NCBI GenBank assembly: GCA_937981955.1
Contig: CALJNA010000031.1
Coordinates: 1 to 64,000, forward strand
Length of the DNA stretch: 64,000 nt
Reading direction: 5' to 3'
DNA from: an uncultured Granulosicoccaceae bacterium
GTDB taxonomy: Bacteria > Pseudomonadota > Gammaproteobacteria > Granulosicoccales > Granulosicoccaceae
The notes under the pieces were generated by a model. The model had not been told where the DNA came from. It saw only the letters and a list, made by a program, of their open reading frames with translations, and searched no databases. The translations under genes were made by a program, and so were the position numbers. Below are positions 1 to 64,000 of this stretch, piece after piece; within the stretch, counting starts at the first letter, position 1; the number at the start of each line of letters is the position of its first letter.

Positions 1-1048
1 CACTTGATGGTGATGCATTCAGGGCCAGAGATAAACTGGCATTTTTCAGCACAGACGGATCAGCCGTTAGCGGTGCTGGAATGCCCAGCGTTGCAAACAA
101 ATCCATCGGATTAAACTGTTCACTGGACAATTGACCTGCCACAGCTGGCTCGGTATCCAGATTCGCAATATCAATGTGTCCGTTAAGAGCAAGGCCCAGC
201 GCAGCTAATGAGAGATTTTGTACCGATACACTCTGCTCAGCAAGCTTGGCCATGATGTTTGCACCCACGGTCGCGTCAAACTTGCCGTTGGGGAGAGTAT
301 CTCCACGAGCGTTAGTCGTTAACGATAAACCACTCAGGGAATACACCTGATTGTCGAGATCAATCATGACCTCACCTTTACCATTCACGTCTGCGGCAAG
401 TCCCATACTATTGCTGGCCAGACCGAAGTCTGTGGATAAAGAGAACGGTTTTGCCAGCTCGATAGCGCCAGTTTTCAAGTTGAAATTCGTCAGCTTCGCA
501 TCGGTTCCGGATTGCGCATCTGTCCATGACAGGTTTGCATCGCTGACTGAAATGCCACCGACCGCCAGTGCGGCTATGGCCGCTGTATCACCTTCCACTT
601 CAACTTCTGTGTTGTCATCACCACTTTCTGTAGTGGTTGCAACACTGGACTTTATAAGATCATCCCAGTTGGTTGTGCCATCGGCTGCGCGTTGCAAATC
701 AAGATTCAAACCTTGCAACTCTACTGTACGGACGTTGACTTCTTTTTTCAGTAGTGGAAGCAATTCCACTTTGACATCGGCGCTGCCCATTTTGGCGAAC
801 GGGGTATCGCCAAAGCCTTCAGCGTTAGCAAGAGAGATATCACCAATGGACACACCCACCCATGGAAAGACCGACGGGTTAAGGTCGCCAGCAATGGTAA
901 GGTCACGACCGGTGTGTTTTTTTGTTTGATTTTGTATAGTGTCTCGAAAATCGTTCCAGTCGACCAGATACACCACGGCCGCGATGCCGATGCCAGCAAA
1001 CAGCACTAACGCAAACACGCCACCAATCAGCCACTTCAACACTTTCAT
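1..1048 (-). CDS. AsmA family protein (C-terminus cut by window edge)
   Basis: AsmA-family proteins are inner-membrane-anchored, mostly periplasmic proteins linked to outer-membrane lipid and protein homeostasis. Reading in from 1048, the protein begins MKVLKWLIGGVFALVL, a single N-terminal membrane anchor, then VDWNDFRDTI...TGRDLTIAGDL and PSVFPWVGVSIGDISLANAEGF, the classic AsmA N-terminal signature. A repetitive beta-rich region follows with phrases such as LQGLNLDLQR and VSDANLSW. The frame stays open to base 1, so about 349 residues are seen and the rest lies outside. A purine-rich SD (GGTAGAGAG) precedes the ATG. It is followed by moaC on the same strand, starting point unrelated in function. 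Family assignment is confident; the substrate is unknown. Confidence 0.85.
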   Translation of the reverse strand, partial: MKVLKWLIGGVFALVLFAGIGIAAVVYLVDWNDFRDTIQNQTKKHTGRDLTIAGDLNPSVFPWVGVSIGDISLANAEGFGDTPFAKMGSADVKVELLPLLKKEVNVRTVELQGLNLDLQRAADGTTNWDDLIKSSVATTTESGDDNTEVEVEGDTAAIAALAVGGISVSDANLSWTDAQSGTDAKLTNFNLKTGAIELAKPFSLSTDFGLASNSMGLAADVNGKGEVMIDLDNQVYSLSGLSLTTNARGDTLPNGKFDATVGANIMAKLAEQSVSVQNLSLAALGLALNGHIDIANLDTEPAVAGQLSSEQFNPMDLFATLGIPAPLTADPSVLKNASLSLALNASPSS

Positions 1049-1154
1049 ACACTCTCTACCTTTTGCGCCGGAACATACCGATGTGTTCCGTTTCTTTTTA
1101 TGACGCTAAAGTGTAGTGCAGCCATGTTGAAGCTGCGTGACATCGCGTCATCGG

Positions 1155-1643
1155 TTATTGATCGATCGCTTCAGCTTTGAAGTGACCGGACTTCCCACCT
1201 TTCTTTTCCAGCAGACGAACATCACTAATGACCATCGCTCGATCGACTGCTTTGCACATGTCATAAATGGTGGCCAATGCCACCTGTAACCCTGTCAGCG
1301 CCTCCATCTCTACACCGGTTTGAGAATGCACCTCGGCCCGGACCTGACAATGGATTTCCGTATTATTGATATCGGTCTGAAAATCAATATCGACCCGAGT
1401 CAGCCCAATTGGATGACAAAGCGGAATCAACTCACTGGTTTTCTTTGCAGCCATGATGCCTGCAACCCTGGAAATGCCTAAAACGTCACCTTTTTTGTGG
1501 GTTCCGGCGCAAACCATGGCGTGAGTTTCGGGCAGCATTCGAATCAGGCCACCGGCCACCGCCACCCGGTGAGTCACGGCCTTGTCTCCCACATCGACCA
1601 TATGGGCATTTCCAGACGCATTGAAATGGGTCAGCTCACTCAT
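1155..1643 (-). CDS. moaC: Cyclic pyranopterin monophosphate synthase MoaC
   Basis: MoaC converts the cyclised GTP product of MoaA into cyclic pyranopterin monophosphate, an early step of molybdenum cofactor synthesis in the cytoplasm. The 162-residue product has the expected family length and carries [44 protein letters not shown] and the C-terminal [15 protein letters not shown]...[10 protein letters not shown] block, all hallmarks of MoaC. The ATG at 1643 has a good SD (GAGGAAG, five bases away). It is divergent from moaD-moaE, with about 60 bp between starts that must hold both promoters. moaA, moaB and moeA are not in the window. Confidence 0.97.
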
Positions 1644-1703
1644 CTTCTTCCTCGCACAGGTGGACTTTGGGTATCATGTTAGTACCAAAGTCGGAAAAAG
1701 CAC

Positions 1704-1934
1704 ATGACTATTAGAGTCAAATTCTTTGCCAGTTTGCGTGAACAAATCACCGACCCGAAAACCGAGGTCGATGGCGCTCTGGTAAAGACCATCAGCGACG
1801 TGTGGAAACAGGCAACCGATCACCCGATGCCACCACATGTGTTGTGTTCGGTCAATCTGGAGCACAAGGATGCAACTGAACCTGTCAATGACGGTGATGA
1901 AGTAGCCTTCTTCCCTCCAATAACCGGTGGCTAG
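1704..1934 (+). CDS. moaD: Molybdopterin synthase small subunit MoaD
   Basis: MoaD is the ubiquitin-like sulfur carrier of molybdopterin synthase. Its C-terminal Gly-Gly is thiocarboxylated and donates sulfur in the MoaE active site. The 76-residue protein opens MTIRVKFFASLREQI, the typical MoaD N-terminus, and ends FFPPITGG with the required terminal GG. A weak SD (GGAAA) precedes the ATG. The stop codon is 5 bases before the moaE start, so the two subunits are almost certainly cotranslated in roughly equal amounts. Confidence 0.95.
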   Translation: MTIRVKFFASLREQITDPKTEVDGALVKTISDVWKQATDHPMPPHVLCSVNLEHKDATEPVNDGDEVAFFPPITGG

Positions 1935-1939
1935 CCATC

Positions 1940-2380
1940 ATGCCTGTATTAATCAAACCGGAGTCGTTCGACCCTGCCTCCCTGCAAAAGGCGCATGAAG
2001 CCAGTATGAGTGCTGGTGATTTTGGTGCGACGGCAAGCTTTACCGGCACCATGAGAAACTTTAACGAAGGCGATGACGTAACCGGCATGATGCTGGAACA
2101 TTATCCCGGCATGACAGAAAAAGAACTGGAGGCAGTGATTAGCGACGCCCGTTCGAAATGGGATATTCAAGACGCGCTAATTGTGCACAGGGTCGGTGAC
2201 ATTTCCCCGGGCGAACCTATCGTATTAACTGTGGTTTGGTCGGCTCATCGCGCTGCAGCATTCGATGCTTGTCGCTTTTTAATGGAAGCACTAAAAAGTC
2301 GCGCACCCTTCTGGAAAAAAGAAACACTTAAAGACGGGTCACACCGATGGGTTGAAAAGAACACACCGGGCTATTCTTAA
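1940..2380 (+). CDS. moaE: Molybdopterin synthase catalytic subunit MoaE
   Basis: MoaE is the large subunit of molybdopterin synthase and inserts two sulfurs from MoaD into cyclic pyranopterin monophosphate. The 146-residue product has family motifs: GATASFTGTMRNFNEGDDV, LEHYPGMTEKEL, VHRVGDISPGEPIV (the catalytic HR region), VWSAHRAAAFDACRFLMEALK, and the lysine-rich PFWKKETLKDGSHRWV end that includes the catalytic lysines. The SD overlaps the glycine codons at the end of moaD. The gene ends about 10 bp from the convergent protease gene. Confidence 0.96.
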   Translation: MPVLIKPESFDPASLQKAHEASMSAGDFGATASFTGTMRNFNEGDDVTGMMLEHYPGMTEKELEAVISDARSKWDIQDALIVHRVGDISPGEPIVLTVVWSAHRAAAFDACRFLMEALKSRAPFWKKETLKDGSHRWVEKNTPGYS

Positions 2381-2389
2381 GCCGAATAA

Positions 2390-3754
2390 CTAACGAAGCT
2401 CAACGTAGTCTGTTGCCTGCCCGCGCTGCACCAGCAACAATAACGAATCGTCGCTCTGTGCGGCACGACTTTCAAGCGCAGCGACGGTTTCCACATATTG
2501 CTTGTTCACCGACAAGATTATATCGCCAGCCTGTAACCCGGCTGCGTCCATCGGTGCACCCGGCTCAATCGATTCAATAAGGACAAAGGGACGGCCGTTG
2601 GCCGTGACTTCCTGAGCCAGAAGCGCGCCTTCCAGTAGCGGATGACCTGCCTGCAGCTCCTCGATAATTGCGCTGATGCTCAAGCGTTTCCCGTTTCGGA
2701 TAACACCCATATTTAACCGCTGCCCCAACCGGACCAGACCAATGCGGTTTTTCACTGCACGTACATCACGAACAGGTTTGCCATCAATGGTGGTAATGAC
2801 ATCCCCGACTCTTAAATCTGCTTTATCAGCGGGCGAGCCTGGACGGATCCGGCCGATAACAACACCATAGCGAGAGTTCACACCAAACGCCTCTGCCAAC
2901 TCCGGTGTGAGTGGCTGCGCGGCTATCCCAAGCTCACCGCGTTTGACTTCACCAAACTTAAGTAATTGATCAATGATATCAACCGCCATACTGCTTGGAA
3001 TGGCAAAGCCAATACCGACGTTGCCACCCGATGGCCCGACAATCGCGGTGTTAATTCCGATGAGCTTGCCGCTTAAATCAACTAACGCACCACCACTGTT
3101 ACCAGGGTTGATCGACGCGTCGGTTTGAATGAAATCTTCAAAGTCTTCGATACCAAGTCCGCTTCTATCCAGCGCACTGACTATTCCCGACGTCACCGTT
3201 TGACCAAGGCCAAACGGGTTGCCAATGGCAATACAAAAATCACCAACACGAAGTGCATCAGAATCGGCCCATTCAAGTTCAACCAGGTTTTCTAGATCGA
3301 TTTGAATCAGCGCAATGTCTGCCCGCGGGTCAGTGCCAATAACGGTTGCACCAGCTTCTCGACCATCACTTAACGCAACCAGTATCTTGCTCGCGTTGGC
3401 AATGACGTGATCGTTGGTCACGATAAGCCCTTGTTCAGCATCAACGATGACGCCCGATCCCAAACTTTGCGGCCGGGTTTGCGTTGACGTTTCCGGTAGA
3501 TCAAAAAAGCGGCGGAAAAACGGGTCGTCCATCAGGCCGCCGGATTGTCGAACGCGTCCGATCGTTGAGATATTCACTACTGCTGGTGTGACTTTTTCCA
3601 GCATGGGTGCAAGGCTTGGCAACGGCGCACCGTCAACGGCAACAGGCAATGATCCGGCACTGCCGATGACGGAATATAAACACAGGCTGAGAAGACAAAA
3701 CGCGCGCCGTATTAAAAGTGGCACAACTAACATTAAGTTTGAACTACTGCACAT
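2390..3754 (-). CDS. Trypsin-like periplasmic serine protease, DegS/DegQ type with two PDZ domains
   Basis: This is an HtrA-family envelope quality-control protease. From the chosen start (MCSSSNLMLVV) there is a hydrophobic signal or anchor segment, then the protease domain with catalytic triad H116 (TNDHV), D146 (ADIAL) and S220 (GNSGG). Two PDZ domains follow, with carboxylate-binding loops near ELGIAAQ and a second GDIILSVN unit close to the C-terminus. The length, about 454 residues, fits DegQ better than single-PDZ DegS. The ATG at 3754 is preferred because GGAAC lies six bases upstream. An in-frame ATG at 3790 has no SD but directly abuts the stop of a small upstream frame. Substrates are unknown. 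Confidence 0.85.
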   Translation of the reverse strand: MCSSSNLMLVVPLLIRRAFCLLSLCLYSVIGSAGSLPVAVDGAPLPSLAPMLEKVTPAVVNISTIGRVRQSGGLMDDPFFRRFFDLPETSTQTRPQSLGSGVIVDAEQGLIVTNDHVIANASKILVALSDGREAGATVIGTDPRADIALIQIDLENLVELEWADSDALRVGDFCIAIGNPFGLGQTVTSGIVSALDRSGLGIEDFEDFIQTDASINPGNSGGALVDLSGKLIGINTAIVGPSGGNVGIGFAIPSSMAVDIIDQLLKFGEVKRGELGIAAQPLTPELAEAFGVNSRYGVVIGRIRPGSPADKADLRVGDVITTIDGKPVRDVRAVKNRIGLVRLGQRLNMGVIRNGKRLSISAIIEELQAGHPLLEGALLAQEVTANGRPFVLIESIEPGAPMDAAGLQAGDIILSVNKQYVETVAALESRAAQSDDSLLLLVQRGQATDYVELR

Positions 3755-3790
3755 TTTCTGTTCCAAATAAATCCTATCCAAACCGACCAT

Positions 3791-4006
3791 TCAAAGCTTG
3801 CTGAGCACGAAGAAAAGCCGACAAAAACACCGCCAATCCAATTCTGATATTAACTGCTTCACACGCACTTTGGGCAGCAGGACACGTTCACGTAATTCAT
3901 GGTTGAAAATCAGTATTACGTCTCTTTGTGAACTTGCCGCAGAGATACAGTCTTTCACCGGCTGAGCCGACAACAGATACAAGCGACCGGAATGTAATCG
4001 GGTCAT
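3791..4006 (-). CDS. Possible small protein upstream of the HtrA protease (71 aa, unrecognised)
   Basis: The frame encodes 71 residues starting MTRLHSGRLYLLSAQP and rich in Arg, Leu and Val, with no signal peptide or known motif. Its TGA is immediately followed by an in-frame ATG of the protease (3790), which would allow coupling. The ATG at 4006 has no SD and lies only 40 bp from the divergent GGDEF gene. It may be noise in the protease leader. I recognise no family. Confidence 0.22.
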   Translation of the reverse strand: MTRLHSGRLYLLSAQPVKDCISAASSQRDVILIFNHELRERVLLPKVRVKQLISELDWRCFCRLFFVLSKL

Positions 4007-4045
4007 CTACAGCGAGTCGCACAGATTAATCAAATTATAGAACAC

Positions 4046-5620
4046 ATGAACAACGCGAATATCCCATCAAACAGTGACTTAGAAGCACTGATTGTTGAGG
4101 TAGGCGGCATCCGACTGGAAGCGGAAGAGCCAGTACTACTGGAAACCGAACAATGGGTCTCACTGCCCAGGCACGCCTATGGGTTTGTCTGCAGTACCAC
4201 GGCACCTTCGTCATCGGTCGACGCTCTAAGCCGTTTGCTGGCCTCATTACACGATGCCAATGCCGTACTTGAATCATCTCAGCAAGGCCCTCAATCGCAC
4301 GTGTCAGACGATCTTGAACGCTTGGCTATGCTGGATCCGCTGACCGAGTTGCCGAACCGCAGAAAATTATTTGAGTGCCTGAATGAGATTCTCAGCAAAC
4401 AATCCAGGTCGGCCATCTTGCAAATTGATCTGGATCGGTTCAAACAAATCAATGACTCACTGGGTCATGCTGCCGGTGATGAAGTACTGATTGTCGTTGC
4501 GAATCGGTTAACCGCCAATGTCAGGCCAGGTGACCTTGTTGCACGAATCGGTGGTGATGAATTTGTCGTCGCCTGCCCGGAAGTCGGTAGCGTGACGTCC
4601 ATGACCGAGCTGGCAGATCGCTTGATCGAGTCACTGAACCAGCCCATGCAATTGCAAGGGCATCAGTACAATATTGGCGCAAGTATCGGTGTTGCATTCA
4701 AAGAAGCGGGACACGAAATTGACCCGGACACCTTATTACAAAACGCCGACCTGGCTTTGTATACCTCAAAGGAAAAAGGACGAAACCAGTTTCATCTTTA
4801 CGATACATTCATGCGTTCCAAATTCGATGCCGTGCAGTCGATGAAAAAGGAATTGAGTGAAGCGTGCGACAACGGCAGTATCGTTGCGCATTTCCAGCCC
4901 ACATTCTGTTTGCAATCAGGGTTGGTATCAGGTATTCAGGCAATGGCCAGATGGCAGCACAGTAGCCTCGGTTTACTCACCTATGGCGCCTTCGAACAGC
5001 ACGCAGATGACAAGGTTCTGATTAACATCGACAAGGTCATGTTGAACCAGTGTTTACGCGGCATTCGATTGTTGACAGAACACAAAGCGGATGTCTCCAA
5101 GTTCAGCATCACTGCAGCAACGAAACGTATGCGCGACCCGGAGTTTGTATTACACCTTCAGAACGAAACACAACTGCACGGACTATCGCCCAGTCAGGTC
5201 AGTGTGGAAATTGTTGAAGATGACAAAGGCATTGCCAACTGCGACGCTTTGCTGAGCAACATCAACGAAATTCGCGATGCAGGCTATGGTATCAGCCTGA
5301 GTAACTTCGGTGGCACCCATAGCAGCCTGCAATCGTTGCTCTATATTCAGCCGCACAGCATCAAACTAGATGGTTTCTTGTGCCGGGATTTGCATAACAA
5401 CTCGGTCAAGCAAATGTTGATATCTGGCATTATTAATATGTCAGAGCATCTGAATGCGGCCGTTATCGCAACGGTTGTTGAAACCGAAACCGATCGAGAT
5501 ATTCTGGCAATGCTCGGTTGCAACTTTATTCAGGGCAATATTATGTACCCGCCATCAGACATAGACACGCTGGCTGACTGGCTGAATTCTACCGATGCCG
5601 CGGTTATCAAAGCGGCCTGA
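4046..5620 (+). CDS. Soluble diguanylate cyclase with degenerate EAL domain
   Basis: The protein probably makes cyclic di-GMP. Residues 1-90 form an unrecognised N-terminal region with no membrane helix. The GGDEF domain (about 92-255) has LDPLTELPNRR, DLDRFKQINDSLGH and an intact active site GGDEF at 169-173. An RxxD inhibitory site (RPGD, 160-163) sits five residues before it, so product feedback is expected. The C-terminal EAL-like domain (about 270-515) is eroded: EAL is replaced by QAM at 298-300, the DDFG motif reads LSNFGG, and EGVE reads TVVE. Hydrolysis is therefore unlikely, and this half may bind c-di-GMP or a partner. The ATG has no obvious SD. Confidence 0.88.
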   Translation: MNNANIPSNSDLEALIVEVGGIRLEAEEPVLLETEQWVSLPRHAYGFVCSTTAPSSSVDALSRLLASLHDANAVLESSQQGPQSHVSDDLERLAMLDPLTELPNRRKLFECLNEILSKQSRSAILQIDLDRFKQINDSLGHAAGDEVLIVVANRLTANVRPGDLVARIGGDEFVVACPEVGSVTSMTELADRLIESLNQPMQLQGHQYNIGASIGVAFKEAGHEIDPDTLLQNADLALYTSKEKGRNQFHLYDTFMRSKFDAVQSMKKELSEACDNGSIVAHFQPTFCLQSGLVSGIQAMARWQHSSLGLLTYGAFEQHADDKVLINIDKVMLNQCLRGIRLLTEHKADVSKFSITAATKRMRDPEFVLHLQNETQLHGLSPSQVSVEIVEDDKGIANCDALLSNINEIRDAGYGISLSNFGGTHSSLQSLLYIQPHSIKLDGFLCRDLHNNSVKQMLISGIINMSEHLNAAVIATVVETETDRDILAMLGCNFIQGNIMYPPSDIDTLADWLNSTDAAVIKAA

Positions 5621-5633
5621 TATCCCTGTATGG

Positions 5634-7205
5634 CTACGATACTTTTAGAAATGCAGATTGCTGCGTGAAATCGTAATGACTATCCAGGTATTGCTGTAGC
5701 AACGCATCGGTTCCCTTATCAGTGTGCAAACCTTTTTTGGAACGGCGCCAAAGTATATCTTCAGCGGTTTGTGCCCACTCGTGCTGAACCAGATAATCCA
5801 CTTCAACCTGATACAGGGGACCACTAAAATGCTGCCCAAGCGCATCCTTGTCATTCGCGTTTGCCAGCAAAGTATGAATACGCGTACCGTAGTTGCGGGC
5901 GTAGTCCATTAGCACTTTATTATCGAGCCATGAATACTGCTGCTTGATTGTCTCAACAAATGCATCGAAGTCGGCGTTTGGAATATCACCGCCAGGCAAT
6001 GGTGCTGTGGCTGTCCATTCCCCCTTGTCACACTCGAGCAATGGCTTGAGCATATCCACTGCCTGTTCAGCAAGCTTGCGATACGTTGTTATCTTGCCAC
6101 CATACACCGACAGGACCGGGGCATTTTTTCGTACGTCTAAATCCAGTTTGTAGTCGCGCGTAACTTTCGATGCATTTTCTGATGCATCATCGTAGAGTGG
6201 CCTGACACCTGAATAACTCCACACCACACTGTCAGTGCTAACAGGCTGGGCAAAATACTCACTGACACTTTTGCAAATGTAGTCAACTTCATCATTATCA
6301 ATGTGCTGCTTACCAGGCTCGTCACCAACTTCTACGTCGGTGGTTCCCAGCAAGGTATAGTCTTGTTCATATGGCACTGCAAACAACACACGATTATCCG
6401 CATTTTGAAAAATGTACGTGTACGCATGAGCAAAAAGTTTAGGTACAACAATATGGCTGCCCTTGACCAATCGAACACCGTGTTTTGAATCGTGCTCTTC
6501 ATCCAGGTCGAGTGTTGCCTCTACCCATGGGCCGGACGCGTTAACGACCGCTTTAGTTTTAACCACAGAGCGTGTATCAGATTGTTTGTTGTGTAAATGC
6601 ACTGACCATTCACCCTCGCCTCTGACCAGATCTGTACATTCACAACGAGTGCGAACATCACAGCCACGTTCAGCTGCATCCATTATATTCAATGTGACCA
6701 GCCGAGCGTCTTGCACCCAGCAATCGGAATATTCAAAGCCTCGACTGAATTCGCTTTTTAACGCCGCACCACTTTCATGTTTGGTTAAATCTAGTGAGTG
6801 TGATGATGGTAATAACTTTCGACCGCCAATATGATCATATAAAAATAATCCAAGGCGGATAAGCCACTTGGGCCGCAACGCTTTGTGGTGTGGTAAAACA
6901 AATCGAAGTGGCCAGATGATGTGCGGTGCTGCTTTCAACAGCACTTCACGTTCTTGCAGAGCATGTCGAACCAACATGAAATCGTAGTGTTCGAGATAAC
7001 GCAAACCACCGTGGATGAGCTTCGTGCTGGCTGAAGATGTATGTTCCGCAAGATCGTCTTTCTCAACCAGCAGAACGGACAAACCTCGCCCGGCAGCATC
7101 TCTGGCAATGCCGGCACCGTTAATACCACCACCGATAATCACCAGATCAAATGCATCGGCCGCAGGCTGATCAGAACTGGGTGATGCGTGGGAACTGCCC
7201 GACAT
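5634..7205 (-). CDS. glpD: Aerobic glycerol-3-phosphate dehydrogenase GlpD
   Basis: GlpD oxidises sn-glycerol-3-phosphate to dihydroxyacetone phosphate at the inner membrane and feeds electrons to ubiquinone. The 523-residue sequence carries the FAD dinucleotide-binding motif IIGGGINGAGIARDAAGRG near residue 24, then STKLIHGGLRYLEHYDFMLV, LGTTDVEVGD, SGVRPLYDD and SVYGGKITTYRKLAEQAV, all diagnostic of GlpD. A good SD (AAGGA, six bases) supports the ATG at 7205. It is divergent from glpK across 254 bp. A short extra polar N-terminal tail (SGSSHASPSSDQPAAD) precedes the FAD fold. Confidence 0.97.
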   Translation of the reverse strand: MSGSSHASPSSDQPAADAFDLVIIGGGINGAGIARDAAGRGLSVLLVEKDDLAEHTSSASTKLIHGGLRYLEHYDFMLVRHALQEREVLLKAAPHIIWPLRFVLPHHKALRPKWLIRLGLFLYDHIGGRKLLPSSHSLDLTKHESGAALKSEFSRGFEYSDCWVQDARLVTLNIMDAAERGCDVRTRCECTDLVRGEGEWSVHLHNKQSDTRSVVKTKAVVNASGPWVEATLDLDEEHDSKHGVRLVKGSHIVVPKLFAHAYTYIFQNADNRVLFAVPYEQDYTLLGTTDVEVGDEPGKQHIDNDEVDYICKSVSEYFAQPVSTDSVVWSYSGVRPLYDDASENASKVTRDYKLDLDVRKNAPVLSVYGGKITTYRKLAEQAVDMLKPLLECDKGEWTATAPLPGGDIPNADFDAFVETIKQQYSWLDNKVLMDYARNYGTRIHTLLANANDKDALGQHFSGPLYQVEVDYLVQHEWAQTAEDILWRRSKKGLHTDKGTDALLQQYLDSHYDFTQQSAFLKVS

Positions 7206-7304
7206 GTCTTTTCCTTATATTGGGAGCGCGCCAAGGCGATGCAGCAAAAGCGACGCCATCAGCGGAGTCATCGATTAACTTGCAGTCGATTAGCAAAGCA
7301 CCAG

Positions 7305-7356
7305 TATATTCGTTTTTTACCTGCAATTGTTACTATTCGAACTTAAAACGAAGATT
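7305..7356. promoter_or_regulatory. Candidate GlpR-like half-sites in the glpD-glpK divergent promoter
   Basis: Within the 254-bp gap between glpD and glpK I see TATATTCGTT (7305-7314), ACTATTCGAA (7332-7341) and, inverted, AACGAAGATT (7347-7356). Each resembles the TTCG-centred half-site bound by DeoR-family GlpR repressors, with one or two mismatches to the Escherichia coli consensus recalled from memory. No glpR gene is in the window, so the regulator assignment is inference. Confidence 0.35.
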
Positions 7357-7459
7357 GCGCCGAAAAGTGTTACCATTCTGCGCTTGAAAAGCGTCGTAAA
7401 ACAGCCGTTCCCGGCTGCATCGCAAGCGCTATTAGACCAACTGCCAGTCCGGAGAGAGC

Positions 7460-8950
7460 ATGTCAGCACCACTCATACTCAGCATTGATCAGGGTACGAC
7501 CAGTTCCAGAGCGATGCTATTCGAAAAGGATGGCTCGAGCGTTGCCGTTTCACAGCAGGAATTCACGCAAATCTACCCTCAATCCGGCTGGGTTGAACAC
7601 GACCCGGAGGAAATCTGGCAAACCACACTTACCGTGTGCAAAGAGGTATTAAAAAAGGCCGCTGACCTGGGCCGGGAAGTCGCGGCAATTGGTATTACCA
7701 ACCAGCGCGAGACCACGGTTATCTGGGACAGAAAAACCGGTAAAGCCATCCACAATGCGATTGTCTGGCAAGACCGTCGAACAGCTCCGTTCTGCAAAGA
7801 ACTCAAAGATGCAGGACACGAGAGCGACGTAACTTCACGTACCGGTTTGTTGCTCGACCCGTATTTTTCAGGCACCAAGGTCGCATGGTTACTCGACAAT
7901 GTTGACGGCGCCAGAGCACGTGCGGAAAAAGGTGAGCTGGCATTTGGCACCATGGACAGTTTTTTAATCTGGCGATTAACGAGTGGTGAGGTCCATGCGA
8001 CGGACACGACGAACGCGTGCCGCACTCTCATGTTCAATATTCATAAAAATGAGTGGGACAACAAGTTGCTCTCGCTGTTAAGTGTTCCAGACAAGCTACT
8101 TCCTGTTGTGAAAGACTGCGCTGCTGACTTCGGGCAGACCGACGTAAACGTCCTGGGTACATCACTGCCCATCTGCGGTGTTGCAGGGGATCAGCACGCA
8201 GCATCAATAGGCCAGGTCTGCTTTGAGGAGGGCATGGTTAAAAGCACCTACGGTACAGGCTGTTTCGTCATGCTTAATACGGGCGATAAAGCCATTGCTT
8301 CAAAAAATAAGATGCTGACAACCGTTGCCTATCGCTTGAACGGCAAAACAACATATGCAATTGAAGGTTCTATATTTGTCGCAGGCGCTGCTATTCAGTG
8401 GTTAAGAGATGGCCTTGGTGTGATTCAATCTGCCGACGAAACAGAGTCGATGGCGAGCGACTTGAACGACAATCAAGGCGTTTATCTGGTGCCAGCATTT
8501 ACCGGGATGGGTGCACCTTATTGGGACCCCGACGCCAGAGGGGCGCTGTTTGGTTTAACCCGCGATACCGGTCCAAAAGAGCTTGCAAGAGCGGCGCTTG
8601 AATCAGTTTGCTTTCAGACTATGGATTTGTTCGATGCCATTAGAAGTGATGGCGCAGCGCTGGATACCGTCCGCGTTGATGGAGGTATGGTTAAAAATAA
8701 CTGGCTTAGCCAGACGCTAGCGGATATTTTGAATGTGCCGGTTCAACGCCCGATGCAAACGGAAACCACGGCATTAGGTGCAGCGTATCTGGCTGGATTG
8801 CAGTGTGGCATCTACGCGTCGCTGGATGATTTAACCAGCAACTGGCAACAGGAAAAAGCGTTTAGTCCGACTATGCAAAATGAAGACAGAGAACAAGCCA
8901 TTGCTGGTTGGGCGAACGCGGTTAAGCGAACACGTTCCGATCTGACTTAG
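7460..8950 (+). CDS. glpK: Glycerol kinase GlpK
   Basis: GlpK phosphorylates glycerol to sn-glycerol-3-phosphate with ATP, trapping it in the cytoplasm and supplying GlpD. The 496-residue protein has the FGGY-kinase signatures: [15 protein letters not shown] at the N-terminus, [35 protein letters not shown] and the C-terminal [28 protein letters not shown] lies just upstream of the ATG. No glycerol facilitator (glpF) or glpR is adjacent. The stop overlaps the last bases of the convergent membrane-protein gene. Confidence 0.97.
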
Positions 8951-9504
8951 TCTTTTTCCTTGACGCCGGTAACGCTGGGTATTTTGGTAACCTCAGTCAT
9001 TCCAGGCAGTTCGGTTTCATCTTTAATATAAGGCAATCTGCCAGCGGTCAAAGGTGTTTTGCGTTTACGTTCTTTTTTGGCCTGACTCGCGCTGGCGAGT
9101 CGTGCCGCAGCCTTGGAAGCCGACGGTTTTTTTTGGGTTTCTGCTCGCTTGGCTTTACGACCTGCCACATTACCAACATCCACACCGCGACTGGTTCGGT
9201 TGCGGTAGGTTTCAGGGTCGTTCATTGCCTGGTATGACTTGTAAAGCTCGTGCACACAATAGGCGACCAGCACGCCAAAAAACATCAGCGCCGGTATCTG
9301 GAATATCTCGGTCAGGTTTGTGATGACGCCCTTGTTGGCGTAAGTGGCTACTTCGGCGACGTGCTGCGACGCAATGTTCGATAAATGCCTGAAAAAGAAA
9401 ACCACAAGGATACCGGCGATACCGATGCACAGCAGCACCAGCAGCAATCGAACCCGATTGCTTAGCGCTAGCGCGGTTGGGGATTTCTGACGAGGCTTGT
9501 TCAA
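8947..9504 (-). CDS. Hypothetical two-helix membrane protein with basic tail
   Basis: The 185-residue product has two predicted membrane helices (about residues 18-39, [20 protein letters not shown], and 69-87, [19 protein letters not shown]). A long soluble tail follows that is rich in Lys, Arg and Ala (about 110-165) and could contact nucleic acid or acidic partners. It starts with TTG at 9504; the SD AGGAAGG just upstream decides this start. It is transcribed toward glpK and overlaps its stop by a few bases. I do not recognise a family. Confidence 0.6.
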
Positions 9505-9812
9505 GTGTCCTTCCTGGCTCTTGGTCTTCGCTTGGTAGGTCTACATGTGGATAAAAAAATAACACACCGGTTTTTTACGGACAATGCTCGAACGGCACAA
9601 TGCTGCAACACATTGTCGAATTTGACCGGTTTTTTATGTTTTTGTGGGGAACTTCGATTTTTTGCGCAGCCCCGGAGAACAGGAACTGATCGATTTTTGA
9701 ACCGTTACATGTCGTTACTTGGTTACAAGTCGTTACTTGAAAGAACGGTTTAGCAATTGCACACTCTATTTAAGCATTTGACAATACTCACGCATTTTTG
9801 CGAGGAAAACAC
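9505..9812. other. Intergenic region upstream of lpoB-like gene
   Basis: About 308 bp lie between a divergent membrane-protein gene and the lipoprotein operon. It holds two copies of CCGGTTTTTTA about 60 bp apart, an inverted repeat GACAATG/CATTGTC (9580-9586 and 9611-9617), and the GTTAC repeat block listed separately. A TTGACA occurs at 9778-9783, but I see no convincing -10 at the right distance. A weaker TTGCAC (9757) / GACAAT (9780) pair is possible. I see no gene with a credible start and composition. Confidence 0.5.
9704..9739 (+). promoter_or_regulatory. Tandem 18-bp direct repeat with four GTTAC boxes, likely operator
   Basis: Two adjacent 18-bp copies, GTTACATGTCGTTACTTG (9704-9721) and GTTACAAGTCGTTACTTG (9722-9739), differ at one base. 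They place GTTAC at 9704, 9714, 9722 and 9732, spaced 10, 8 and 10 bp, about one helical turn apart. That spacing suits a regulator binding one DNA face as tandem dimers, such as an OmpR-family response regulator. The block is about 75 bp upstream of the lipoprotein start. Confidence 0.5.
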
Positions 9813-10439
9813 ATGAAACTGCTTTCAACCAGCTTCACCCGCCCACTTAAAGTGGCCATTATTACTGCCGCAGCGCTAGCTACGGGCTGCGCTGCGACGA
9901 CTAAATCAATTGATCCAAACGAAGAAACAGTGCACTACGATGCCAATTACGATTTCTCTGATAAAAAGGAGATTGTTGCAAAATTGACAGATAGCTTGCT
10001 GAACACCACGTTAATGGGTCGCGAAACAGCAAAACCCATCATTGTCACCTATGGCATTGCCAACGAAACGGCGGAACACATCAACACCGGTGGCATCAGT
10101 GACGACATCAGACTTGCCCTGATTCAAGCAGGCGAATACCGTTTCGTGAATCGTAAACAGCGAGATAATGCGCTGAGCGAGGCAGACTTCCAGTACGCCG
10201 GGTTCGTACCACCTGAACAACGCATTGTGGAAGGACAACAACTTGGTGCAAATTACATTCTGGCCGGAACGCTTCGCTCTATCGAGAAAAATCAGCCCAG
10301 ACAATGGCGCCTGAATAAGCGCAAGCTCGTTTACTACAGCTTGAATCTTGAAATGACGAACATTCAAACCGGCGAAGTCAGCTGGGCTGATGCAGTTGAG
10401 ATTGCGCGCGAATCCAAGCAGCCAATTATTGGCTGGTAG
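9813..10439 (+). CDS. lpoB: LpoB-family penicillin-binding protein activator lipoprotein
   Basis: LpoB-type proteins are outer-membrane lipoproteins that reach through the peptidoglycan to stimulate the synthase PBP1b. The 208-residue product starts MKLLSTSFTRPLK at an ATG with SD GAGG. It has a signal peptide ending in a lipobox (LATGC) with the acylated cysteine near residue 27. The LpoB/COG3417 fold follows: EIVAKLTDSLLN, VTYGIANETAEHINT, IRLALIQAGEYRFVNR, LGANYILAGTL, LNLEMTNIQTGEVSWAD. An earlier TTG at 9798 is less likely. The next lipoprotein gene starts about 50 bp downstream and is probably cotranscribed. Family is confident; the exact partner enzyme is inferred. Confidence 0.85.
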   Translation: MKLLSTSFTRPLKVAIITAAALATGCAATTKSIDPNEETVHYDANYDFSDKKEIVAKLTDSLLNTTLMGRETAKPIIVTYGIANETAEHINTGGISDDIRLALIQAGEYRFVNRKQRDNALSEADFQYAGFVPPEQRIVEGQQLGANYILAGTLRSIEKNQPRQWRLNKRKLVYYSLNLEMTNIQTGEVSWADAVEIARESKQPIIGW

Positions 10440-10491
10440 TTATAACTGTCCTTGATAACACGCCGTGTTCTCCACCTTGCGCCACCGAGTG

Positions 10492-11778
10492 ATGCAGATG
10501 CATCGTGCAGTGAAGTGTCGTCATGCTTATCTGTTGTGCATGATGATACTGCTGCAGAGCTGTGCCAGCAGTGGCTCACTCTATGACGCCCGGAGTCAGT
10601 TCTACAGTGGCCAGCCTCAGGCTGCACTCGACACGCTTAACAATGAAAAAGTCTCAAGCCGAAATCAATTGCTGGCTTATCTTGATCACGGACTGATTGC
10701 ACACACAGCGGGCAACTATCAAGAGAGCATTGATGCGTTCAAATCCGCTCGAGAGCTGTTAAATCGCATCGACTTCATTGGCGTTAGAGAACAAGGTGCA
10801 TCGCTAATTACCAACGATTGGGTGATTTCATATAAAGGCGAGTACAGCGAACGGTTGTGGATTCATACCTTTCAAATGATGAACTTTCTGTTGTTGAATC
10901 AATATGAAAGTGCTGCGGTTGAAGCGCGCCAGGCATTGCAAGTCTATGCAGAGCATGGCGATACACTCAAAAACGACTGGTATACCCGTGCGCTGATGGC
11001 AATGAGCTTTGAACAAGCCGGCAAAACCGATAGCGCCCACATTGAATATAAAAAGCTGATAAACGATTCGGGCAGAGATACCGGCATTGCCAGACGTGCC
11101 TGGCAAAATGCGCGACGACTTGGTCGAGAGCAGGATGCCACAAAATTTAAAAACCTGATTAGCACCAGCGCCAGCGTTGGAGACAATAAAGGCGAATTGG
11201 TGTTGTTTCTGCAAACCGGCTCTATTCCAAGAAAGATCGCAGGTGAAATTTATGTCGATCCAGAACTGTTTGCATCGTTTCCGGTGTATCCGGATATTCC
11301 GCGTCCTGATATTCAATTTACTGCAGTGAAGAACGGAGAAACGGTTGCTGCCGATATGGTAACCACACAACTCGTGGATATATCCAGATCAGCGCTGGCC
11401 GCACGCGGTAAAAAAATTGCGCTTAAACAGGCGCTTCGAATTGCAGCCAAAAAAGAGCTTGCACGCGCATTGGAAAAACGCGCAGACGGATTCGGTGGTT
11501 TAATCACCGCCGCCATGCTCATAACCGAACAAGCCGATACACGCAGCTGGGAAACCTTGCCAGCACATATATCGATGGTACAAATTCCGTTACACGAAGG
11601 TACGCACAATATTACCTTACAGGTGCTCGATGGTTCTCGCGTTTTTAATGTCACGGTGTCGAATATCGACATAGGAGCCAACAAGGTCACGTATCGCTCA
11701 CTAAGACTGGGTTCCGGCGCTCCAAGACTTATTTCCAGTGTGGCATCAGAGACGTCAAAGGCTCTGCCAACGCCGTAA
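10492..11778 (+). CDS. COG3014-like lipoprotein with TPR-like helices
   Basis: This is a predicted outer-membrane lipoprotein. From MQMHRAVKCRH a hydrophobic stretch leads to the lipobox LLQSC. The N-terminal half is helical with TPR-like units (ARSQFYSGQPQAALDTL, LIAHTAGNYQESIDAFKSAREL, LLNQYESAAVEARQALQVY). The C-terminal half is beta-rich. Proteins of this kind often sit next to LpoB-family genes, as here, suggesting a joint role in cell-wall synthesis, but their biochemical role is unknown to me. A GTG at 10465 would add nine residues before the signal peptide; neither start has a good SD, and I chose the ATG that gives a standard signal peptide. Confidence 0.72.
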   Translation: MQMHRAVKCRHAYLLCMMILLQSCASSGSLYDARSQFYSGQPQAALDTLNNEKVSSRNQLLAYLDHGLIAHTAGNYQESIDAFKSARELLNRIDFIGVREQGASLITNDWVISYKGEYSERLWIHTFQMMNFLLLNQYESAAVEARQALQVYAEHGDTLKNDWYTRALMAMSFEQAGKTDSAHIEYKKLINDSGRDTGIARRAWQNARRLGREQDATKFKNLISTSASVGDNKGELVLFLQTGSIPRKIAGEIYVDPELFASFPVYPDIPRPDIQFTAVKNGETVAADMVTTQLVDISRSALAARGKKIALKQALRIAAKKELARALEKRADGFGGLITAAMLITEQADTRSWETLPAHISMVQIPLHEGTHNITLQVLDGSRVFNVTVSNIDIGANKVTYRSLRLGSGAPRLISSVASETSKALPTP

Positions 11779-11868
11779 CAGCTTCCAATTCCCTTTGAGA
11801 CTTGAACAAACCCCGTGTTTTCATGCTACGCTCAGTATTCGATTAGCAAACGTAGAGGAGGTGATCAA

Positions 11869-11925
11869 ATGTCTAGTGTTTTGATGACTGGCAGATCAGT
11901 TCTGAGCGGAGCATCTGTAGCGTAA
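11869..11925 (+). CDS. 18-residue micro-ORF with extended Shine-Dalgarno
   Basis: The frame encodes MSSVLMTGRSVLSGASVA. It is preceded by AGGAGGTGATC (11856-11866), an 11-base match to the complement of the 16S rRNA 3' end, with seven bases between AGGAGG and the ATG. The peptide has a loose internal repeat (SSVLMTG, RSVLSG, ASVA). Codons 12-16 form the 3' strand of helix P2 of the surrounding RNA, so translation would open that helix. The stop directly abuts the next hairpin. A leader peptide or a small functional peptide are both possible. Confidence 0.45.
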   Translation: MSSVLMTGRSVLSGASVA

Positions 11926-12012
11926 GCGCCATTGGCATTGCTACCAGTAGCGCAAAAATGCGGCTGCCGGGCTTTAGCTCTATTAGTTGACTGATTGTCA
12001 GCTTGAACACGG

Positions 12013-12035
12013 GGTCGCCGCAAGGCGGCCTTTTT
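12013..12035 (+). terminator. Intrinsic terminator of the structured RNA
   Basis: GGTCGCC (12013-12019), GCAA tetraloop (12020-12023), GGCGGCC (12024-12030) with one G-U pair, then TTTTT (12031-12035). The outermost three bases are shared with RNA helix P1. It lies 43 bp before the VC0807-family start. Confidence 0.85.
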
Positions 12036-12077
12036 CAATTTAAACATAACATCCGACAAACACATCACCGTAGTCCA

Positions 12078-12797
12078 GTGACCGAAGAAGAACCTAAACA
12101 ACGTCCTTTTGTTGACTTGATTGTCAGCATCATTATTCCGTCGATTATCCTGATGAAGTTCAGCGGCGAAGACAACCTGGGTCCGGCTGGCGCACTGGTT
12201 GTTGCTCTGGCTTTTCCTATTGGCTGGGGGCTATACGAACTCATTGGAAACAAGAAGCGTAACTACATAGCGCTGCTGGGTATTATCAGCGTTTTACTTA
12301 CTGGCGGTATTGGCCTGTTAAAAATTGACGCTCAGTGGCTGGCCGTAAAAGAGGCCGCTATCCCGTTAATTATTGGCATTGGTGTTCTGGTTGCAAATAA
12401 AATGGGTTTTCCGATTGTTCGAAAGCTTTTGTTCAATCCAAAACTCATGAATGTCGATCGCATTGAAACAGCGTTAGCACAGAACAACAACAAACCCGAA
12501 TTTGAAAAGAAGCTCGATCGGGCAAACTTGTTTTTTGCCGGGACGTTTCTTTTTTCGGCGGTGATGAACTACGTTCTCGCGAAAGCTATCGTGACCAGCG
12601 AAAGTGGATCACAAGCGTTTAACGAAGAGCTGGGCAAAATGACCTTGCTCAGCTACCCAATGATTGCCATTCCGTCAACGCTAATGATGCTGGCTATCTT
12701 CTACTTCATCTGGCGCACCGTTAATAAACTAACCGGTTTGAAGCTTGAAGAGGTATTGGTGACGGACGAGTCGCCGGATTCAACAGACAAAGATTAA
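12078..12797 (+). CDS. VC0807-family multi-pass membrane protein
   Basis: The protein is an inner-membrane protein of the VC0807 family; its function is not established. From the GTG (VTEEEPKQRPFVDL) there are about six hydrophobic helices: LIVSIIIPSIILMKF, AGALVVALAFPIGWGLYEL, IALLGIISVLLTGGIGLLKI, EAAIPLIIGIGVLVANKM and two near the C-terminus (LFFAGTFLFSAVMNYVL, MIAIPSTLMMLAIFYFIW). LLTGGIGLL, DAQWLAVKEAAIPLIIG and FPIVRKLLFN are typical family phrases. A TTG at 12003 in the same frame is rejected because it lies upstream of the terminator. No strong SD is seen at 12078. Family length is about 240 residues, as here. Confidence 0.75.
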   Translation: MTEEEPKQRPFVDLIVSIIIPSIILMKFSGEDNLGPAGALVVALAFPIGWGLYELIGNKKRNYIALLGIISVLLTGGIGLLKIDAQWLAVKEAAIPLIIGIGVLVANKMGFPIVRKLLFNPKLMNVDRIETALAQNNNKPEFEKKLDRANLFFAGTFLFSAVMNYVLAKAIVTSESGSQAFNEELGKMTLLSYPMIAIPSTLMMLAIFYFIWRTVNKLTGLKLEEVLVTDESPDSTDKD

Positions 12798-12813
12798 ATC
12801 CGGCGTTAGCCCA

Positions 12814-14292
12814 TTAGCCGCGAGGCAATGTAATCGCAAGGAATATCGGCGAATCCTCTCGTTGAACCAACAATGGCATTGACTGATTTTCCGGCGCATC
12901 CTTCACCAGTGATTCCAACTGCTTAACCGACTCAACCTTTGCGCGATTGAATGAAACGATGACGTCGCCAGGTAATATGCCGGATGTAGCGGCCGCACCA
13001 TCGGGATCAACTTCGGTAACACGGACCCCGTTTTCCAATCCCATTTCCGACAACTCACTTTTCTCAAGTGGTGCGACAACCACGCCCAAACTCGATGAGT
13101 CTTTACCTTTGGCGATGACTTCACGACCTTTATCCACATCGCTTTCCAATGGCTCAATAGTGATCCTGATGGTTTTTTCTTCACCGTCTCTGAGCACGGT
13201 ACTTTTAACCGTCGTACCCGGTTTAACCACACCAACCAACGGAGGTAACGCACTGGAAAACGGTACTGACTTGTTGTTGAATTCAAGAATGATGTCGCCA
13301 GCGAGCATGCCGGCTTTTTCTGCGGGGCTGTCTGGTGTTACTTCCGATACCAGCGCACCTTCCGGTTTGGTCAAACCAAAAGATTCAGCCAGTGATTGAT
13401 CGACGTTTTGTATGCGCACCCCCAACCAGCCACGTGTTGCAAAACCGGTTTCACGAAGTTGCTCAGCGATCGACATAGCCACGTTTATCGGAATAGCAAA
13501 TGACAGCCCCTGATAACCACCAGAGCGAGAATAGATTTGCGAGTTAACACCAATAACTTCTCCACCAGTATTAAACAGCGGCCCACCCGAATTACCTGGA
13601 TTGACAGCCACATCTGTTTGGATGAACGGCACATAGGTATCGTCCGGCAAGCTGCGCGACAGAGCCGACACTATGCCCTGCGTTGCGGTATGTTCGAAGC
13701 CAAAAGGTGAACCAATAGCCAATACCCATTCGCCAACTTTTATAGTGTCCGAGTCCCCAATTTTTACGACAGGAAGATTTTTCGCGTTGACTTTCAAAAC
13801 CGCAATGTCGCTGGATTTGTCGGAACCAATCAAAGTGGCTCGTAGTTCACGTCTGTCGTTTAAACCGACTCTTATGTCGACTGCGCCATCTACAACGTGC
13901 GCATTGGTTATCACATAGCCAGATGAATCAATGATGAAACCACTACCAAAACCGGTACCTCGTCGTTGACGGCGGTCCGGATTTAACGGTAATTGCTCAA
14001 AGAATCGACGGTAATTTTCCGGCAGCTGCTCGAGATCGAGACCTGGGATGCCGCTAAATCCATCCTGACCGGAATCGGTGATAACGGAGATTTTCACAAC
14101 CGCATCACCCTCTGTGTCTACTAGAGCACTGAAATTGGGCAAACTATCGGCAAAGGATTTCGTTACAGCAAGAAACGACATCAAAACTAACCAGAAAACC
14201 GGTTTTCGATATATTCTAGGTGTTCTGGTTTGCAACAATCGAGCGCGTAAGGGCATCAGAGTCTTTCTGTGATTTGATGAAAATGTGGACAT
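12814..14292 (-). CDS. Do-like periplasmic serine protease/chaperone (DegP/MucD type)
   Basis: This is an HtrA-family periplasmic protease that degrades or refolds damaged envelope proteins. Residues about 30-48 form a signal peptide ending near SFADS. The protease domain has the triad H132 (TNAHVV), D162 (SDIAVL) and S235 (GNSGGPL). Two PDZ domains follow, beginning near GWLGVRIQNV and SLGVVVAPL. The 492-residue length and RRGTGFGSGFII loop fit DegP/MucD. The ATG at 14292 has SD GGAG nine bases upstream. The gene is divergent from a two-component system, a common arrangement for envelope-stress proteases. It is the second HtrA paralogue in the window. Confidence 0.93.
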   Translation of the reverse strand: MSTFSSNHRKTLMPLRARLLQTRTPRIYRKPVFWLVLMSFLAVTKSFADSLPNFSALVDTEGDAVVKISVITDSGQDGFSGIPGLDLEQLPENYRRFFEQLPLNPDRRQRRGTGFGSGFIIDSSGYVITNAHVVDGAVDIRVGLNDRRELRATLIGSDKSSDIAVLKVNAKNLPVVKIGDSDTIKVGEWVLAIGSPFGFEHTATQGIVSALSRSLPDDTYVPFIQTDVAVNPGNSGGPLFNTGGEVIGVNSQIYSRSGGYQGLSFAIPINVAMSIAEQLRETGFATRGWLGVRIQNVDQSLAESFGLTKPEGALVSEVTPDSPAEKAGMLAGDIILEFNNKSVPFSSALPPLVGVVKPGTTVKSTVLRDGEEKTIRITIEPLESDVDKGREVIAKGKDSSSLGVVVAPLEKSELSEMGLENGVRVTEVDPDGAAATSGILPGDVIVSFNRAKVESVKQLESLVKDAPENQSMPLLVQREDSPIFLAITLPRG

Positions 14293-14400
14293 GCTTCGGA
14301 ACTCCAGGGATTTAATTGAATCTTTAATGCATTAAACGTCGTAAAACAAATAACGGATTAAGTGACATAGGTGTTGCATTACATCTCTGTCATTTAGACG

Positions 14401-14416
14401 ACACAATCGGTTGTGT
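14401..14416. promoter_or_regulatory. Inverted repeat in protease/response-regulator divergent promoter
   Basis: ACACAA (14401-14406), TCGG, TTGTGT (14411-14416) is a perfect 6-4-6 inverted repeat, 46 bp before the response regulator start and in the 169-bp gap shared with the divergent protease. It may be an operator, perhaps autoregulatory. A weak TTGTGT/TACATA promoter with a 17-bp spacer overlaps its right arm. Confidence 0.35.
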
Positions 14417-14461
14417 AGTTCGTTATCCAGGATTACATAACGGTACAACAGTGGGGGCAGT

Positions 14462-15157
14462 ATGCGAATTTTACTAGTCGAAGACGATACAGAAGCGGCA
14501 GCTTATCTTGTCAAAGGTCTGACAGAAAGCGGGCACGCAGTGGAACATGCGGCAGACGGTGAAAAAGGTCTGCAGATGGCGGTATCCAACGCCTACGATG
14601 CTCATATCATCGACCGAATGCTGCCAAAGCGCGATGGCTTGTCAATCATTGAAGAACTACGCCGAATGGGCAACATGTCACCGGTACTGATTCTCAGTGC
14701 GCTTGATGATGTCGATGAACGCGTAACGGGTTTGAAAGCCGGCGGCGATGATTATTTGACAAAGCCTTATTCATTAAGTGAACTGACCGCCCGGCTACAG
14801 GCGCTTACTCGTCGCGCTCAAGCAGGTGTTCAAGGTACGGTTTTGCACGTAGGTGACTTAACGCTTGATCTAATCAAACACAAAGTAACCCGATCAGGCA
14901 GGAACATCAATCTGCAACCGCGTGAGTTTCGATTGCTTGAATACCTTATGCAACACACCGGGCAAGTGGTCACTCGCAGCATGCTGCTTGAGAATGTGTG
15001 GGACTACCACTTCGACCCGCAGACTAACGTTATTGACGTGCAAATCAGCCGGCTTCGAAGCAAAATAGATAAAGACTTCGACAACCCGCTGCTGCACACG
15101 GTCCGCGGTGCGGGCTATAAGCTGCAGGAAATGAACAGCAGCGTCGAAGCCTCGTAA
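14462..15157 (+). CDS. OmpR/PhoB-family response regulator
   Basis: The 231-residue regulator has a receiver domain (1-118) with the acidic pair E7-D8-D9, phosphoacceptor D51 (HIIDRMLP), the conserved switch residue in LILSA and K in LTKPYS. A winged-helix DNA-binding domain (about 130-225) carries INLQPREFRLLEYLMQH and VDVQISRLRSKID with the closing VRGAGYKL. SD GGGGG lies just before the ATG. The partner kinase is 190 bp downstream, separated by three hairpins. It most resembles regulators that sense metals or envelope stress; the divergent DegP-like gene is a plausible target (inference). Confidence 0.93.
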   Translation: MRILLVEDDTEAAAYLVKGLTESGHAVEHAADGEKGLQMAVSNAYDAHIIDRMLPKRDGLSIIEELRRMGNMSPVLILSALDDVDERVTGLKAGGDDYLTKPYSLSELTARLQALTRRAQAGVQGTVLHVGDLTLDLIKHKVTRSGRNINLQPREFRLLEYLMQHTGQVVTRSMLLENVWDYHFDPQTNVIDVQISRLRSKIDKDFDNPLLHTVRGAGYKLQEMNSSVEAS

Positions 15158-15165
15158 CATCAGGC

Positions 15166-15200
15166 GAATGCCGCAGGCATTCAGGTGTGCAAACACACCT
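15166..15200 (+). terminator. Two back-to-back hairpins after the response regulator
   Basis: GAATGCC-GCA-GGCATTC (15166-15182) is followed at once by AGGTGTG-CAAA-CACACCT (15183-15200). Neither has a U-tract. They precede a third, canonical terminator and could be RNA-stability or pausing elements. Confidence 0.5.
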
Positions 15201-15225
15201 TGAGACAATACGAAAACCAATAGCA

Positions 15226-15250
15226 GCCGGGCCATTCGCCCGGCTTTTTT
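15226..15250 (+). terminator. Intrinsic terminator between response regulator and kinase
   Basis: GCCGGGC (15226-15232), loop CATTC-like (15233-15237), GCCCGGC (15238-15244) and TTTTTT (15245-15250). It should reduce readthrough into the kinase gene, which starts 98 bp later. Confidence 0.85.
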
Positions 15251-15347
15251 GTCTTTGGCGTAAGTGCGCTAAACTTGATGTTATGCCAAGTCATTTAAGA
15301 CTCACCCAACCACCGGTGTTACGCACCGCCATCCAGACCGGAGCACA

Positions 15348-16841
15348 ATGAGCACGGTTATGCCAGGCACACGTAGCCGCGCTGCTGATGATGCGGATAC
15401 CAAAGACAAGAAGCTACCGATGAAGCAGGTTGACCGAGGTCGCCTGTTCAGAACGTCGGCGTTTCGTCTTGCCCTGATCTACGCAACCTTGTTTAGCGCC
15501 TTGTCTGCAGCCACGCTCGGGTTTATTTATTGGTCCACACGAACGCAAATTGACTCACAAGTTGATGCCCGCCTGCGTCTGGAAACCGATTATCTGATCA
15601 ATCTTTATAATTCCGCCGCATTACCTGAATTACTTGAAGCCATACAACGCCGAAACCAGATCGACACCTATGGTCGTTTCTATTATCTGGCGAACAATGA
15701 AACCGCCAGTTCCAGCGAAGACGTTACCGATGAAAACATGCCGATACGCATGAAGTCGATGCGTTCACACACCACCAAGAACATGGGTGATGTAGCCGAT
15801 CTTCCACCTGGAAGCCCTCGCGCATTTAACCCGGTGCGAGTTGCTGAAACCCAACTAAAGAACGGACTCAAGCTCACTATAGGCCACGAGATCAGTGATG
15901 AAAAGGCGTTGCTGGATCATACTTTTGCGTTGGTTGTTGGCGCTACCTTACTCACACTGTTTTTCTCGCTGATTGGTGGTGTCTGGATTGGTATGCGCAT
16001 GTTACGTCGTATCGATTCGGTTAACAGAACAGCCACCGAGATTATGAGTGGTGATTTATCGCAACGTTTATCAGTAACAGCAAGAGACGATGAAATTGAT
16101 GAGATAGCCACCAAGCTAAATCAAATGCTCAATCGTATTGAAGACCTGATGAAAAGCATGCAACAGGTGACAAACAATGTGGCGCATGATTTGCGCAGCC
16201 CACTAACGCGTCTGCGTAATCGTCTTGAAGTTACCTTGCTTGAAGAGCGCGACCCGGACAGCTATCGGGAAGAAATGGAAGGCGCTATTGGCGATGCTGA
16301 CAGTCTGATTCAAACCTTTAATGCCATGCTGAGCATTGCCCGTTTGGAAGCCGGTATCGATGGTGCACAATGGACAGATGCACCCATTGGCGATTTGATG
16401 GAAGAGTTATCCGAATTGTACGATGCCGTTGCAGAAGATGCTGGCATGCAATTCGAGGCTAACATTGCGGACAATCCGATTTACTACTGTAACCGACACC
16501 TGATCGGTCAGGCCGTAACCAATCTGCTCGACAACGCCATTAAATACACACCAATGCCCGGTAAAGTCTCAATCGAGTTACAGGGTAATGATGATGAGTT
16601 TGAAATTGTCGTTCGTGATAACGGACCTGGCATTCCTGTCGAGGAACGCGAGAGAGTATTCGAACGGTTCGTTAGACTGGAAAACGAGCGTAACTCACCC
16701 GGAAACGGCTTGGGTTTAAGCCTTGTGCAGGCGGTAGTGCGAATTCATCGCGCACAGCTAAAGCTTGAGGATAACAATCCAGGACTTGTAGTCAGGCTCT
16801 GCTTTACCCGTCGCTCCGGTGAAACAAAACAAGTAGGTTAG
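15348..16841 (+). CDS. Membrane sensor histidine kinase
   Basis: The partner of the upstream OmpR-type regulator. The 497-residue protein has a polar N-terminal extension (1-38), a first membrane helix (about 40-62), a periplasmic sensor region (63-190) without cysteines, and a second helix (about 192-217). A HAMP domain follows, then the dimerisation/phosphoacceptor domain with H280 (NVAHDLRSPLTRLR). The ATPase domain has the N box NLLDNAIKYTP, G1 DNGPGIP and G2 GNGLGLSL. SD GGAG lies upstream of the ATG. The stimulus cannot be read from sequence. Confidence 0.94.
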   Translation: MSTVMPGTRSRAADDADTKDKKLPMKQVDRGRLFRTSAFRLALIYATLFSALSAATLGFIYWSTRTQIDSQVDARLRLETDYLINLYNSAALPELLEAIQRRNQIDTYGRFYYLANNETASSSEDVTDENMPIRMKSMRSHTTKNMGDVADLPPGSPRAFNPVRVAETQLKNGLKLTIGHEISDEKALLDHTFALVVGATLLTLFFSLIGGVWIGMRMLRRIDSVNRTATEIMSGDLSQRLSVTARDDEIDEIATKLNQMLNRIEDLMKSMQQVTNNVAHDLRSPLTRLRNRLEVTLLEERDPDSYREEMEGAIGDADSLIQTFNAMLSIARLEAGIDGAQWTDAPIGDLMEELSELYDAVAEDAGMQFEANIADNPIYYCNRHLIGQAVTNLLDNAIKYTPMPGKVSIELQGNDDEFEIVVRDNGPGIPVEERERVFERFVRLENERNSPGNGLGLSLVQAVVRIHRAQLKLEDNNPGLVVRLCFTRRSGETKQVG

Positions 16842-16957
16842 GCATTCTATCGCTCATCAGCACTCAAGCTGGCCAGTTAGCGACGGCACCCGCTTCCATT
16901 CATATTTATTGCACATTGATTCATTAGGTTTCTAATACACCCTAATGAGTATTTTCA

Positions 16958-18340
16958 ATGCGAACATTATCGTTGTGCTCTCTTACCCTGTCTATTTCTA
17001 TGTTCTGCGGTGTTCCAGCTGCACAAACACTGAAGTCTGTCAGCAACGCAGATAACGATCTGCAAAAACACAAGCAGGTAATCGCATCCAGATTGCTCAG
17101 TTGGTCAACCGGCAACAAGGAACAAATTGACTACGTCAGCGTAGGAAGATACGCCAACTATTTTGGCTTTGTAAAAATGCGTGTATCCAGCGCACACAGT
17201 TTAAAACGTTCCGAAGCAGGACGAGAAACTCTATCGGTATTAACAGAGTCTCAGCGCAGCAGCCTGTTCAAACAGTTGAATGCACAAAGTCCTCTCATAA
17301 AAGAAACGCATTCCAAACGTTTGCAGGCCAACGACTTTCTCAACGAACTGCTTAACGGACAGCGGGGCAATCAGGATCGGCAAATTTTTATCGAACTCGC
17401 GAAGCTATATGCAATAAATGAAGCGAAGCTGGGTATGGTGCTGGCTAAGGGCTTTTCAGAAATTATCGGCACGTTAACACCTCAGCAAATGGCATTACTA
17501 GTTGAGATTCGTCAAAAACACACGTCTGGACAAGCTGGCAAAGTGAGTGTAAACATCGACGAGTTAAAAAAACTGCCGCGAGGTCAAAAACAGGAAGCGT
17601 TTAATCTGGCAGCAAGACTGCTTAGCTGGACCACCGGAAATCTTGAAGATTTTGCTTATGAGACAATCGGCAAACCCAGTCAGCATTTTGGTTTTGTCAG
17701 CATGCGAATCGAATCAAACCATGGGGTGAAACGAGGAGTGCTGGCAAATGAAGTAGTTTCCTATCTAACTGAAGATCAACACGCACAGTTGGTAAAGGCT
17801 GCTAAAACAGACGCGATAAATTTGCACGCCTACCTCATTGTGCGAGAGAAATTCCTGAAATCACTTTCCTCATGGCGACAAAGCAACGTTACTGACAACG
17901 CAGAACTTCATGCTTTAGCAGCAGAAATGGCATTACTCGAGTCGCAAATGTCCTGGGACCAGGCTATTGCAATGAAACAGATACTAGACACTTTCAGCAT
18001 TAGTCAAACCGATCAGTTAATTCAACTCCGAAACAAATACGTTACCTTACAAAGCGCTACGGGTGCCGAGCTATATCAACAATGTTCAGCTTGCCATCGT
18101 AATAGTCAGGTAGCCCCTGACCTTACATCGATCGTGAACCGCCCTGTGGCTATCACCAACTATAACTACTCACCAGCAATGATCAGATTTGCCAAGAAAA
18201 ACCTTGTATGGAGCACAGAACTGCTAAGTCTTTTTTTAACCAATCCTCAGCAATATATTCCAGGCACAACAATGAGCTTCAAGGGAATTGATGATCACGC
18301 GTCGCTTCAATCGTTGATTGAATATTTGAACAAACAGTAG
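16958..18340 (+). CDS. Periplasmic cytochrome c with a duplicated N-terminal domain (unrecognised family)
   Basis: A signal peptide (about 1-22, cleaved near PAAQ) sends this 460-residue protein to the periplasm. Two similar units follow, about 175 residues apart: LLSWSTGN at 46 with HFGFVKMR-like YFGFVKMR, and LLSWTTGN at 221 with HFGFVSMR. Each continues to a conserved LTESQ/LTEDQ. The C-terminal domain is a class I cytochrome c with heme motif CSACH (376-380) and a likely distal ligand M439 (GTTMSF). The repeats are helical and glutamine-rich. I do not recognise the repeat family. No clear SD precedes the ATG. Neighbours give no obvious redox partner. Confidence 0.75.
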   Translation: MRTLSLCSLTLSISMFCGVPAAQTLKSVSNADNDLQKHKQVIASRLLSWSTGNKEQIDYVSVGRYANYFGFVKMRVSSAHSLKRSEAGRETLSVLTESQRSSLFKQLNAQSPLIKETHSKRLQANDFLNELLNGQRGNQDRQIFIELAKLYAINEAKLGMVLAKGFSEIIGTLTPQQMALLVEIRQKHTSGQAGKVSVNIDELKKLPRGQKQEAFNLAARLLSWTTGNLEDFAYETIGKPSQHFGFVSMRIESNHGVKRGVLANEVVSYLTEDQHAQLVKAAKTDAINLHAYLIVREKFLKSLSSWRQSNVTDNAELHALAAEMALLESQMSWDQAIAMKQILDTFSISQTDQLIQLRNKYVTLQSATGAELYQQCSACHRNSQVAPDLTSIVNRPVAITNYNYSPAMIRFAKKNLVWSTELLSLFLTNPQQYIPGTTMSFKGIDDHASLQSLIEYLNKQ

Positions 18341-18377
18341 AAAAGACGTCGGACACTGACTAGAAGATCTAAAGAGC

Positions 18378-20210
18378 TTAGTTGTTCTCTACGACAGCTC
18401 TTTCGTCAAACTCCAATGTGGCGATGGCCTCAGCCAAACGTTGACGCACGCGCTTAGATGGCTCAGATTTTAAAATTGAGTAAACCAACGGTTTGGCTTC
18501 TGGATGTTGTCGAATGTGCTTTCCTAAATAGCCAGCCATGGCAAAACGGGCTTTCTCTTCCGTTTCCAATTCATAAGATGTTATTAATGAACCAACTGCT
18601 AAGCTGTTAGTTGTCGATAACTCGGTTAGCGAATTGTAAATTTCGGCCCGTACTTTTCCATTGGGCTCCTGCTGTAGTTGGGTAAGCAAAACGTCGGTGG
18701 TTTCAGCCGAGCCTACGTGCGATAACGACGATGCAGCCGCCCTGCGAACTGCCACACTGGAATCCTGCAAAAGCAAGGAGACATCATTCACCAAGGATTG
18801 ATCTCGGGTATTCCCCAGTGCTGACGTATAGTCCGCACGTTGTTGCGAATCAGCTGATGCATACGCGCCGGACAACAACCTGTCCCTGATTTCTGCATAC
18901 CCATCGCTGTTAACAGCATTGAGTGTGCGACCTATACTTCCCAGTGCGAACATAGCGGTGCTGGATAGCTGCTCGTCTGAGGTGGCTACTGTGTCCCACA
19001 GAGTAGCCACGGTGGACGCTTCTGGCTCTGATACCCCAGCGAGCGCGATAATCGCTCGCAGCGTATCTCGCAACGATGCGTTCGCATCCACAATAATAGA
19101 ACTCAATGCTGCCTGAGCTTCCTTTGTACCGGCCAATTCCAAAGCTAAGAAGAGATCGGCTATGGTTCGATCAGTGTATGACTGCGACAACATGTGTTGA
19201 AGTAGCTCTGCTGCCAATGTGTTGTCCTGTAGCAAGAGGTCTCTTATTTGGTGAATATGTACCGATCGCCCACCAGACGATGTATCAAGCCCGGTAAGAG
19301 CCTGGGAGAGATGGCGACGGGCTTCCTTGGGTGACAAGCTGGGCAAAGCCTGTTTCTCGATCAAAACTTTATCTGCCAGGGAACTATGCGCAAACACCCA
19401 CTGGCTTTCATCCACCCGATGCGATGGTTTAGATTTAAGTTGTAATGACGCACGGTTACTAATTGAAATGGAAGGACCTCCGGTTTGCGGACTTTTTAGC
19501 GTCTCTTCAATGTGCATGCCGACTATCCAGTTGGAGGCCGGGTCGAAGTACACAGTTTCATCGGACAGGATCTCGGCTTCGCCCAACAACGGCTGATCAG
19601 GACTTGCACTGAATCGATGTTTCGACTTTGACCATGTGTCATCCGATACCCTGTGATATACAGCCTCATATTGGCCAGCAGAGTGTTCCTCTGTGACTAC
19701 CCAGTTCTTGCTACCCTCTTGGGTATGTACCTGGAATGTTCTAATCAGGTTCTGCAGTATTAACCGCGATTCCGCATCAACCTCTGCGGGAAATTCAAAG
19801 GTTGTGGGAACGGCTCCAAAATGGAATGTAACTCGAAACGGCGATTCGAGCCCAAGGTTGTCGTTAGCATCTTCGTGTCCGGATATGGACATGCTTACGT
19901 TGGTCAGCCTCATGCCAGCTGAGGCACTAGATTCTGTTGAGCTTAGCGTCTGGAACAACAAGTCTCCGCTCATTTGAATGTTAATACGCTGACCAACAGC
20001 ATCGACTTCTCCCGACATATGCATAGAGGAGTTAAAGTCGAATTCATAGTTCTGACTGGTTGGCAGATCCCACCTGAGCTTCGAGGATATTTCGGCCGAT
20101 GCTTTATCAGGATCTATCGGCTCTTTGACTGTGTATAGCTTTATCAGGGCGAAATATACGATGGCGCTAAGCACAATCGCCAATAGCAACCCCATACGTT
20201 GACTAGTCAT
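18378..20210 (-). CDS. Membrane-anchored vitellogenin-N-like protein with HEAT repeats
   Basis: The 610-residue protein has one N-terminal membrane helix (about 7-26). The region 40-290 is beta-rich; LRWDLPTSQNYEFDF, ESRLILQNLIRTFQ and VTEEHSAGQYEAVY resemble the vitellogenin/lipid-transfer N-terminal beta-barrel. The rest is helical, with HEAT-like units near the end (SVAVRRAAASSLSHVGS, GKVRAEIYNSLTEL, KARFAMAGYLGKHI, KRVRQRLAEAIATL). This barrel-plus-superhelix layout is that of large lipid-transfer proteins, so a role in lipid or lipoprotein handling is suggested, but that is inference. Its start overlaps the stop of the upstream lipoprotein gene (TAATG), so the two are translationally coupled. 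Confidence 0.7.
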   Translation of the reverse strand: MTSQRMGLLLAIVLSAIVYFALIKLYTVKEPIDPDKASAEISSKLRWDLPTSQNYEFDFNSSMHMSGEVDAVGQRINIQMSGDLLFQTLSSTESSASAGMRLTNVSMSISGHEDANDNLGLESPFRVTFHFGAVPTTFEFPAEVDAESRLILQNLIRTFQVHTQEGSKNWVVTEEHSAGQYEAVYHRVSDDTWSKSKHRFSASPDQPLLGEAEILSDETVYFDPASNWIVGMHIEETLKSPQTGGPSISISNRASLQLKSKPSHRVDESQWVFAHSSLADKVLIEKQALPSLSPKEARRHLSQALTGLDTSSGGRSVHIHQIRDLLLQDNTLAAELLQHMLSQSYTDRTIADLFLALELAGTKEAQAALSSIIVDANASLRDTLRAIIALAGVSEPEASTVATLWDTVATSDEQLSSTAMFALGSIGRTLNAVNSDGYAEIRDRLLSGAYASADSQQRADYTSALGNTRDQSLVNDVSLLLQDSSVAVRRAAASSLSHVGSAETTDVLLTQLQQEPNGKVRAEIYNSLTELSTTNSLAVGSLITSYELETEEKARFAMAGYLGKHIRQHPEAKPLVYSILKSEPSKRVRQRLAEAIATLEFDERAVVENN

Positions 20211-22393
20211 TACGGTTGAAAATACAGTGGCTCTTGACCTTCTCTGATAACGACGTCCAGTTCTGCATTGCGTAACTCAAACAAAACATCGGACAATCTG
20301 AATGCCGCAGGAGAACTCCATAAATTCTTGGTGGCTTTGAGCTTTACAAAACCAGGACACGGAGTTTTAATAAAACCAATTTTACATGTCTTTATTTTGG
20401 GTACCGTATAGCGAGCAAACAAATTTAATTTCCCCTGTGGACCGGTGAACACAATCGTTCCTTTGGGGCCCTGACGAATGATAAACTCAACAGGGTCGTC
20501 CGATTCAGCCTGCTCTATAACTTCAATGTCCACGCCGTTGAACAACACAAACCTTGCGTCTAAAAGCGTTAAAACACCCTCAATACCCACATCAACCGGC
20601 AATCTTCGACTACCCACACTCGCGTATAAGAAGGCTTCCATATTGGCGTAAGGCCCAGCCTCCACACCCAGCTTATGGCTAGTGGCATCGCTTGATGTAA
20701 ACACAAACGGTTTAATATCTAGTCCAATATTCCCGAGTGCGTACGCACCAACACTCAATGGTATTGGACCAACGAATATTGTGCTCTCTACAATGCCCTT
20801 TTCGCGATTTGGCAGTTCTTTAGTGACCGTGAGTTGGTCTAGTCTCAATGAAACTTGCGTATCGCTGGGTACTTCAATCATCCTGGCCAGCAATTGTCCT
20901 GCATGTTTGAACTCAACTGAGAATTCAGAATTCTCGGATGCAGGTTTACCGCGGTAGTCGGGAACTAATTGAGCATCAACGTCTAGCTTCATGAAGCTGT
21001 ACTCTTTGCCAAAAATGGTCAAAGGTACATCTCCATGAATCCCCTCACGATATCCTCGATTGTCTGCGGTAGCATAACTTCCAAAATCGAGGCCAAACCC
21101 AAATGCAGAACCACCTCCCTTAGTGCTATACCCGATGCTGGTTTCCAGCGGACCAGCAGGGCGACTGAACACTGGCTCATAGCCATCAAGATCAACTGGC
21201 GGCAAAATGGTGGACTCCACTGGTGGCAAGGTAACAGTCAGTGGCATGCAAGTTTCATTGTCCTCGACAGTGGTTTCCGATAACGATTGATCAACCGGTC
21301 GGATTTTGACGCATATACTGAAACTCATGACCGCCATAGCGTCACTTTCATCTCCATCAATATTGTTAGTTGGCAGGTTGGAGAGAAATGATTTCAATGC
21401 ACGAATTGCACTAGCATTTAAATCTGGCGGGGGTCTCGTCGCAAATTCTGCATTGAGTGTAAATACCTGCCGATGCCCATATCGCATTTCATACGCAAGC
21501 TCGCTACCTAGCTTGCCGGGGATATAAAAATTCATGAAAGTGGAATGAAGCGTTACATCATCAAGCTGCACCTCTTCATCTTCAGCAATAACTCGCTGCG
21601 GATCAAAGTTTCCTAAAGGCAACCATTCTTCAATACCTTCTGAACTACCGGTTGACGGGTCTACTCCATATGCATTCACATATCGATTTGCATCTGTATT
21701 CCATAAATACAAAGGCACGTCATGTGTTGTACCAACATCTGACCTTGTCATTCGCAAGTTGGCAAACGCTTCTACTGCAATGGTTTCGTTTTCTCGCACC
21801 CCTTCAACACCAACTGTAAGCGTCGATGCTGCATCTGCGTTGTAGATATTGTCTTCAACCAGATTAACCAGATCTTCATAAGACCCTGTATTCATCTCCA
21901 AGGCAGTACGATCCAACTCCAGAGCAGAAATAAACAGGTTCGGGACCAACGGAGGCGATATAGAAATTTCTGTTAATGTGGCATTGTCTTCTTCATCGGT
22001 TTCGACAATTTCGTCGGTCGGATCAACTATGGCAACCAGATAGTAGTCTCCGGGTAGTTCAACACTAGCAGGCACATTCATTATGAATTCATATGGCCGT
22101 TCGCTTGCGTTAACATCGGTAATGACTTCTGTACCTAACGGTATTTGCCGAACTTCTGCATCCGGGTCGTCACTTTTTTCCATGACAAACAGTGATACGA
22201 ACGCTTCACCTACCGCGCGATCGCTTGTGACACTCACAGACATTTTCAGCGGATAGGATATTTCCGGATTACTACTAAGAACAGTGAGGGAAGACGTAGC
22301 GAGATTTATTGGCTCAGGGCTGCCTCCGCCACACGAAGCTAATAAAAGAGCAGAGAAAAAAGCCAAGATCTTCCTGGGCAGTAAATACATCAT
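20210..22393 (-). CDS. Large lipoprotein with CARDB-like domain, coupled to vitellogenin-like protein
   Basis: A 727-residue lipoprotein: the signal peptide ends in LLASCGGGS, with cysteine near residue 21. Residues about 35-150 look like a CARDB/Ig-type domain (DYYLVAIVDPTDEIVETDEEDN). The middle is beta-rich, with YSTKGGGSAFGFGLDFGSYA near 420-445. A C-terminal region contains four cysteines in a short span (CKIGF, TPCPGF and neighbours) and ends AELDVVIREGQEPLYFQP. SD AAGGA precedes the ATG. It is first in a two-gene operon; the one-base overlap with the next gene suggests matched synthesis and perhaps a complex. I recognise no whole-length family. Confidence 0.65.
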   Translation of the reverse strand: MMYLLPRKILAFFSALLLASCGGGSPEPINLATSSLTVLSSNPEISYPLKMSVSVTSDRAVGEAFVSLFVMEKSDDPDAEVRQIPLGTEVITDVNASERPYEFIMNVPASVELPGDYYLVAIVDPTDEIVETDEEDNATLTEISISPPLVPNLFISALELDRTALEMNTGSYEDLVNLVEDNIYNADAASTLTVGVEGVRENETIAVEAFANLRMTRSDVGTTHDVPLYLWNTDANRYVNAYGVDPSTGSSEGIEEWLPLGNFDPQRVIAEDEEVQLDDVTLHSTFMNFYIPGKLGSELAYEMRYGHRQVFTLNAEFATRPPPDLNASAIRALKSFLSNLPTNNIDGDESDAMAVMSFSICVKIRPVDQSLSETTVEDNETCMPLTVTLPPVESTILPPVDLDGYEPVFSRPAGPLETSIGYSTKGGGSAFGFGLDFGSYATADNRGYREGIHGDVPLTIFGKEYSFMKLDVDAQLVPDYRGKPASENSEFSVEFKHAGQLLARMIEVPSDTQVSLRLDQLTVTKELPNREKGIVESTIFVGPIPLSVGAYALGNIGLDIKPFVFTSSDATSHKLGVEAGPYANMEAFLYASVGSRRLPVDVGIEGVLTLLDARFVLFNGVDIEVIEQAESDDPVEFIIRQGPKGTIVFTGPQGKLNLFARYTVPKIKTCKIGFIKTPCPGFVKLKATKNLWSSPAAFRLSDVLFELRNAELDVVIREGQEPLYFQP

Positions 22394-23059
22394 GAATATT
22401 CCTTACAGCTTGAATTTTCATTTACTGAGATAAATCGACATAGCATTACTCAACAATTAAGTAAGTTATGTGGACTTATCTTCCATTCCGATAATCATTG
22501 CACAGCGAAATTAATAAATGCAATGGTCTATTGCAATGAATTGAATTGCTTTGAGAATTGAATAGCTTTGATGAGCACAATTCGTATTAAGCATATTGGG
22601 TGAAATTTAAGCTGACTAAAATTTGAGAGGACAACGCCGGGAAGGCCTGGGTTTCAGTCGATACACAGTGTGTTGATCAAGAAGCCCGTTCGCCAGCGTC
22701 AATGTCTGAAAACCAACCGGTTCAGTGCCGAAATAAATCTCTCAGAATCATCAACAGACATCGGTCTTGCAAAAATATCAGTTGCGCAATCGATTGAGCG
22801 CGATTAGCGTACAGCTGTTGTAATTGGATCCCAAATTTGCAATTATTGGTCTCATACATCAATATATCGAGAAGAAAAAGCCGTATTTGAGATTTTTGGG
22901 ATCCCAAACTAGCGGAAATATGTACTGACAGCCATCGTCAGACCGCGCAACGCCATCCAGATCTGCACAGCGATTCGTACCAAATCGACAATGCTGAAGC
23001 GATGACAAGAACGTGGGGGAGACATTAGGAACGCATCTGACTACCAGAGGAGAAAGCTG
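22394..23059. other. Long gene-poor intergenic region with two palindromes
   Basis: 666 bp separate the divergent lipoprotein and TRAP receptor genes, much longer than other gaps here. The left third is AT-rich. It holds a perfect inverted repeat TGCAAT-GGTCT-ATTGCA (22519-22535) and a 14-bp perfect palindrome TTTGGGATCCCAAA (22895-22908), with a related GGATCCCAAA at 22826. I find no convincing coding frame, tRNA or terminator. Promoters for both flanking genes should lie here. It could also be the remnant of a lost gene. Confidence 0.5.
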
Positions 23060-24079
23060 ATGCAATTCAGAAAAATGTTAAGGGTCGCTGCAATACCGCT
23101 GATGTTTGCCGGCGCAGCTCAAAGCACAAGCGCGGAAGAATTGTCTGTCGCGACTTTCGTACCACCAAGTCATGAAACCGTAACCGGTGCGCTTGCCTGG
23201 TTCGACAAAGAGATCACCGAGCGATCAAACGGCACACTGACCATGAAACTTTATCCAGCCGGCCAGTTGGGTGCTGGTGTCCCGCAACAATACAAACGCG
23301 CAGTCGAAGGTGTGGCAGATATAACCTTTGGTGTTGCTGCAGCAACAGCCACCCTGTTTCCGAAAACTCTGCTGGCGATACCGCCAGGCAAGTCCATAGA
23401 TGCAATGGACTCCACCGAGCGTTTGTGGGCGGTGTATGACGACTATCTGGCTGACGAATGGTCCGAAGTAAAGGTTCTCGCACTTGCAAACCCCGCTGGC
23501 GGAATGATCATAGCCACAAGAGACATGTCTACCATTGAAGGTATGAAGGGTGCCAAGCTCGTTCCGTTTGCATCGATGACCACGCCCGTTATCCAGGGCA
23601 TGGGCGCAGTGCCGGTGCAAATGGATCCAACTGAACACTACACGGGTCTGAGTACAGGAACAATCGACGGTGCGATTTCGTCGATAAATAACATCATGCC
23701 ACCGTGGAATCTGGATGAGGTGGCCGACTATGCCATTCTTAACACGCCAGCTACATTCAACGTTGTATTCTTTGTGATGAACAAAGAACGTTATGAAGGT
23801 TTGAGCGATGAACATCGCGCGATACTTGACGAAATTTCAGGCTTGCCTTTTTCACTCGAACTGGCACGTGCATTTCATCTTGCTGACGAAGCTGCACTCG
23901 AATGGGCCAAAGAGCAGCAGGCAGCGGGTGAACTGAATGTCGAGTGGATTATTGTTTCAGACGAGGAACGGGCAAAAATGGAGGCCGCTGCTGCAGCCGG
24001 CATGGAGCAGATATATAAAGACTACGCAGATCGCGGCATTCCAAATGCGAAAGAAATCTACGAAGCAATAAATAGGTAA
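23060..24079 (+). CDS. TRAP transporter solute-binding protein (DctP family)
   Basis: This periplasmic receptor delivers an organic acid or similar solute to a TRAP permease. A signal peptide (1-25, ending TSAEE) precedes a 314-residue mature domain. Typical DctP-family phrases are LYPAGQLGAGVPQQYKRAVEG, DITFGVAAATATLFP, MKGAKLVPFASMTTPVIQGMGAVPVQM and YTGLSTGTIDGAISSINN. SD AGAGGAG is strong. No dctQ or dctM membrane subunit lies on either side, so it is an orphan receptor in this window. The ligand cannot be named from sequence alone. Confidence 0.9.
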   Translation: MQFRKMLRVAAIPLMFAGAAQSTSAEELSVATFVPPSHETVTGALAWFDKEITERSNGTLTMKLYPAGQLGAGVPQQYKRAVEGVADITFGVAAATATLFPKTLLAIPPGKSIDAMDSTERLWAVYDDYLADEWSEVKVLALANPAGGMIIATRDMSTIEGMKGAKLVPFASMTTPVIQGMGAVPVQMDPTEHYTGLSTGTIDGAISSINNIMPPWNLDEVADYAILNTPATFNVVFFVMNKERYEGLSDEHRAILDEISGLPFSLELARAFHLADEAALEWAKEQQAAGELNVEWIIVSDEERAKMEAAAAAGMEQIYKDYADRGIPNAKEIYEAINR

Positions 24080-24088
24080 TGCTATTAA

Positions 24089-24111
24089 GGTCGGGGCACT
24101 ACGCCCCGGCC
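24089..24111 (+). terminator. GC-rich hairpin after TRAP receptor gene
   Basis: GGTCGGGGC (24089-24097), loop 24098-24102, GCCCCGGCC (24103-24111), with one G-U pair. There is no U-tract on either strand. It sits between convergent genes and may act as a weak terminator or RNA 3' end protector. Confidence 0.5.
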
Positions 24112-24120
24112 TGCATCATG

Positions 24121-24663
24121 TCATTCGGCAGACACATCGACCAGAACCCGACCATTATTTTCAATCTGGTATGCCCACAACACAGACGACCCGGACAAAC
24201 GGGGAACCAGATTAAGCGTTAACGCATCCCCGCTTGAAAGCTCACTCAATTCATCTCTTTGCTGTGCAGTAATACGTACACCTCGCGATTTATTTTCACT
24301 GGTGTACCAAAGATAATGTTTGGGCGTACCAATACCAGAGACTTCAGATAGTGATTTAAATTCACCTTCCCGACTCACCATTTCAGACAACACGGGCTCA
24401 CCGTTGTTTTGTTTGCGTTCAGCATGAAAGTAAACAAACAAGCCAATGATCAACATTATTACCGGTAGCGCAACCAGCACAGAATGAATGCGATTTTTTT
24501 CACCGGGTTGGGGCAAAGGAATGTTCTGCTCTGATGCCAGATGCTTTTTATCAGGCCATGCCCGACGCTGTTCAGGTCGACGATGTTGTTCATCTTTGCC
24601 TATGCGGCGTATAGGAGATGCAGCGTTTGCACTCACAGGCTTGTTGTCAGAGCGATCACTCAA
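24121..24663 (-). CDS. Hypothetical single-pass membrane protein downstream of yicC
   Basis: About 180 residues from a TTG start that overlaps the yicC stop (TTGAGTGA), with an AGGTG SD eight bases upstream. A basic, polar N-terminal half (about 1-60) precedes one membrane helix (HSVLVALPVIMLIIGLFVYF). A C-terminal soluble domain of about 100 residues follows, rich in Glu and Ser. The overlap implies coupling to yicC. The family is unknown to me. A longer frame upstream to 24693 would overlap yicC further and is not preferred. Confidence 0.55.
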   Translation of the reverse strand: MSDRSDNKPVSANAASPIRRIGKDEQHRRPEQRRAWPDKKHLASEQNIPLPQPGEKNRIHSVLVALPVIMLIIGLFVYFHAERKQNNGEPVLSEMVSREGEFKSLSEVSGIGTPKHYLWYTSENKSRGVRITAQQRDELSELSSGDALTLNLVPRLSGSSVLWAYQIENNGRVLVDVSAE

Positions 24664-25519
24664 TGTTCTGCACCTGCTCGCGCATCTGCTCAATCAACAC
24701 TTTTAAATCAACGGCTGCACCAGTGGTATCCAGATCGCTCGCTTTCGATCCGATCGTGTTCGCTTCACGATTGAATTCCTGCATCAAAAAATCGAGCCGT
24801 CGACCAATGGGCCCACTGCGTTTCAGTGCCTTATTAAATTCAGACACATGCGCACTGAGCCGGTCAAGCTCTTCATCGATGTCAAGTCGTTGAGCCACAA
24901 ACACCAGCTCTTGTTCCAGACGTTGCTCATTGTGTTCAATATCCAGTTCATTAAGCTTAGCGACCAGTTTTTCACGCTGTCGTGCTACAACTTCAGGTCG
25001 GTGTTGTTTTAGTTGATTCAGGCAGTCGGTTATTTTCTCGGTGCGCTCAAGCAACATATACATGGTTTTCTCACCTTCTCGCGACCGGGTGTCGATTAAA
25101 TCATCAATAGCTGCGTCCAGACATTCCATGGTTTGTTTAGACAACACATCTTGCTGATCATCACTGGCGACTACTCCTGGCCATTGAATCACCTTGAGAG
25201 GGTCAACCGGTGAGGTATCGGGAAAGGCATCGCGAACCTGCTGGACAGCGCCTGCCAGGGACGCCAAAGCCTGCTTATCCAGCACCAGACCAGATAAGGC
25301 CTGTTGGCCAGCGCGCAATCGCAGCGTGGCTTCAACTTTTCCCCGACTTAACTGTTTTCCGATACGTGCCCGAACCTGCGGCTCAAGACCACGCAGTTCT
25401 TCGGGCATGCGAACACTGACCTCCAGATAACGTTGATTGACCGATCTTAACTCCCAGGTGAGTTCACCCGAATCGGTGTCTAGCGTTTTTCGGCCAAAGC
25501 CCGTCATACTCTTCAGCAT
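24656..25519 (-). CDS. yicC: YicC family endoribonuclease
   Basis: YicC-family proteins are cytoplasmic RNases; in Escherichia coli the protein has been linked to small-RNA decay. The 287-residue product has the family N-terminus [33 protein letters not shown], the [10 protein letters not shown] strand, and the C-terminal DUF1732 region ending [25 protein letters not shown] and [19 protein letters not shown]-like residues. It is divergent from rph, a common gammaproteobacterial arrangement. The start at 25519 is the usual family start. Confidence 0.95.
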
Positions 25520-25632
25520 GGAATAATCCTGTTTGCTTGTTTGCGGTGTATCAAATCGCCAGTGCAGGTATACTCTGCCGCCCTGTTGTGTTGTTCACAC
25601 AGGGAAACATCCATAAAACCCAAGGACCTGCC

Positions 25633-26352
25633 ATGCGACCCAGTGGTCGAGCAATAGATGAATTGCGCAACGTCGTCATCACGAGACGATACACCAAGCA
25701 CGCAGCCGGATCGACGTTGATCGAATGTGGCGACACGAAAGTTATCTGTACCGCGAGTATCGAAGAACGCACACCACCATGGCTCAAGGGCAAAGGCAGC
25801 GGCTGGGTCACCGCCGAATACGGCATGCTTCCTGGCGCAACTAACACACGCGCCAGACGAGAAGCGGCCAGTGGCAAACAGTCCGGCCGTACACAGGAAA
25901 TTCAGCGCTTGATCGGACGCTCGCTGCGGGCCGCGGTCGACTTGACGGCACTGGGTGAGCGCAGCGTTACCGTGGATTGCGATGTTATTCAAGCTGATGG
26001 AGGCACCCGCACAGCTTCTATAACCGGTGCGTTTGTCGCACTATCTGATGCCATGCAATCCTTGCTCGACGCAGGTGCAATAAAACAAAACCCGATTCAC
26101 GGCATGATTGCCGCCACCTCAGTAGGCATCTACAACGGCAAAGCGGTACTCGATCTGGACTATGCCGAAGATTCAACAGCCGAAACCGATATGAACGTTG
26201 TGATGAATGACGCCGGCGGCTTTATTGAAATTCAAGGCACGGCCGAGGGTCATGCGTTTCGCGACGAAGAACTGGCCAGCATGCTTGCTCTGGCTCGATC
26301 AGGCATTACGTCTCTGATTGAAAAACAAACCGAGGCGCTGAATCAGGCGTAG
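25633..26352 (+). CDS. rph: Ribonuclease PH
   Basis: RNase PH is a phosphate-dependent 3'-5' exonuclease that trims tRNA precursors and degrades structured RNA. The protein starts [12 protein letters not shown] at 25633, the canonical family start; a longer upstream frame is ignored. Key motifs: [61 protein letters not shown], and [23 protein letters not shown], with the phosphate-binding arginines. The 239-residue length is standard. rdgB follows 43 bp later, the usual rph-rdgB order. Confidence 0.97.
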
Positions 26353-26395
26353 ACATTTAAGTAATGTTGCTGACACCAGCGCCAACGGATGAGCG

Positions 26396-27025
26396 ATGCA
26401 AAACGATAACACAGCTTCTATCAAACCCATTGTATTTGCCAGCAGCAATGCAGGCAAAATTCGTGAGCTCGACGAGTTGCTCACGCCATTGGGCATGCAT
26501 GTGAAATCACAAGTTGAATATGGCGTAGAACCACTACCGGAAACGGCCGTGACTTTCGTTGAAAACGCCATTGTCAAAGCACGTCATGCATCAAGCATAA
26601 CCGGGCTTGCCGCTCTTGCGGACGACTCAGGTCTTGAGGTTGATGCTTTGAATGGTGCACCGGGATTGTATACGGCACGTTTTGCAAAAATGCATGGTGC
26701 CGGTGAAGGCGATGAAGCCAACAACACCTACTTACTAAAGCAACTCGAATCGGTGGAAGATGGGAAACGCTCCGCTCGATTCAGAAGTGTCGTGGTGTAT
26801 TTAAGACACGAAAACGATCCTTCACCTATCATCGCAGAAGGTGTTTGGGAAGGTCGTATTTTGCGCAAGGCGGCGGCCGGTGGTGGATTTGGATACGACC
26901 CTGTGTTCTGTTCCAACGATACGAATCAAGCTACTTCATTATTAGACAAGGGTGAGAAGAACCGGTTAAGCCATCGCGGCAAAGCTGTTCGCGCACTGAT
27001 TGATTCTTTAAGTCGACTTGGCTAG
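26396..27025 (+). CDS. rdgB: XTP/dITP diphosphatase (house-cleaning NTPase)
   Basis: RdgB/HAM1 hydrolyses xanthosine and inosine triphosphates so that damaged purines are not built into DNA or RNA. The 209-residue protein has VFASSNAGKIRELDELL, PETAVTFVENAIVKARHAS, GLAALADDSGLEVDALNGAPGLYTARFA and the C-terminal LSHRGKAVRALI, all family-specific. It forms a likely operon with rph upstream and hemW 9 bp downstream. Confidence 0.97.
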   Translation: MQNDNTASIKPIVFASSNAGKIRELDELLTPLGMHVKSQVEYGVEPLPETAVTFVENAIVKARHASSITGLAALADDSGLEVDALNGAPGLYTARFAKMHGAGEGDEANNTYLLKQLESVEDGKRSARFRSVVVYLRHENDPSPIIAEGVWEGRILRKAAAGGGFGYDPVFCSNDTNQATSLLDKGEKNRLSHRGKAVRALIDSLSRLG

Positions 27026-27034
27026 CACGAATCT

Positions 27035-28261
27035 GTGCGCACCTTTACTGAACTCCCACCACTGTCGCTGTACATACATATTCCGTGGTGTGTCAGGAAA
27101 TGCCCATACTGCGACTTCAACTCGCACGAACAAAAACAAACTCTGCCAGAAGATGCCTATGTCGAGGCACTGCTTAACGATCTGACCGAGGAAATGCCGC
27201 GCATCTGGGGACGCAGCATTGCATCGGTGTTCATCGGCGGCGGCACGCCAAGTCTTTTCAGTGCTAAAGCGCTGGACAACCTAATGAGCGGTGTTCGCGC
27301 GCTAACGGCGTTACAACCCAATGTCGAAGTCACGATGGAGGCAAACCCGGGCACTTTTGAGCAGGAGAAATTCCGTGACTTCAGAACGCTCGGAATTAAT
27401 CGCCTGTCTATTGGTGTACAAAGCTTTAATGAAGCACATTTAAAAACACTGGGCCGCATACACTCAGGCGATGAAGCCATACGAGCAATTGATATTGCAC
27501 ACAAGGCAGGCTTTGAAGACATTAACGTTGATCTGATGTTTGCGCTGCCACAGCAAAGCGAAACGTCTGCATTAAATGACGTGAAGCAAGCCATAGCTCT
27601 GGCACCCACTCACATTTCCTACTACGAGCTGACGCTCGAACCAAACACTCTGTTTGCCAAACATCCACCGGTTGTCCCCGAAGACGAACAACGCTGGCAG
27701 ATACACAAACACGGTATGGCGATGCTGGCGGATCACGGGTACCAGCGATACGAAATTTCCGCGTTCGCCAAAGAATCGAAACAGTGCAAACACAACAATA
27801 ATTATTGGCTTTTCGGCGACTACCTTGGCATCGGTGCTGGGGCGCACAGCAAAATCAGTTCTGCCAATACGGGCGATATTGTCAGGCGTTGGAAACACAA
27901 ACACCCAACCCGATATCTCAGTGGCGCTTCAGGCTCTGACGCCGGTTTTGTTGGTGGCGAAACAACCGTGTCTCTGGCCGACACAGCGATTGAATTCATG
28001 ATGAATGCACTGCGATTAAAAGACGGATTTGCCATTCCGGTGTTTGAGCAACACACCGGCGTTTCGATCAATCACTGGCAACCAGCAATAGAACAGGCGA
28101 TTAGTGAAGGCCTGCTGGAACAGTCAGGATTGCATTTAAGAGCAAGTGAACAGGGTTTTAACTTCTTGAACGACCTGCTCGACTTGTTCATGCCCAACGA
28201 CGAAAGACCGGGTGAAACCAAACCGCTGAGCTATCCGGTCATACAGCTAAAGCAGGAATAG
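27035..28261 (+). CDS. hemW: HemW, radical SAM heme chaperone
   Basis: HemW is a radical-SAM protein related to coproporphyrinogen dehydrogenase but acting as a heme chaperone rather than in heme synthesis. The 408-residue sequence has the CxxxCxxC cluster motif (CVRKCPYC) inside LYIHIPWCVRKCPYCDFNSH, VFIGGGTPSLF and the C-terminal HemN-type domain. It starts with GTG at 27035, only 9 bp after rdgB, supporting cotranscription in the common rph-rdgB-hemW cluster. Confidence 0.95.
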   Translation: MRTFTELPPLSLYIHIPWCVRKCPYCDFNSHEQKQTLPEDAYVEALLNDLTEEMPRIWGRSIASVFIGGGTPSLFSAKALDNLMSGVRALTALQPNVEVTMEANPGTFEQEKFRDFRTLGINRLSIGVQSFNEAHLKTLGRIHSGDEAIRAIDIAHKAGFEDINVDLMFALPQQSETSALNDVKQAIALAPTHISYYELTLEPNTLFAKHPPVVPEDEQRWQIHKHGMAMLADHGYQRYEISAFAKESKQCKHNNNYWLFGDYLGIGAGAHSKISSANTGDIVRRWKHKHPTRYLSGASGSDAGFVGGETTVSLADTAIEFMMNALRLKDGFAIPVFEQHTGVSINHWQPAIEQAISEGLLEQSGLHLRASEQGFNFLNDLLDLFMPNDERPGETKPLSYPVIQLKQE

Positions 28262-28293
28262 CGCACCTGCAAGTCGATCCTTATGCAAGCTTT

Positions 28294-28803
28294 TTACTGC
28301 TCTTGCTGTTGCATCGTTTGCAAAAAATCTGCGAGCACGGCCGGATCAACGTTTACCGGTAGATTCATACCGGCCATACCTGGAAGCCGCTCACCGTCAG
28401 GCCCGAAGCCGGGCTCCTCGCCCTTGCCCTGGCCATCTCTCTGGGCTTGCGCCGTCGGAGCAGACGGTTGTGCGTCCATCAGATTCGAGTTGTTGTTATA
28501 GGTCTTCGATTTGGCCGCCACACCTTCTGGTGGCGTCGACCCGAATTGTGTGACGCCGTTGGCATCAACCCACTGATAAACGGTGGTTTTGTTGCTCGAT
28601 TTTACCGGCGAGGCAGATTTGAGGCTGTTTCCAGCGCCCTGTACCGAGGATTTAGCGCTTTGAATGGAGTTGCCCACCAATTTAGCGAACAGCGCGCCTG
28701 GGTCACCGCCTCGCATGTACATGCCATAGGACATAACGCCAACCAGACACACAATCGGAATGGTAATCTTGAGCAGCATTTTGAGCACTATTTTCGTTAA
28801 CAC
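28294..28803 (-). CDS. DUF4124 domain protein with N-terminal membrane anchor
   Basis: The 169-residue product has a membrane or signal segment (about 10-29), a polar linker, then the DUF4124 motif TVYQWVDANGVTQFGSTPPEG (starting near 84), common in small envelope proteins. It ends with a glutamine-rich tail (FLQTMQQQEQ). It begins with GTG at 28803; the SD GAGGG eight bases upstream supports this. It is convergent with hemW. Function unknown. Confidence 0.8.
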   Translation of the reverse strand: MLTKIVLKMLLKITIPIVCLVGVMSYGMYMRGGDPGALFAKLVGNSIQSAKSSVQGAGNSLKSASPVKSSNKTTVYQWVDANGVTQFGSTPPEGVAAKSKTYNNNSNLMDAQPSAPTAQAQRDGQGKGEEPGFGPDGERLPGMAGMNLPVNVDPAVLADFLQTMQQQEQ

Positions 28804-28877
28804 TTAAGCATCCCTCTCATAACAGCAGTTATCCAAGCCAGAAATCGGCTTTTTTTGCCCAGACTTGATGAAAACTC

Positions 28878-28906
28878 TTGCATTTTGAGTAATTCAGACA
28901 TAGTAT
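28878..28906 (+). promoter_or_regulatory. Sigma-70-type promoter for rpmE
   Basis: TTGCAT (28878-28883), a 17-bp spacer, TAGTAT (28901-28906). Transcription would start near 28913, giving a 27-base leader before the rpmE ATG, too short for an L31 leader riboregulator upstream of it. Confidence 0.65.
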
Positions 28907-28939
28907 CCGTGTCCGTTTTTCCTAGTTGGGAGCCTTACA

Positions 28940-29143
28940 ATGAAGCCGGAAATCCATCCTGCGTACAACCAGATCACCGTAACTTGTAGCTGTGGAAACA
29001 AGTTCGAGACCGGCTCAACCGCTGGAAAAGATCTGAACATCGAAGTTTGCTCAAACTGCCACCCGTTTTATACCGGGAAGCAGAAAGTGCTCGACACAGC
29101 GGGTCAGGTTGACAAGTTCCGCCGTCGCTACGGCGCTAAATAA
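28940..29143 (+). CDS. rpmE: 50S ribosomal protein L31
   Basis: L31 bridges the 50S and 30S subunits. This is the zinc-binding type: four cysteines in TCSCGN (C16, C18) and [14 protein letters not shown] (C37, C40). The 67-residue length, MKPEIHPAY start and [11 protein letters not shown] end are typical. Zinc-limited cells often replace this form with a paralogue; none is in the window. An intrinsic terminator follows. Confidence 0.97.
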
Positions 29144-29195
29144 GCAAACTGACCTGAGCGGCACAGGGAACGTGCCAGCTCCGAGCATCTCCGAA

Positions 29196-29222
29196 GGGCG
29201 CTCCTTGCCGGGCGCCCTTTTT
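29196..29222 (+). terminator. Intrinsic terminator after rpmE
   Basis: GGGCGC (29196-29201), a 10-base loop, GCGCCC (29212-29217), TTTTT (29218-29222). It overlaps the proposed TTG start and SD of the downstream nuclease gene. Confidence 0.85.
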
Positions 29223-30032
29223 CGTGCCCGTCAGATTAACGCTCCTTGCCTGTGGGCTGCAGCTTTGCTGCTATCTGTGGCTCCAGCTCTGGCAGACACC
29301 TGGCAACGCCATCCTGGCTCGGCCGACTGTTTCAAAGATCTTATTGTCGATACTGGCCGCATTGATCGAATCACCGACGGCGATACCGTCGTTTTGCAAG
29401 ACAACCGGCGTGTTCGCCTGATCGGTATCAACACGCTGGAACTCAATGAGCAAAACCGGCAGCTTCGCAACCTGGCTACGAACGCACATCAAGCATTGGC
29501 GGCATTGCTGTCACCGGGCGAACCAGTATTGCTGTACGTTGGCTCAGAATCTCACGACAGGCATAAACGTGTTCTGGCGCACGTGGTTCGCGCGTCAGAT
29601 GAACTGGCCGTGTCAAAGGTTCTACTGGAACAGGGTCTTGCGATGCAGAGCGCCGTGGCCCCCAACACGCTTTGCGCGGATTTTTTCAGTACGCTTGAAA
29701 TTAACGCAAGAGAAAATGCTTATGGCCTGTGGCAAGCTGATTCGCTGCTGAGCAACGCTGCTACGTCCATCAACAAAAAAAGTCGCGGATTCAAGCTGAT
29801 TACCGGAACCGTCACTCACGTTAAAAAACAAGCCCGAAACACACAACTAACACTGGACAACCGTTTTACTATCCGGGTTAGAAGCGAGCTTGCAAATGCT
29901 TTGCATAAAACCCGAGCACTAACAAACCTGGAAGGAAAAACGGTGGAAATTCGTGGCTGGTTAAGTCGCTCAAAAAATCGGACTCAGTTGTGGTTGCAAC
30001 ACCCTGCCAACTTACGCATTCTGGAACCGTAG
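29205..30032 (+). CDS. Secreted thermonuclease (SNase) family nuclease
   Basis: The protein has a signal peptide (ALLLSVAPALA, cleaved near residue 31) and then a staphylococcal-nuclease fold: RITDGDTVVLQDNRRVRLIGINTLELNE-type active site (Asp, Arg and Glu in the DGDT, RLIGIN and TLE region), DRHKRVLAHV with the second arginine, and EQGLAM. A C-terminal OB-like domain of about 90 residues (TGTVTHVKKQARNTQLTLDNRF onward) may bind nucleic acid. The start is uncertain: the TTG at 29205 has an AAGGG SD, but both lie inside the rpmE terminator hairpin. Stop to next start is only 3 bp, so it is in an operon with the exonuclease. Confidence 0.8.
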   Translation: MPGALFRARQINAPCLWAAALLLSVAPALADTWQRHPGSADCFKDLIVDTGRIDRITDGDTVVLQDNRRVRLIGINTLELNEQNRQLRNLATNAHQALAALLSPGEPVLLYVGSESHDRHKRVLAHVVRASDELAVSKVLLEQGLAMQSAVAPNTLCADFFSTLEINARENAYGLWQADSLLSNAATSINKKSRGFKLITGTVTHVKKQARNTQLTLDNRFTIRVRSELANALHKTRALTNLEGKTVEIRGWLSRSKNRTQLWLQHPANLRILEP

Positions 30033-30035
30033 AGT

Positions 30036-30917
30036 GTGTTGTATTTAATCGACAGTAGTATTTATGTTTTTCGCGCATGGCAAACCTTGCCAGCATCTAT
30101 AACCAATACCCATGACGAGCAATCCAATGCGGTGCACGGCTTTACCGATACGCTGGCTCACATACTGCGCGAGAAACAACCCGATTACATAGCATGCGCA
30201 TTTGATAAAAGCTCCGGTACCGGCGAGCGATATTCCATTTATCCAGAGTACAAAGCCAACAGAGAACCAGCACCGCCAGAACTCAAGATTCAATTCGAGC
30301 GCTGCATGGAAGTAGCGCAAGCCATGGGCATTCCCGTGTTCTCCAGCACCCGAGTAGAGGCCGACGACATTATTGGCAGCTTTGCACAGCTTGCGCAAAA
30401 CTCAGGTCGTTCTGTAACCATTGTGTCTGCAGACAAAGACCTGACGCAGTTTATTGGCCCGGATGATATTTTCTGGAACCTTGCCAGAAAAGAACAGCTT
30501 AACTATCGTCAATTAACTAAACGTTTTAAAGTATTCCCCGAACAGATTGCTGACATGCTCGCTCTGTGTGGCGACAAAGTGGATAATATACCCGGCATCC
30601 CCGGCGTTGGCCCCACAACGGCTGCAAAATTATTGAAAAAATGGAAGACGCTGGACGGTGTTATTGATAATAGCGGAGCAATTGCCAACATGCAGTTCCG
30701 GGGCGCTCCGCGGGTGGCCGCATTGGTTGAGGAGCACATCGATACCATACGACTTGCACGCCAACTCACCGGACTGGTTGTCGACAAATCACTGCCGACG
30801 TCCATCGCTAAACTGAAAAGAAAAATGCTGACCGCCAACACTGTTGCAAAAAGACTTGTGCAGGCCGGCACATCGGAACAACGCGCTAAACGCCTTGCAG
30901 AGAGTATTTGCGTATGA
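30036..30917 (+). CDS. 5'-3' exonuclease, PolA N-terminal/ExoIX family
   Basis: This is a stand-alone flap-type 5' nuclease like the N-terminal domain of DNA polymerase I. The 293-residue protein has the acidic metal-binding motifs LYLIDSS, FDKSSGTGERYSIYPEYKANR, VEADDIIGS and SADKDLTQ, plus the helix-hairpin-helix motif GDKVDNIPGIPGVGPTTAAKLL. It is longer than E. coli ExoIX and keeps all visible metal ligands. It starts with GTG (30036), 3 bp after the nuclease stop, and its stop overlaps the next start (ATGA). Confidence 0.9.
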   Translation: MLYLIDSSIYVFRAWQTLPASITNTHDEQSNAVHGFTDTLAHILREKQPDYIACAFDKSSGTGERYSIYPEYKANREPAPPELKIQFERCMEVAQAMGIPVFSSTRVEADDIIGSFAQLAQNSGRSVTIVSADKDLTQFIGPDDIFWNLARKEQLNYRQLTKRFKVFPEQIADMLALCGDKVDNIPGIPGVGPTTAAKLLKKWKTLDGVIDNSGAIANMQFRGAPRVAALVEEHIDTIRLARQLTGLVVDKSLPTSIAKLKRKMLTANTVAKRLVQAGTSEQRAKRLAESICV

Positions 30918-31663
30918 GTGGAAGAAAAGCACCACGCCAACAAAGACGCAGCAAAAAAACGAACGCCAGGACGTCACGTACAAGTCAGATCAAACATTCT
31001 CGCAATGCGAAGAACAGCTCAGCTAAGCACCAGGGCTCAGCACGCAGTAAAACAAATGAACACGGGCGCAGCCATGGAAAATCTGCAGGAGACACTCCTG
31101 AAGATGAGCTACAAACCGTTGTGCTGCTGTTCAACAAACCGTTCCAAGTGCTGTGTCAATTTACCGATCAGGATGATCGGGAAACGTTGGCGAACTACAT
31201 TCGTATTCCCGAATTGTATGCCGCAGGCAGGCTTGATCGAGACAGTGAAGGGCTGCTGCTGTTAACCAACAACGGTATGTTGCAACATCGCATTAGCCAT
31301 CCGGATTTCAAACTCGCGAAAACTTATCTTGTTCAAGTGGAAGGAGAAGTATCCACGAAGGCACTTAAACAATTGGGCGATGGTGTCAAATTAAATGATG
31401 GCTTGACAGCGCCGGCACAAGCAACCCGCGTTGAAGAACCGGATTGGTTATGGCCGCGCAACCCACCGATTCGGTTTCGTAAAGATATTCCAACCAGCTG
31501 GATTAAACTGACAATAACTGAAGGGCGAAACAGACAAGTTCGTCGCATGAGTGCTGCTGTAGGTTACCCAACACTGAGATTGGTGCGTATTGGCATAGGC
31601 ACGCATAGCGTTGAAGGGATTGTACCTGGCGAATACAAAGAAGCAACTGCTCCTTTCATATAA
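30914..31663 (+). CDS. rluE: 23S rRNA pseudouridine synthase, RluE type
   Basis: RluE-family enzymes convert a uridine of 23S rRNA (U2457 in E. coli) to pseudouridine. After a basic low-complexity N-terminal tail of about 65 residues rich in Arg, Lys, Ser and Asn, the catalytic domain carries LFNKPFQVLCQFTD, the catalytic GRLDRDSEGLLLLTNNG (Asp in RLDRD), LQHRISHPDFKLAKTYLVQVEG and EGRNRQVRRMSAAVGYPTLRLVRI. The ATG overlaps the exonuclease stop, so the genes are coupled. The tail is much longer than in E. coli RluE. Confidence 0.93.
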   Translation: MSGRKAPRQQRRSKKTNARTSRTSQIKHSRNAKNSSAKHQGSARSKTNEHGRSHGKSAGDTPEDELQTVVLLFNKPFQVLCQFTDQDDRETLANYIRIPELYAAGRLDRDSEGLLLLTNNGMLQHRISHPDFKLAKTYLVQVEGEVSTKALKQLGDGVKLNDGLTAPAQATRVEEPDWLWPRNPPIRFRKDIPTSWIKLTITEGRNRQVRRMSAAVGYPTLRLVRIGIGTHSVEGIVPGEYKEATAPFI

Positions 31664-31790
31664 ACTCTTTCTGTCATAAAAACACGACCTGAAAACAAAC
31701 CCGGCACTGACAGATAAATCAAGCACTCAAACACCGAAATTTGTGGGTGTTCACAACTTTTTTTACTCACCCTCGCGGTCTGACAGACGC

Positions 31791-31799
31791 TGATATACT
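31791..31799 (+). promoter_or_regulatory. Extended -10 promoter placed for a leaderless transcript
   Basis: TGATATACT fits an extended -10 element (TGnTATAAT-like), with TATACT at 31794-31799. The expected start of transcription, about seven bases downstream, coincides with the GTG start codon at 31806. No recognisable -35 is seen. Confidence 0.5.
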
Positions 31800-31805
31800 C
31801 CGCTG

Positions 31806-33611
31806 GTGAGAAGCGTTCATCTACAACTAGTCAGCCTTATATTTGCCGTAGTCCTTGTCGGTGTTTCAGGCTCTGTATTTGCAAATTTACGCATTCACGA
31901 CGTGCTCACCTCAGGTGCGATAGACACACCCGTTAACTCACAAGGCGAGCCTTTGGCAATAGATCTGCAACTCTCGGCCATGGGTCGCGACATCCGCTTG
32001 CAGCTACAACCATCCCGATTAAACAAGGTTGCCAAACTCAATGGCATCGCTGACGCAAGCCTGCCTTATCTCTACGAAGGTATTGTTGCCGGAGATGCAA
32101 ACTCGTGGGCTCGCATCAGCATTCTTGATGGCGTTCCCAGTGGCTACCTGTTTCACTATGGCAAGTTACTGCAGCTTGAAAGTCGTTCGCAATTAGGCGA
32201 GCTGATTGAAACTACCGAAGATGATCAATCGCTGATTTTAGTTGAACCGGCCTCATCGGTAAACGCAGCACGACTATTTAGCAGCTTTAATTGGCAAGTC
32301 GATTACGAGAGCTTCGCACCCGCATACAAGCTCAGCACAAACCCGGCTTTTGACCCGAACAGAGTTGATCAATCACTAGCAGCAAATCAAAGTCCGGTTC
32401 TGGTAAACAGTGACAACACAAAATTAAGCTACAACCTTACCGGCAGAAACGCCATTGGAATATCCGTAACGCGAGCAATGCGCATTGGCATTGTGGTTGA
32501 CAGCCGGTTTAATGAGGCACATCAGAATCGCGGTCTGGCTCGTGCGCTAAGTATCATCAATTCAGTAGACGCAATCTACCAGTCACAACTTGGACTGGCG
32601 GTCATAGTGGAAGGCATTCGGGTTTATGACGACCCAGCTACTGACCCGATGCGTAACAACAGCGGCTCTGTCGATCAAATACTGGGAAACTTCCGACCTA
32701 TTCGACAAGCCGATGAACGACTACCAGATGACCTGACACTTGTGCACCTGTTCAGTGGTCATCGCGATCCGAATCGTGTGATTGGTTTAGGATGGATAAG
32801 CACCGCGTGCAGGTTAGACGGGTACGACTTGAGTTTATCAACACCCTTCCCGTTTGATGCACTGCTGGCAGCGCATGAAATTGCCCATAACCTTGGCGCA
32901 CTGCACGACGACAACCCGCGATGCCTTGCAGAAACAGTTGAACAGCCCAATACACTAATGTGGCCAGCGCTCTCTGGTAGCAGCACCGCAGAGTTTTCGC
33001 AGTGCAGTACTCGCAACATGCAAGCGTCGAAAAACGCTAGCTGCAACCAGGACAATATCGATGTAAGTGTTCGCCTGCGCACCTTTCCAAGCAGCGAATT
33101 TCTTCGTCGCTCAGTGGTTGTTGAAGTATTCAACAAAGACGTACTTCAACGTCCAACCGAATTAGTCACGAATACTATTTTTCCGTTAGGCACCCTTATT
33201 GAAGACTTGAGCAATGGCTGCGAACAAGTCAGCACAACCATGGTTCGATGTGATCATGGAACTGTCCGCGCAGGTGCCAGTCATTCCATGTCCATGACAG
33301 CAACCTTGCTGAACCGCTCAAGGGAAAACGTACAAACACAAATGCAAGTACTGAACGCAACCGACATATTCGATGCGGACAATCGTGCGGTTATTCAATT
33401 ACTCACTTTTGATGAAACCACGGGCGAAGCCGTTGAAGCAGCAAGCCCGCAATTTGCAGACGAGCTTGATTTACAAACCGACGATACCGTTCGAGGTATT
33501 GGCAGCATCTCCGCATTAAGTGTAGCGATACTGTTTTTACTAGTGGGTGTTGTTGGTATACGAAGATGGCTACGACAGCCTCGGCATCAAACTTCGCGTT
33601 TCACAGCGTAA
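31806..33611 (+). CDS. Secreted reprolysin-like zinc metallopeptidase
   Basis: A 601-residue exported protein. Signal peptide 1-26 (VSGSVFA), a propeptide-like region with GIVAGDANSWARISIL and then a metzincin catalytic domain with the extended zinc site HEIAHNLGALHD (357-368) and a downstream Met-turn candidate LMWPAL. Several cysteines nearby suggest disulfides. The C-terminus has one hydrophobic helix (LSVAILFLLVGVVGIRRWL) followed by an Arg-rich end, resembling CTERM sorting tails or a simple membrane anchor. The GTG at 31806 is the only start that keeps the signal peptide, and it has no SD. The last 25 bp overlap ispB convergently. Confidence 0.85.
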   Translation: MRSVHLQLVSLIFAVVLVGVSGSVFANLRIHDVLTSGAIDTPVNSQGEPLAIDLQLSAMGRDIRLQLQPSRLNKVAKLNGIADASLPYLYEGIVAGDANSWARISILDGVPSGYLFHYGKLLQLESRSQLGELIETTEDDQSLILVEPASSVNAARLFSSFNWQVDYESFAPAYKLSTNPAFDPNRVDQSLAANQSPVLVNSDNTKLSYNLTGRNAIGISVTRAMRIGIVVDSRFNEAHQNRGLARALSIINSVDAIYQSQLGLAVIVEGIRVYDDPATDPMRNNSGSVDQILGNFRPIRQADERLPDDLTLVHLFSGHRDPNRVIGLGWISTACRLDGYDLSLSTPFPFDALLAAHEIAHNLGALHDDNPRCLAETVEQPNTLMWPALSGSSTAEFSQCSTRNMQASKNASCNQDNIDVSVRLRTFPSSEFLRRSVVVEVFNKDVLQRPTELVTNTIFPLGTLIEDLSNGCEQVSTTMVRCDHGTVRAGASHSMSMTATLLNRSRENVQTQMQVLNATDIFDADNRAVIQLLTFDETTGEAVEAASPQFADELDLQTDDTVRGIGSISALSVAILFLLVGVVGIRRWLRQPRHQTSRFTA

Positions 33612-34591
33612 TTGGCTATCGCGATCAAGCCTTCACGGTAGTCCGATTCGGGTAACACAGATAATGCATTGGCAGCCTGTACTGCATAGTTTTCTGCAGT
33701 AGCCAAAGACTTGTGCAAGGCCTGCGTTTTTTCAATTGCATCCAACACCCCTGGCAACGCATCAATGCCGTCCTTAACAATGGCTTGTGCGACAAGGTCG
33801 CGCTGTTCTGTCGAGCCATCGCGCATGGCATAAATCAACGGGAGCGTGGTTTTGCCTTCGGCCAAATCATCGCCCACGTTCTTGCCCATAGCGCCGCTGT
33901 CACTGCTGTAGTCAAGTACGTCATCAACAATCTGAAACGCCGTGCCGAGCTTGTTACCGTATTCGGCCAGAGCCACACGCACCTCGTCGGGTTGTTCACC
34001 AAGTACAGCACCCAATTGCGTAGCAGCTTGAAACAGGCGTGCCGTTTTTGCTTCGATTACCTCGATGTATCGCGCTTCGCTAAGTTCCGGATCGTTCACG
34101 TTCAGTAATTGCATTACCTCACCCTCGGCAATCCGGTTGGTGGTTCGCGCAAGAATGTCCATGACCCGAAGGCTTTGGACATCGACCATCATTTCAAACG
34201 AGCGGGAATACAGAAAGTCGCCCACCAGCACAGCGGCCTCGTTTCCCCACACCGCATTCGCCGTATCGCGCCCGCGGCGCAGATTCGATGCATCAACAAC
34301 ATCATCGTGCAGCAAGGTGGCGGTATGGATGAACTCGATAATCGCGGCAACGACAATGTGGTGATTGCCCTTGTAGCCAGACGCGCCGGCTGACAGTAGC
34401 ACCAACTGGGGACGCAGGCGCTTTCCGCCACTGCCGATGATGTAACCTGCCAGTTGATTGACCAGCACGACTTCGGAGCGCAGCCGCTCACGAATCTGAT
34501 CATCCACGCGCTGCATATCATCTGCCACCAAGGCACTGGCTTGTTCTACGGACAGGGGCATAACAGTGGACAGACAATTAGATTGAGACAT
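33587..34591 (-). CDS. ispB: Octaprenyl diphosphate synthase IspB
   Basis: IspB builds the long isoprenoid side chain of ubiquinone from farnesyl diphosphate. The 334-residue sequence has both aspartate-rich motifs of trans-prenyltransferases: LLHDDVVDASNLRRG (first) and FQIVDDVLDYSSDSGAMGKNVGDDLAEGKTTLPLI (second). GSGGKRLRPQLVLLSA is the substrate-binding N-terminal block. It is divergent from rplU, the usual gammaproteobacterial order. The ATG at 34591 lacks an SD, and a TATAGT element lies about nine bases upstream, so the mRNA leader may be very short. A longer N-terminus is not seen. Confidence 0.96.
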   Translation of the reverse strand: MSQSNCLSTVMPLSVEQASALVADDMQRVDDQIRERLRSEVVLVNQLAGYIIGSGGKRLRPQLVLLSAGASGYKGNHHIVVAAIIEFIHTATLLHDDVVDASNLRRGRDTANAVWGNEAAVLVGDFLYSRSFEMMVDVQSLRVMDILARTTNRIAEGEVMQLLNVNDPELSEARYIEVIEAKTARLFQAATQLGAVLGEQPDEVRVALAEYGNKLGTAFQIVDDVLDYSSDSGAMGKNVGDDLAEGKTTLPLIYAMRDGSTEQRDLVAQAIVKDGIDALPGVLDAIEKTQALHKSLATAENYAVQAANALSVLPESDYREGLIAIANYAVKREV

Positions 34592-34742
34592 ATTGCGTAA
34601 CTATACTGGCAACCTGTCGATTTGTGACCATTGGAAACACAACTGGTTCGAAAACACCGAATGGTTTGGCTAAAAATGGTTTTACTTTTCTCCGCATCGA
34701 CTCTCCCAGGCGGGTATTCCATGAGAATCCAGGGCCCGCTAA

Positions 34743-34771
34743 TTGACGCATTGCAACCCAACCGATATACT
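34743..34771 (+). promoter_or_regulatory. Sigma-70 promoter for rplU-rpmA-obgE
   Basis: TTGACG (34743-34748), exactly 17 bp, TATACT (34766-34771). Only one mismatch in each hexamer from consensus. Transcription would begin near 34778, leaving about 208 bases of leader. Confidence 0.75.
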
Positions 34772-34844
34772 AATCGGCTGAGTTCAGCGAAGTACCGGGC
34801 ACAGATTTTGTTCAGTACGGAACTTGTGGTCAGGTAAGAGCACA

Positions 34845-34877
34845 GCAGGGCGTCAACTTGAGTTGCCGTTACCCTGC
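34845..34877 (+). promoter_or_regulatory. Hairpin in the rplU 5' leader
   Basis: GCAGGG (34845-34850) pairs with CCCTGC (34872-34877), and inside it CAAC (34854-34857) pairs with GTTG (34862-34865) around loop TTGA. It could be a ribosomal-protein binding site for feedback control, by analogy with other ribosomal operons. That is inference. Confidence 0.4.
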
Positions 34878-34986
34878 AAATAACAGATAACAAAAACCCG
34901 CAAGGCGCTTGAATGCTTTGTTTCGGTGCATTTTTAATGCTCCCGAGCGAGTTCAGCACAAATGCGGCGAACAATGTGGAAATACT

Positions 34987-35301
34987 ATGTACGCGGTAAT
35001 CAAAACCGGTGGCAAGCAGTACCGAGTCAGCGCCGGAGACAAACTGAAAGTTGAAGCCCTGAAGGCGGATGAAGGTCAGGACGTCCAGATCGACGACGTT
35101 CTTATGATTGGTAACGGTGACGATGTTACCGTCGGCTCCCCTCTTATCAGCAATGCGTCCGTTACGGCCCGCGTTGTCGAGCATGGCAGAGCCAAAAAAG
35201 TGAACATTGTGAAGTTCCGACGTAGAAAGCACCATCGCAAACAGATGGGCCACCGTCAGAATTACACCGAACTCGAAATTACCGGCATTAACGCGGGCTA
35301 A
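34987..35301 (+). CDS. rplU: 50S ribosomal protein L21
   Basis: L21 binds 23S rRNA in the large subunit. The protein starts [18 protein letters not shown], the universal L21 start, at 34987, with a weak SD (GGAAA). [30 protein letters not shown] is the conserved basic core and end. The 104-residue length is standard. rpmA follows 15 bp later. An upstream in-frame extension to 34909 is rejected on family length. Confidence 0.97.
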
Positions 35302-35316
35302 ACGGAGAACAACACC

Positions 35317-35574
35317 ATGGCACATAAAAAAGCAGGCGGTAGTACCCGCAACGGTCGCGATTCAGAGTCCAAACGACTCGGCGTGAAAAAATTTGGTGGA
35401 GAGCAAGTACTGGCTGGCAACATCATTGTTCGCCAGAGAGGAACCCGCTTTCACCCTGGACTTAACGTTGGTATGGGTAAAGACCATACGCTGTTCGCTA
35501 AGACTCCTGGCGTGGTTCAGTTCCAGGAAAAAGGTCTTAACAAGCGAAAATTCGTCAATATCGTCGCTGAGTAA
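35317..35574 (+). CDS. rpmA: 50S ribosomal protein L27
   Basis: L27 reaches the peptidyl-transferase centre. The 85-residue protein begins [28 protein letters not shown] and has [26 protein letters not shown], all highly conserved. No N-terminal cleavage extension (as in Firmicutes) is present. SD GGAG lies 10 bases upstream. An intrinsic terminator follows, so obgE is probably expressed by readthrough or its own promoter. Confidence 0.98.
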
Positions 35575-35601
35575 GCTAATCGAGTATCTGACAGCAACAA
35601 A

Positions 35602-35632
35602 AAAGGCGAAGGATTTATCGCTTCGCCTTTCG
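35602..35632 (+). terminator. Intrinsic terminator after rpmA
   Basis: AAAGGCGAAG (35602-35611), a nine-base loop, CTTCGCCTTT (35621-35630). The stem ends in a short T-run on the plus strand and, because A-rich on the left, may work in both directions. Confidence 0.75.
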
Positions 35633-35664
35633 TATCAACCGGTGTCGCAACGTGTGGTTGCGGT

Positions 35665-36186
35665 TTAAGGTTCCCGAGAAACCCGCCCTGAGCGGGTTTT
35701 TCTTTGGCTGCCAGTCAGAGAGGTGTGACCCTTGCCCACCAGCTTCCACCATTCCTTGTCCTGTTTGGCGACCGACGACCGCACCTTGCCGGTTTTTTGA
35801 TCGCCCGGGGAATCTATGGCTTGTCGACTGACTTTCGGGGTTTCTCGATTCCGGACCGAATCGACTGTTGCTGAGCTGACAATACTCGTCGCATTCTCAG
35901 CCGGTAACGGCTCTTCCCGGCCGGCGAGCACCATAAGCTCGCGTATTATCAGAAGCTGTCTGCGGTTCCAGGAGCTCCTCGGGACGCTCAGAGCACAGAG
36001 CAGAACCGCGTTGGCAGCGTGCCCGACATTCATGCCCTCCGGGAGTTCCAGACGCCATGCAAACACAAGTGCATCGCCCCGAGTGGCCGGAATATCAGTG
36101 GTGTCGCGCAAAGCTTCCATTAGAATGCCACGGGCATCACAAAGCGGAAACAGAGCTACGCTCGATAACTGTTTTGAAGTATTCAT
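35665..36186 (-). CDS. Hypothetical protein antisense to the rpmA-obgE gap (173 aa)
   Basis: The frame begins MNTSKQLSSVALFPLCDARG at an ATG with no clear SD. It is basic and Ser/Arg-rich in its second half, ending TRSGRVSREP. A middle part (FAWRLELPEGMNVGHAANAVLLCAL) looks foldable. It reads through the second hairpin (35679-35702). I recognise no family. It fills an otherwise unexplained 700-bp gap between rpmA and obgE, which supports it being real, but codon evidence is modest. Confidence 0.5.
   Translation of the reverse strand: MNTSKQLSSVALFPLCDARGILMEALRDTTDIPATRGDALVFAWRLELPEGMNVGHAANAVLLCALSVPRSSWNRRQLLIIRELMVLAGREEPLPAENATSIVSSATVDSVRNRETPKVSRQAIDSPGDQKTGKVRSSVAKQDKEWWKLVGKGHTSLTGSQRKTRSGRVSREP
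35679..35703. terminator. Bidirectional hairpin at the end of the minus-strand ORF
   Basis: AAACCCGC (35679-35686), loop CCTGA, GCGGGTTTTT (35692-35701). On the plus strand it is a second terminator after rpmA. On the minus strand it sits inside the last codons of the hypothetical gene. Confidence 0.7.
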
Positions 36187-36217
36187 TGGAGCAGTTTGAC
36201 AGCTCGATATGAGCTAA

Positions 36218-37441
<1,224 letters not shown>

Positions 37442-37444
37442 ACC

Positions 37445-38566
37445 ATGCGGGAACGATTAACACGCGCTAATCGTTGGGTTGTTAAAGTCGGCAGCACCCT
37501 GCTTACCGCCAACGGTCAAGGGCTTGACCAAAACCTGATTCACGAATGGTCAGAGCAAATGGCGACACTGGTTGCCGAAGGTCACGAAGTGGTGCTGGTT
37601 TCAAGCGGCTCTATAGCCGAAGGCATGGCACGACTTGGCTGGATGCAAAAACCCACCGCCATTCATGAACTTCAGGCTGCTGCAGCTGTGGGCCAGATGG
37701 GCCTGATACAAGCCTACGAATCGGTGTTCAAGCAATTCAACCGAAACACTGCGCAAGTCTTGCTGACGCACGAAGACATGGCAAACCGAAAACGCTACCT
37801 TAACGCACGGGCAACATTAAATTCGCTGTTAAGTTTCGGGGTGCTGCCCATCGTTAATGAAAACGACACAGTCGTTACCGATGAAATTCGGTTTGGTGAC
37901 AACGATACGCTGGCAGCCATGGTTGTTAGTCTTATCGAAGCCGATGTGCTGGTACTGTTAACCGATCAGGACGGTTTATTCGATAAAGATCCCCGCAAAC
38001 ACCCAGATGCAACGTTATTGGATAAAGCCAATGCCAGCGACCCGGCCGTACATGCTTTAGCCGGGCCAAGTGGTTCGACGCTGGGCAGCGGCGGCATGCA
38101 CACCAAAATTCAAGCAGCCGAACGCGCGGCAAAAAGTGGCGCAACCACGATCATTGCATCAGGTCAGGAAAAAGATGTGTTGCTGCGTTTACGACAGGGA
38201 GAACATCTGGGCACCATGCTCACCACCGAGCAGGCCCCACAGGATGCGCGAAAGCGCTGGCTGTCAAATCAATTACGCGTCAGAGGTACGATCAAGATAG
38301 ATTCGGGAGCAGTTAAAACATTGCATGAACGCGGTTCGAGCTTGTTGTCAGTGGGTGTACTTGATTGTTCCGGTGACTTTCAGCGCGGTGAGCTGGTTGC
38401 CTGCGTTGACGAAAACGGTAACGAACATGCGCGCGGCCTTATTAACTACAGCGCTGGTGAGACCCTTAAACTGCTTGGACGTTCAAGCAGTGACATTGCT
38501 GCATTATTGGGTTACGAGCGCGAACCGGAATTGATTCATCGGGACAATATGGTGGTTTACAAATAG
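37445..38566 (+). CDS. proB: Glutamate 5-kinase ProB
   Basis: ProB phosphorylates glutamate, the first step of proline synthesis, and is usually inhibited by proline. The 373-residue protein has the amino-acid kinase domain ([90 protein letters not shown]) and a C-terminal PUA domain (about 275-370; [20 protein letters not shown]). It follows obgE by 3 bp, a common pairing. proA is not adjacent. Confidence 0.97.
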
Positions 38567-38570
38567 CAAT

Positions 38571-38633
38571 AAAAAAACCACCTGAACTGACAGTCAAACA
38601 TTTGCGCTTGATTAAGTGTCAGCCCGGGTGGTT
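38571..38633 (-). terminator. Intrinsic terminator of the minus-strand lipoprotein gene
   Basis: On the minus strand AACCACC (38633-38627) and GGTGGTT (38582-38576) close a long stem with an inner pair of CTGACA/TGTCAG, followed by a run of Ts (38577-38571). It sits between the convergent proB and lipoprotein genes. Confidence 0.8.
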
Positions 38634-38682
38634 CTGCAAGCTTACTCTATAATTTGGTCAATCTATTAATTTATATTACCGG

Positions 38683-39198
38683 TTAAACAGACGCACCTTT
38701 CGGTATGGACTTAACCTTTTTGAATTTTGTTTTAGCGGTACAACCGCCGTAACCCACTTCTGCAATTCCATAGGTGAAGTATCCATCAGTGTTTTCACCC
38801 AAGCGACCACGCAGAATTATTTTTGTGTCGCCATTACTCATCATTCCACCAGATGTGCCGCTTTCTTTGGCTTTGACATCCAACGGGTAGAACAACTTGA
38901 ATCGGCCTTTGTCTGACACGTATGCCTTAATAACCTGATCACCTTTTTCCACACCAACAGTGCCATCAACAACGGTTATGTTGAACGTCTGACGCATGTC
39001 ACCACATCGCATTTGCCAATTACCGACGTATTGTAAGCCCGCCGCCTTCTGAACATCGACTTGCCAGACACCATCATAAGCGCCGGTCTGATCTCTATCG
39101 GATTGCGTGGTTTTCATGGCTACCGTACCAGCGCAGCCAGTTAAACCAGCGGCAAGAACCGCGACAGTGCAAATTCGTGCAAATATCCTTACAGACAC
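38683..39198 (-). CDS. Small lipoprotein, unknown function
   Basis: The 171-residue product has a lipoprotein signal ending LTGCAGT (cysteine near residue 22). The mature part is beta-rich: GVWQVDVQKAAGLQYVGNWQMRCGDMRQTFNITVVDGTV, then KIILRGRLGENTDGYFTYG. Two cysteines (WQMRCGD, YGGCTAK) may form a disulfide. It starts with GTG at 39198, six bases after AAGGAG; an overlapping out-of-frame ATG is ignored. No close family is recognised. Confidence 0.75.
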   Translation of the reverse strand: MSVRIFARICTVAVLAAGLTGCAGTVAMKTTQSDRDQTGAYDGVWQVDVQKAAGLQYVGNWQMRCGDMRQTFNITVVDGTVGVEKGDQVIKAYVSDKGRFKLFYPLDVKAKESGTSGGMMSNGDTKIILRGRLGENTDGYFTYGIAEVGYGGCTAKTKFKKVKSIPKGASV

Positions 39199-39492
39199 AT
39201 TAATCTCCTTTTAATCAATTTTTTTAACGAGGCACTTTTGCTAGCGGTAACAGTATTAGCCATCTGTAATGAATGGCATAAAATAGATGAGCCGCAGATT
39301 GTTCTGTGACGCTGATCAACTTATCAAAGCGACTCATACCGGCTTAACATTGTGCAAACAATGTGAATGTCACCAGTGTGCACGGGTTGGGCTAATTCAG
39401 AACGTTATACTCATTTCTGGTAGCCGGCATAGTGTCTGTAGCAAGCTTGTCCGCATTCCTATCCATATTTTTTAATCATAAGAGATATTGAA

Positions 39493-40020
39493 ATGGTCAA
39501 CATACGAAGCGTTTTACTTACTGTGTTGCTGGTCTCCGGTACTGCGATGGCAGACAATGTTGAGGTATACGTGACTGATTTACTGGATAACAGCCAGAAC
39601 GGTTACTGTCTGGATATCGCAAAGGGTAAAGGTGCAAGCGCCAACCCGGAAGACGGCATGCAAGCCCATACCTGTTACAGTCCGCTAGGCGAAGTTTTAG
39701 TTGATCAGGCGTTCGACCCTGCAAAGTTCGCAGAAGGCATTCTGTATATGCCCGAATTCGACGTGTGTGTTCAGGCAGCCTCAACAGAGGCAGGTTCAAC
39801 CGTCGAACTGAAAACGTGCGATGGATCAGACGCACAGAAATGGGTATTCAGTGGTGAAGGAACCATCGCTCCGATGGCCGCACCTGAATTGTGTTTGACC
39901 CTGGCAGAAGAAACCAGAACCGGACGCAGCGACACAAACCAGATGAAAGCACTTAGCTTCCAACCTTGTTCTTCTGATATGGCCGGTTATCAAACCTGGG
40001 CTAACAGAACAGTTGATTAA
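39493..40020 (+). CDS. Secreted beta-trefoil (ricin-B-lectin-like) protein
   Basis: The 175-residue protein has a signal peptide (1-20, SGTAMA). The mature region shows ricin-type features: cysteine-paired repeats with GYCLDIAKG, CVQAAST...VELKTCDGSDAQKWVFSGEGTI and LCLTLAEE...FQPCSS, where QKW is the trefoil core signature. It could bind sugar outside the cell or in the periplasm. There is no catalytic domain. An intrinsic terminator follows, so the gene is monocistronic. Confidence 0.65.
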   Translation: MVNIRSVLLTVLLVSGTAMADNVEVYVTDLLDNSQNGYCLDIAKGKGASANPEDGMQAHTCYSPLGEVLVDQAFDPAKFAEGILYMPEFDVCVQAASTEAGSTVELKTCDGSDAQKWVFSGEGTIAPMAAPELCLTLAEETRTGRSDTNQMKALSFQPCSSDMAGYQTWANRTVD

Positions 40021-40041
40021 TCCGCTGGCCTGAAGATTTCG

Positions 40042-40079
40042 TGAGCACTGCGCCTCCGCGGTGCTCATCGTCCTTTTTC
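40042..40079 (+). terminator. Intrinsic terminator after the trefoil gene
   Basis: TGAGCAC (40042-40048) pairs with GTGCTCA (40061-40067), with inner GCG/CGC pairs around a short loop. A pyrimidine-rich tract with two T-runs follows. Confidence 0.75.
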
Positions 40080-40200
40080 TTTTTCCAATAACGGAAAAGC
40101 GTTCAGGCGGCGCTGAGCGCTTCAGTTCGATAACGTAAGTTTCGTCAATTACTCAGTGCTGTGTCAGAATGGAATCGTATCTACTGATGGAAACTGAACA

Positions 40201-40815
40201 ATGAAACTGATTCACGCTGGCGCATCCCCGTTCGTGCGAAAAGTATTGGTCGTGCTCGAAGAAGCGGGCCAGCGAGACGCTGTTGAGCTTATAGACGGTA
40301 TGGGATCACCAGTTGCTCCAAACGAGAATGCGCTAGCCGCGAACCCGCTTGGAAAAATCCCCTGTCTTGTGCTCGACGATGGTTCTTCTATGTACGACAG
40401 CCGCGTTATCACTCGATACCTTGACGCAAAATATAAACTGTCTCTGTATCCTGAAGGAGATACCGGGTGGACCACGCTCACACTCGAAGCGCACGCCGAT
40501 GCCATACTCGATGCAGCGGTTCTGTGTGTTTATGAATCTCGTTGCCGAGATGAAGCTGATCGGTCAACCGCGTGGGTCAGCGCTCAACAAGATAAAATCA
40601 GCAGAGGCCTGGATTCGCTGGAAAACCACTGGATGACGCATTTAAATGGTCAATTTGATATTGGCCATATCGGGGTCGGGTGTGTGTTGGGTTATCTTGA
40701 ATTTCGCGCAGAGCTTGGTGGATGGGAAAACTGGAAAAACAATCGGCCAAACCTGACGGCCTGGAATGACGCATTTTCAAATCGATCATCAATGCAGGCA
40801 ACACTGCCTTCGTAG
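40201..40815 (+). CDS. Glutathione S-transferase family protein
   Basis: The 204-residue protein has a thioredoxin-fold N-terminal domain (1-80) starting MKLIHAGASPFVRKVLVVLEEAG, with PLGKIPCLVLDDGSSMYDSRVITRYLD, where the cis-proline (IPCL) and the SR/DS pair bind glutathione. A helical C-terminal domain follows. The serine at ASPFVRK is the likely thiol-activating residue. It resembles the YibF-like group. It is flanked by rpsT on the opposite strand and by the trefoil gene, so no pathway is indicated. Confidence 0.88.
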   Translation: MKLIHAGASPFVRKVLVVLEEAGQRDAVELIDGMGSPVAPNENALAANPLGKIPCLVLDDGSSMYDSRVITRYLDAKYKLSLYPEGDTGWTTLTLEAHADAILDAAVLCVYESRCRDEADRSTAWVSAQQDKISRGLDSLENHWMTHLNGQFDIGHIGVGCVLGYLEFRAELGGWENWKNNRPNLTAWNDAFSNRSSMQATLPS

Positions 40816-40930
40816 TCGCAAAACCACTTTGTCTATGGACTTGGTAGCGCGAAAGACTTAGCGCGAAGGACTTAATGAAGGGCACTGCAATGGCCGGGCA
40901 GTGTGCCGACCAAGCAGTGTTAAAAGCAGA

Positions 40931-41191
40931 TTAAAGCGCGCGCACCTGGCTGTTAAACCGGCGTTTGTATCGAGCGGCCTTGTTCTTGTGTATCAGACCC
41001 TTTCGAGCCATATGATCAAGCACGGGAATTGCTTCTTTCAAAGCAGTTTCGGCCGTACCTTTGTCGCCTGCTGCAATCGCTGAGAAAACCTGCTTTACTT
41101 TGGTTCTCATGAACGAACGCTGGCTGGCATTGCGCTGGCGAGCTTTCTCGGATGTACGTGCGCGTTTGCGTGCCTGTGCGGAATTAGCCAC
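40931..41191 (-). CDS. rpsT: 30S ribosomal protein S20
   Basis: S20 is a primary 16S rRNA-binding protein. The 86-residue, helical, very basic protein (MANSAQARKRARTSEKARQRN, LIHKNKAARYKRRFNSQVRAL) matches the family. It starts with GTG at 41191, with SD AGAGGT five bases upstream; a rare start is usual for rpsT and helps autoregulation in other bacteria. Divergent from murJ. Confidence 0.97.
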   Translation of the reverse strand: MANSAQARKRARTSEKARQRNASQRSFMRTKVKQVFSAIAAGDKGTAETALKEAIPVLDHMARKGLIHKNKAARYKRRFNSQVRAL

Positions 41192-41234
41192 GGACTACCT
41201 CTTGATAATGTGTAAAAATGACAGTTAGCCGACT

Positions 41235-41263
41235 ATTATGCTTGGCTGGGGACGAAGAGTCAA
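41235..41263 (-). promoter_or_regulatory. Sigma-70 promoter for rpsT
   Basis: On the minus strand TTGACT (41263-41258), 17 bp, CATAAT (41240-41235). Each hexamer has one mismatch. Transcription would start about 35-40 bases before the GTG. Confidence 0.7.
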
Positions 41264-41328
41264 TCAATCCGCGTGGCATTATATAACTTGATTTCAGCAA
41301 TTCTGCTATCTCGCGGGGCCGCCAGCGC

Positions 41329-42873
41329 GTGAGCCTGAGCAAATCTACCTCTGTCGTTGGCATTATGACGCTGGCATCACGCGTGCTCGGCTTCATTCGC
41401 GATCAGGTGCTGGCAATTGTTTTCGGTGCCGGCGCGGTCACCGACGTCTTTCTGGTCGCTTTCAAAATACCGAATTTTCTGCGCCGCCTGTTCGCTGAGG
41501 GTGCGTTTGCTCAAGCTTTTGTACCGGTTTTCACCGAATACAAGGAAACCAAAAGCCCCGAAGCACTAAGAGATCTGGCGGCCCATGTCGTGGGCACACT
41601 GTCGCTGATTCTATTGGTCATCAGTACGCTGGGCGTCATGCTGGCACCGCTGCTGGTGATGCTGTTCGCACCGGGCTTCATTGATGATCAGTCACAGTTC
41701 GAACTGGCCACGCATATGTTACGCATTACGTTTCCGTACCTGTTTTTCGTTTCATTGCTGGCCTATGCCGGCAGCATCCAGAATACGTTTGGCCGATTCG
41801 CCATTCCGTCTTTCACACCGGTTTTGCTGAACGTTTGCATGATCTCTGCTGCCTTGTGGCTTTCGCCCAGGTTTGAACAGCCGATAGTTGCTTTGGCATG
41901 GGGGGTTTTTGCAGCGGGTGTTTTGCAGCTGGCGCTTCAATTGCCATTTTTACAAAGCCTTGGCTTGTTACCAAAGCCGCGGTGGGGCTGGAAGCACAGC
42001 GGTGTCAGGCGCATTTTGAAACTCATGGCACCTGCGGTGCTGGGCAGCTCTGTCGCGCAGATTAATCTGCTGCTCGACACCATCATCGCCTCGTTTCTGG
42101 CGGTAGGCAGTTTAAGCTGGCTGTATTACTCAGACCGGCTAATGGAGTTTCCACTCGGATTATTGGGTGTGACGCTTGGCACTGTCATTCTGCCGCGATT
42201 GTCAAAAGAGCATGCTCAGCAATCCACCGCTCAATTCCGACGCACAATTGACTGGGCACTTCGCCTTACTGCGCTCATTGGCGTACCCTCGGCCATTGGT
42301 CTGGTCGTTCTGGCAGCACCGATGCTCAGCACGCTGTTCGAGTACGGGAAATTCACCGCCGCCGACACCGTCATGGCCAGCTACAGCCTGATTGCCTATT
42401 CGCTCGGTTTGCCTGCGTTCATTCTGATCAAGATATTTGCGCCAGCATTTTTTGCCCGTCAGGACACTAAAACACCGGTACGCATTGGCATCATTGCACT
42501 GATATCCAACATGGCATACAACATCATTCTGGTATTGCCGATGGTCTGGTTTGGGTTCACCGCACCTCACACAGCGCTGGCCATTGCAACCAGCATGTCC
42601 GCTGCACAACAGGCCTACATGCTGTACCAACAGCTGCGAGATCAAGACATCTATCGTGTAAGCCCGGAACTCATCCACTTCTGCAAACGACTGATTCTGC
42701 CGTTGCTGGTCATGGGAGTGATTATCTGGGCGCTAAGCGGTGGTAACTGGCATGCACTGGACGCCGGTGCTCGCGTACTCAAATTACTGTTTATAATCGG
42801 TGCTGGAACGCTCTCATATGCTGCGGCGTTACTGTTGGTAGGTATCAGACCAAAAGACCTGGCCAGCCCCTGA
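41329..42873 (+). CDS. murJ: Lipid II flippase MurJ
   Basis: MurJ flips lipid II across the inner membrane for peptidoglycan synthesis. The 514-residue protein has about 14 hydrophobic helices and starts with GTG: MSLSKSTSVVGIMTLASRVLGFIRDQVLAIVFGAGAVTDVFLVAFKIPNFLRRLFAEGAFAQAFVP is the strongly conserved MurJ/MviN block, here with the functional arginines R18, R24, R52 region. It is followed by ribF, in the normal murJ-ribF-ileS-lspA-ispH order. Confidence 0.96.
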   Translation: MSLSKSTSVVGIMTLASRVLGFIRDQVLAIVFGAGAVTDVFLVAFKIPNFLRRLFAEGAFAQAFVPVFTEYKETKSPEALRDLAAHVVGTLSLILLVISTLGVMLAPLLVMLFAPGFIDDQSQFELATHMLRITFPYLFFVSLLAYAGSIQNTFGRFAIPSFTPVLLNVCMISAALWLSPRFEQPIVALAWGVFAAGVLQLALQLPFLQSLGLLPKPRWGWKHSGVRRILKLMAPAVLGSSVAQINLLLDTIIASFLAVGSLSWLYYSDRLMEFPLGLLGVTLGTVILPRLSKEHAQQSTAQFRRTIDWALRLTALIGVPSAIGLVVLAAPMLSTLFEYGKFTAADTVMASYSLIAYSLGLPAFILIKIFAPAFFARQDTKTPVRIGIIALISNMAYNIILVLPMVWFGFTAPHTALAIATSMSAAQQAYMLYQQLRDQDIYRVSPELIHFCKRLILPLLVMGVIIWALSGGNWHALDAGARVLKLLFIIGAGTLSYAAALLLVGIRPKDLASP

Positions 42874-42965
42874 ATTGCGGCTCATAGAGTCAACTAAACC
42901 ATGTCCAATTTGCCCGACCATCAGCCAATTAAATGCCCATCTGAGCACGCACGGAAAATAATCGC

Positions 42966-43928
42966 ATGCAACTTATCCGTGGTTTAAGCCGTTGGCCTGA
43001 CTCAAAGCCTTGCGTTGTTACCATCGGTAACTTCGATGGTGTGCATCTGGGTCATCAGGCCATGTTGAAACAACTCGTCGACTTGGCGACCAGACACACG
43101 CTACCGGCGTGCGTTATCAGTTTTGAACCGCTCCCTCAGGAGTACTTCAGTGCTGACAAGGCACCAGCACGCCTGCACGGATTTCGTGATCGTATTCAAA
43201 CACTGTCTGCTTCGGGTGTTGATCGACTGTTGCTGCTCAACTTCGATGAAGCTCAGGCATCGCAAAGCGCCGATGCTTTCGTCAACGATGTACTGGTCAA
43301 CACGCTGCATGTACAGCACCTGCTGGTGGGTGACGACTTCCGTTTTGGCAAGGGCCGAAGCGGAGATTTTGCGCTTTTGCAGACACATGCCGAGCAAAGC
43401 AACTTCGATGTAGAACGGTACGACACCATCAACATCTCGGGTAGCCGTGTTTCCAGCACGAGAATTCGTGAGTATCTGGCAGCCGGTGAGCTGAGCAAAG
43501 CGGCCGAGCTGCTGGGTCACCCGTATCACATCAGCGGACGCGTTATTCATGGCGAAAAGGTCGGTCGACAGCTCGGATTTCCTACGGCGAACATTGCCTT
43601 GCACAAACATCGGCCGCCCCTTCGCGGTGTGTTCGCCGTCATCGCGCACGATCGCACCACTGGACAATCCTTTGCAGCGGTCGCCAATCTCGGCGAACGA
43701 CCCACTGTCGGCGGACGCCGATTGCTGCTCGAAGTGCATGCACTGGATAGCGATGTTGATTTGTACGGGCACCACATGCAGATTGAATTCATCGAATTTG
43801 TCCGCGCCGAACAAAAATTCGACTCTCTCGATGCTCTGAAACAGGCTATTTCCAACGATTCGGACACAGCTTCTCGCATACTGAACAGCAATCCGCAGTT
43901 CACTAACCTGTCTAATCGCATACACTAA
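42966..43928 (+). CDS. ribF: Bifunctional riboflavin kinase/FAD synthetase RibF
   Basis: RibF makes FMN and FAD from riboflavin. The 320-residue protein has the N-terminal nucleotidyltransferase domain (VVTIGNFDGVHLGHQAMLKQL, GDDFRFGKGRSGDFALL, SSTRIREYLAAGEL) and the C-terminal flavokinase domain (GEKVGRQLGFPTANIALHKHRPPLRGVFAV, GRRLLLEVHALDSDVDLYG). About 90 bp separate it from murJ. An FMN riboswitch was looked for upstream and not seen. Confidence 0.97.
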   Translation: MQLIRGLSRWPDSKPCVVTIGNFDGVHLGHQAMLKQLVDLATRHTLPACVISFEPLPQEYFSADKAPARLHGFRDRIQTLSASGVDRLLLLNFDEAQASQSADAFVNDVLVNTLHVQHLLVGDDFRFGKGRSGDFALLQTHAEQSNFDVERYDTINISGSRVSSTRIREYLAAGELSKAAELLGHPYHISGRVIHGEKVGRQLGFPTANIALHKHRPPLRGVFAVIAHDRTTGQSFAAVANLGERPTVGGRRLLLEVHALDSDVDLYGHHMQIEFIEFVRAEQKFDSLDALKQAISNDSDTASRILNSNPQFTNLSNRIH

Positions 43929-43997
43929 GCTAACAGGCACACGCTTTGCCCCTTTAAGCATGGCGAATACCCGAATTTAATTATGTGAACCTTGCTC

Positions 43998-46811
43998 GTG
44001 ACCGATTACAAACAAACACTGAACCTGCCCAAAACCGACTTCCCCATGCGCGGCAATCTGGCTCAAAAAGAGCCCGAGATGCTCAAACGCTGGCAAAAGG
44101 AAGATGTCTACCAGCAAATTAGAGACGCATCGGTTGGCCGACCCAAGTTTATTCTGCACGACGGGCCTCCGTACGCGAACGGCGATATTCACATTGGTCA
44201 TGTGGTTAACAAAGTCATTAAAGACATGATCGTCAAGAGCAAGCAACTTGATGGTTTCGATTCACCCTACACACCCGGATGGGACTGTCATGGGCTGCCA
44301 ATCGAAAACAAGGTTGAATCGATTGTTGGCAAGGCCGGCGACAAAGTCACCGAAGCTGAGTTTCGGCAGAAATGCCGCGAGTACGCAACCAAACAGATTG
44401 ACAATCAGCGAGAGGAATTCAAACGCCTTGGTGTGTTTGGGGACTGGGATAATCCCTATCTGACAATGAACTTTGCCAACGAGGCAAACATTGTTCGTGC
44501 GCTGGGCAAAATCATTGAAAAAGGACACATCTACAAGGGTGTTAAGCCGGTGCACTGGAGTTGGGGTGCACATTCGGCCATGGCAGAAGCGGAAGTTGAA
44601 TACGAAGATAAAACGTCAAACGCAATCGATGTACGTTTTGCTCCTAAAGATAAAAACGCGCTGCTGGAAAAATTCAATGTTAGTGACGACGGTTCGGACG
44701 TCAGTGTGGCCATCTGGACCACTACGCCGTGGACAATCCCCGGTAACCTCGCCGTTTGTGTTCATCCCGATCTGGACTATGCATTGGTTGCATGCAATAA
44801 CGAGCGGCTGATTGTGGCGGACGATATGGTTGAAAGCATCATGTCACGCTATGGATTCGACAGCTTCGAACGTTTGGGTACGGCCAAAGGTGCAGCGCTT
44901 GAAAATTTTGTACTGCAACATCCGTTGTACACACGCGACTCGATAATGGTGGTGGGCGATTACGTAACCACCGAAACCGGTACCGGCTGTGTTCACACGG
45001 CTCCTGATCATGGTGTTGATGACTTCTACACGGGTAAACGCTATAACCTGGAACTACTCGATCCGGTTAACGATAACGGTGTTTACCGAGAGAACGTTGA
45101 AATCTTCGGTGGCGAACACGTCAGCAAAGTTGACGGACATATGCTCGAAGCTTTAACCGATGCCGGCAAACTGATCCATCAGGAGAAGTACCAGCACAGC
45201 TATCCGCATTGCTGGCGCACAAAAACCTTCATCATTTTTCGTGCAACGCCGCAATGGTTTATCAGCATGGACAACCACGATTTGAGAAAGGATGCGCTAA
45301 GCGAAATTGCCAAAGTCAAATGGGTGCCTGACTGGGGTCAGTCGCGTATTGAAGGCATGATCGCGAATCGACCGGACTGGTGTATTTCCAGACAACGCTA
45401 CTGGGGTGTTCCCATTCCATTGTTCCTGCACAAGGAAACGGGCGAGTTGCACGACGATACACAAAAACTAATTGAAGCCGTGGCACAACGCATTGAGCAA
45501 GGAGGTATTCAAGCCTGGTTCGATCTGGATGCACAGGAACTCCTGGGCGAGGATGCAGAGCACTACAGCAAGGTGAATGATGTGCTGGATGTCTGGTTCG
45601 ATTCAGGCACGTCCTTCTATCACGTGCTTCAGCAGAATGAAGAGATGACCTATCCGGCTGACATGTACCTGGAAGGTTCCGACCAACATCGTGGCTGGTT
45701 CCATTCATCCATTCTTGCCAGTACGGCCATCAACAAACATGCTCCTTACAAGCAAGTGCTAACCCACGGCTTCACCGTTGACAAAGACGGTAAGAAAATG
45801 TCGAAGTCACTGAAGAACGCGGTTGCGCCACAAACTCTGATGAAAACCCTCGGTGCGGATATTGTTCGACTGTGGGTCTGCTCCGTTGACTACCGCGGTG
45901 AAATGAGCGTGTCGCAGGAAATTCTGGACCGTATGGCAGATTCCTATCGTCGCATTCGCAATACCGCACGCTATCTGTTAAGCGCCATTAATGATTTTGA
46001 CCCGGCAAAAGATGCAGTAGCGAAAGAAGATCTGTTAGCGATTGATCGCTGGGCAGTTGACCGTACACTGCAAACGCAGGCGCTGGTCAAGCAAGCCTAT
46101 GATGAATACCAATTCCATGCGGTTTATCAGAGCGTGCACAACTTTTGTAATGTCGATATGAGTAACTTCTATCTCGACATTATCAAAGACCGCCAGTACA
46201 CCATGCAAGCGGACAGCCCCGGCCGACGATCAGCACAGACGGCTATGTACCTGATCACAGAGTCTCTGGTTCGATGGATTTCACCCGTCTTGAGTTTTAC
46301 CAGCGATGAAATCTGGCAACACATACCTGGCGATCGCAGCGATAGCGTGTTCACCAAACCTTACTACGACGAGTTGTATTCACTCGATGCCAAGTCATCA
46401 CTGGACAGCCAGGCGTGGGAGCGAGTTGTAGACACACGAAATGCTGTGACCAAGGCATTAGAAGTATTGCGAGCAGATAAACAAATTGGCGGTGGGCTCG
46501 ATGCAGCATTAACACTCTATTGCGATGGTGATTTACAAAGCACACTTGCTGAGCTTGGCGACGAGCTTCGTTTTGTATTTATCACCTCTGAGGCAATGAT
46601 CAAACCGCTGACCGACAGGCCAGCCGATACAGAAGTCGTTAACGTTGGAGATGCGTCTCTGGCCATTGTGGCAAGCAAAACCGATGCTGATAAATGCGTA
46701 CGCTGCTGGCATCGCCGAAACGATGTTGGAAGCGTCGATGAGCATGCGGAACTGTGCACCCGATGCGTTGCCAATGCATTTGGCGATGGCGAACAACGCC
46801 AGTTTGTATAA
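43998..46811 (+). CDS. ileS: Isoleucyl-tRNA synthetase
   Basis: Class I synthetase charging tRNA-Ile, with a CP1 editing domain. The protein starts with GTG ([29 protein letters not shown]), the usual family start; an in-frame TTG six bases upstream is less likely. HIGH motif appears in [14 protein letters not shown], the editing-site signature in [18 protein letters not shown] in [12 protein letters not shown], and a C-terminal zinc cluster in [12 protein letters not shown] and CTRCVANA. The 937-residue length is normal for the bacterial type. lspA follows 9 bp later. Confidence 0.97.
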
Positions 46812-46820
46812 GGACATAAC

Positions 46821-47309
46821 ATGCCTCAGTTTTTACGCTTCGGAATTGCGATCGTCTGTGTGGTACTCGATCAGATAACAAAACAGGCTGCCGAACGTGC
46901 GCTGGAATTACACGAAGCCATTGAAGTGCTGCCGGTTTTCAACATTGCTCTGGCTTACAATTACGGAGCAGCATTCAGTTTTTTGAACGTACCCGGTGGG
47001 GCGCAGCGCTGGTTGTTTACCGGCATATCTCTGGTGGTCAGTCTGTTGCTCATAGTCTGGCTTTACCGGTTAACCATGGCAGAAAAATGGCTCAGCCTGT
47101 CTTTTGCATTAATTCTTGGTGGCGCTGTGGGCAACCTGATTGATCGTGCAGCCTTCGGGTACGTGATTGATTTTATACAGGTGCACTACAACAACAGCTA
47201 TTTCCCTACGTTCAACATTGCTGATTCGGCGATATTTTGTGGCACAGTGTTACTCTTGTTCCTGACCTTTTTCGAAAAGAAGCCTGACGAGTCAAATCAG
47301 GACGACTAA
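46821..47309 (+). CDS. lspA: Lipoprotein signal peptidase LspA
   Basis: LspA is the inner-membrane aspartyl peptidase that removes signal peptides from diacylated prolipoproteins, including the several lipoproteins of this window. The 162-residue protein has four membrane helices and the catalytic aspartates in GGAVGNLIDRAAFGYVIDFI and FPTFNIADSAIFCG. NYGAAFSFL is the substrate-side signature. SD AAGGA lies before the ATG. ispH follows 24 bp later; fkpB, often found between them, is missing. Confidence 0.96.
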   Translation: MPQFLRFGIAIVCVVLDQITKQAAERALELHEAIEVLPVFNIALAYNYGAAFSFLNVPGGAQRWLFTGISLVVSLLLIVWLYRLTMAEKWLSLSFALILGGAVGNLIDRAAFGYVIDFIQVHYNNSYFPTFNIADSAIFCGTVLLLFLTFFEKKPDESNQDD

Positions 47310-47333
47310 CCCAACTGCCCGAGATTAGTCCGT

Positions 47334-48287
47334 ATGCAAATCTTACTCGCCAATCCACGTGGTTTTTGTGCCGGTGTCGATCGCGCGATCGAAATCGTCG
47401 AGCGCGCGCTGGAAATACACGGCGCACCAATCTATGTACGACATGAAGTCGTGCACAACAAATTTGTTGTCGACAAGTTACGTGATAAAGGCGCTGTGTT
47501 TGTTGATGAGCTCGATGAAGTCCCGGACGACAACACCGTAATATTCAGCGCTCACGGTGTTTCCCGGCAAGTTGAAGAAACTGCTAAAAATCGCGGACTG
47601 CAAGTGTTCGATGCCACCTGTCCTCTGGTTACCAAGGTACACCTTGAAGTCGTCAAGTATGCACGTCAGGGTAAAGAGGTCATCCTGATCGGCCATGCGG
47701 GCCACCCTGAAGTTGAAGGCACCATGGGTCGCTACGACACCAGCAACGGCGGACGAATAATTCTGGTAGAGAAGCCTGAAGATGTTCGGACACTCGACAT
47801 CAAGCAGCCCGACGAACTTGCGTTCGTGTCTCAGACAACACTGTCTGTTGATGACACACAAGATATTATCGACTCGCTACGCCAGCGTTTTCCATCCATT
47901 GCCGCACCGAATAAAGACGATATTTGCTATGCAACTCAGAACCGTCAGGATGCGGTCAAAGAATTGTGCGAACAAGTTGACTTATTACTGGTTGTTGGTG
48001 CAAGCAATAGCTCCAACTCCAATCGCTTACAAGAACTCGGTGAACGTGCTGGAGTGGCGTCTTACCTTATTACCCGTGCGCAGGATATAAAAACCGAGTG
48101 GCTTGAAAACAAAAAATGCATTGGCGTTACCGCTGGCGCTTCTGCTCCGGAAGTGCTGGTACAGGAAGTGGTGCAGCGGCTGCGTGACGCCGGTGGCGAA
48201 ACCGCAATTGAAAACGAAGGCATTTCCGAGAACGTGTCGTTCTCGATTCCAAAAGAGTTACGGCGGATGGACAGAACGTCAACCTGA
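47334..48287 (+). CDS. ispH: 4-hydroxy-3-methylbut-2-enyl diphosphate reductase IspH
   Basis: IspH is the last enzyme of the MEP isoprenoid pathway, a [4Fe-4S] protein. The 317-residue product has the cluster cysteines in [31 protein letters not shown] and [17 protein letters not shown], and the substrate motifs [21 protein letters not shown] and [15 protein letters not shown]. It ends the ribF-ileS-lspA-ispH cluster. Isoprenoid product also feeds ispB (ubiquinone side chain) earlier in the window. Confidence 0.97.
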
Positions 48288-48320
48288 TCGGTTGACGGCT
48301 TTAATCGTTGGTCGTGCTAT

Positions 48321-49628
48321 CTAACCAGCTTTCAACAAAGACTGAACGGTAACCAGTTTACTGGTTGCAGCTCGCATAATCTCTGCTGGTGCTTTCAGAT
48401 CAATACCCGCCTGTTGTAAGCGTCGAGCCAATAACAGATTATCGGCAGCCGGAATAGAACTGGGTTGGCCATCCGGCATTTCTGATTGAATGATCAGCAA
48501 AGAGGCTGTTACCAAATCAGTGTAGTTAATCTCACCGGTGTGATTACGATACCAGTCACGTGCAATGTTCGCAGCGTCAATAAACTCTTCCGGAAAATCC
48601 CAGTTACTCAACAGCCAGCTACTGAGTATTGTACGTAAATTCGCTACCACACCGTCCAGCTCAGCATCGTCCGCAAACTGATCTGCAAACTTGTTGGCAT
48701 GAGTAATAACAAGCAGTTCACCGATATCGGCGACCAAGGCAACCAGTATGGCAACATCGGCTTTTAATTCGGGTACTTCTTTTGCCAGCACCTGCACAAG
48801 TGCAGTTGATAGCGCCACACGTTGAGTGTAACGACGAAAGCGTCGTTCGATCACTTCATTTGCAGGTACAACGGTATTCGCTCGCAGCAGCTCTTCAATA
48901 CTGCGCTGCGTTGCCTCTACACCCAAACGGGATATCGCGCCACGGATACTGGTAATAGAATCACCTGCGCCGCCTTCAGTCTTGTTTGCAGAATGAACGA
49001 TATTTGCCGACAAACCAGGGTCTGATTGAATAATTTCCGCCAGCTCCGGAATTCCGCCAACTTGCGACTGAGACGTAAGAATTTTCGCCGCCGTTTCGCC
49101 GAAACTGGCCAGCGCGATTCGGTTGCTTTTCATTTCTTCAACAACAGAATCAAAAACCAGATTGTCTTTTTCGGTAACTTGAATATCCAGCACACTGATC
49201 GCGTTCTTTTGCTGTTCGCGCAGCAGAATATCCAGTTGTTCGCGACCAAACTTGACAACTTTCGCAACCGTCTGGGTTTTAGCCAGCTGATACGCAGACT
49301 TGTCCTGAAACAGTGGTTGCAAGGCCTCGGGCGTCTTCGCAGAAATACTTCCAACTTCATCTTTACCGTCATACAAGGTCAACGAACCCTCAGCCAGATA
49401 CATCAACCATCGGTTTGCACCTTCAGGCTTTAGCTGATCGTTTCGTTGAACGTGTACCACCGTTGCAGACTTGCACAACGCAGCTCGATTGACCGCATTC
49501 AGTTCGCTAACCGGACTAACAGAACCGGCGGCAGCCAGAACTAAAACACCGTTTTCATCGGAATCGGATTTTGACGGATTTGAATCACTTTTAAACACTG
49601 TGTACGCCTTGTTTATCTGAATCGCCAA
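48321..49628 (-). CDS. HDOD domain signalling protein with cNMP-binding-like N-terminus
   Basis: HDOD proteins are non-catalytic HD relatives used in bacterial signalling. Residues about 40-150 resemble a cyclic-nucleotide-binding-type beta-roll (LCKSATVVHVQRNDQLKPEGANRWLMYLAEGSLTLYDGKDEVGSI). About 170-400 form the HDOD domain (IPELAEIIQSDPGLSANIVHSAN, SITSIRGAISRLGVEATQRS). It starts with TTG at 49628 and I see no SD. A missing catalytic HD pair fits the HDOD class. No partner gene is adjacent. Confidence 0.75.
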   Translation of the reverse strand: MAIQINKAYTVFKSDSNPSKSDSDENGVLVLAAAGSVSPVSELNAVNRAALCKSATVVHVQRNDQLKPEGANRWLMYLAEGSLTLYDGKDEVGSISAKTPEALQPLFQDKSAYQLAKTQTVAKVVKFGREQLDILLREQQKNAISVLDIQVTEKDNLVFDSVVEEMKSNRIALASFGETAAKILTSQSQVGGIPELAEIIQSDPGLSANIVHSANKTEGGAGDSITSIRGAISRLGVEATQRSIEELLRANTVVPANEVIERRFRRYTQRVALSTALVQVLAKEVPELKADVAILVALVADIGELLVITHANKFADQFADDAELDGVVANLRTILSSWLLSNWDFPEEFIDAANIARDWYRNHTGEINYTDLVTASLLIIQSEMPDGQPSSIPAADNLLLARRLQQAGIDLKAPAEIMRAATSKLVTVQSLLKAG

Positions 49629-49682
49629 TCGTCATGATTGAGTTAAGTGCGGCCAATATGCCGCACTGAGATATCGACTTCA

Positions 49683-51680
49683 CTAGCCTGGGTCGGTGCA
49701 ATCTTGCTCATTGCCATACGGGCTGTACAGGTTTGCAGGATTCGGGTTCGTACCTACTACCTCATCTGCAGCCACTGGCATACGCAGCACTATGGAATCG
49801 GTCGATTCCACACCCAGTGCTTGTGCACGCGCAACTACGCGCACGTTTGACCACCAGGCATTGGTTACCGGATAAACGACTCTGAAATATCCAGAACCTG
49901 TTGTATCAGTGGTTAGCAAACCGTTGCCTTCCAATGTCGCAAGCCCTTCTGTTTCTGTTGGAATTAGCAGCGCAGGATCTTGCGGGTCCAGCGAACCATT
50001 TCCATTAATGTCTTCACCAGCATCCAGAATACGGTTTCCGTTTGTGTCTTCACTTTCGCATTCTTCAGTCGTGTCCGGATGCTTACCCCAATGATCTGCT
50101 ACCCACTGGTCAATCGACCAACCCGGCACGTTTGAATAGTCTGAAGGCAGGAGGCCGAAATCATCCAGCAGCGCCAAACGTCCTTTCCAGTAAGTAACCG
50201 GTTCAATAGACAATTGAACAGTCGCATCGGACAGTGCCTGACCACCACCGTCAGCAACCTGCACAACATAGGTCATAGCATATTGAGTTTCTTCACCGTG
50301 ATCTTTCAGCTCGTTTGAAGTACCGATTGTGACGTTCAATACCGGCTCAACCACAGTCAGGTTGACAACGCTGTTGATGCTGGTACCTGCCACTTCAGCA
50401 ACGATGATGATTTCATCGGCTTCGGTCGCATTGTTTCCGGCAGTGAAAGTTACTTCGGCCTCGCCACTGGTGTTTGTTTCACTGGTCGTGGAGCTCAGCT
50501 GACCACCTTTCAGGTTGGCGCTTGAGAAAACAACCATGGTGTTCTTTACAGGGTTACCATTTGCGTCTCTGACGTTGGCAACAATGTTTGCCTTGTCTCT
50601 TGTGTTAACGCGGCTGGAAGTTGTGGCAAGCTCAATATTTGCTGGTGTATCACCAACAAAGTTAAAAACATGCTTGTTGATCACACTGCCATCTGTCGCT
50701 TCGACATACAGGGTGACTTCACCGGCAATACTGGACAGGACTTTAACTTCAGCGTTACCTGCGCCGTCAGTATTGATTACCGACGGGCCAACGATCTGGC
50801 CTGCAGTAATAGTGAAGGACAATGCCTGTCCTGAGATTGGCGTGCCATTTAAGCTCCAGTTAACAACAAAGCTATGTTGTGCATTAACGCGTAGCTCGGT
50901 TGAAGCGTCATCAGCAAATTTCAATTGATCATCTGATACAGAAAACGCGTGCTGCTTGCTTACTGTTGCCGTGCCGGCAGCATCTGGCAATGCAGAAAAT
51001 GTAATGGTGTCTCCACCATTTGCACTTCCAACAACCACTTCAACCTGACCTTGTGGGTCAGTCAGGCCAGCTGTTGTGCTGAGCGTGTTTCCAGCAGAAG
51101 AGCTGATGTTAACAATTTCATTTGATAGCGGTGTCTTGCCGTCACCTGCAGTTAATGTAGCTTGTATAGTTACATCGTTACCGGGCACCACTGTTTCGTC
51201 CCCGCTAACTTCAAGCGTGGAGCCTTCAGCCACTACCCGGGCTGAACCGTCAAAGTTGCCAGCAACGGCTTTTACAAAAATGTCCTGATTGGCAGCGTGA
51301 CCTCTGACCGAGAGCTCTGCAACAGCCTCACCATTTTCGTTGGTAATCGATTGAGCCGATTTAAACTGACCGCCAGTAGATGAAAATGCAATTGGCATTT
51401 CGACCACAGGCAGATTGTTTGAATCGGTTACTGAAGCGGTAAACGTGGTTATCGCATCGGTACCAGCTTCAACACTTGGAGTATCCGTGGTAACCCGAAC
51501 CGTCAATTCCTGACCAATGGCAGAACCAAGCCCGGGCTCTTCCGTGCCAGTACCACCAATCGGCTCACCCTGAGCGTTGAATCCAGTTGGACCCTGGGTC
51601 GCCGCGCTTTCTTCACTGCGCTTACCACATGCACTTAACACCAATGCACTGGCGATCAATAAAATACCAATTTTCTTCAT
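49683..51680 (-). CDS. Big_1/Ig-like repeat lipoprotein
   Basis: The protein starts MKKIGILLIASALVLSACGK (SD AAGGAC), a lipoprotein signal with lipobox LSAC. The 665-residue sequence has at least four bacterial Ig-like (Big_1/invasin type) repeats with signature phrases such as NGEAVAELSVRGH, DGAGNAEVKVLSS, RDANGNPVKNTMVVFSSANLKGGQLSS and TNTSGEAVTFTAG-like stretches. Near 575-600 lies an EF-hand-like calcium loop region (DTNGNRILDAGEDINGNGSLDP by parts). It probably is surface-exposed on the outer membrane. The small barrel gene lies 40 bp upstream in the same operon. An ATG at 51710 would add ten residues and is not preferred. Confidence 0.8.
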   Translation of the reverse strand: MKKIGILLIASALVLSACGKRSEESAATQGPTGFNAQGEPIGGTGTEEPGLGSAIGQELTVRVTTDTPSVEAGTDAITTFTASVTDSNNLPVVEMPIAFSSTGGQFKSAQSITNENGEAVAELSVRGHAANQDIFVKAVAGNFDGSARVVAEGSTLEVSGDETVVPGNDVTIQATLTAGDGKTPLSNEIVNISSSAGNTLSTTAGLTDPQGQVEVVVGSANGGDTITFSALPDAAGTATVSKQHAFSVSDDQLKFADDASTELRVNAQHSFVVNWSLNGTPISGQALSFTITAGQIVGPSVINTDGAGNAEVKVLSSIAGEVTLYVEATDGSVINKHVFNFVGDTPANIELATTSSRVNTRDKANIVANVRDANGNPVKNTMVVFSSANLKGGQLSSTTSETNTSGEAEVTFTAGNNATEADEIIIVAEVAGTSINSVVNLTVVEPVLNVTIGTSNELKDHGEETQYAMTYVVQVADGGGQALSDATVQLSIEPVTYWKGRLALLDDFGLLPSDYSNVPGWSIDQWVADHWGKHPDTTEECESEDTNGNRILDAGEDINGNGSLDPQDPALLIPTETEGLATLEGNGLLTTDTTGSGYFRVVYPVTNAWWSNVRVVARAQALGVESTDSIVLRMPVAADEVVGTNPNPANLYSPYGNEQDCTDPG

Positions 51681-51722
51681 GTTCTTTGTCCTTAATGCCA
51701 CCGCTCGCATAACGTCTAAGTC

Positions 51723-52226
51723 CTATCGGAAGCCGCCAAAGTAATATTGAAAGCCAATGCTGGCTGTAGTGAATGTGCCGTCATCAATGTCGAGCACGTG
51801 TAGATTCAAGGAGGTGGTTTCGCTACCAAACAGGTTGATACCCAAACCCACTGCTGTACCTGCATCGGTGGAGTTCAGGCTTTTGTCGATGTCGAGTCGT
51901 GCTTGCCCGCCCAACAGGTAGAAGCCAGCGCGGTCCCAGCGATAACCGAGCCGAATCAGCGCAGCCTGATAAGTCACCAGAGGTTCACTGATGATGCTGC
52001 CTGCCTGATCTGACGCCGCACCTACTTCAAGTTCGAGTCCGACAAAGTCCAGCAACTGAAACCCGAGAGTTGCGTTGATGGTGCCAAGGCTTTTGTCACC
52101 GGCATTGGTCAGCTCCATTTTTCCGTCGGTGAACCCGATGCCGTAATACATCTTGGCCACATCAGCTTGCGCGTGACTGGCGAATAAACCCAAACTCAAG
52201 GCAAGAGTGCCGAGAAGCTTTCTCAT
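51723..52226 (-). CDS. Small outer-membrane beta-barrel protein
   Basis: The 167-residue product has a signal peptide (1-21, SHAQADVA) and then alternating aromatic/polar beta strands such as KMYYGIGFTDGKMELT, GFQLLDFVGLELEVGAAS, AALIRLGYRWDRAGFYLLGGQARLDI and a C-terminal SIGFQYYFGGFR, with a terminal aromatic-rich strand expected for BAM targeting. It fits the OMP_b-brl (OmpA-like porin) class of eight-stranded barrels. SD GGAG supports the ATG. It is the first gene of an operon with the Big_1 lipoprotein. Confidence 0.75.
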   Translation of the reverse strand: MRKLLGTLALSLGLFASHAQADVAKMYYGIGFTDGKMELTNAGDKSLGTINATLGFQLLDFVGLELEVGAASDQAGSIISEPLVTYQAALIRLGYRWDRAGFYLLGGQARLDIDKSLNSTDAGTAVGLGINLFGSETTSLNLHVLDIDDGTFTTASIGFQYYFGGFR

Positions 52227-52487
52227 AAATTTCTCCGTTCCTTGCCAGCGACGTCGCTTAACAAGATCTAAGAAGCAGTAAGTCGGTCATTGACTCGGCT
52301 TACTCCCTGCGCTAACTAAAAATGTCGGTCAATTGGCGAATTTCTTAAGAAATGACCAACAGACCACATTGCCAAACGGTTCACAAAACCAATGCGTCAG
52401 CTACTCGACGTGTCATTCCTTCGTCATACGCATTGACGCGGTTTATGTAAAAATCACCCGATTCACATGCCCGAGAAGCCTGCAGAA

Positions 52488-53003
52488 ATGGCGAAAATCC
52501 ACATATACAGCCGTTACATCCCATTAACACTGGTTTTGATGGCGGCGGTAACGCTCAATGCGTGCAGCAACCATGCCGGTATAGAGGGTCCGGCACCGTT
52601 GGTGAGCTTCAAAACTCTGAAAAATCAAACGCCGCTAAAACTGGATAAGCTCGGCAAGCCTTTGCTCGTGAGTTTCTGGTCCACGAGCTGTGCGATTTGT
52701 TTGAAAGAGATGCCGCATCTGGCGGACATATATGAAGAATTCAAGCCCAAAGGCTTCGAAATGGTGGCTGTTGCCATGCCGTTCGACCGCCCGTCCGATG
52801 TGCTTGAACTTAGCCAGGATGAGAACTGGCCGTTTTTGGTGGCGCTCGACCTGGATAAGCGGGTGTCGGAGGCATTCGGGGAAATTCAATTCACCCCTAC
52901 AGCTTTTCTGATCGATCAGAACGGCGAGTTTGTTGAAAAATATGTGGGCGCGATGGATTTGAAGAAATTCAGAAAAACCCTGGCCGATATGACTGGCGCG
53001 TAA
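52488..53003 (+). CDS. TlpA-like thioredoxin-fold lipoprotein
   Basis: A 171-residue periplasmic lipoprotein with a signal peptide ending LNACSN. The redoxin domain has the active site CAIC (in WSTSCAICLKEMPHL), the cis-proline in FTPTAFLIDQNGEFV, and the usual VAVAMPF helix. It probably supplies or removes electrons from periplasmic disulfides, for example in cytochrome c maturation (inference; the window's cytochrome is elsewhere). The ATG at 52488 has GAGAAG nine bases upstream; an ATG at 52467 would add a short polar stretch. Confidence 0.85.
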   Translation: MAKIHIYSRYIPLTLVLMAAVTLNACSNHAGIEGPAPLVSFKTLKNQTPLKLDKLGKPLLVSFWSTSCAICLKEMPHLADIYEEFKPKGFEMVAVAMPFDRPSDVLELSQDENWPFLVALDLDKRVSEAFGEIQFTPTAFLIDQNGEFVEKYVGAMDLKKFRKTLADMTGA

Positions 53004-53015
53004 GCGTTTCGCCGG

Positions 53016-53492
53016 CTAACTGGTGACCAGCAGCGGCTCCAGCTCTTTTAATGCCCGTTTGTAGACTTTACGCTTGAAGAAGATCACCCGCTTGGAGGGT
53101 TCCCAATAGTCAATCCAGCGCCAGCTGTCGAATTCAGGCTTTTCACACACGCTTAGATCGACCGAAGATTCAGAACCGAGCATACGTAGCATGTACCAGA
53201 TTTGTTTTTGCCCGATGCACACTGGTGTCTGGTTCCGGCGCACATAACGCTTCGGCAGACGATACTTCAGCCAATCGTCGGTACAACCCAGAATATCGAC
53301 GTCGGTGGGGTTCAGACCGGTCTCTTCTTTGAGCTCGCGATACATCGCCTGCTCTGGTGTCTCTTCTTTGTCGATACCGCCTTGCGGAAATTGCCACGCG
53401 TCCTGTCCGACGCGTCTGGCCCAGAACACCTGACCCTTATCGTTACTCAGGATTATGCCGACATTGAGGCGATAACCATCACAATCAATCAT
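53016..53492 (-). CDS. rppH: RNA pyrophosphohydrolase RppH
   Basis: RppH removes pyrophosphate from mRNA 5' ends and triggers RNase E decay. The 158-residue Nudix protein begins [18 protein letters not shown] and has the Nudix box [23 protein letters not shown] (Gly, Glu and Arg-Glu-x-x-Glu-Glu in place), plus [10 protein letters not shown] and [11 protein letters not shown], the RppH-specific basic segment. It ends near the redoxin gene on the opposite strand. Confidence 0.95.
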
Positions 53493-53705
53493 TTGGATTC
53501 TATGTAGCTTTGTTCATCCACTGACCCTACTGTACGCAATGATTAGGGTCGCTGGCAAATATGCACCAAAAAAAGTGCCATGTGGGCGGTTTAAGCAGCG
53601 CTTTACGCCGAGCGTTTGTGCACGTTGCCTGTGCAGATGTTTATGCGCGGCGCTTGTACTAAAGTATTCACCCAGAACGCCAGTAACGCCTGCACAGCGT
53701 CGAAA

Positions 53706-54275
53706 TCAGGTTTTCGGCAAGGTAACGCCGCGCTGCCCCTGATACTTGCCACCTCTGTCTGCGTAGGAGGTCTCACACACCTCATCACTTTCAAAAAACA
53801 ACATTTGCGCGACGCCTTCGTTGGCATAGATTTTTGCTGGCAGTGGTGTGGTGTTTGAAAATTCGAGCGTCACATGACCTTCCCATTCTGGCTCGAGCGG
53901 CGTGACATTAACGATTATGCCGCACCGGGCATAGGTCGATTTTCCAAGGCAGATGGTTAATATGCTGCGCGGAATACGAAAATATTCAACTGTGCGAGCC
54001 AAAGCAAAAGAGTTCGGAGGAATGATGCAGGTGTCGGCTTTCAAATCGACAAAGCTATCCGGATCGAACTCTTTGGGGTCGACTACCGCATGATTGATGT
54101 TGGTGAAGATCTTGAACTCATCTGCGCAGCGAACATCGTAGCCATAGCTGGAGGTGCCGTAGGACACAATGCGCTGGTTGTTCTCATCGACACGCACCTG
54201 ACCCGATTCAAACGGCTCAATCATGCCACTGGATTCGGCAGCACGCCTTATCCACTTGTCCGATTTAATGCTCAT
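53706..54275 (-). CDS. dcd: dCTP deaminase
   Basis: Dcd converts dCTP to dUTP, the main source of dUMP for dTMP in gammaproteobacteria. The 189-residue protein has family motifs [65 protein letters not shown] and [37 protein letters not shown], including the catalytic Glu in that last block. It is the mono-functional, not the bifunctional, type by length. mrp lies 26 bp upstream on the same strand. Confidence 0.96.
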
Positions 54276-54301
54276 ACAAACTCATGATCTTTGGTTCAGG
54301 C

Positions 54302-55393
54302 TTACGTGCTTTGAATAACAATGTTTGGAAAGCTTGCACTGTAGTCTTTTGCTTGCTTGGCCAGGCGTGCCGCAGCGCTACGTGCAATCTCGCGATAGAT
54401 TTCACTGGCACGGCAGTCCGGCTCGGCAACGACGGTAGGCTTACCACTGTCTGCCTGCTGCCTTATCCGCAGCTCCAACGGCAGCGAACCGAGCAGATTA
54501 ACGCCAGCTTCTTCCGCCATGGAACGACCACCGCCTTCTCCAAAGATCGGTTCTTCATGCGAACACTGGCTACAGATGTGTGTAGACATGTTTTCAACAA
54601 TGCCTAGAATCGGGATATCGACCTTTTCAAACATCTTCAAGCCCTTGCGGGCATCAAGCAAAGCAATGTCCTGCGGCGTGGTAACGATAATTGCACCACT
54701 GACCGGTACTTTTTGCGCAAGTGTTAACTGGGTGTCACCTGTACCCGGTGGCAAGTCAATCAGCAGATAATCAAGGTCACGCCAGCGAGTATCGTTAAGC
54801 AGCTGCTCGAGCGCCTGCGTCACCATGGGCCCACGCCAGATCATCGGCGACTCCTCATCGACCAGGAATCCGATGGACATGGTTTGCACACCGTAATTTT
54901 CCATCGGCTCAAGGGTTTTGCCGTCAGTGGATTCGGGTTGGCCTGACAGCCCCATCATGCGCGGTTGACTGGGCCCGTAAATATCAGCATCGAGTAACCC
55001 GACCGAGGCACCCTCTGCGGCGAGTGCCAGCGCAAGATTAACCGATGTGGTTGATTTGCCGACACCGCCCTTACCGGACGCGACCGCGATGATGTTCTTT
55101 ACATTGTCGAGCCGTTTGACCCCATGCTGGACCGAATGGGCAATGATTTTTTGCTGAACATCAATGTTTGTGTTACTCGCACCGGTTTTGGCGACCAGCT
55201 CGTTGTGCAACTTCTCGCACATGACTTCGCTGTAGCTCGCACACGGATAAGGCATGGAGAGCGTAATAGACAGTTCATTTCCATCGATCTTGATGTCATC
55301 GACGGTCTTGGCTTTGAGCAAACTGGACTCAAGATGCGGATCGATGAATTCGCCAAGCACCTGCTCGACTTTTTCGCGGGTCAATTCAGACAT
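54302..55393 (-). CDS. mrp: Iron-sulfur cluster carrier ATPase Mrp/ApbC
   Basis: Mrp/ApbC is a P-loop ATPase that carries [4Fe-4S] clusters to target proteins such as IspH here or RnfB. The 363-residue protein has an N-terminal MIP18-like (FeS assembly) region (about 1-90), the Walker A-type deviant GKGGVGKSTTSVNLALALAAEG, and ATPase motifs SIGFLVDEESPMIWRGPMVTQALEQLL. The bridging cysteines in HICSQCSHEEPIFGEGGG (CxxC) bind the cluster. It is divergent from metG, a common gene order. Confidence 0.95.
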   Translation of the reverse strand: MSELTREKVEQVLGEFIDPHLESSLLKAKTVDDIKIDGNELSITLSMPYPCASYSEVMCEKLHNELVAKTGASNTNIDVQQKIIAHSVQHGVKRLDNVKNIIAVASGKGGVGKSTTSVNLALALAAEGASVGLLDADIYGPSQPRMMGLSGQPESTDGKTLEPMENYGVQTMSIGFLVDEESPMIWRGPMVTQALEQLLNDTRWRDLDYLLIDLPPGTGDTQLTLAQKVPVSGAIIVTTPQDIALLDARKGLKMFEKVDIPILGIVENMSTHICSQCSHEEPIFGEGGGRSMAEEAGVNLLGSLPLELRIRQQADSGKPTVVAEPDCRASEIYREIARSAAARLAKQAKDYSASFPNIVIQST

Positions 55394-55486
55394 AATTGTG
55401 GCGTGGCTCCCATGACGGTGGGCTGTTAGACTACGTAAACGAACCCCCGACTATACACAACCTAGCTAAAAAAAGAACACGAGAGT

Positions 55487-57514
55487 ATGAGCCGAAAGAT
55501 TCTGGTCACCAGCGCCCTGCCGTATGCCAATGGCGATTTACACATCGGACACCTGTTGGAGTACATCCAGACCGATATCTGGGTGCGCTACCAGCGACTG
55601 ATGGGTAATCAGTGCCAGTGGGTATGGGCTGATGATGCTCACGGCACGCCGATCATGCTCAAGGCACAGCAGGAAGGCATAACGCCCGAAGAGCTGATTA
55701 AACGAGTTAAAGCATCCCATGAAAAAGACATCGCCGGATTTCTGCTCTCGCCTGATAATTTCCACACCACGCACTCTGAGGAAAATCGCGAAATGTCCGA
55801 GCTTGTTTACAAGAAGCTCGACAGCGCGGGGCTCATTGTTCGCAAAACCATCAAGCAACTCTACGATGCAAAGGAAAATATGTTTCTGCCAGACCGCTAC
55901 GTTAAGGGGGTATGCCCTAACTGTGGCACAGCAGATCAATACGGTGATAACTGCGAATCGTGCAGTGCAACCTACGATGCTACCGAATTAAAAGATCCGA
56001 TTTCGCAAATCTCTGGCACCGCGCCGGAGCTGCGAGATTCAGAACAGCACTTTTTCGCTCTCAGCGAATTCAGCGACATGTTGAAGCAATGGACAGCCGG
56101 TCCTGCCGTACAAGACGAAGTGGGTAACAAACTACGAGAGTGGCTCGACAGCGGATTACAGAATTGGGATATATCGCGTAACGCACCTTACTTCGGTTTT
56201 GAAATACCGAATGCGCCGGGAAAATATTTTTACGTCTGGCTCGATGCACCGATCGGTTATATAGGCAGCCATAAACATTTGGCCAAACGCACGGGTGAAG
56301 ATTATGAAGACACCTGGAAATCAGATTCCGATGTTGAGCTGTACCACTTTATCGGAAAAGACATTATCAACTTCCACTGTCTGTTCTGGCCTGCCATGCT
56401 TCAAGGTGCAGGTTATCGCAAACCAACCGGTGTGTTTTGTCATGGCTTCTTAATGCTTGATGATGCCAAAATGTCAAAGTCACGTGGTACGTTCGTTTCC
56501 GCTGCCACCTGGCTTGAACATCTTGAACCGGAATATTTGCGGTACTACTTCGCGTGCAAACTAAACAGCAGTGTCACGGATCTGAATCTGAACCTTGACG
56601 ACTTCGTTACGCGCGTAAATGCCGATCTGGTCGGCAAAGTGGTTAACATTGCCAGTCGATGTGCCGGATTTATAACCAAACAGTTTGATGGCATGCTCAG
56701 CACCGAGTACCCAGCCGCGTTAATCGACGACTACGACAATCTTGTCAGCGCAAAATCCATTATTTGTGAACATTATGAGCAGCGTGAATTTGGCAAAGCC
56801 ATGCGCGAAATCATGTTGCTGGCAGAACATGCCAACACCTACATTAATGATGCTGAACCCTGGGTGAAAATCAAGGAAGAAGCAAACCGCGATGAGGTGC
56901 AGGCCATATGCACTGTCGGGCTTAACTACTTTCGCATCATCATGACTTACCTCAGCCCTGTTGTTCCTCAGTTAGCGCAAAAAACAGAACAGTTTCTGAA
57001 CACAGAGCTTACGATGGCGGCGCTCGAATCGCCATTGGTCAATCACAAGATAGAAAAATTCAAACCGCTAATGACGCGCATTGAAACATCGCAGGTAGAA
57101 AAGCTCATGGCAGCAACAGAAAAACAGAACGCGAGCATAGCAAACAAGGCCGTGCCCGCAAACGCTGCATCTTTCGACGCAATCAAACCGGAAATTGATA
57201 TCAGCGATTTTGAAAAGATCGACTTACGCGTTGCAATAATTGTCAACGCTCAGCCGGTTGAGGGTGCTGACAAACTGATTGAGCTTACATTAGACATCGG
57301 CCTGGAGACTCGGACTGTTTTTGCCGGAATCAAAGCCGCATACGAACCAGCAGACCTTGTTGGCAGACAAACCATTATGGTGGCCAACCTGAAACCAAGA
57401 AAGATGCGCTTCGGGTTGTCATCGGGCATGGTGTTGGCGGCAGGTCCGGGCGGCAAGGATTTGTTTATTCTATCCCCAGACGATGGTGCATATGCGGGTA
57501 TGCGAGCCAAGTAG
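55487..57514 (+). CDS. metG: Methionyl-tRNA synthetase
   Basis: Charges tRNA-Met. The 675-residue protein has the HIGH-type motif PYANGDLHIGHLLEY, a zinc-knuckle with cysteines in VCPNCGTADQYGDNCESCSATY (CxxC...CxxC), KMSKS as AKMSKSRGTFV, and a C-terminal EMAP/OB-fold tRNA-binding domain (about 570-675; VEGADKLIELTLDIG, KMRFGLSSGMVLAAG). Two-domain length matches the E. coli dimeric form. The gene has a weak GAG SD. The rnf operon follows 27 bp later. Confidence 0.97.
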   Translation: MSRKILVTSALPYANGDLHIGHLLEYIQTDIWVRYQRLMGNQCQWVWADDAHGTPIMLKAQQEGITPEELIKRVKASHEKDIAGFLLSPDNFHTTHSEENREMSELVYKKLDSAGLIVRKTIKQLYDAKENMFLPDRYVKGVCPNCGTADQYGDNCESCSATYDATELKDPISQISGTAPELRDSEQHFFALSEFSDMLKQWTAGPAVQDEVGNKLREWLDSGLQNWDISRNAPYFGFEIPNAPGKYFYVWLDAPIGYIGSHKHLAKRTGEDYEDTWKSDSDVELYHFIGKDIINFHCLFWPAMLQGAGYRKPTGVFCHGFLMLDDAKMSKSRGTFVSAATWLEHLEPEYLRYYFACKLNSSVTDLNLNLDDFVTRVNADLVGKVVNIASRCAGFITKQFDGMLSTEYPAALIDDYDNLVSAKSIICEHYEQREFGKAMREIMLLAEHANTYINDAEPWVKIKEEANRDEVQAICTVGLNYFRIIMTYLSPVVPQLAQKTEQFLNTELTMAALESPLVNHKIEKFKPLMTRIETSQVEKLMAATEKQNASIANKAVPANAASFDAIKPEIDISDFEKIDLRVAIIVNAQPVEGADKLIELTLDIGLETRTVFAGIKAAYEPADLVGRQTIMVANLKPRKMRFGLSSGMVLAAGPGGKDLFILSPDDGAYAGMRAK

Positions 57515-57541
57515 TGCACTCCCGCGTGACCAAGCACTGCT

Positions 57542-58117
57542 ATGAATGAGTGGGCACTTATTCTGCTGACCACTGTGCTGGTCAACAACTTTGTGTTAAC
57601 GCAGTTTCTCGGCTTGTGTCCGTTTATGGGTGTGTCTCGTACGCTCGAAAGTGCATTGGGTATGGGTATGGCCACAAGCTTCGTGCTTACGCTTGCATCG
57701 GCGTTGAGTTACATAATCAATCAATGGTTACTGGTGCCATTTGAGCTCGGCTACTTGCGGACGATCAGTTTTATTTTGATAATTGCGCTTGTAGTGCAAT
57801 TCACCGAAATCATCATTCGTCAGCGCAGCCCCATGCTACACAGAGTACTGGGTTTGTATCTTCCACTCATTACCACCAATTGCGCCGTGCTGGGCGTGGC
57901 CTTACTCAGTGCGCGTCAGCACGACTCATTAATTGAAGCTGTGGTTTTTGGCTTTGGTGCAGCAGCTGGTTTTACGCTGGTGCTCATCTTGTTCTCGCTG
58001 CTTCGTCAACGCCTGGCCGGGGCTAATGTGCCACCTGCGTTCAAGGGTAATGCTATTGGACTGATTACCGCAGGCATTATGTCACTGGCTTTTATGGGAT
58101 TCACGGGTTTGGCTTGA
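57542..58117 (+). CDS. rsxA: Electron transport complex subunit RsxA/RnfA
   Basis: First gene of the rnfABCDGE operon, encoding an ion-pumping or SoxR-reducing redox complex in the inner membrane. The 191-residue integral protein has six helices and the family start [34 protein letters not shown], with the conserved cysteine in LGLCPF, and GITNCAVLG-like [11 protein letters not shown], where the cysteines hold a membrane [2Fe-2S] cluster with RnfE. The stop overlaps with a possible upstream start of rnfB. Confidence 0.95.
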
Positions 58118-58122
58118 ACACA

Positions 58123-58671
58123 ATGAGCTTTGTCATTCCTTTTTTGCTGGTTGTATTTGCTTTGATTGCAACAGGTGCATTGCTCGCTCGATTATCACGC
58201 ACCAACACAAGTACAGACAAAAACAATACATCGGCAATGATAGAACAGGTGAATGCTGTGCTGCCGCAAACGCAGTGTGCGCAATGTGGCTACCCTGGCT
58301 GTCGACCATATGCCAGCGCCATCATTGAACAGAACGAACAGATAAACCGATGCCCTCCGGGTGGTGATAAGACGATTACGGACTTGTCAAACTTATTGGG
58401 CACACCAGTAATACCACTGAACAATGAATGTGGTGTTGTTAAGCCGCCACTGGTTGCAATTATTGATGAGTCGGTGTGTATCGGTTGCACGCTCTGCATA
58501 CAAGCTTGCCCGGTGGATGCCATTGTTGGTGCATCAAAACTGATGCACACGGTTATCCAAAATGAGTGTACGGGTTGTGAATTATGCTTACCGCCTTGCC
58601 CTGTCGACTGTATTGAGTTACTGACACCACAACAAACCGCAGCCGACTGGCAATGGCCGCGTCCTGCGTAA
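58123..58671 (+). CDS. rsxB: Electron transport complex subunit RsxB/RnfB
   Basis: RnfB accepts electrons from ferredoxin. The 182-residue protein has one N-terminal helix (about 4-24), then a cluster-binding motif [16 protein letters not shown], and two C-terminal [4Fe-4S] motifs [16 protein letters not shown] and [16 protein letters not shown]. The ATG at 58123 gives the normal hydrophobic start; a TTG at 58114 overlaps the rnfA stop. SD is weak, suggesting coupling to rnfA. It is shorter than some RnfB with extra clusters. Confidence 0.94.
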
Positions 58672-58681
58672 CATTGGCGAC

Positions 58682-60268
58682 GTGAACACTTTACTCAACA
58701 CACTCGCAACGCGCTTAGGTTTCCACAACCAACAACCGCCCTTCTCTTTTCATGGCGGATTGCCACTGAACCCGAATAAACGGGCACTGGGTGAGAGTAT
58801 TGTTGAACCCCCACTACCACCCTACTTGATTATTCCGCTTATTAACTATGCAAAGCAGTCACTGACGCCAACCGTTGCAGTGGGTGACTCGGTACGACGT
58901 GGTCAGTTACTGGCAGCAGGTGTTGTTGCACCAACATCCGGCAAAATTAAAGCGATTAAGCCACATGCCACAATCCACCCGGATACACTAGCTGTCAACG
59001 CTATTGTTCTGCACTGCGATGGCGAAGATAAGCGCGGCAACCCGAGCGCATCAGATAACCCACAAGAGCTCGGCGGCGCCAGCGATAATCTGAGCAGGCT
59101 GATCAAACTACGTTCATCTGGCAAACAATCTCAGATGCAACAACTGGTTGATCAGTTTGCGTTGTCAGGTTTAGGTGGTGCGGGATTCCCTACAGCTGAA
59201 AAGTTACTGGGAAATACCACACCTGTTAAAACTTTGATTATCAACGCCGCCGAATGTGAACCGGAAATTTCGTGCGATGAAGCATTGATACAAAGCGATG
59301 CGATTGATATTGTCAAAGGCATTGACGCTGCAGTCCAATTATCACAATGCGATCAGTGCATAGTGGCTATTGAAGATTCCAAGCCTGCAGCCATTGAAAA
59401 TTTGCAAAGTGCACTAAAAGACAAGCCCACAGCCGCACAACTGATGATCATTCCAACTCGCTACCCCACCGGAGCTGAGAGTCCCCTAATTGAGTGCGTA
59501 ACCGGCAAATACATCCCTCACAATCAAAAACCAACCGACCATGGTGTTGTCTGCATTAATATCGCAACAGCTTTAGCGTTGTGGCATGCACTTGACAATG
59601 CACCGCTCGACTCTCGTGTGTTATCGCTCGGTGGCCAATCCATGCCAAACCCTTGCAATGTGCGCGTACGGTTTGGCACAACAGTCAATTTTATTTTACA
59701 CAGCACGGGAAACAACTCGGTTGTTAACGATCATCGTATTCGCGCGGGCGGACCACTCAGCGGATTCGATCTACAAAATCTCTCGGTACCCATAACGGCG
59801 CACACCAACTGCATTCTTGCCGAACCAAGGGTTGAAATCACTGATGCACAAGCCTGTATACGCTGTGGTCAATGCGCTGATGTGTGCCCAGCCAGACTAT
59901 TGCCTCAACAACTGCACTGGCATGCAATGGCGGATGATTTGAACGGCTGTAAGCAGTTTCAGCTTGATGCATGTATCGAGTGTGGGTGTTGTGATCTGGT
60001 TTGCCCATCATCTATCAAACTGACGGAAACTTTTCGATACGCAAAATCTCAAGCGCGTTTTAGAGACACTTTAGAACTAAAGGCTGTCGCTGCCGAGCAG
60101 CGTTTTACTGAAAGAGAACATCGACTGGAACAACGGGCGTTGGCAAGAAAGCGTGCCATTGAAGAACGCAAGAAAACCATTCAATCCAGCAGCGAACCTG
60201 ATCGTGAAGAAATTAAAGCAGCGCTGGCCAGGGCACGCGCAAAGCGTCAGCCAAAGCAATCCAGATGA
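58682..60268 (+). CDS. rsxC: Electron transport complex subunit RsxC/RnfC
   Basis: RnfC is the peripheral NADH-side subunit with an FMN-like binding domain and two [4Fe-4S] clusters. The 528-residue product begins with GTG; FHGGLPLNPNKRAL and the biotinyl-lipoyl-like region VGDSVRRGQLLAAGVVAPTSG are present, then ALSGLGGAGFPTAEKL, NAAECEPEISCDEALIQ and cluster motifs CIRCGQCADVCPARLLP and CIECGCCDLVCPSSIK. The long Ala/Lys repeats of E. coli RsxC are missing; only a short Glu/Arg/Lys-rich tail remains. rnfD start overlaps the stop (ATGA). Confidence 0.95.
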   Translation: MNTLLNTLATRLGFHNQQPPFSFHGGLPLNPNKRALGESIVEPPLPPYLIIPLINYAKQSLTPTVAVGDSVRRGQLLAAGVVAPTSGKIKAIKPHATIHPDTLAVNAIVLHCDGEDKRGNPSASDNPQELGGASDNLSRLIKLRSSGKQSQMQQLVDQFALSGLGGAGFPTAEKLLGNTTPVKTLIINAAECEPEISCDEALIQSDAIDIVKGIDAAVQLSQCDQCIVAIEDSKPAAIENLQSALKDKPTAAQLMIIPTRYPTGAESPLIECVTGKYIPHNQKPTDHGVVCINIATALALWHALDNAPLDSRVLSLGGQSMPNPCNVRVRFGTTVNFILHSTGNNSVVNDHRIRAGGPLSGFDLQNLSVPITAHTNCILAEPRVEITDAQACIRCGQCADVCPARLLPQQLHWHAMADDLNGCKQFQLDACIECGCCDLVCPSSIKLTETFRYAKSQARFRDTLELKAVAAEQRFTEREHRLEQRALARKRAIEERKKTIQSSSEPDREEIKAALARARAKRQPKQSR

Positions 60269-61272
60269 CACGGATTATTCTCGACAAACAAGCTGTTACT
60301 GCACCCACCAGAAACACATCCAACATCATGCTGTTGGTGCTTGCTGCGCTAGTGCCCGGCATCGCTGTTTATTCATATGTAATTAGCCCGATAGTAGTGA
60401 TTAATGCACTGGTGGCTATGTTTAGCGCCGTGGTGTTTGAACTACTGGCGGTCAAGTTAAGAGGAGCCAGGGGCTGGCCCGCAGTACAAGATGGCAGTAT
60501 TACCGTCGCAGCGGTATTACTTGCACTGGCGGTACCGCCAGGCTTGCCGTTTTGGCAGCTGCTAGTGGGTGTGTTCATCATGGTGATGTTAGGCAAACAG
60601 GTGTATGGAGGGCTTGGCAATAATCCGTTTAATCCTGCTATGGTCGGATACGCCGCTTTGATGATTTCGTTTCCGCAAAACATGACACTGTGGTTCGCGC
60701 CGGGTGAATTACATAGTGCCGGGTTTGTATCCTTGATAGAAGCCAAATTGGGTATGGGGCAAACGGATATTGGCTCAAACAAGGTTTGGGATGGCGTCAC
60801 TGCTGCAACACCACTGGAGCAAGTACGCGTGTGGCGTTTACAATCGCTTGATGATAATGGCAATAGCACTGCACTAAGTCTGGCATTCTCAGCATCTGGC
60901 TGGTTATGGATTAATCTGGCTTTTCTTCTCGGTGGATTATTTTTACTGTATAAAAAAGTTATTCAATGGCATATTCCTGTAGCAGTTGTTACAAGCTTCA
61001 CTCTGCTGACTCTGCTACTGGGGCAAAGCCAGATTCCCCTTTATCAATTGGTGTTTTCCGGTGCACTAATACTCGGGGCTTTTTTTATTGCAACCGACCC
61101 GGTAACCGCCGCCGCAAGTAATCGAGGCAGGTTGATTTTCGGTTCGGGTGTCGGCGCGCTGACTTTTACAATCCGGGAATTTGGTGGTTATCCTGAGGGA
61201 ATTGCATTTGCCATACTGTTAATGAATCTTTGTGTGCCCTTGATTGACTATCTCGACCGCCGCCCTGACTAA
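60265..61272 (+). CDS. rsxD: Electron transport complex subunit RsxD/RnfD
   Basis: RnfD is an integral subunit with covalent FMN. The 335-residue protein has about eight to ten helices. LVALAMFSAVVFE-like early helices, GLGNNPFNPAMVGYAAL, DGVTAATPLEQVR (the flavinylation region with a Thr after TAAT) and GALILGAFFIATDPVTAA are typical. Its start overlaps rnfC. rnfG starts 5 bp after its stop. Confidence 0.95.
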   Translation: MTRIILDKQAVTAPTRNTSNIMLLVLAALVPGIAVYSYVISPIVVINALVAMFSAVVFELLAVKLRGARGWPAVQDGSITVAAVLLALAVPPGLPFWQLLVGVFIMVMLGKQVYGGLGNNPFNPAMVGYAALMISFPQNMTLWFAPGELHSAGFVSLIEAKLGMGQTDIGSNKVWDGVTAATPLEQVRVWRLQSLDDNGNSTALSLAFSASGWLWINLAFLLGGLFLLYKKVIQWHIPVAVVTSFTLLTLLLGQSQIPLYQLVFSGALILGAFFIATDPVTAAASNRGRLIFGSGVGALTFTIREFGGYPEGIAFAILLMNLCVPLIDYLDRRPD

Positions 61273-61276
61273 CACC

Positions 61277-61903
61277 ATGAACAAGGAAGAACTCAAAAAC
61301 GGTCTTATTCTTGGCAGTGGCGCCGTCATCGCGCTACTCGTTATTATTTTCGTTTTTCTGTTTACAAAGCCACATATAGATAAAACAAATCAACAGCAAC
61401 TATCAGAACATCTAGCGGAACTGCTGACTCCGGGCAGTTATAACAATAATCCGGCAAGCGACAGTATCATGCTGTCCCACCCCGCGTTAGGCAGTGATCG
61501 GGCTCTTCCAGTTTATCGCGCAATGCAGAACAACAAACCCGTTGCTGCTGTCATAACAGCCATTGCACCTGACGGATACAACGGTGATATCAATCTACTG
61601 ATCGGCATCAGTGTCGAAGGCGAGGTATTGGCAGTAAGGGTCACTGGTCATCGGGAGACACCGGGACTTGGAGACGATATCGACAAACGTAAATCTAACT
61701 GGATTCACTCTTTTAATGGCTTACCAGCGCGTCTGATGCAAGCAAAGGATTGGCAAGTCAAGAAAGATGGCGGACAGTTCGACCAGTTCACCGGAGCCAC
61801 CATTACGCCACGTGCGGTCATACAATCAGTTTATAAAGTGGCACAATGGTATCTGGACAACCAACAGAGCGTGTACAGGCAAAGCGGAGATACGGCCAAA
61901 TAG
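61277..61903 (+). CDS. rsxG: Electron transport complex subunit RsxG/RnfG
   Basis: RnfG is a periplasmic-side flavoprotein. The 208-residue protein starts MNKEELKNGLILGSGAV with one N-terminal helix, and has GHRETPGLGDDIDKRKSNWI and the covalent FMN motif SGAT-type FTGATITPRAVI (Thr acceptor in GATIT). An in-frame upstream start at 61244 overlaps rnfD and is not preferred. rnfE starts 1 base after the stop. Confidence 0.95.
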   Translation: MNKEELKNGLILGSGAVIALLVIIFVFLFTKPHIDKTNQQQLSEHLAELLTPGSYNNNPASDSIMLSHPALGSDRALPVYRAMQNNKPVAAVITAIAPDGYNGDINLLIGISVEGEVLAVRVTGHRETPGLGDDIDKRKSNWIHSFNGLPARLMQAKDWQVKKDGGQFDQFTGATITPRAVIQSVYKVAQWYLDNQQSVYRQSGDTAK

Positions 61904-61904
61904 A

Positions 61905-62639
61905 ATGACAAACATCGTGACCGACAAAACGATAGAAGATAAAACAGCTTATTCGCGACTGATTAAAGACGGTCTGTGGGTCGAAAATCCTGGTCTGGTT
62001 AAACTGCTCGGCCTGTGCCCGTTGCTTGCTGTCAGCAACACAACCATTAATGGTTTAGCGCTTGGTCTTGCCACAATCCTCACACTGCTGGTCTCGAACA
62101 CATTGGTATCTGTGTTTCGTTCAATCATCAAACCAGCCATTCGCATACCACTGTATGTATTGCTGATTGCTTCCACGGTTTCTGTTATCGAATTACTAAT
62201 GCAGGCATGGCTACCCGAATTGTTTATTACGCTTGGGATTTTTCTGCCGCTCATAGTAACTAACTGCCTTATCCTTGGGAGGGCGGAAAGCTATGCTTCG
62301 AGAGAAACGGTAAAGTTTGCCGCAACTGACGCAATCGCAATGGGTCTGGGCTTTCTTGCGGTACTGGTTTTGTTGGGTGCGGTGCGCGAATTCATTGGCC
62401 AGGGAAGTGTTTTGGCAGACAGTGCTTTTTTGTTTGGCGAATCGGCACGCACACTGACAATACAGGTATTCGATGCTCGACATGGCTTACTGTTGGCCCT
62501 GCTTCCACCCGGGGCATTTATCGGTCTGGGATTACTATTAGCTCTAAAAAACATGATTGATCAGTCAACGACTGCAAAGCAGGTTATGCCGCTAGTTGAG
62601 CATCAATCCGCCCACACGGCAAAAGAAGGAACCAGCTGA
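61905..62639 (+). CDS. rsxE: Electron transport complex subunit RsxE/RnfE
   Basis: RnfE is the partner of RnfA in the membrane core. The 244-residue product begins MTNIVTDKTIEDK at 61905, with six helices and LGLCPLLAVSNTTINGLALGLA and LGIFLPLIVTNCLILGRAES (conserved cysteines of the membrane cluster). The operon order A-B-C-D-G-E is that of gammaproteobacteria; nth, often next in E. coli, is replaced here by a DUF1841 gene. Confidence 0.95.
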   Translation: MTNIVTDKTIEDKTAYSRLIKDGLWVENPGLVKLLGLCPLLAVSNTTINGLALGLATILTLLVSNTLVSVFRSIIKPAIRIPLYVLLIASTVSVIELLMQAWLPELFITLGIFLPLIVTNCLILGRAESYASRETVKFAATDAIAMGLGFLAVLVLLGAVREFIGQGSVLADSAFLFGESARTLTIQVFDARHGLLLALLPPGAFIGLGLLLALKNMIDQSTTAKQVMPLVEHQSAHTAKEGTS

Positions 62640-62641
62640 TC

Positions 62642-63067
62642 ATGATCTTTACGCAAGATAGAACTCGCATGCGGGAAATGTTCTTCAGCGCGTGGAAAAA
62701 GCACTTGGATAACGAGACGCTCGAGCCGATGGAGAAACAAATTGTATCGCTGCTGAGAGATCATCCCGAGTATCACGGACTTATCGAAAACCCGGATGCT
62801 ATCGACAAAGATTTCACACCGGAGCACGGTGAGCTAAATCCATTCTTGCATCTGAGCTTGCACCTGGCGTTACGCGAACAGGTCGGAACTGATCGGCCAA
62901 AAGGCATTGCCGCAGTAACTCGATCGCTATTAATGAAACACGGCGACGGGCACACCGTTGAGCATTTAATGATTGAATGTCTTGGTGAATTTTTATGGGA
63001 TGCTCAACGGGCTCAACGTGAGCCCGACGAACTTGCTTATCTGGAAAAACTCAAACTGTTAATCTAG
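62642..63067 (+). CDS. DUF1841 family protein
   Basis: The 141-residue cytoplasmic protein starts MIFTQDRTRMREMFFSAWKKHL, 2 bp after rnfE, with SD GGA nearby. FTPEHGELNPFLHLSLHLALREQVGTDRPKGI and GHTVEHLMIECLGEFLWDAQR are the DUF1841 hallmarks; the several conserved His and Glu residues could bind metal. Function is unknown. Position at the end of the rnf operon suggests cotranscription. Confidence 0.88.
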   Translation: MIFTQDRTRMREMFFSAWKKHLDNETLEPMEKQIVSLLRDHPEYHGLIENPDAIDKDFTPEHGELNPFLHLSLHLALREQVGTDRPKGIAAVTRSLLMKHGDGHTVEHLMIECLGEFLWDAQRAQREPDELAYLEKLKLLI

Positions 63068-63096
63068 GTTTAATATTAGTCTTGAATGGCTTGCAC

Positions 63097-63612
63097 TTAG
63101 CAATCAGGCATAGAGACAAGCGCTTTTGCATCGCTGCCAAACAGAGCATTGGAGGGCGCACTGCCATTCAAGCTGATCTCCACTGCACCACCTTGAATTT
63201 CTGCACGTGATACGCGAATGTTCCCGAGTTCGCTGTTCTGCAATGTGTCATCAACATCGATCGTAAAACTGACTGACTTGCTCGGCGCTAACTGATCTAT
63301 CGCCAAATCGAGAGAGGTCTGCCCATCTTGTACCCGTTCAGCTCCAATCAATGTGATTTTGCCATCGCTTGTTTCAAACGGCTGGAATACTTCCACACCT
63401 TCCCCAGCAGCAGTCGTATCGAAAATCAACTTGCCCTGGCTTTTACGCAGATCAATCTTGACAACCAGGCTCTGCAACAGGCACTCACCTGCATTGCTGA
63501 TTACAAACCTGTCTTTTGGCGCACCTTCCATAAAGGTGATCGACACATTTGCATTGGTAGTGTGCGAGAAGCTGGCTACCAGGGCGAAAAGAAAGAAGCT
63601 GGTTTTAGTCAT
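63097..63612 (-). CDS. Secreted protein resembling 'aggregation factor core' proteins
   Basis: The 171-residue product has a signal peptide (1-21, SHTTNA). The mature part, VSITFMEGAPKDRFVISNAGECLLQSLVVKIDLRKSQGKLIFDT and GVEVFQPFE, resembles proteins that databases label aggregation factor core (from memory). It is beta-rich with two cysteines (C44 and the final C). Function is unknown. It is convergent with the DUF1841 gene. Confidence 0.65.
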   Translation of the reverse strand: MTKTSFFLFALVASFSHTTNANVSITFMEGAPKDRFVISNAGECLLQSLVVKIDLRKSQGKLIFDTTAAGEGVEVFQPFETSDGKITLIGAERVQDGQTSLDLAIDQLAPSKSVSFTIDVDDTLQNSELGNIRVSRAEIQGGAVEISLNGSAPSNALFGSDAKALVSMPDC

Positions 63613-63766
63613 AACAAGTCCGTAAGCGTTTAACTGAGCTTTTATAAATGATAAGCCAAAGAGGAAAAAATTGGCTTGGTATGGACTAGTACGAACTAAC
63701 CAACACAGTGGATTTATTCGAAAATACTGGCAATATCAGTGATATGCCAACAGCGAAAACAAAAAA

Positions 63767-63788
63767 GGCGTCCGAAGACGCCTTTTTT
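63767..63788. terminator. Bidirectional intrinsic terminator
   Basis: GGCGTC (63767-63772), loop CGAA, GACGCC (63777-63782), with an A-run before and TTTTTT after (63783-63788). It serves the minus-strand gene that ends at 63809. Confidence 0.85.
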
Positions 63789-63808
63789 GTTGTTATGGCA
63801 TGTTGAAA

Positions 63809-64000
63809 CTAGAGTTCAACACCTAGCGCCTTGATGGATTCCATCGTTACACCACCTTCGGCCAGCTTGTTCTTCTGCTGATACTTCTCTAGTGCCGTTA
63901 GCGTGCTTTGACCCAATACACCGTCGATCGTACCGGGTGAAAAGCCTTCATCTTTCAGTGCAGTTTGAATGCGACTAATGATATCGCCATTGGTGTTGGT
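63809..64000 (-). CDS. Peptidoglycan-binding domain protein (C-terminal fragment)
   Basis: The frame is open from 64000 to a TAG at 63811-63809, 63 residues: IISRIQTALKDEGFSPGTIDG and VLGQSTLTALEKYQQKNKL match the three-helix PG_binding_1 repeat, which binds peptidoglycan. It ends SIKALGVEL. The rest of the protein is outside the window, so its catalytic partner, if any, is unknown. Confidence 0.8.
   Translation of the reverse strand, partial: TNTNGDIISRIQTALKDEGFSPGTIDGVLGQSTLTALEKYQQKNKLAEGGVTMESIKALGVEL

What the first reader, a model, noticed from the sequence alone, without database searches (positions are those of the whole stretch)
11810..12035. Compact structured RNA that does not match a class I know
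Seen: an 11-bp closing helix, a 12-pair helix with one mismatch, two further hairpins and a U-tailed terminator, all packed into about 225 bases between two protein genes. Inference: this is a small RNA or a leader of the VC0807-family gene. Closing helix and terminator share three bases, so they could compete like a switch. tmRNA, 6S, RNase P, SRP RNA and the common riboswitches do not fit.
Basis: partly seen in the sequence, partly recalled or inferred. Interest (0 to 1): 0.72.

Follow-up and report, generated by a model that had tools for sequence, protein, structure and literature searches.

The report
Conserved small RNA with mini-ORF
The stretch encodes a conserved small RNA gene with its own terminator, carrying a nearly perfect ribosome landing site and a tiny reading frame inside a long stem; relatives, known until now mainly as one Caulobacter small RNA family, turn up in many other Proteobacteria, and how it works is still a guess.

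Summary
Its closing helix has its 5' arm upstream of a conserved -10-like box and pairs in 1 of 25 family copies. The likely transcript is about 11840-12035: 16S-complementary Shine-Dalgarno (11856-11866), 18-codon ORF (11869-11925), long-range stems P1 and P2, terminator. P1 pairs in 23 of 25 copies and covaries between families. Flanking genes change, so it is not a leader. The frame looks selected: stops at codons 11-31 in 93 of 93 distinct members; counted from codon 6, the other frames behave so in 39 and 36 of 93. The peptide is barely conserved. A model from gammaproteobacterial copies hits 72 genomes of other class(es), 45 above 30 bits where ordinary strong-Shine-Dalgarno genes reach at most 27.4; 27 loci examined are all alike. 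These match Rfam RF01867 (CC2171, Caulobacter sRNA) up to 68.9 bits; the window copy scores 15.1 against a threshold of 75. Best reading: a divergent CC2171 relative, translated and refolded by ribosomes. Identity well supported; mechanism inferred.

The parts
11824..11832 (+). extended -10-like box TGCTACGCT (TG(C/A)TAnnnT)
   Evidence: in 25 of 25 family copies, 32-35 nt before GGAGG; promoter role inferred, not listed by the generic scan
11840..12035 (+). predicted small RNA transcript, about 196 nt
   Evidence: start inferred from the -10-like box, end from the terminator; R1, R2, R3 match 11840-12034, 11843-12035, 11853-12031; no RNA-seq available
11856..11866 (+). AGGAGGTGATC, Shine-Dalgarno complementary to the 16S rRNA 3' tail (tail sequence recalled)
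   Evidence: the only copy of this 11-mer in the genome assembly; GGAGGTGATC exact in 23 of 25 family copies
11869..11925 (+). 18-codon ORF MSSVLMTGRSVLSGASVA, stop TAA at 11923-11925
   Evidence: frame test
11876..11883 (+). P1 5' arm GUGUUUUG (inside the ORF, codons 3-5)
12003..12010 (+). P1 3' arm UUGAACAC just before the terminator (one mismatch in the window copy)
11888..11900 (+). P2 5' arm CUGGCAGAUCAGU (inside the ORF)
   Evidence: energy
11990..12001 (+). P2 3' arm ACUGAUUGUCAG
   Evidence: energy
11986..12002 (+). local hairpin GUUGAC-UGAUU-GUCAGC, alternative to P2
   Evidence: minimum-energy fold of the window transcript; counterpart in A1 90% paired but without covariation beyond shuffles
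12011..12035 (+). intrinsic terminator GGGGTCGCCGCAAGGCGGCC + TTTTT
   Evidence: counterpart visible in the alignments

Best explanation
A free-standing small RNA gene, a divergent gammaproteobacterial relative of the Caulobacter sRNA CC2171 (RF01867). SHOWN by comparison: a short leader carries a complement of the 16S rRNA 3' tail (usually 9-14 nt), a start codon 0-4 nt after it opens an ORF of 11-31 codons, the ORF runs through the 5' strands of a covarying long-range rod (P1, P2) whose P1 lies next to the terminator, and an open frame of this length is kept while the peptide is nearly free. INFERRED: ribosomes load very efficiently or even stall at the over-long Shine-Dalgarno; a translating ribosome opens P1 and P2 and frees the 3' strand, which in this family can form a local hairpin instead; when initiation is scarce the rod closes. 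The RNA would thus read translation capacity and, by exposing or hiding its 3' strand or by changing its own stability, pass it on in trans. My belief: identity and architecture about 0.9, ribosome-driven refolding as the functional principle about 0.4.
For: Conservation: DNA search 25 of 57 genomes, own included; R1 32 of 48 family genomes; f92 pattern 27 of 36 genomes, one place each; R3 75 of 398 phylum genomes at E 0.01, 72 of them outside the class, 45 of these above 30 bits, while R3 gives 7.1 to 27.4 bits on 11 ordinary loci with a similar start site; all 30 fetched R3 loci carry SD + (A/G)TGTC and a short ORF. Covariation: A2 90.2% of cells paired, 55 double-change cells against 21.3 shuffled, score 0.406 against 0.223, 0 of 500 shuffles; A3 0.455 against 0.228; own P1 partner better than the median partner from other families in 80 of 87. 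Standalone. ORF; two separate 6-nt insertions keep the frame (L005; L025/L160). Weak peptide constraint: variable sites per codon position 41/41/58 in 18 groups. Two states: in the window transcript the rod and the local-hairpin fold are equal at -69.1 kcal/mol. Relationship: RF01867 matches 16 of 18 loci tried, E 4e-12 to 0.03, and none of 9 ordinary strong-Shine-Dalgarno loci up to E 5.
Against: No expression or translation data. The switch is thermodynamic inference; the local 3' hairpin shows no covariation beyond shuffles (0.212 against 0.197). Within A1 the P1 pairs never change on both sides and the count of further pair types is below shuffles (20 against 22.1); P1 double changes appear only between families. 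The window copy is not strongly structured (z -1.87) and does not significantly match RF01867 (15.1 bits, E 0.25). Pattern searches required the SD and ATGTC, so their conservation among those hits is partly by construction. 16 of 48 family genomes gave no R1 hit, several of them over 90% complete; one of these, G023, holds a diverged copy. Spread in the class is patchy (about 10 member-like hits in 369 genomes). No target or effector is known.
Confidence: 0.5

Rival explanations
1. It is a small mRNA whose product, an 11-31-residue peptide, is the functional molecule; the rod and terminator only protect or tune the message.
For: The frame is kept in 93 of 93 distinct members; lengths cluster: 18 in 11 of 31 family members and 4 of 4 f140 members, 23 or 26 in 19 of 27 f92 members, 14 in 4 of 6 type-B members; synonymous single changes 49 of 138 against 35.4 expected.
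Against: Beyond Met-Ser the peptides differ even within a genus; frame-shifted C-termini in L013/L015 and another frame through P2 in L008/L010/L014; third codon positions only mildly enriched (41/41/58).
Confidence: 0.2
2. It is a ribosome decoy: the 16S-tail complement captures 30S subunits, a translational counterpart of 6S RNA, and the ORF lets captured ribosomes leave.
For: The 16S complement is the most constant part while most else diverges; AGGAGGTGATC occurs once in the window's genome and 1-4 times in 11 others, 33 places in all against 5 for the reversed control.
Against: A decoy needs neither an ORF of controlled length nor a covarying rod; RNA abundance unknown; usually one gene per genome. 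In some genomes with the RNA (G099, for example) the 11-mer copies are elsewhere and the RNA has a slightly shorter match.
Confidence: 0.13
3. It is an ordinary base-pairing sRNA acting on mRNAs or other sRNAs through an exposed loop or its 3' strand; the Shine-Dalgarno only stabilises the RNA.
For: Size, own terminator; RF01867 is filed as an sRNA.
Against: The ORF frame looks selected; the apical part varies most in length and sequence.
Confidence: 0.12
4. It is a leader or attenuator of the downstream VC0807-like gene.
For: The gene follows on the same strand in most core-family loci.
Against: Convergent or unrelated next genes in other loci, with the RNA kept.
Confidence: 0.03

Closest known systems
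CC2171 sRNA of Caulobacter (Rfam RF01867)
   Same: Full-length alignments: CAAC leader, GAAAGGAGGUGAUCC, (A/G)UGUCUCAU, closing stem, terminator; loci of other class(es) found with our model score up to 68.9 bits, ordinary strong-Shine-Dalgarno loci none.
   Different: Window copy 15.1 bits against gathering 75; stem and ORF sequences replaced; the inner stems of the Rfam consensus align poorly to the window copy, with many non-standard pairs. The line Rfam prints says only 'caulobacter sRNA' and names no ORF.
Dual-function sRNAs with short ORFs (SgrS recalled; Spot 42 and rnTrpL/peTrpL named in passages of PMC10117765)
   Same: Small regulatory-type transcript with a short ORF.
   Different: Here the peptide is nearly unconstrained and the Shine-Dalgarno is the most constant part.
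6S RNA (recalled)
   Same: A conserved RNA that may imitate an ideal substrate of a core machine.
   Different: Would address ribosomes, not RNA polymerase; different structure and sequence.
Leader-peptide attenuators such as trpL (recalled)
   Same: Short ORF whose translation could choose between two folds, followed by a terminator.
   Different: No constant downstream gene; the terminator shares no arm with P1 or P2.

Membership tests
RF01867 CC2171 | score at or above Rfam's gathering threshold (75 bits) | tested here: not met
   window 15.1 bits, E 0.25; best of 18 other loci 68.9; gathering scan of 20 loci: none
RF01867 CC2171 | homology through intermediates | tested here: met
   R3, built from 22 gamma sequences, finds loci in other class(es); 13 of 14 of these tried match RF01867, as do L229, L204, L200 (E 1e-4 to 2e-3) but not L304; 0 of 9 control loci match
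RF01867 CC2171 | GAAAGGAGGUGAUCC(A)(A/G)UGUCU core and closing stem before a terminator | tested here: met
   aligned; core AGAGGAGGUGAUCAAAUGUCU in the window, with small differences
RF01867 CC2171 | detected as a discrete transcript | not testable with these tools
   no RNA-seq; Landt et al. 2008 not held
leader of the VC0807-like gene | constant position upstream of the gene, same strand | tested here: not met
tRNA / tmRNA | ARAGORN hit | tested here: not met
   0 genes in the window
6S, RNase P, SRP RNA, common riboswitches | Rfam gathering score | tested here: not met
   0 matches in 64 kb
isrK / isrD (Hfq-binding sRNAs) | Rfam gathering score | tested here: not met
   25.9 of 50 and 15.2 of 37 bits, the terminator aligning best
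dual-function sRNA | ORF is translated | not testable with these tools
   only the frame statistics
dual-function sRNA | peptide sequence under selection | tested here: inconclusive
   41/41/58 variable sites by codon position; 49 synonymous against 35.4 expected of 138, pairs not independent

The most novel reading that the evidence does not exclude
A Proteobacteria-wide RNA that senses or titrates the ribosome itself: it offers a near-perfect copy of the 16S-tail complement and a peptide-agnostic mini-ORF, and its fold, hence its regulatory output, reports how readily 30S subunits start translation; in effect a 6S RNA for the ribosome.
Probability: 0.22. Interest if true: 0.92.

Novelty: new variant of a known kind. 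Interest (0 to 1): 0.72.

Why it matters
An RNA kept, usually once per genome, in at least several families of Gammaproteobacteria and in many genomes of other class(es) of the phylum is represented in Rfam only by a Caulobacter sRNA. Recognising the family, its 16S complement and its kept but peptide-agnostic reading frame turns it into a testable question: do these bacteria have a dedicated RNA that reads or buffers ribosome availability? Homologues should exist in tractable laboratory alphaproteobacteria such as Caulobacter.

Tried and rejected
Rejected: closing helix and 12-pair helix as RNA structure; VC0807 leader; isrK/isrD similarity; minus-strand RNA (similar fold energy, but the box, SD, ORF and U-tail read on the plus strand). 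Mobile origin: no plasmid match at blastn level; 10 viral contigs hold the SD-ATGTCTAG pattern but the four best-scoring lead into ORFs of 70-300 codons and the other six are internal or 4-codon frames, so none was taken as a member. These gave a useful warning: R2 scores up to 28.4 bits (E 6.5e-7) and R3 up to 27.4 bits on such ordinary genes. So R2/R3 hits below about 30 bits prove little by themselves.

Pattern hits judged ordinary or unconvincing: L168, L175, L240, L241, L243, L294, L298, L299, L300, L301, L303, L305, L306, L307, L310, L311, L312, L313. Of the 14 genomes, ten look like members, L235 and L237 do not, and L238, L239 are the start of an hfq-like gene (name recalled). The marginal R1 hit in G067 and the 45 R3 genomes whose loci were not fetched were not examined; 27 of those 45 score 30 bits or less.

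Limits: type B (f53, f65, f111) rests on architecture only; its R3 scores, 20.7-28.5, overlap the ordinary controls, so it may be a separate RNA. In f140, f65, f53 and f111 members were picked partly because the ORF is short, which helps the frame count (10 of 93); f1, f92 and the 27 R3 loci were taken without that filter. The 11-31 codon range was read off the data. A1, A2, A3 and A4 use 20, 26, 26 and 22 chosen sequences. The script misplaced the terminator in a few members (L001, L161, L229, L322); the single f161 member failed that test. Relatedness within families remains in all covariation counts. Searches covered the same 48 genomes.

Literature: nine of ten searches used, listings seen; passages read in PMC8545117, PMC6234868, PMC5082802, PMC8959179, PMC12559287, PMC3927594, PMC10117765, PMC13009471. 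No paper in the library holds both CC2171 and Caulobacter. One search returned 16S-primer papers among its listed 20 of 95. No claim is made that the family is absent from print beyond these.

Full report
WHERE. The window is contig C31 of an unnamed assembly, G000 (4.34 Mb, 76.7% complete). The closest named loci by the VC0807-like protein are uncultured Granulosicoccaceae and Granulosicoccus. The stretch lies between an ORF of 437 codons (10465-11778, no Pfam match), which follows an LpoB gene (PF13036), and the VC0807-like ORF (12003-12797, no Pfam match); a trypsin/PDZ protease gene follows on the minus strand.

OBSERVATION. A DNA search found the region in 25 of 57 genomes, own included, all in the same family. 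Their 25 copies keep, with few exceptions, a TG(C/A)TAnnnT box (25 of 25), then 32-35 nt later GGAGGTGATC (exact in 23 of 25), ATGTC(T/G)AGTGTTTT (6 nt inserted in L005 and L025), a GGCTGA..TCAGCC-like segment, CACGG (CACAG in L025) and a terminator.

STRUCTURE. In A1 (20 of the 25 copies; L004, L005, L006, L020, L025 left out) P1 is 97.9% and the P2 helices 82.1% and 90.0% paired, with 18 double-change cells against 5.5 in shuffles; those lie in P2, while P1 varies on one side only, and further pair types are not above shuffles. A local 3' hairpin that excludes P2 is 90% paired, without covariation beyond shuffles. Most single copies fold into a long rod closed by P1 beside the terminator (L009 z -3.46; L200 z -6.90). 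In the window copy the rod and the local-hairpin fold have equal energy, -69.1 kcal/mol; its z is only -1.87.

INDEPENDENCE. In the family the RNA often sits between the same two genes, but in L116, L118, L123 and L126 the next gene is convergent, and in L119, L124, L125, L127, L129, L130, L131 and L132 flanks differ on one or both sides. In 30 further loci (other families and four diverged copies) neighbours are scattered; the widest set of its own, F15, is near 5 of 30. It is its own gene, not a leader.

SPREAD. R1 hits 32 of 48 family genomes. The pattern GGAGGTGATC-ATGTCTAG over 369 class genomes hit 6: three in the family, two in another family, f92, one ordinary gene. In f92, 27 of 36 genomes have one place each, most with P1 changed from GUGUUUUG/CAAGRCAC to GUGAGAU/AUCUCAC. 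R2 hit 14 of 369 class genomes: f161 (77.6 bits) and f140 (44.6) clearly, type-B families f53, f65, f111 only at 21-28 bits; two or more of the rest are ordinary genes. A looser pattern gave 14 of 369, 11 member-like and 3 ordinary genes. Family scans: f65, 5 of 24 genomes, 3 of 6 places member-like; f140, 13 of 108 genomes, 4 of 14 places. R3, from 22 gamma sequences without type B, hit 75 of 398 phylum genomes at E 0.01: 3 in the class, 72 outside it, one place each except G590 with two. As a control R3 gave 7.1-27.4 bits on 11 ordinary loci with a similar start site. Of the 72, 45 exceed 30 bits; 27 loci were fetched and all 27 carry SD, (A/G)TGTC and a short ORF; the 27 genomes at 30 bits or less may include ordinary genes.

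COVARIATION BETWEEN FAMILIES. A2 (18 f92 and 8 f1 sequences): 90.2% of cells paired, 12 of 20 pairs with double changes, score 0.406 against 0.223 shuffled and at most 0.157 slid. A3 (26 sequences with f140, f161 and type B): 82.4%, 0.455 against 0.228 shuffled and at most 0.197 slid. Without any alignment, own P1 arms pair at -11.1 against -7.5 kcal/mol with arms of other families; own beats the foreign median in 80 of 87 members.

READING FRAME. Of 96 members 93 are distinct over 90 nt. In all 93 the frame from the (A/G)TG stops at codons 11-31 (sd 4.3), against 23 and 7 of 93 in the other frames; as the conserved TCTAG puts a stop into frame 2, the fairer count starts at codon 6: 93 against 39 and 36 of 93. 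Four members start with GTG (the gamma patterns required ATG). Stops are TAA 48, TGA 26, TAG 19. Two separate 6-nt insertions preserve the frame. The peptide is barely conserved: 41/41/58 variable sites by codon position in 18 groups; 49 synonymous single-change codons of 138 against 35.4 expected, pairs not independent. Translation appears to matter more than the product.

RIBOSOME SITE. AGGAGGTGATC, complement of the 16S 3' tail (recalled), occurs once in the G000 assembly, in this RNA; over 12 genomes 33 places against 5 for the reversed control. In f92 and most of the non-class loci the match runs on to GGAGGTGATCC. Extended pairing can alter initiation (an S. aureus study, PMC13009471, passages read).

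WHAT IS KNOWN. Rfam gathering: nothing in the window nor in 20 relatives. At relaxed threshold RF01867, caulobacter sRNA CC2171, matches full length in 16 of 18 loci, 68.9 bits (E 4e-12) down to 28.8; L326 and L304 did not match. None of 9 ordinary strong-Shine-Dalgarno loci matched it, so the site alone does not explain the match. The window copy gives 15.1 bits, E 0.25. It is a distant relative through intermediates, not a member by the curated threshold. No library paper holds both CC2171 and Caulobacter; the discovery paper is not held.

MECHANISM (inference). Efficient loading at the 16S complement, translation through the 5' strands of the rod, release of the 3' strand, re-closure when initiation is scarce. 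What the strand acts on is unknown; peptide, decoy and plain-sRNA readings remain open.

VERDICT. New variant of a known but little-known family; interest 0.72.

Noticed in passing
G012:C8:8026-8040 and G012:C19:17173-17187: One genome of the genus has two places with GGAGGTGATCATGTC; a second copy of the RNA is possible.
   Followed up: no
L295, L296, L297, L251, L249, L250: Type-B loci carry a CAGGGG...CCCTG hairpin just upstream of the Shine-Dalgarno; four of six have a 14-codon ORF, three of these of the form MS..CI.G..GG.C. It may be a separate conserved mini-gene.
   Followed up: partly
L317-L343: Many of the non-class members share CAAC some 10 nt upstream of the Shine-Dalgarno and a small hairpin with a CAG(C/T) loop near the end of the ORF.
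   Followed up: partly
L020 (G032): Between CACGG and the U-run this copy has a much longer insert than the others, apparently a longer stem.
   Followed up: no
L161, L162, L176, L198: Four genomes of 6.7-7.8 Mb in the genus carry a strongly diverged copy (MSRVIT... ORF, 24 codons) in other surroundings.
   Followed up: partly
window 10465-11778 and 12003-12797: Neither flanking protein has a Pfam match at E 0.001.
   Followed up: no
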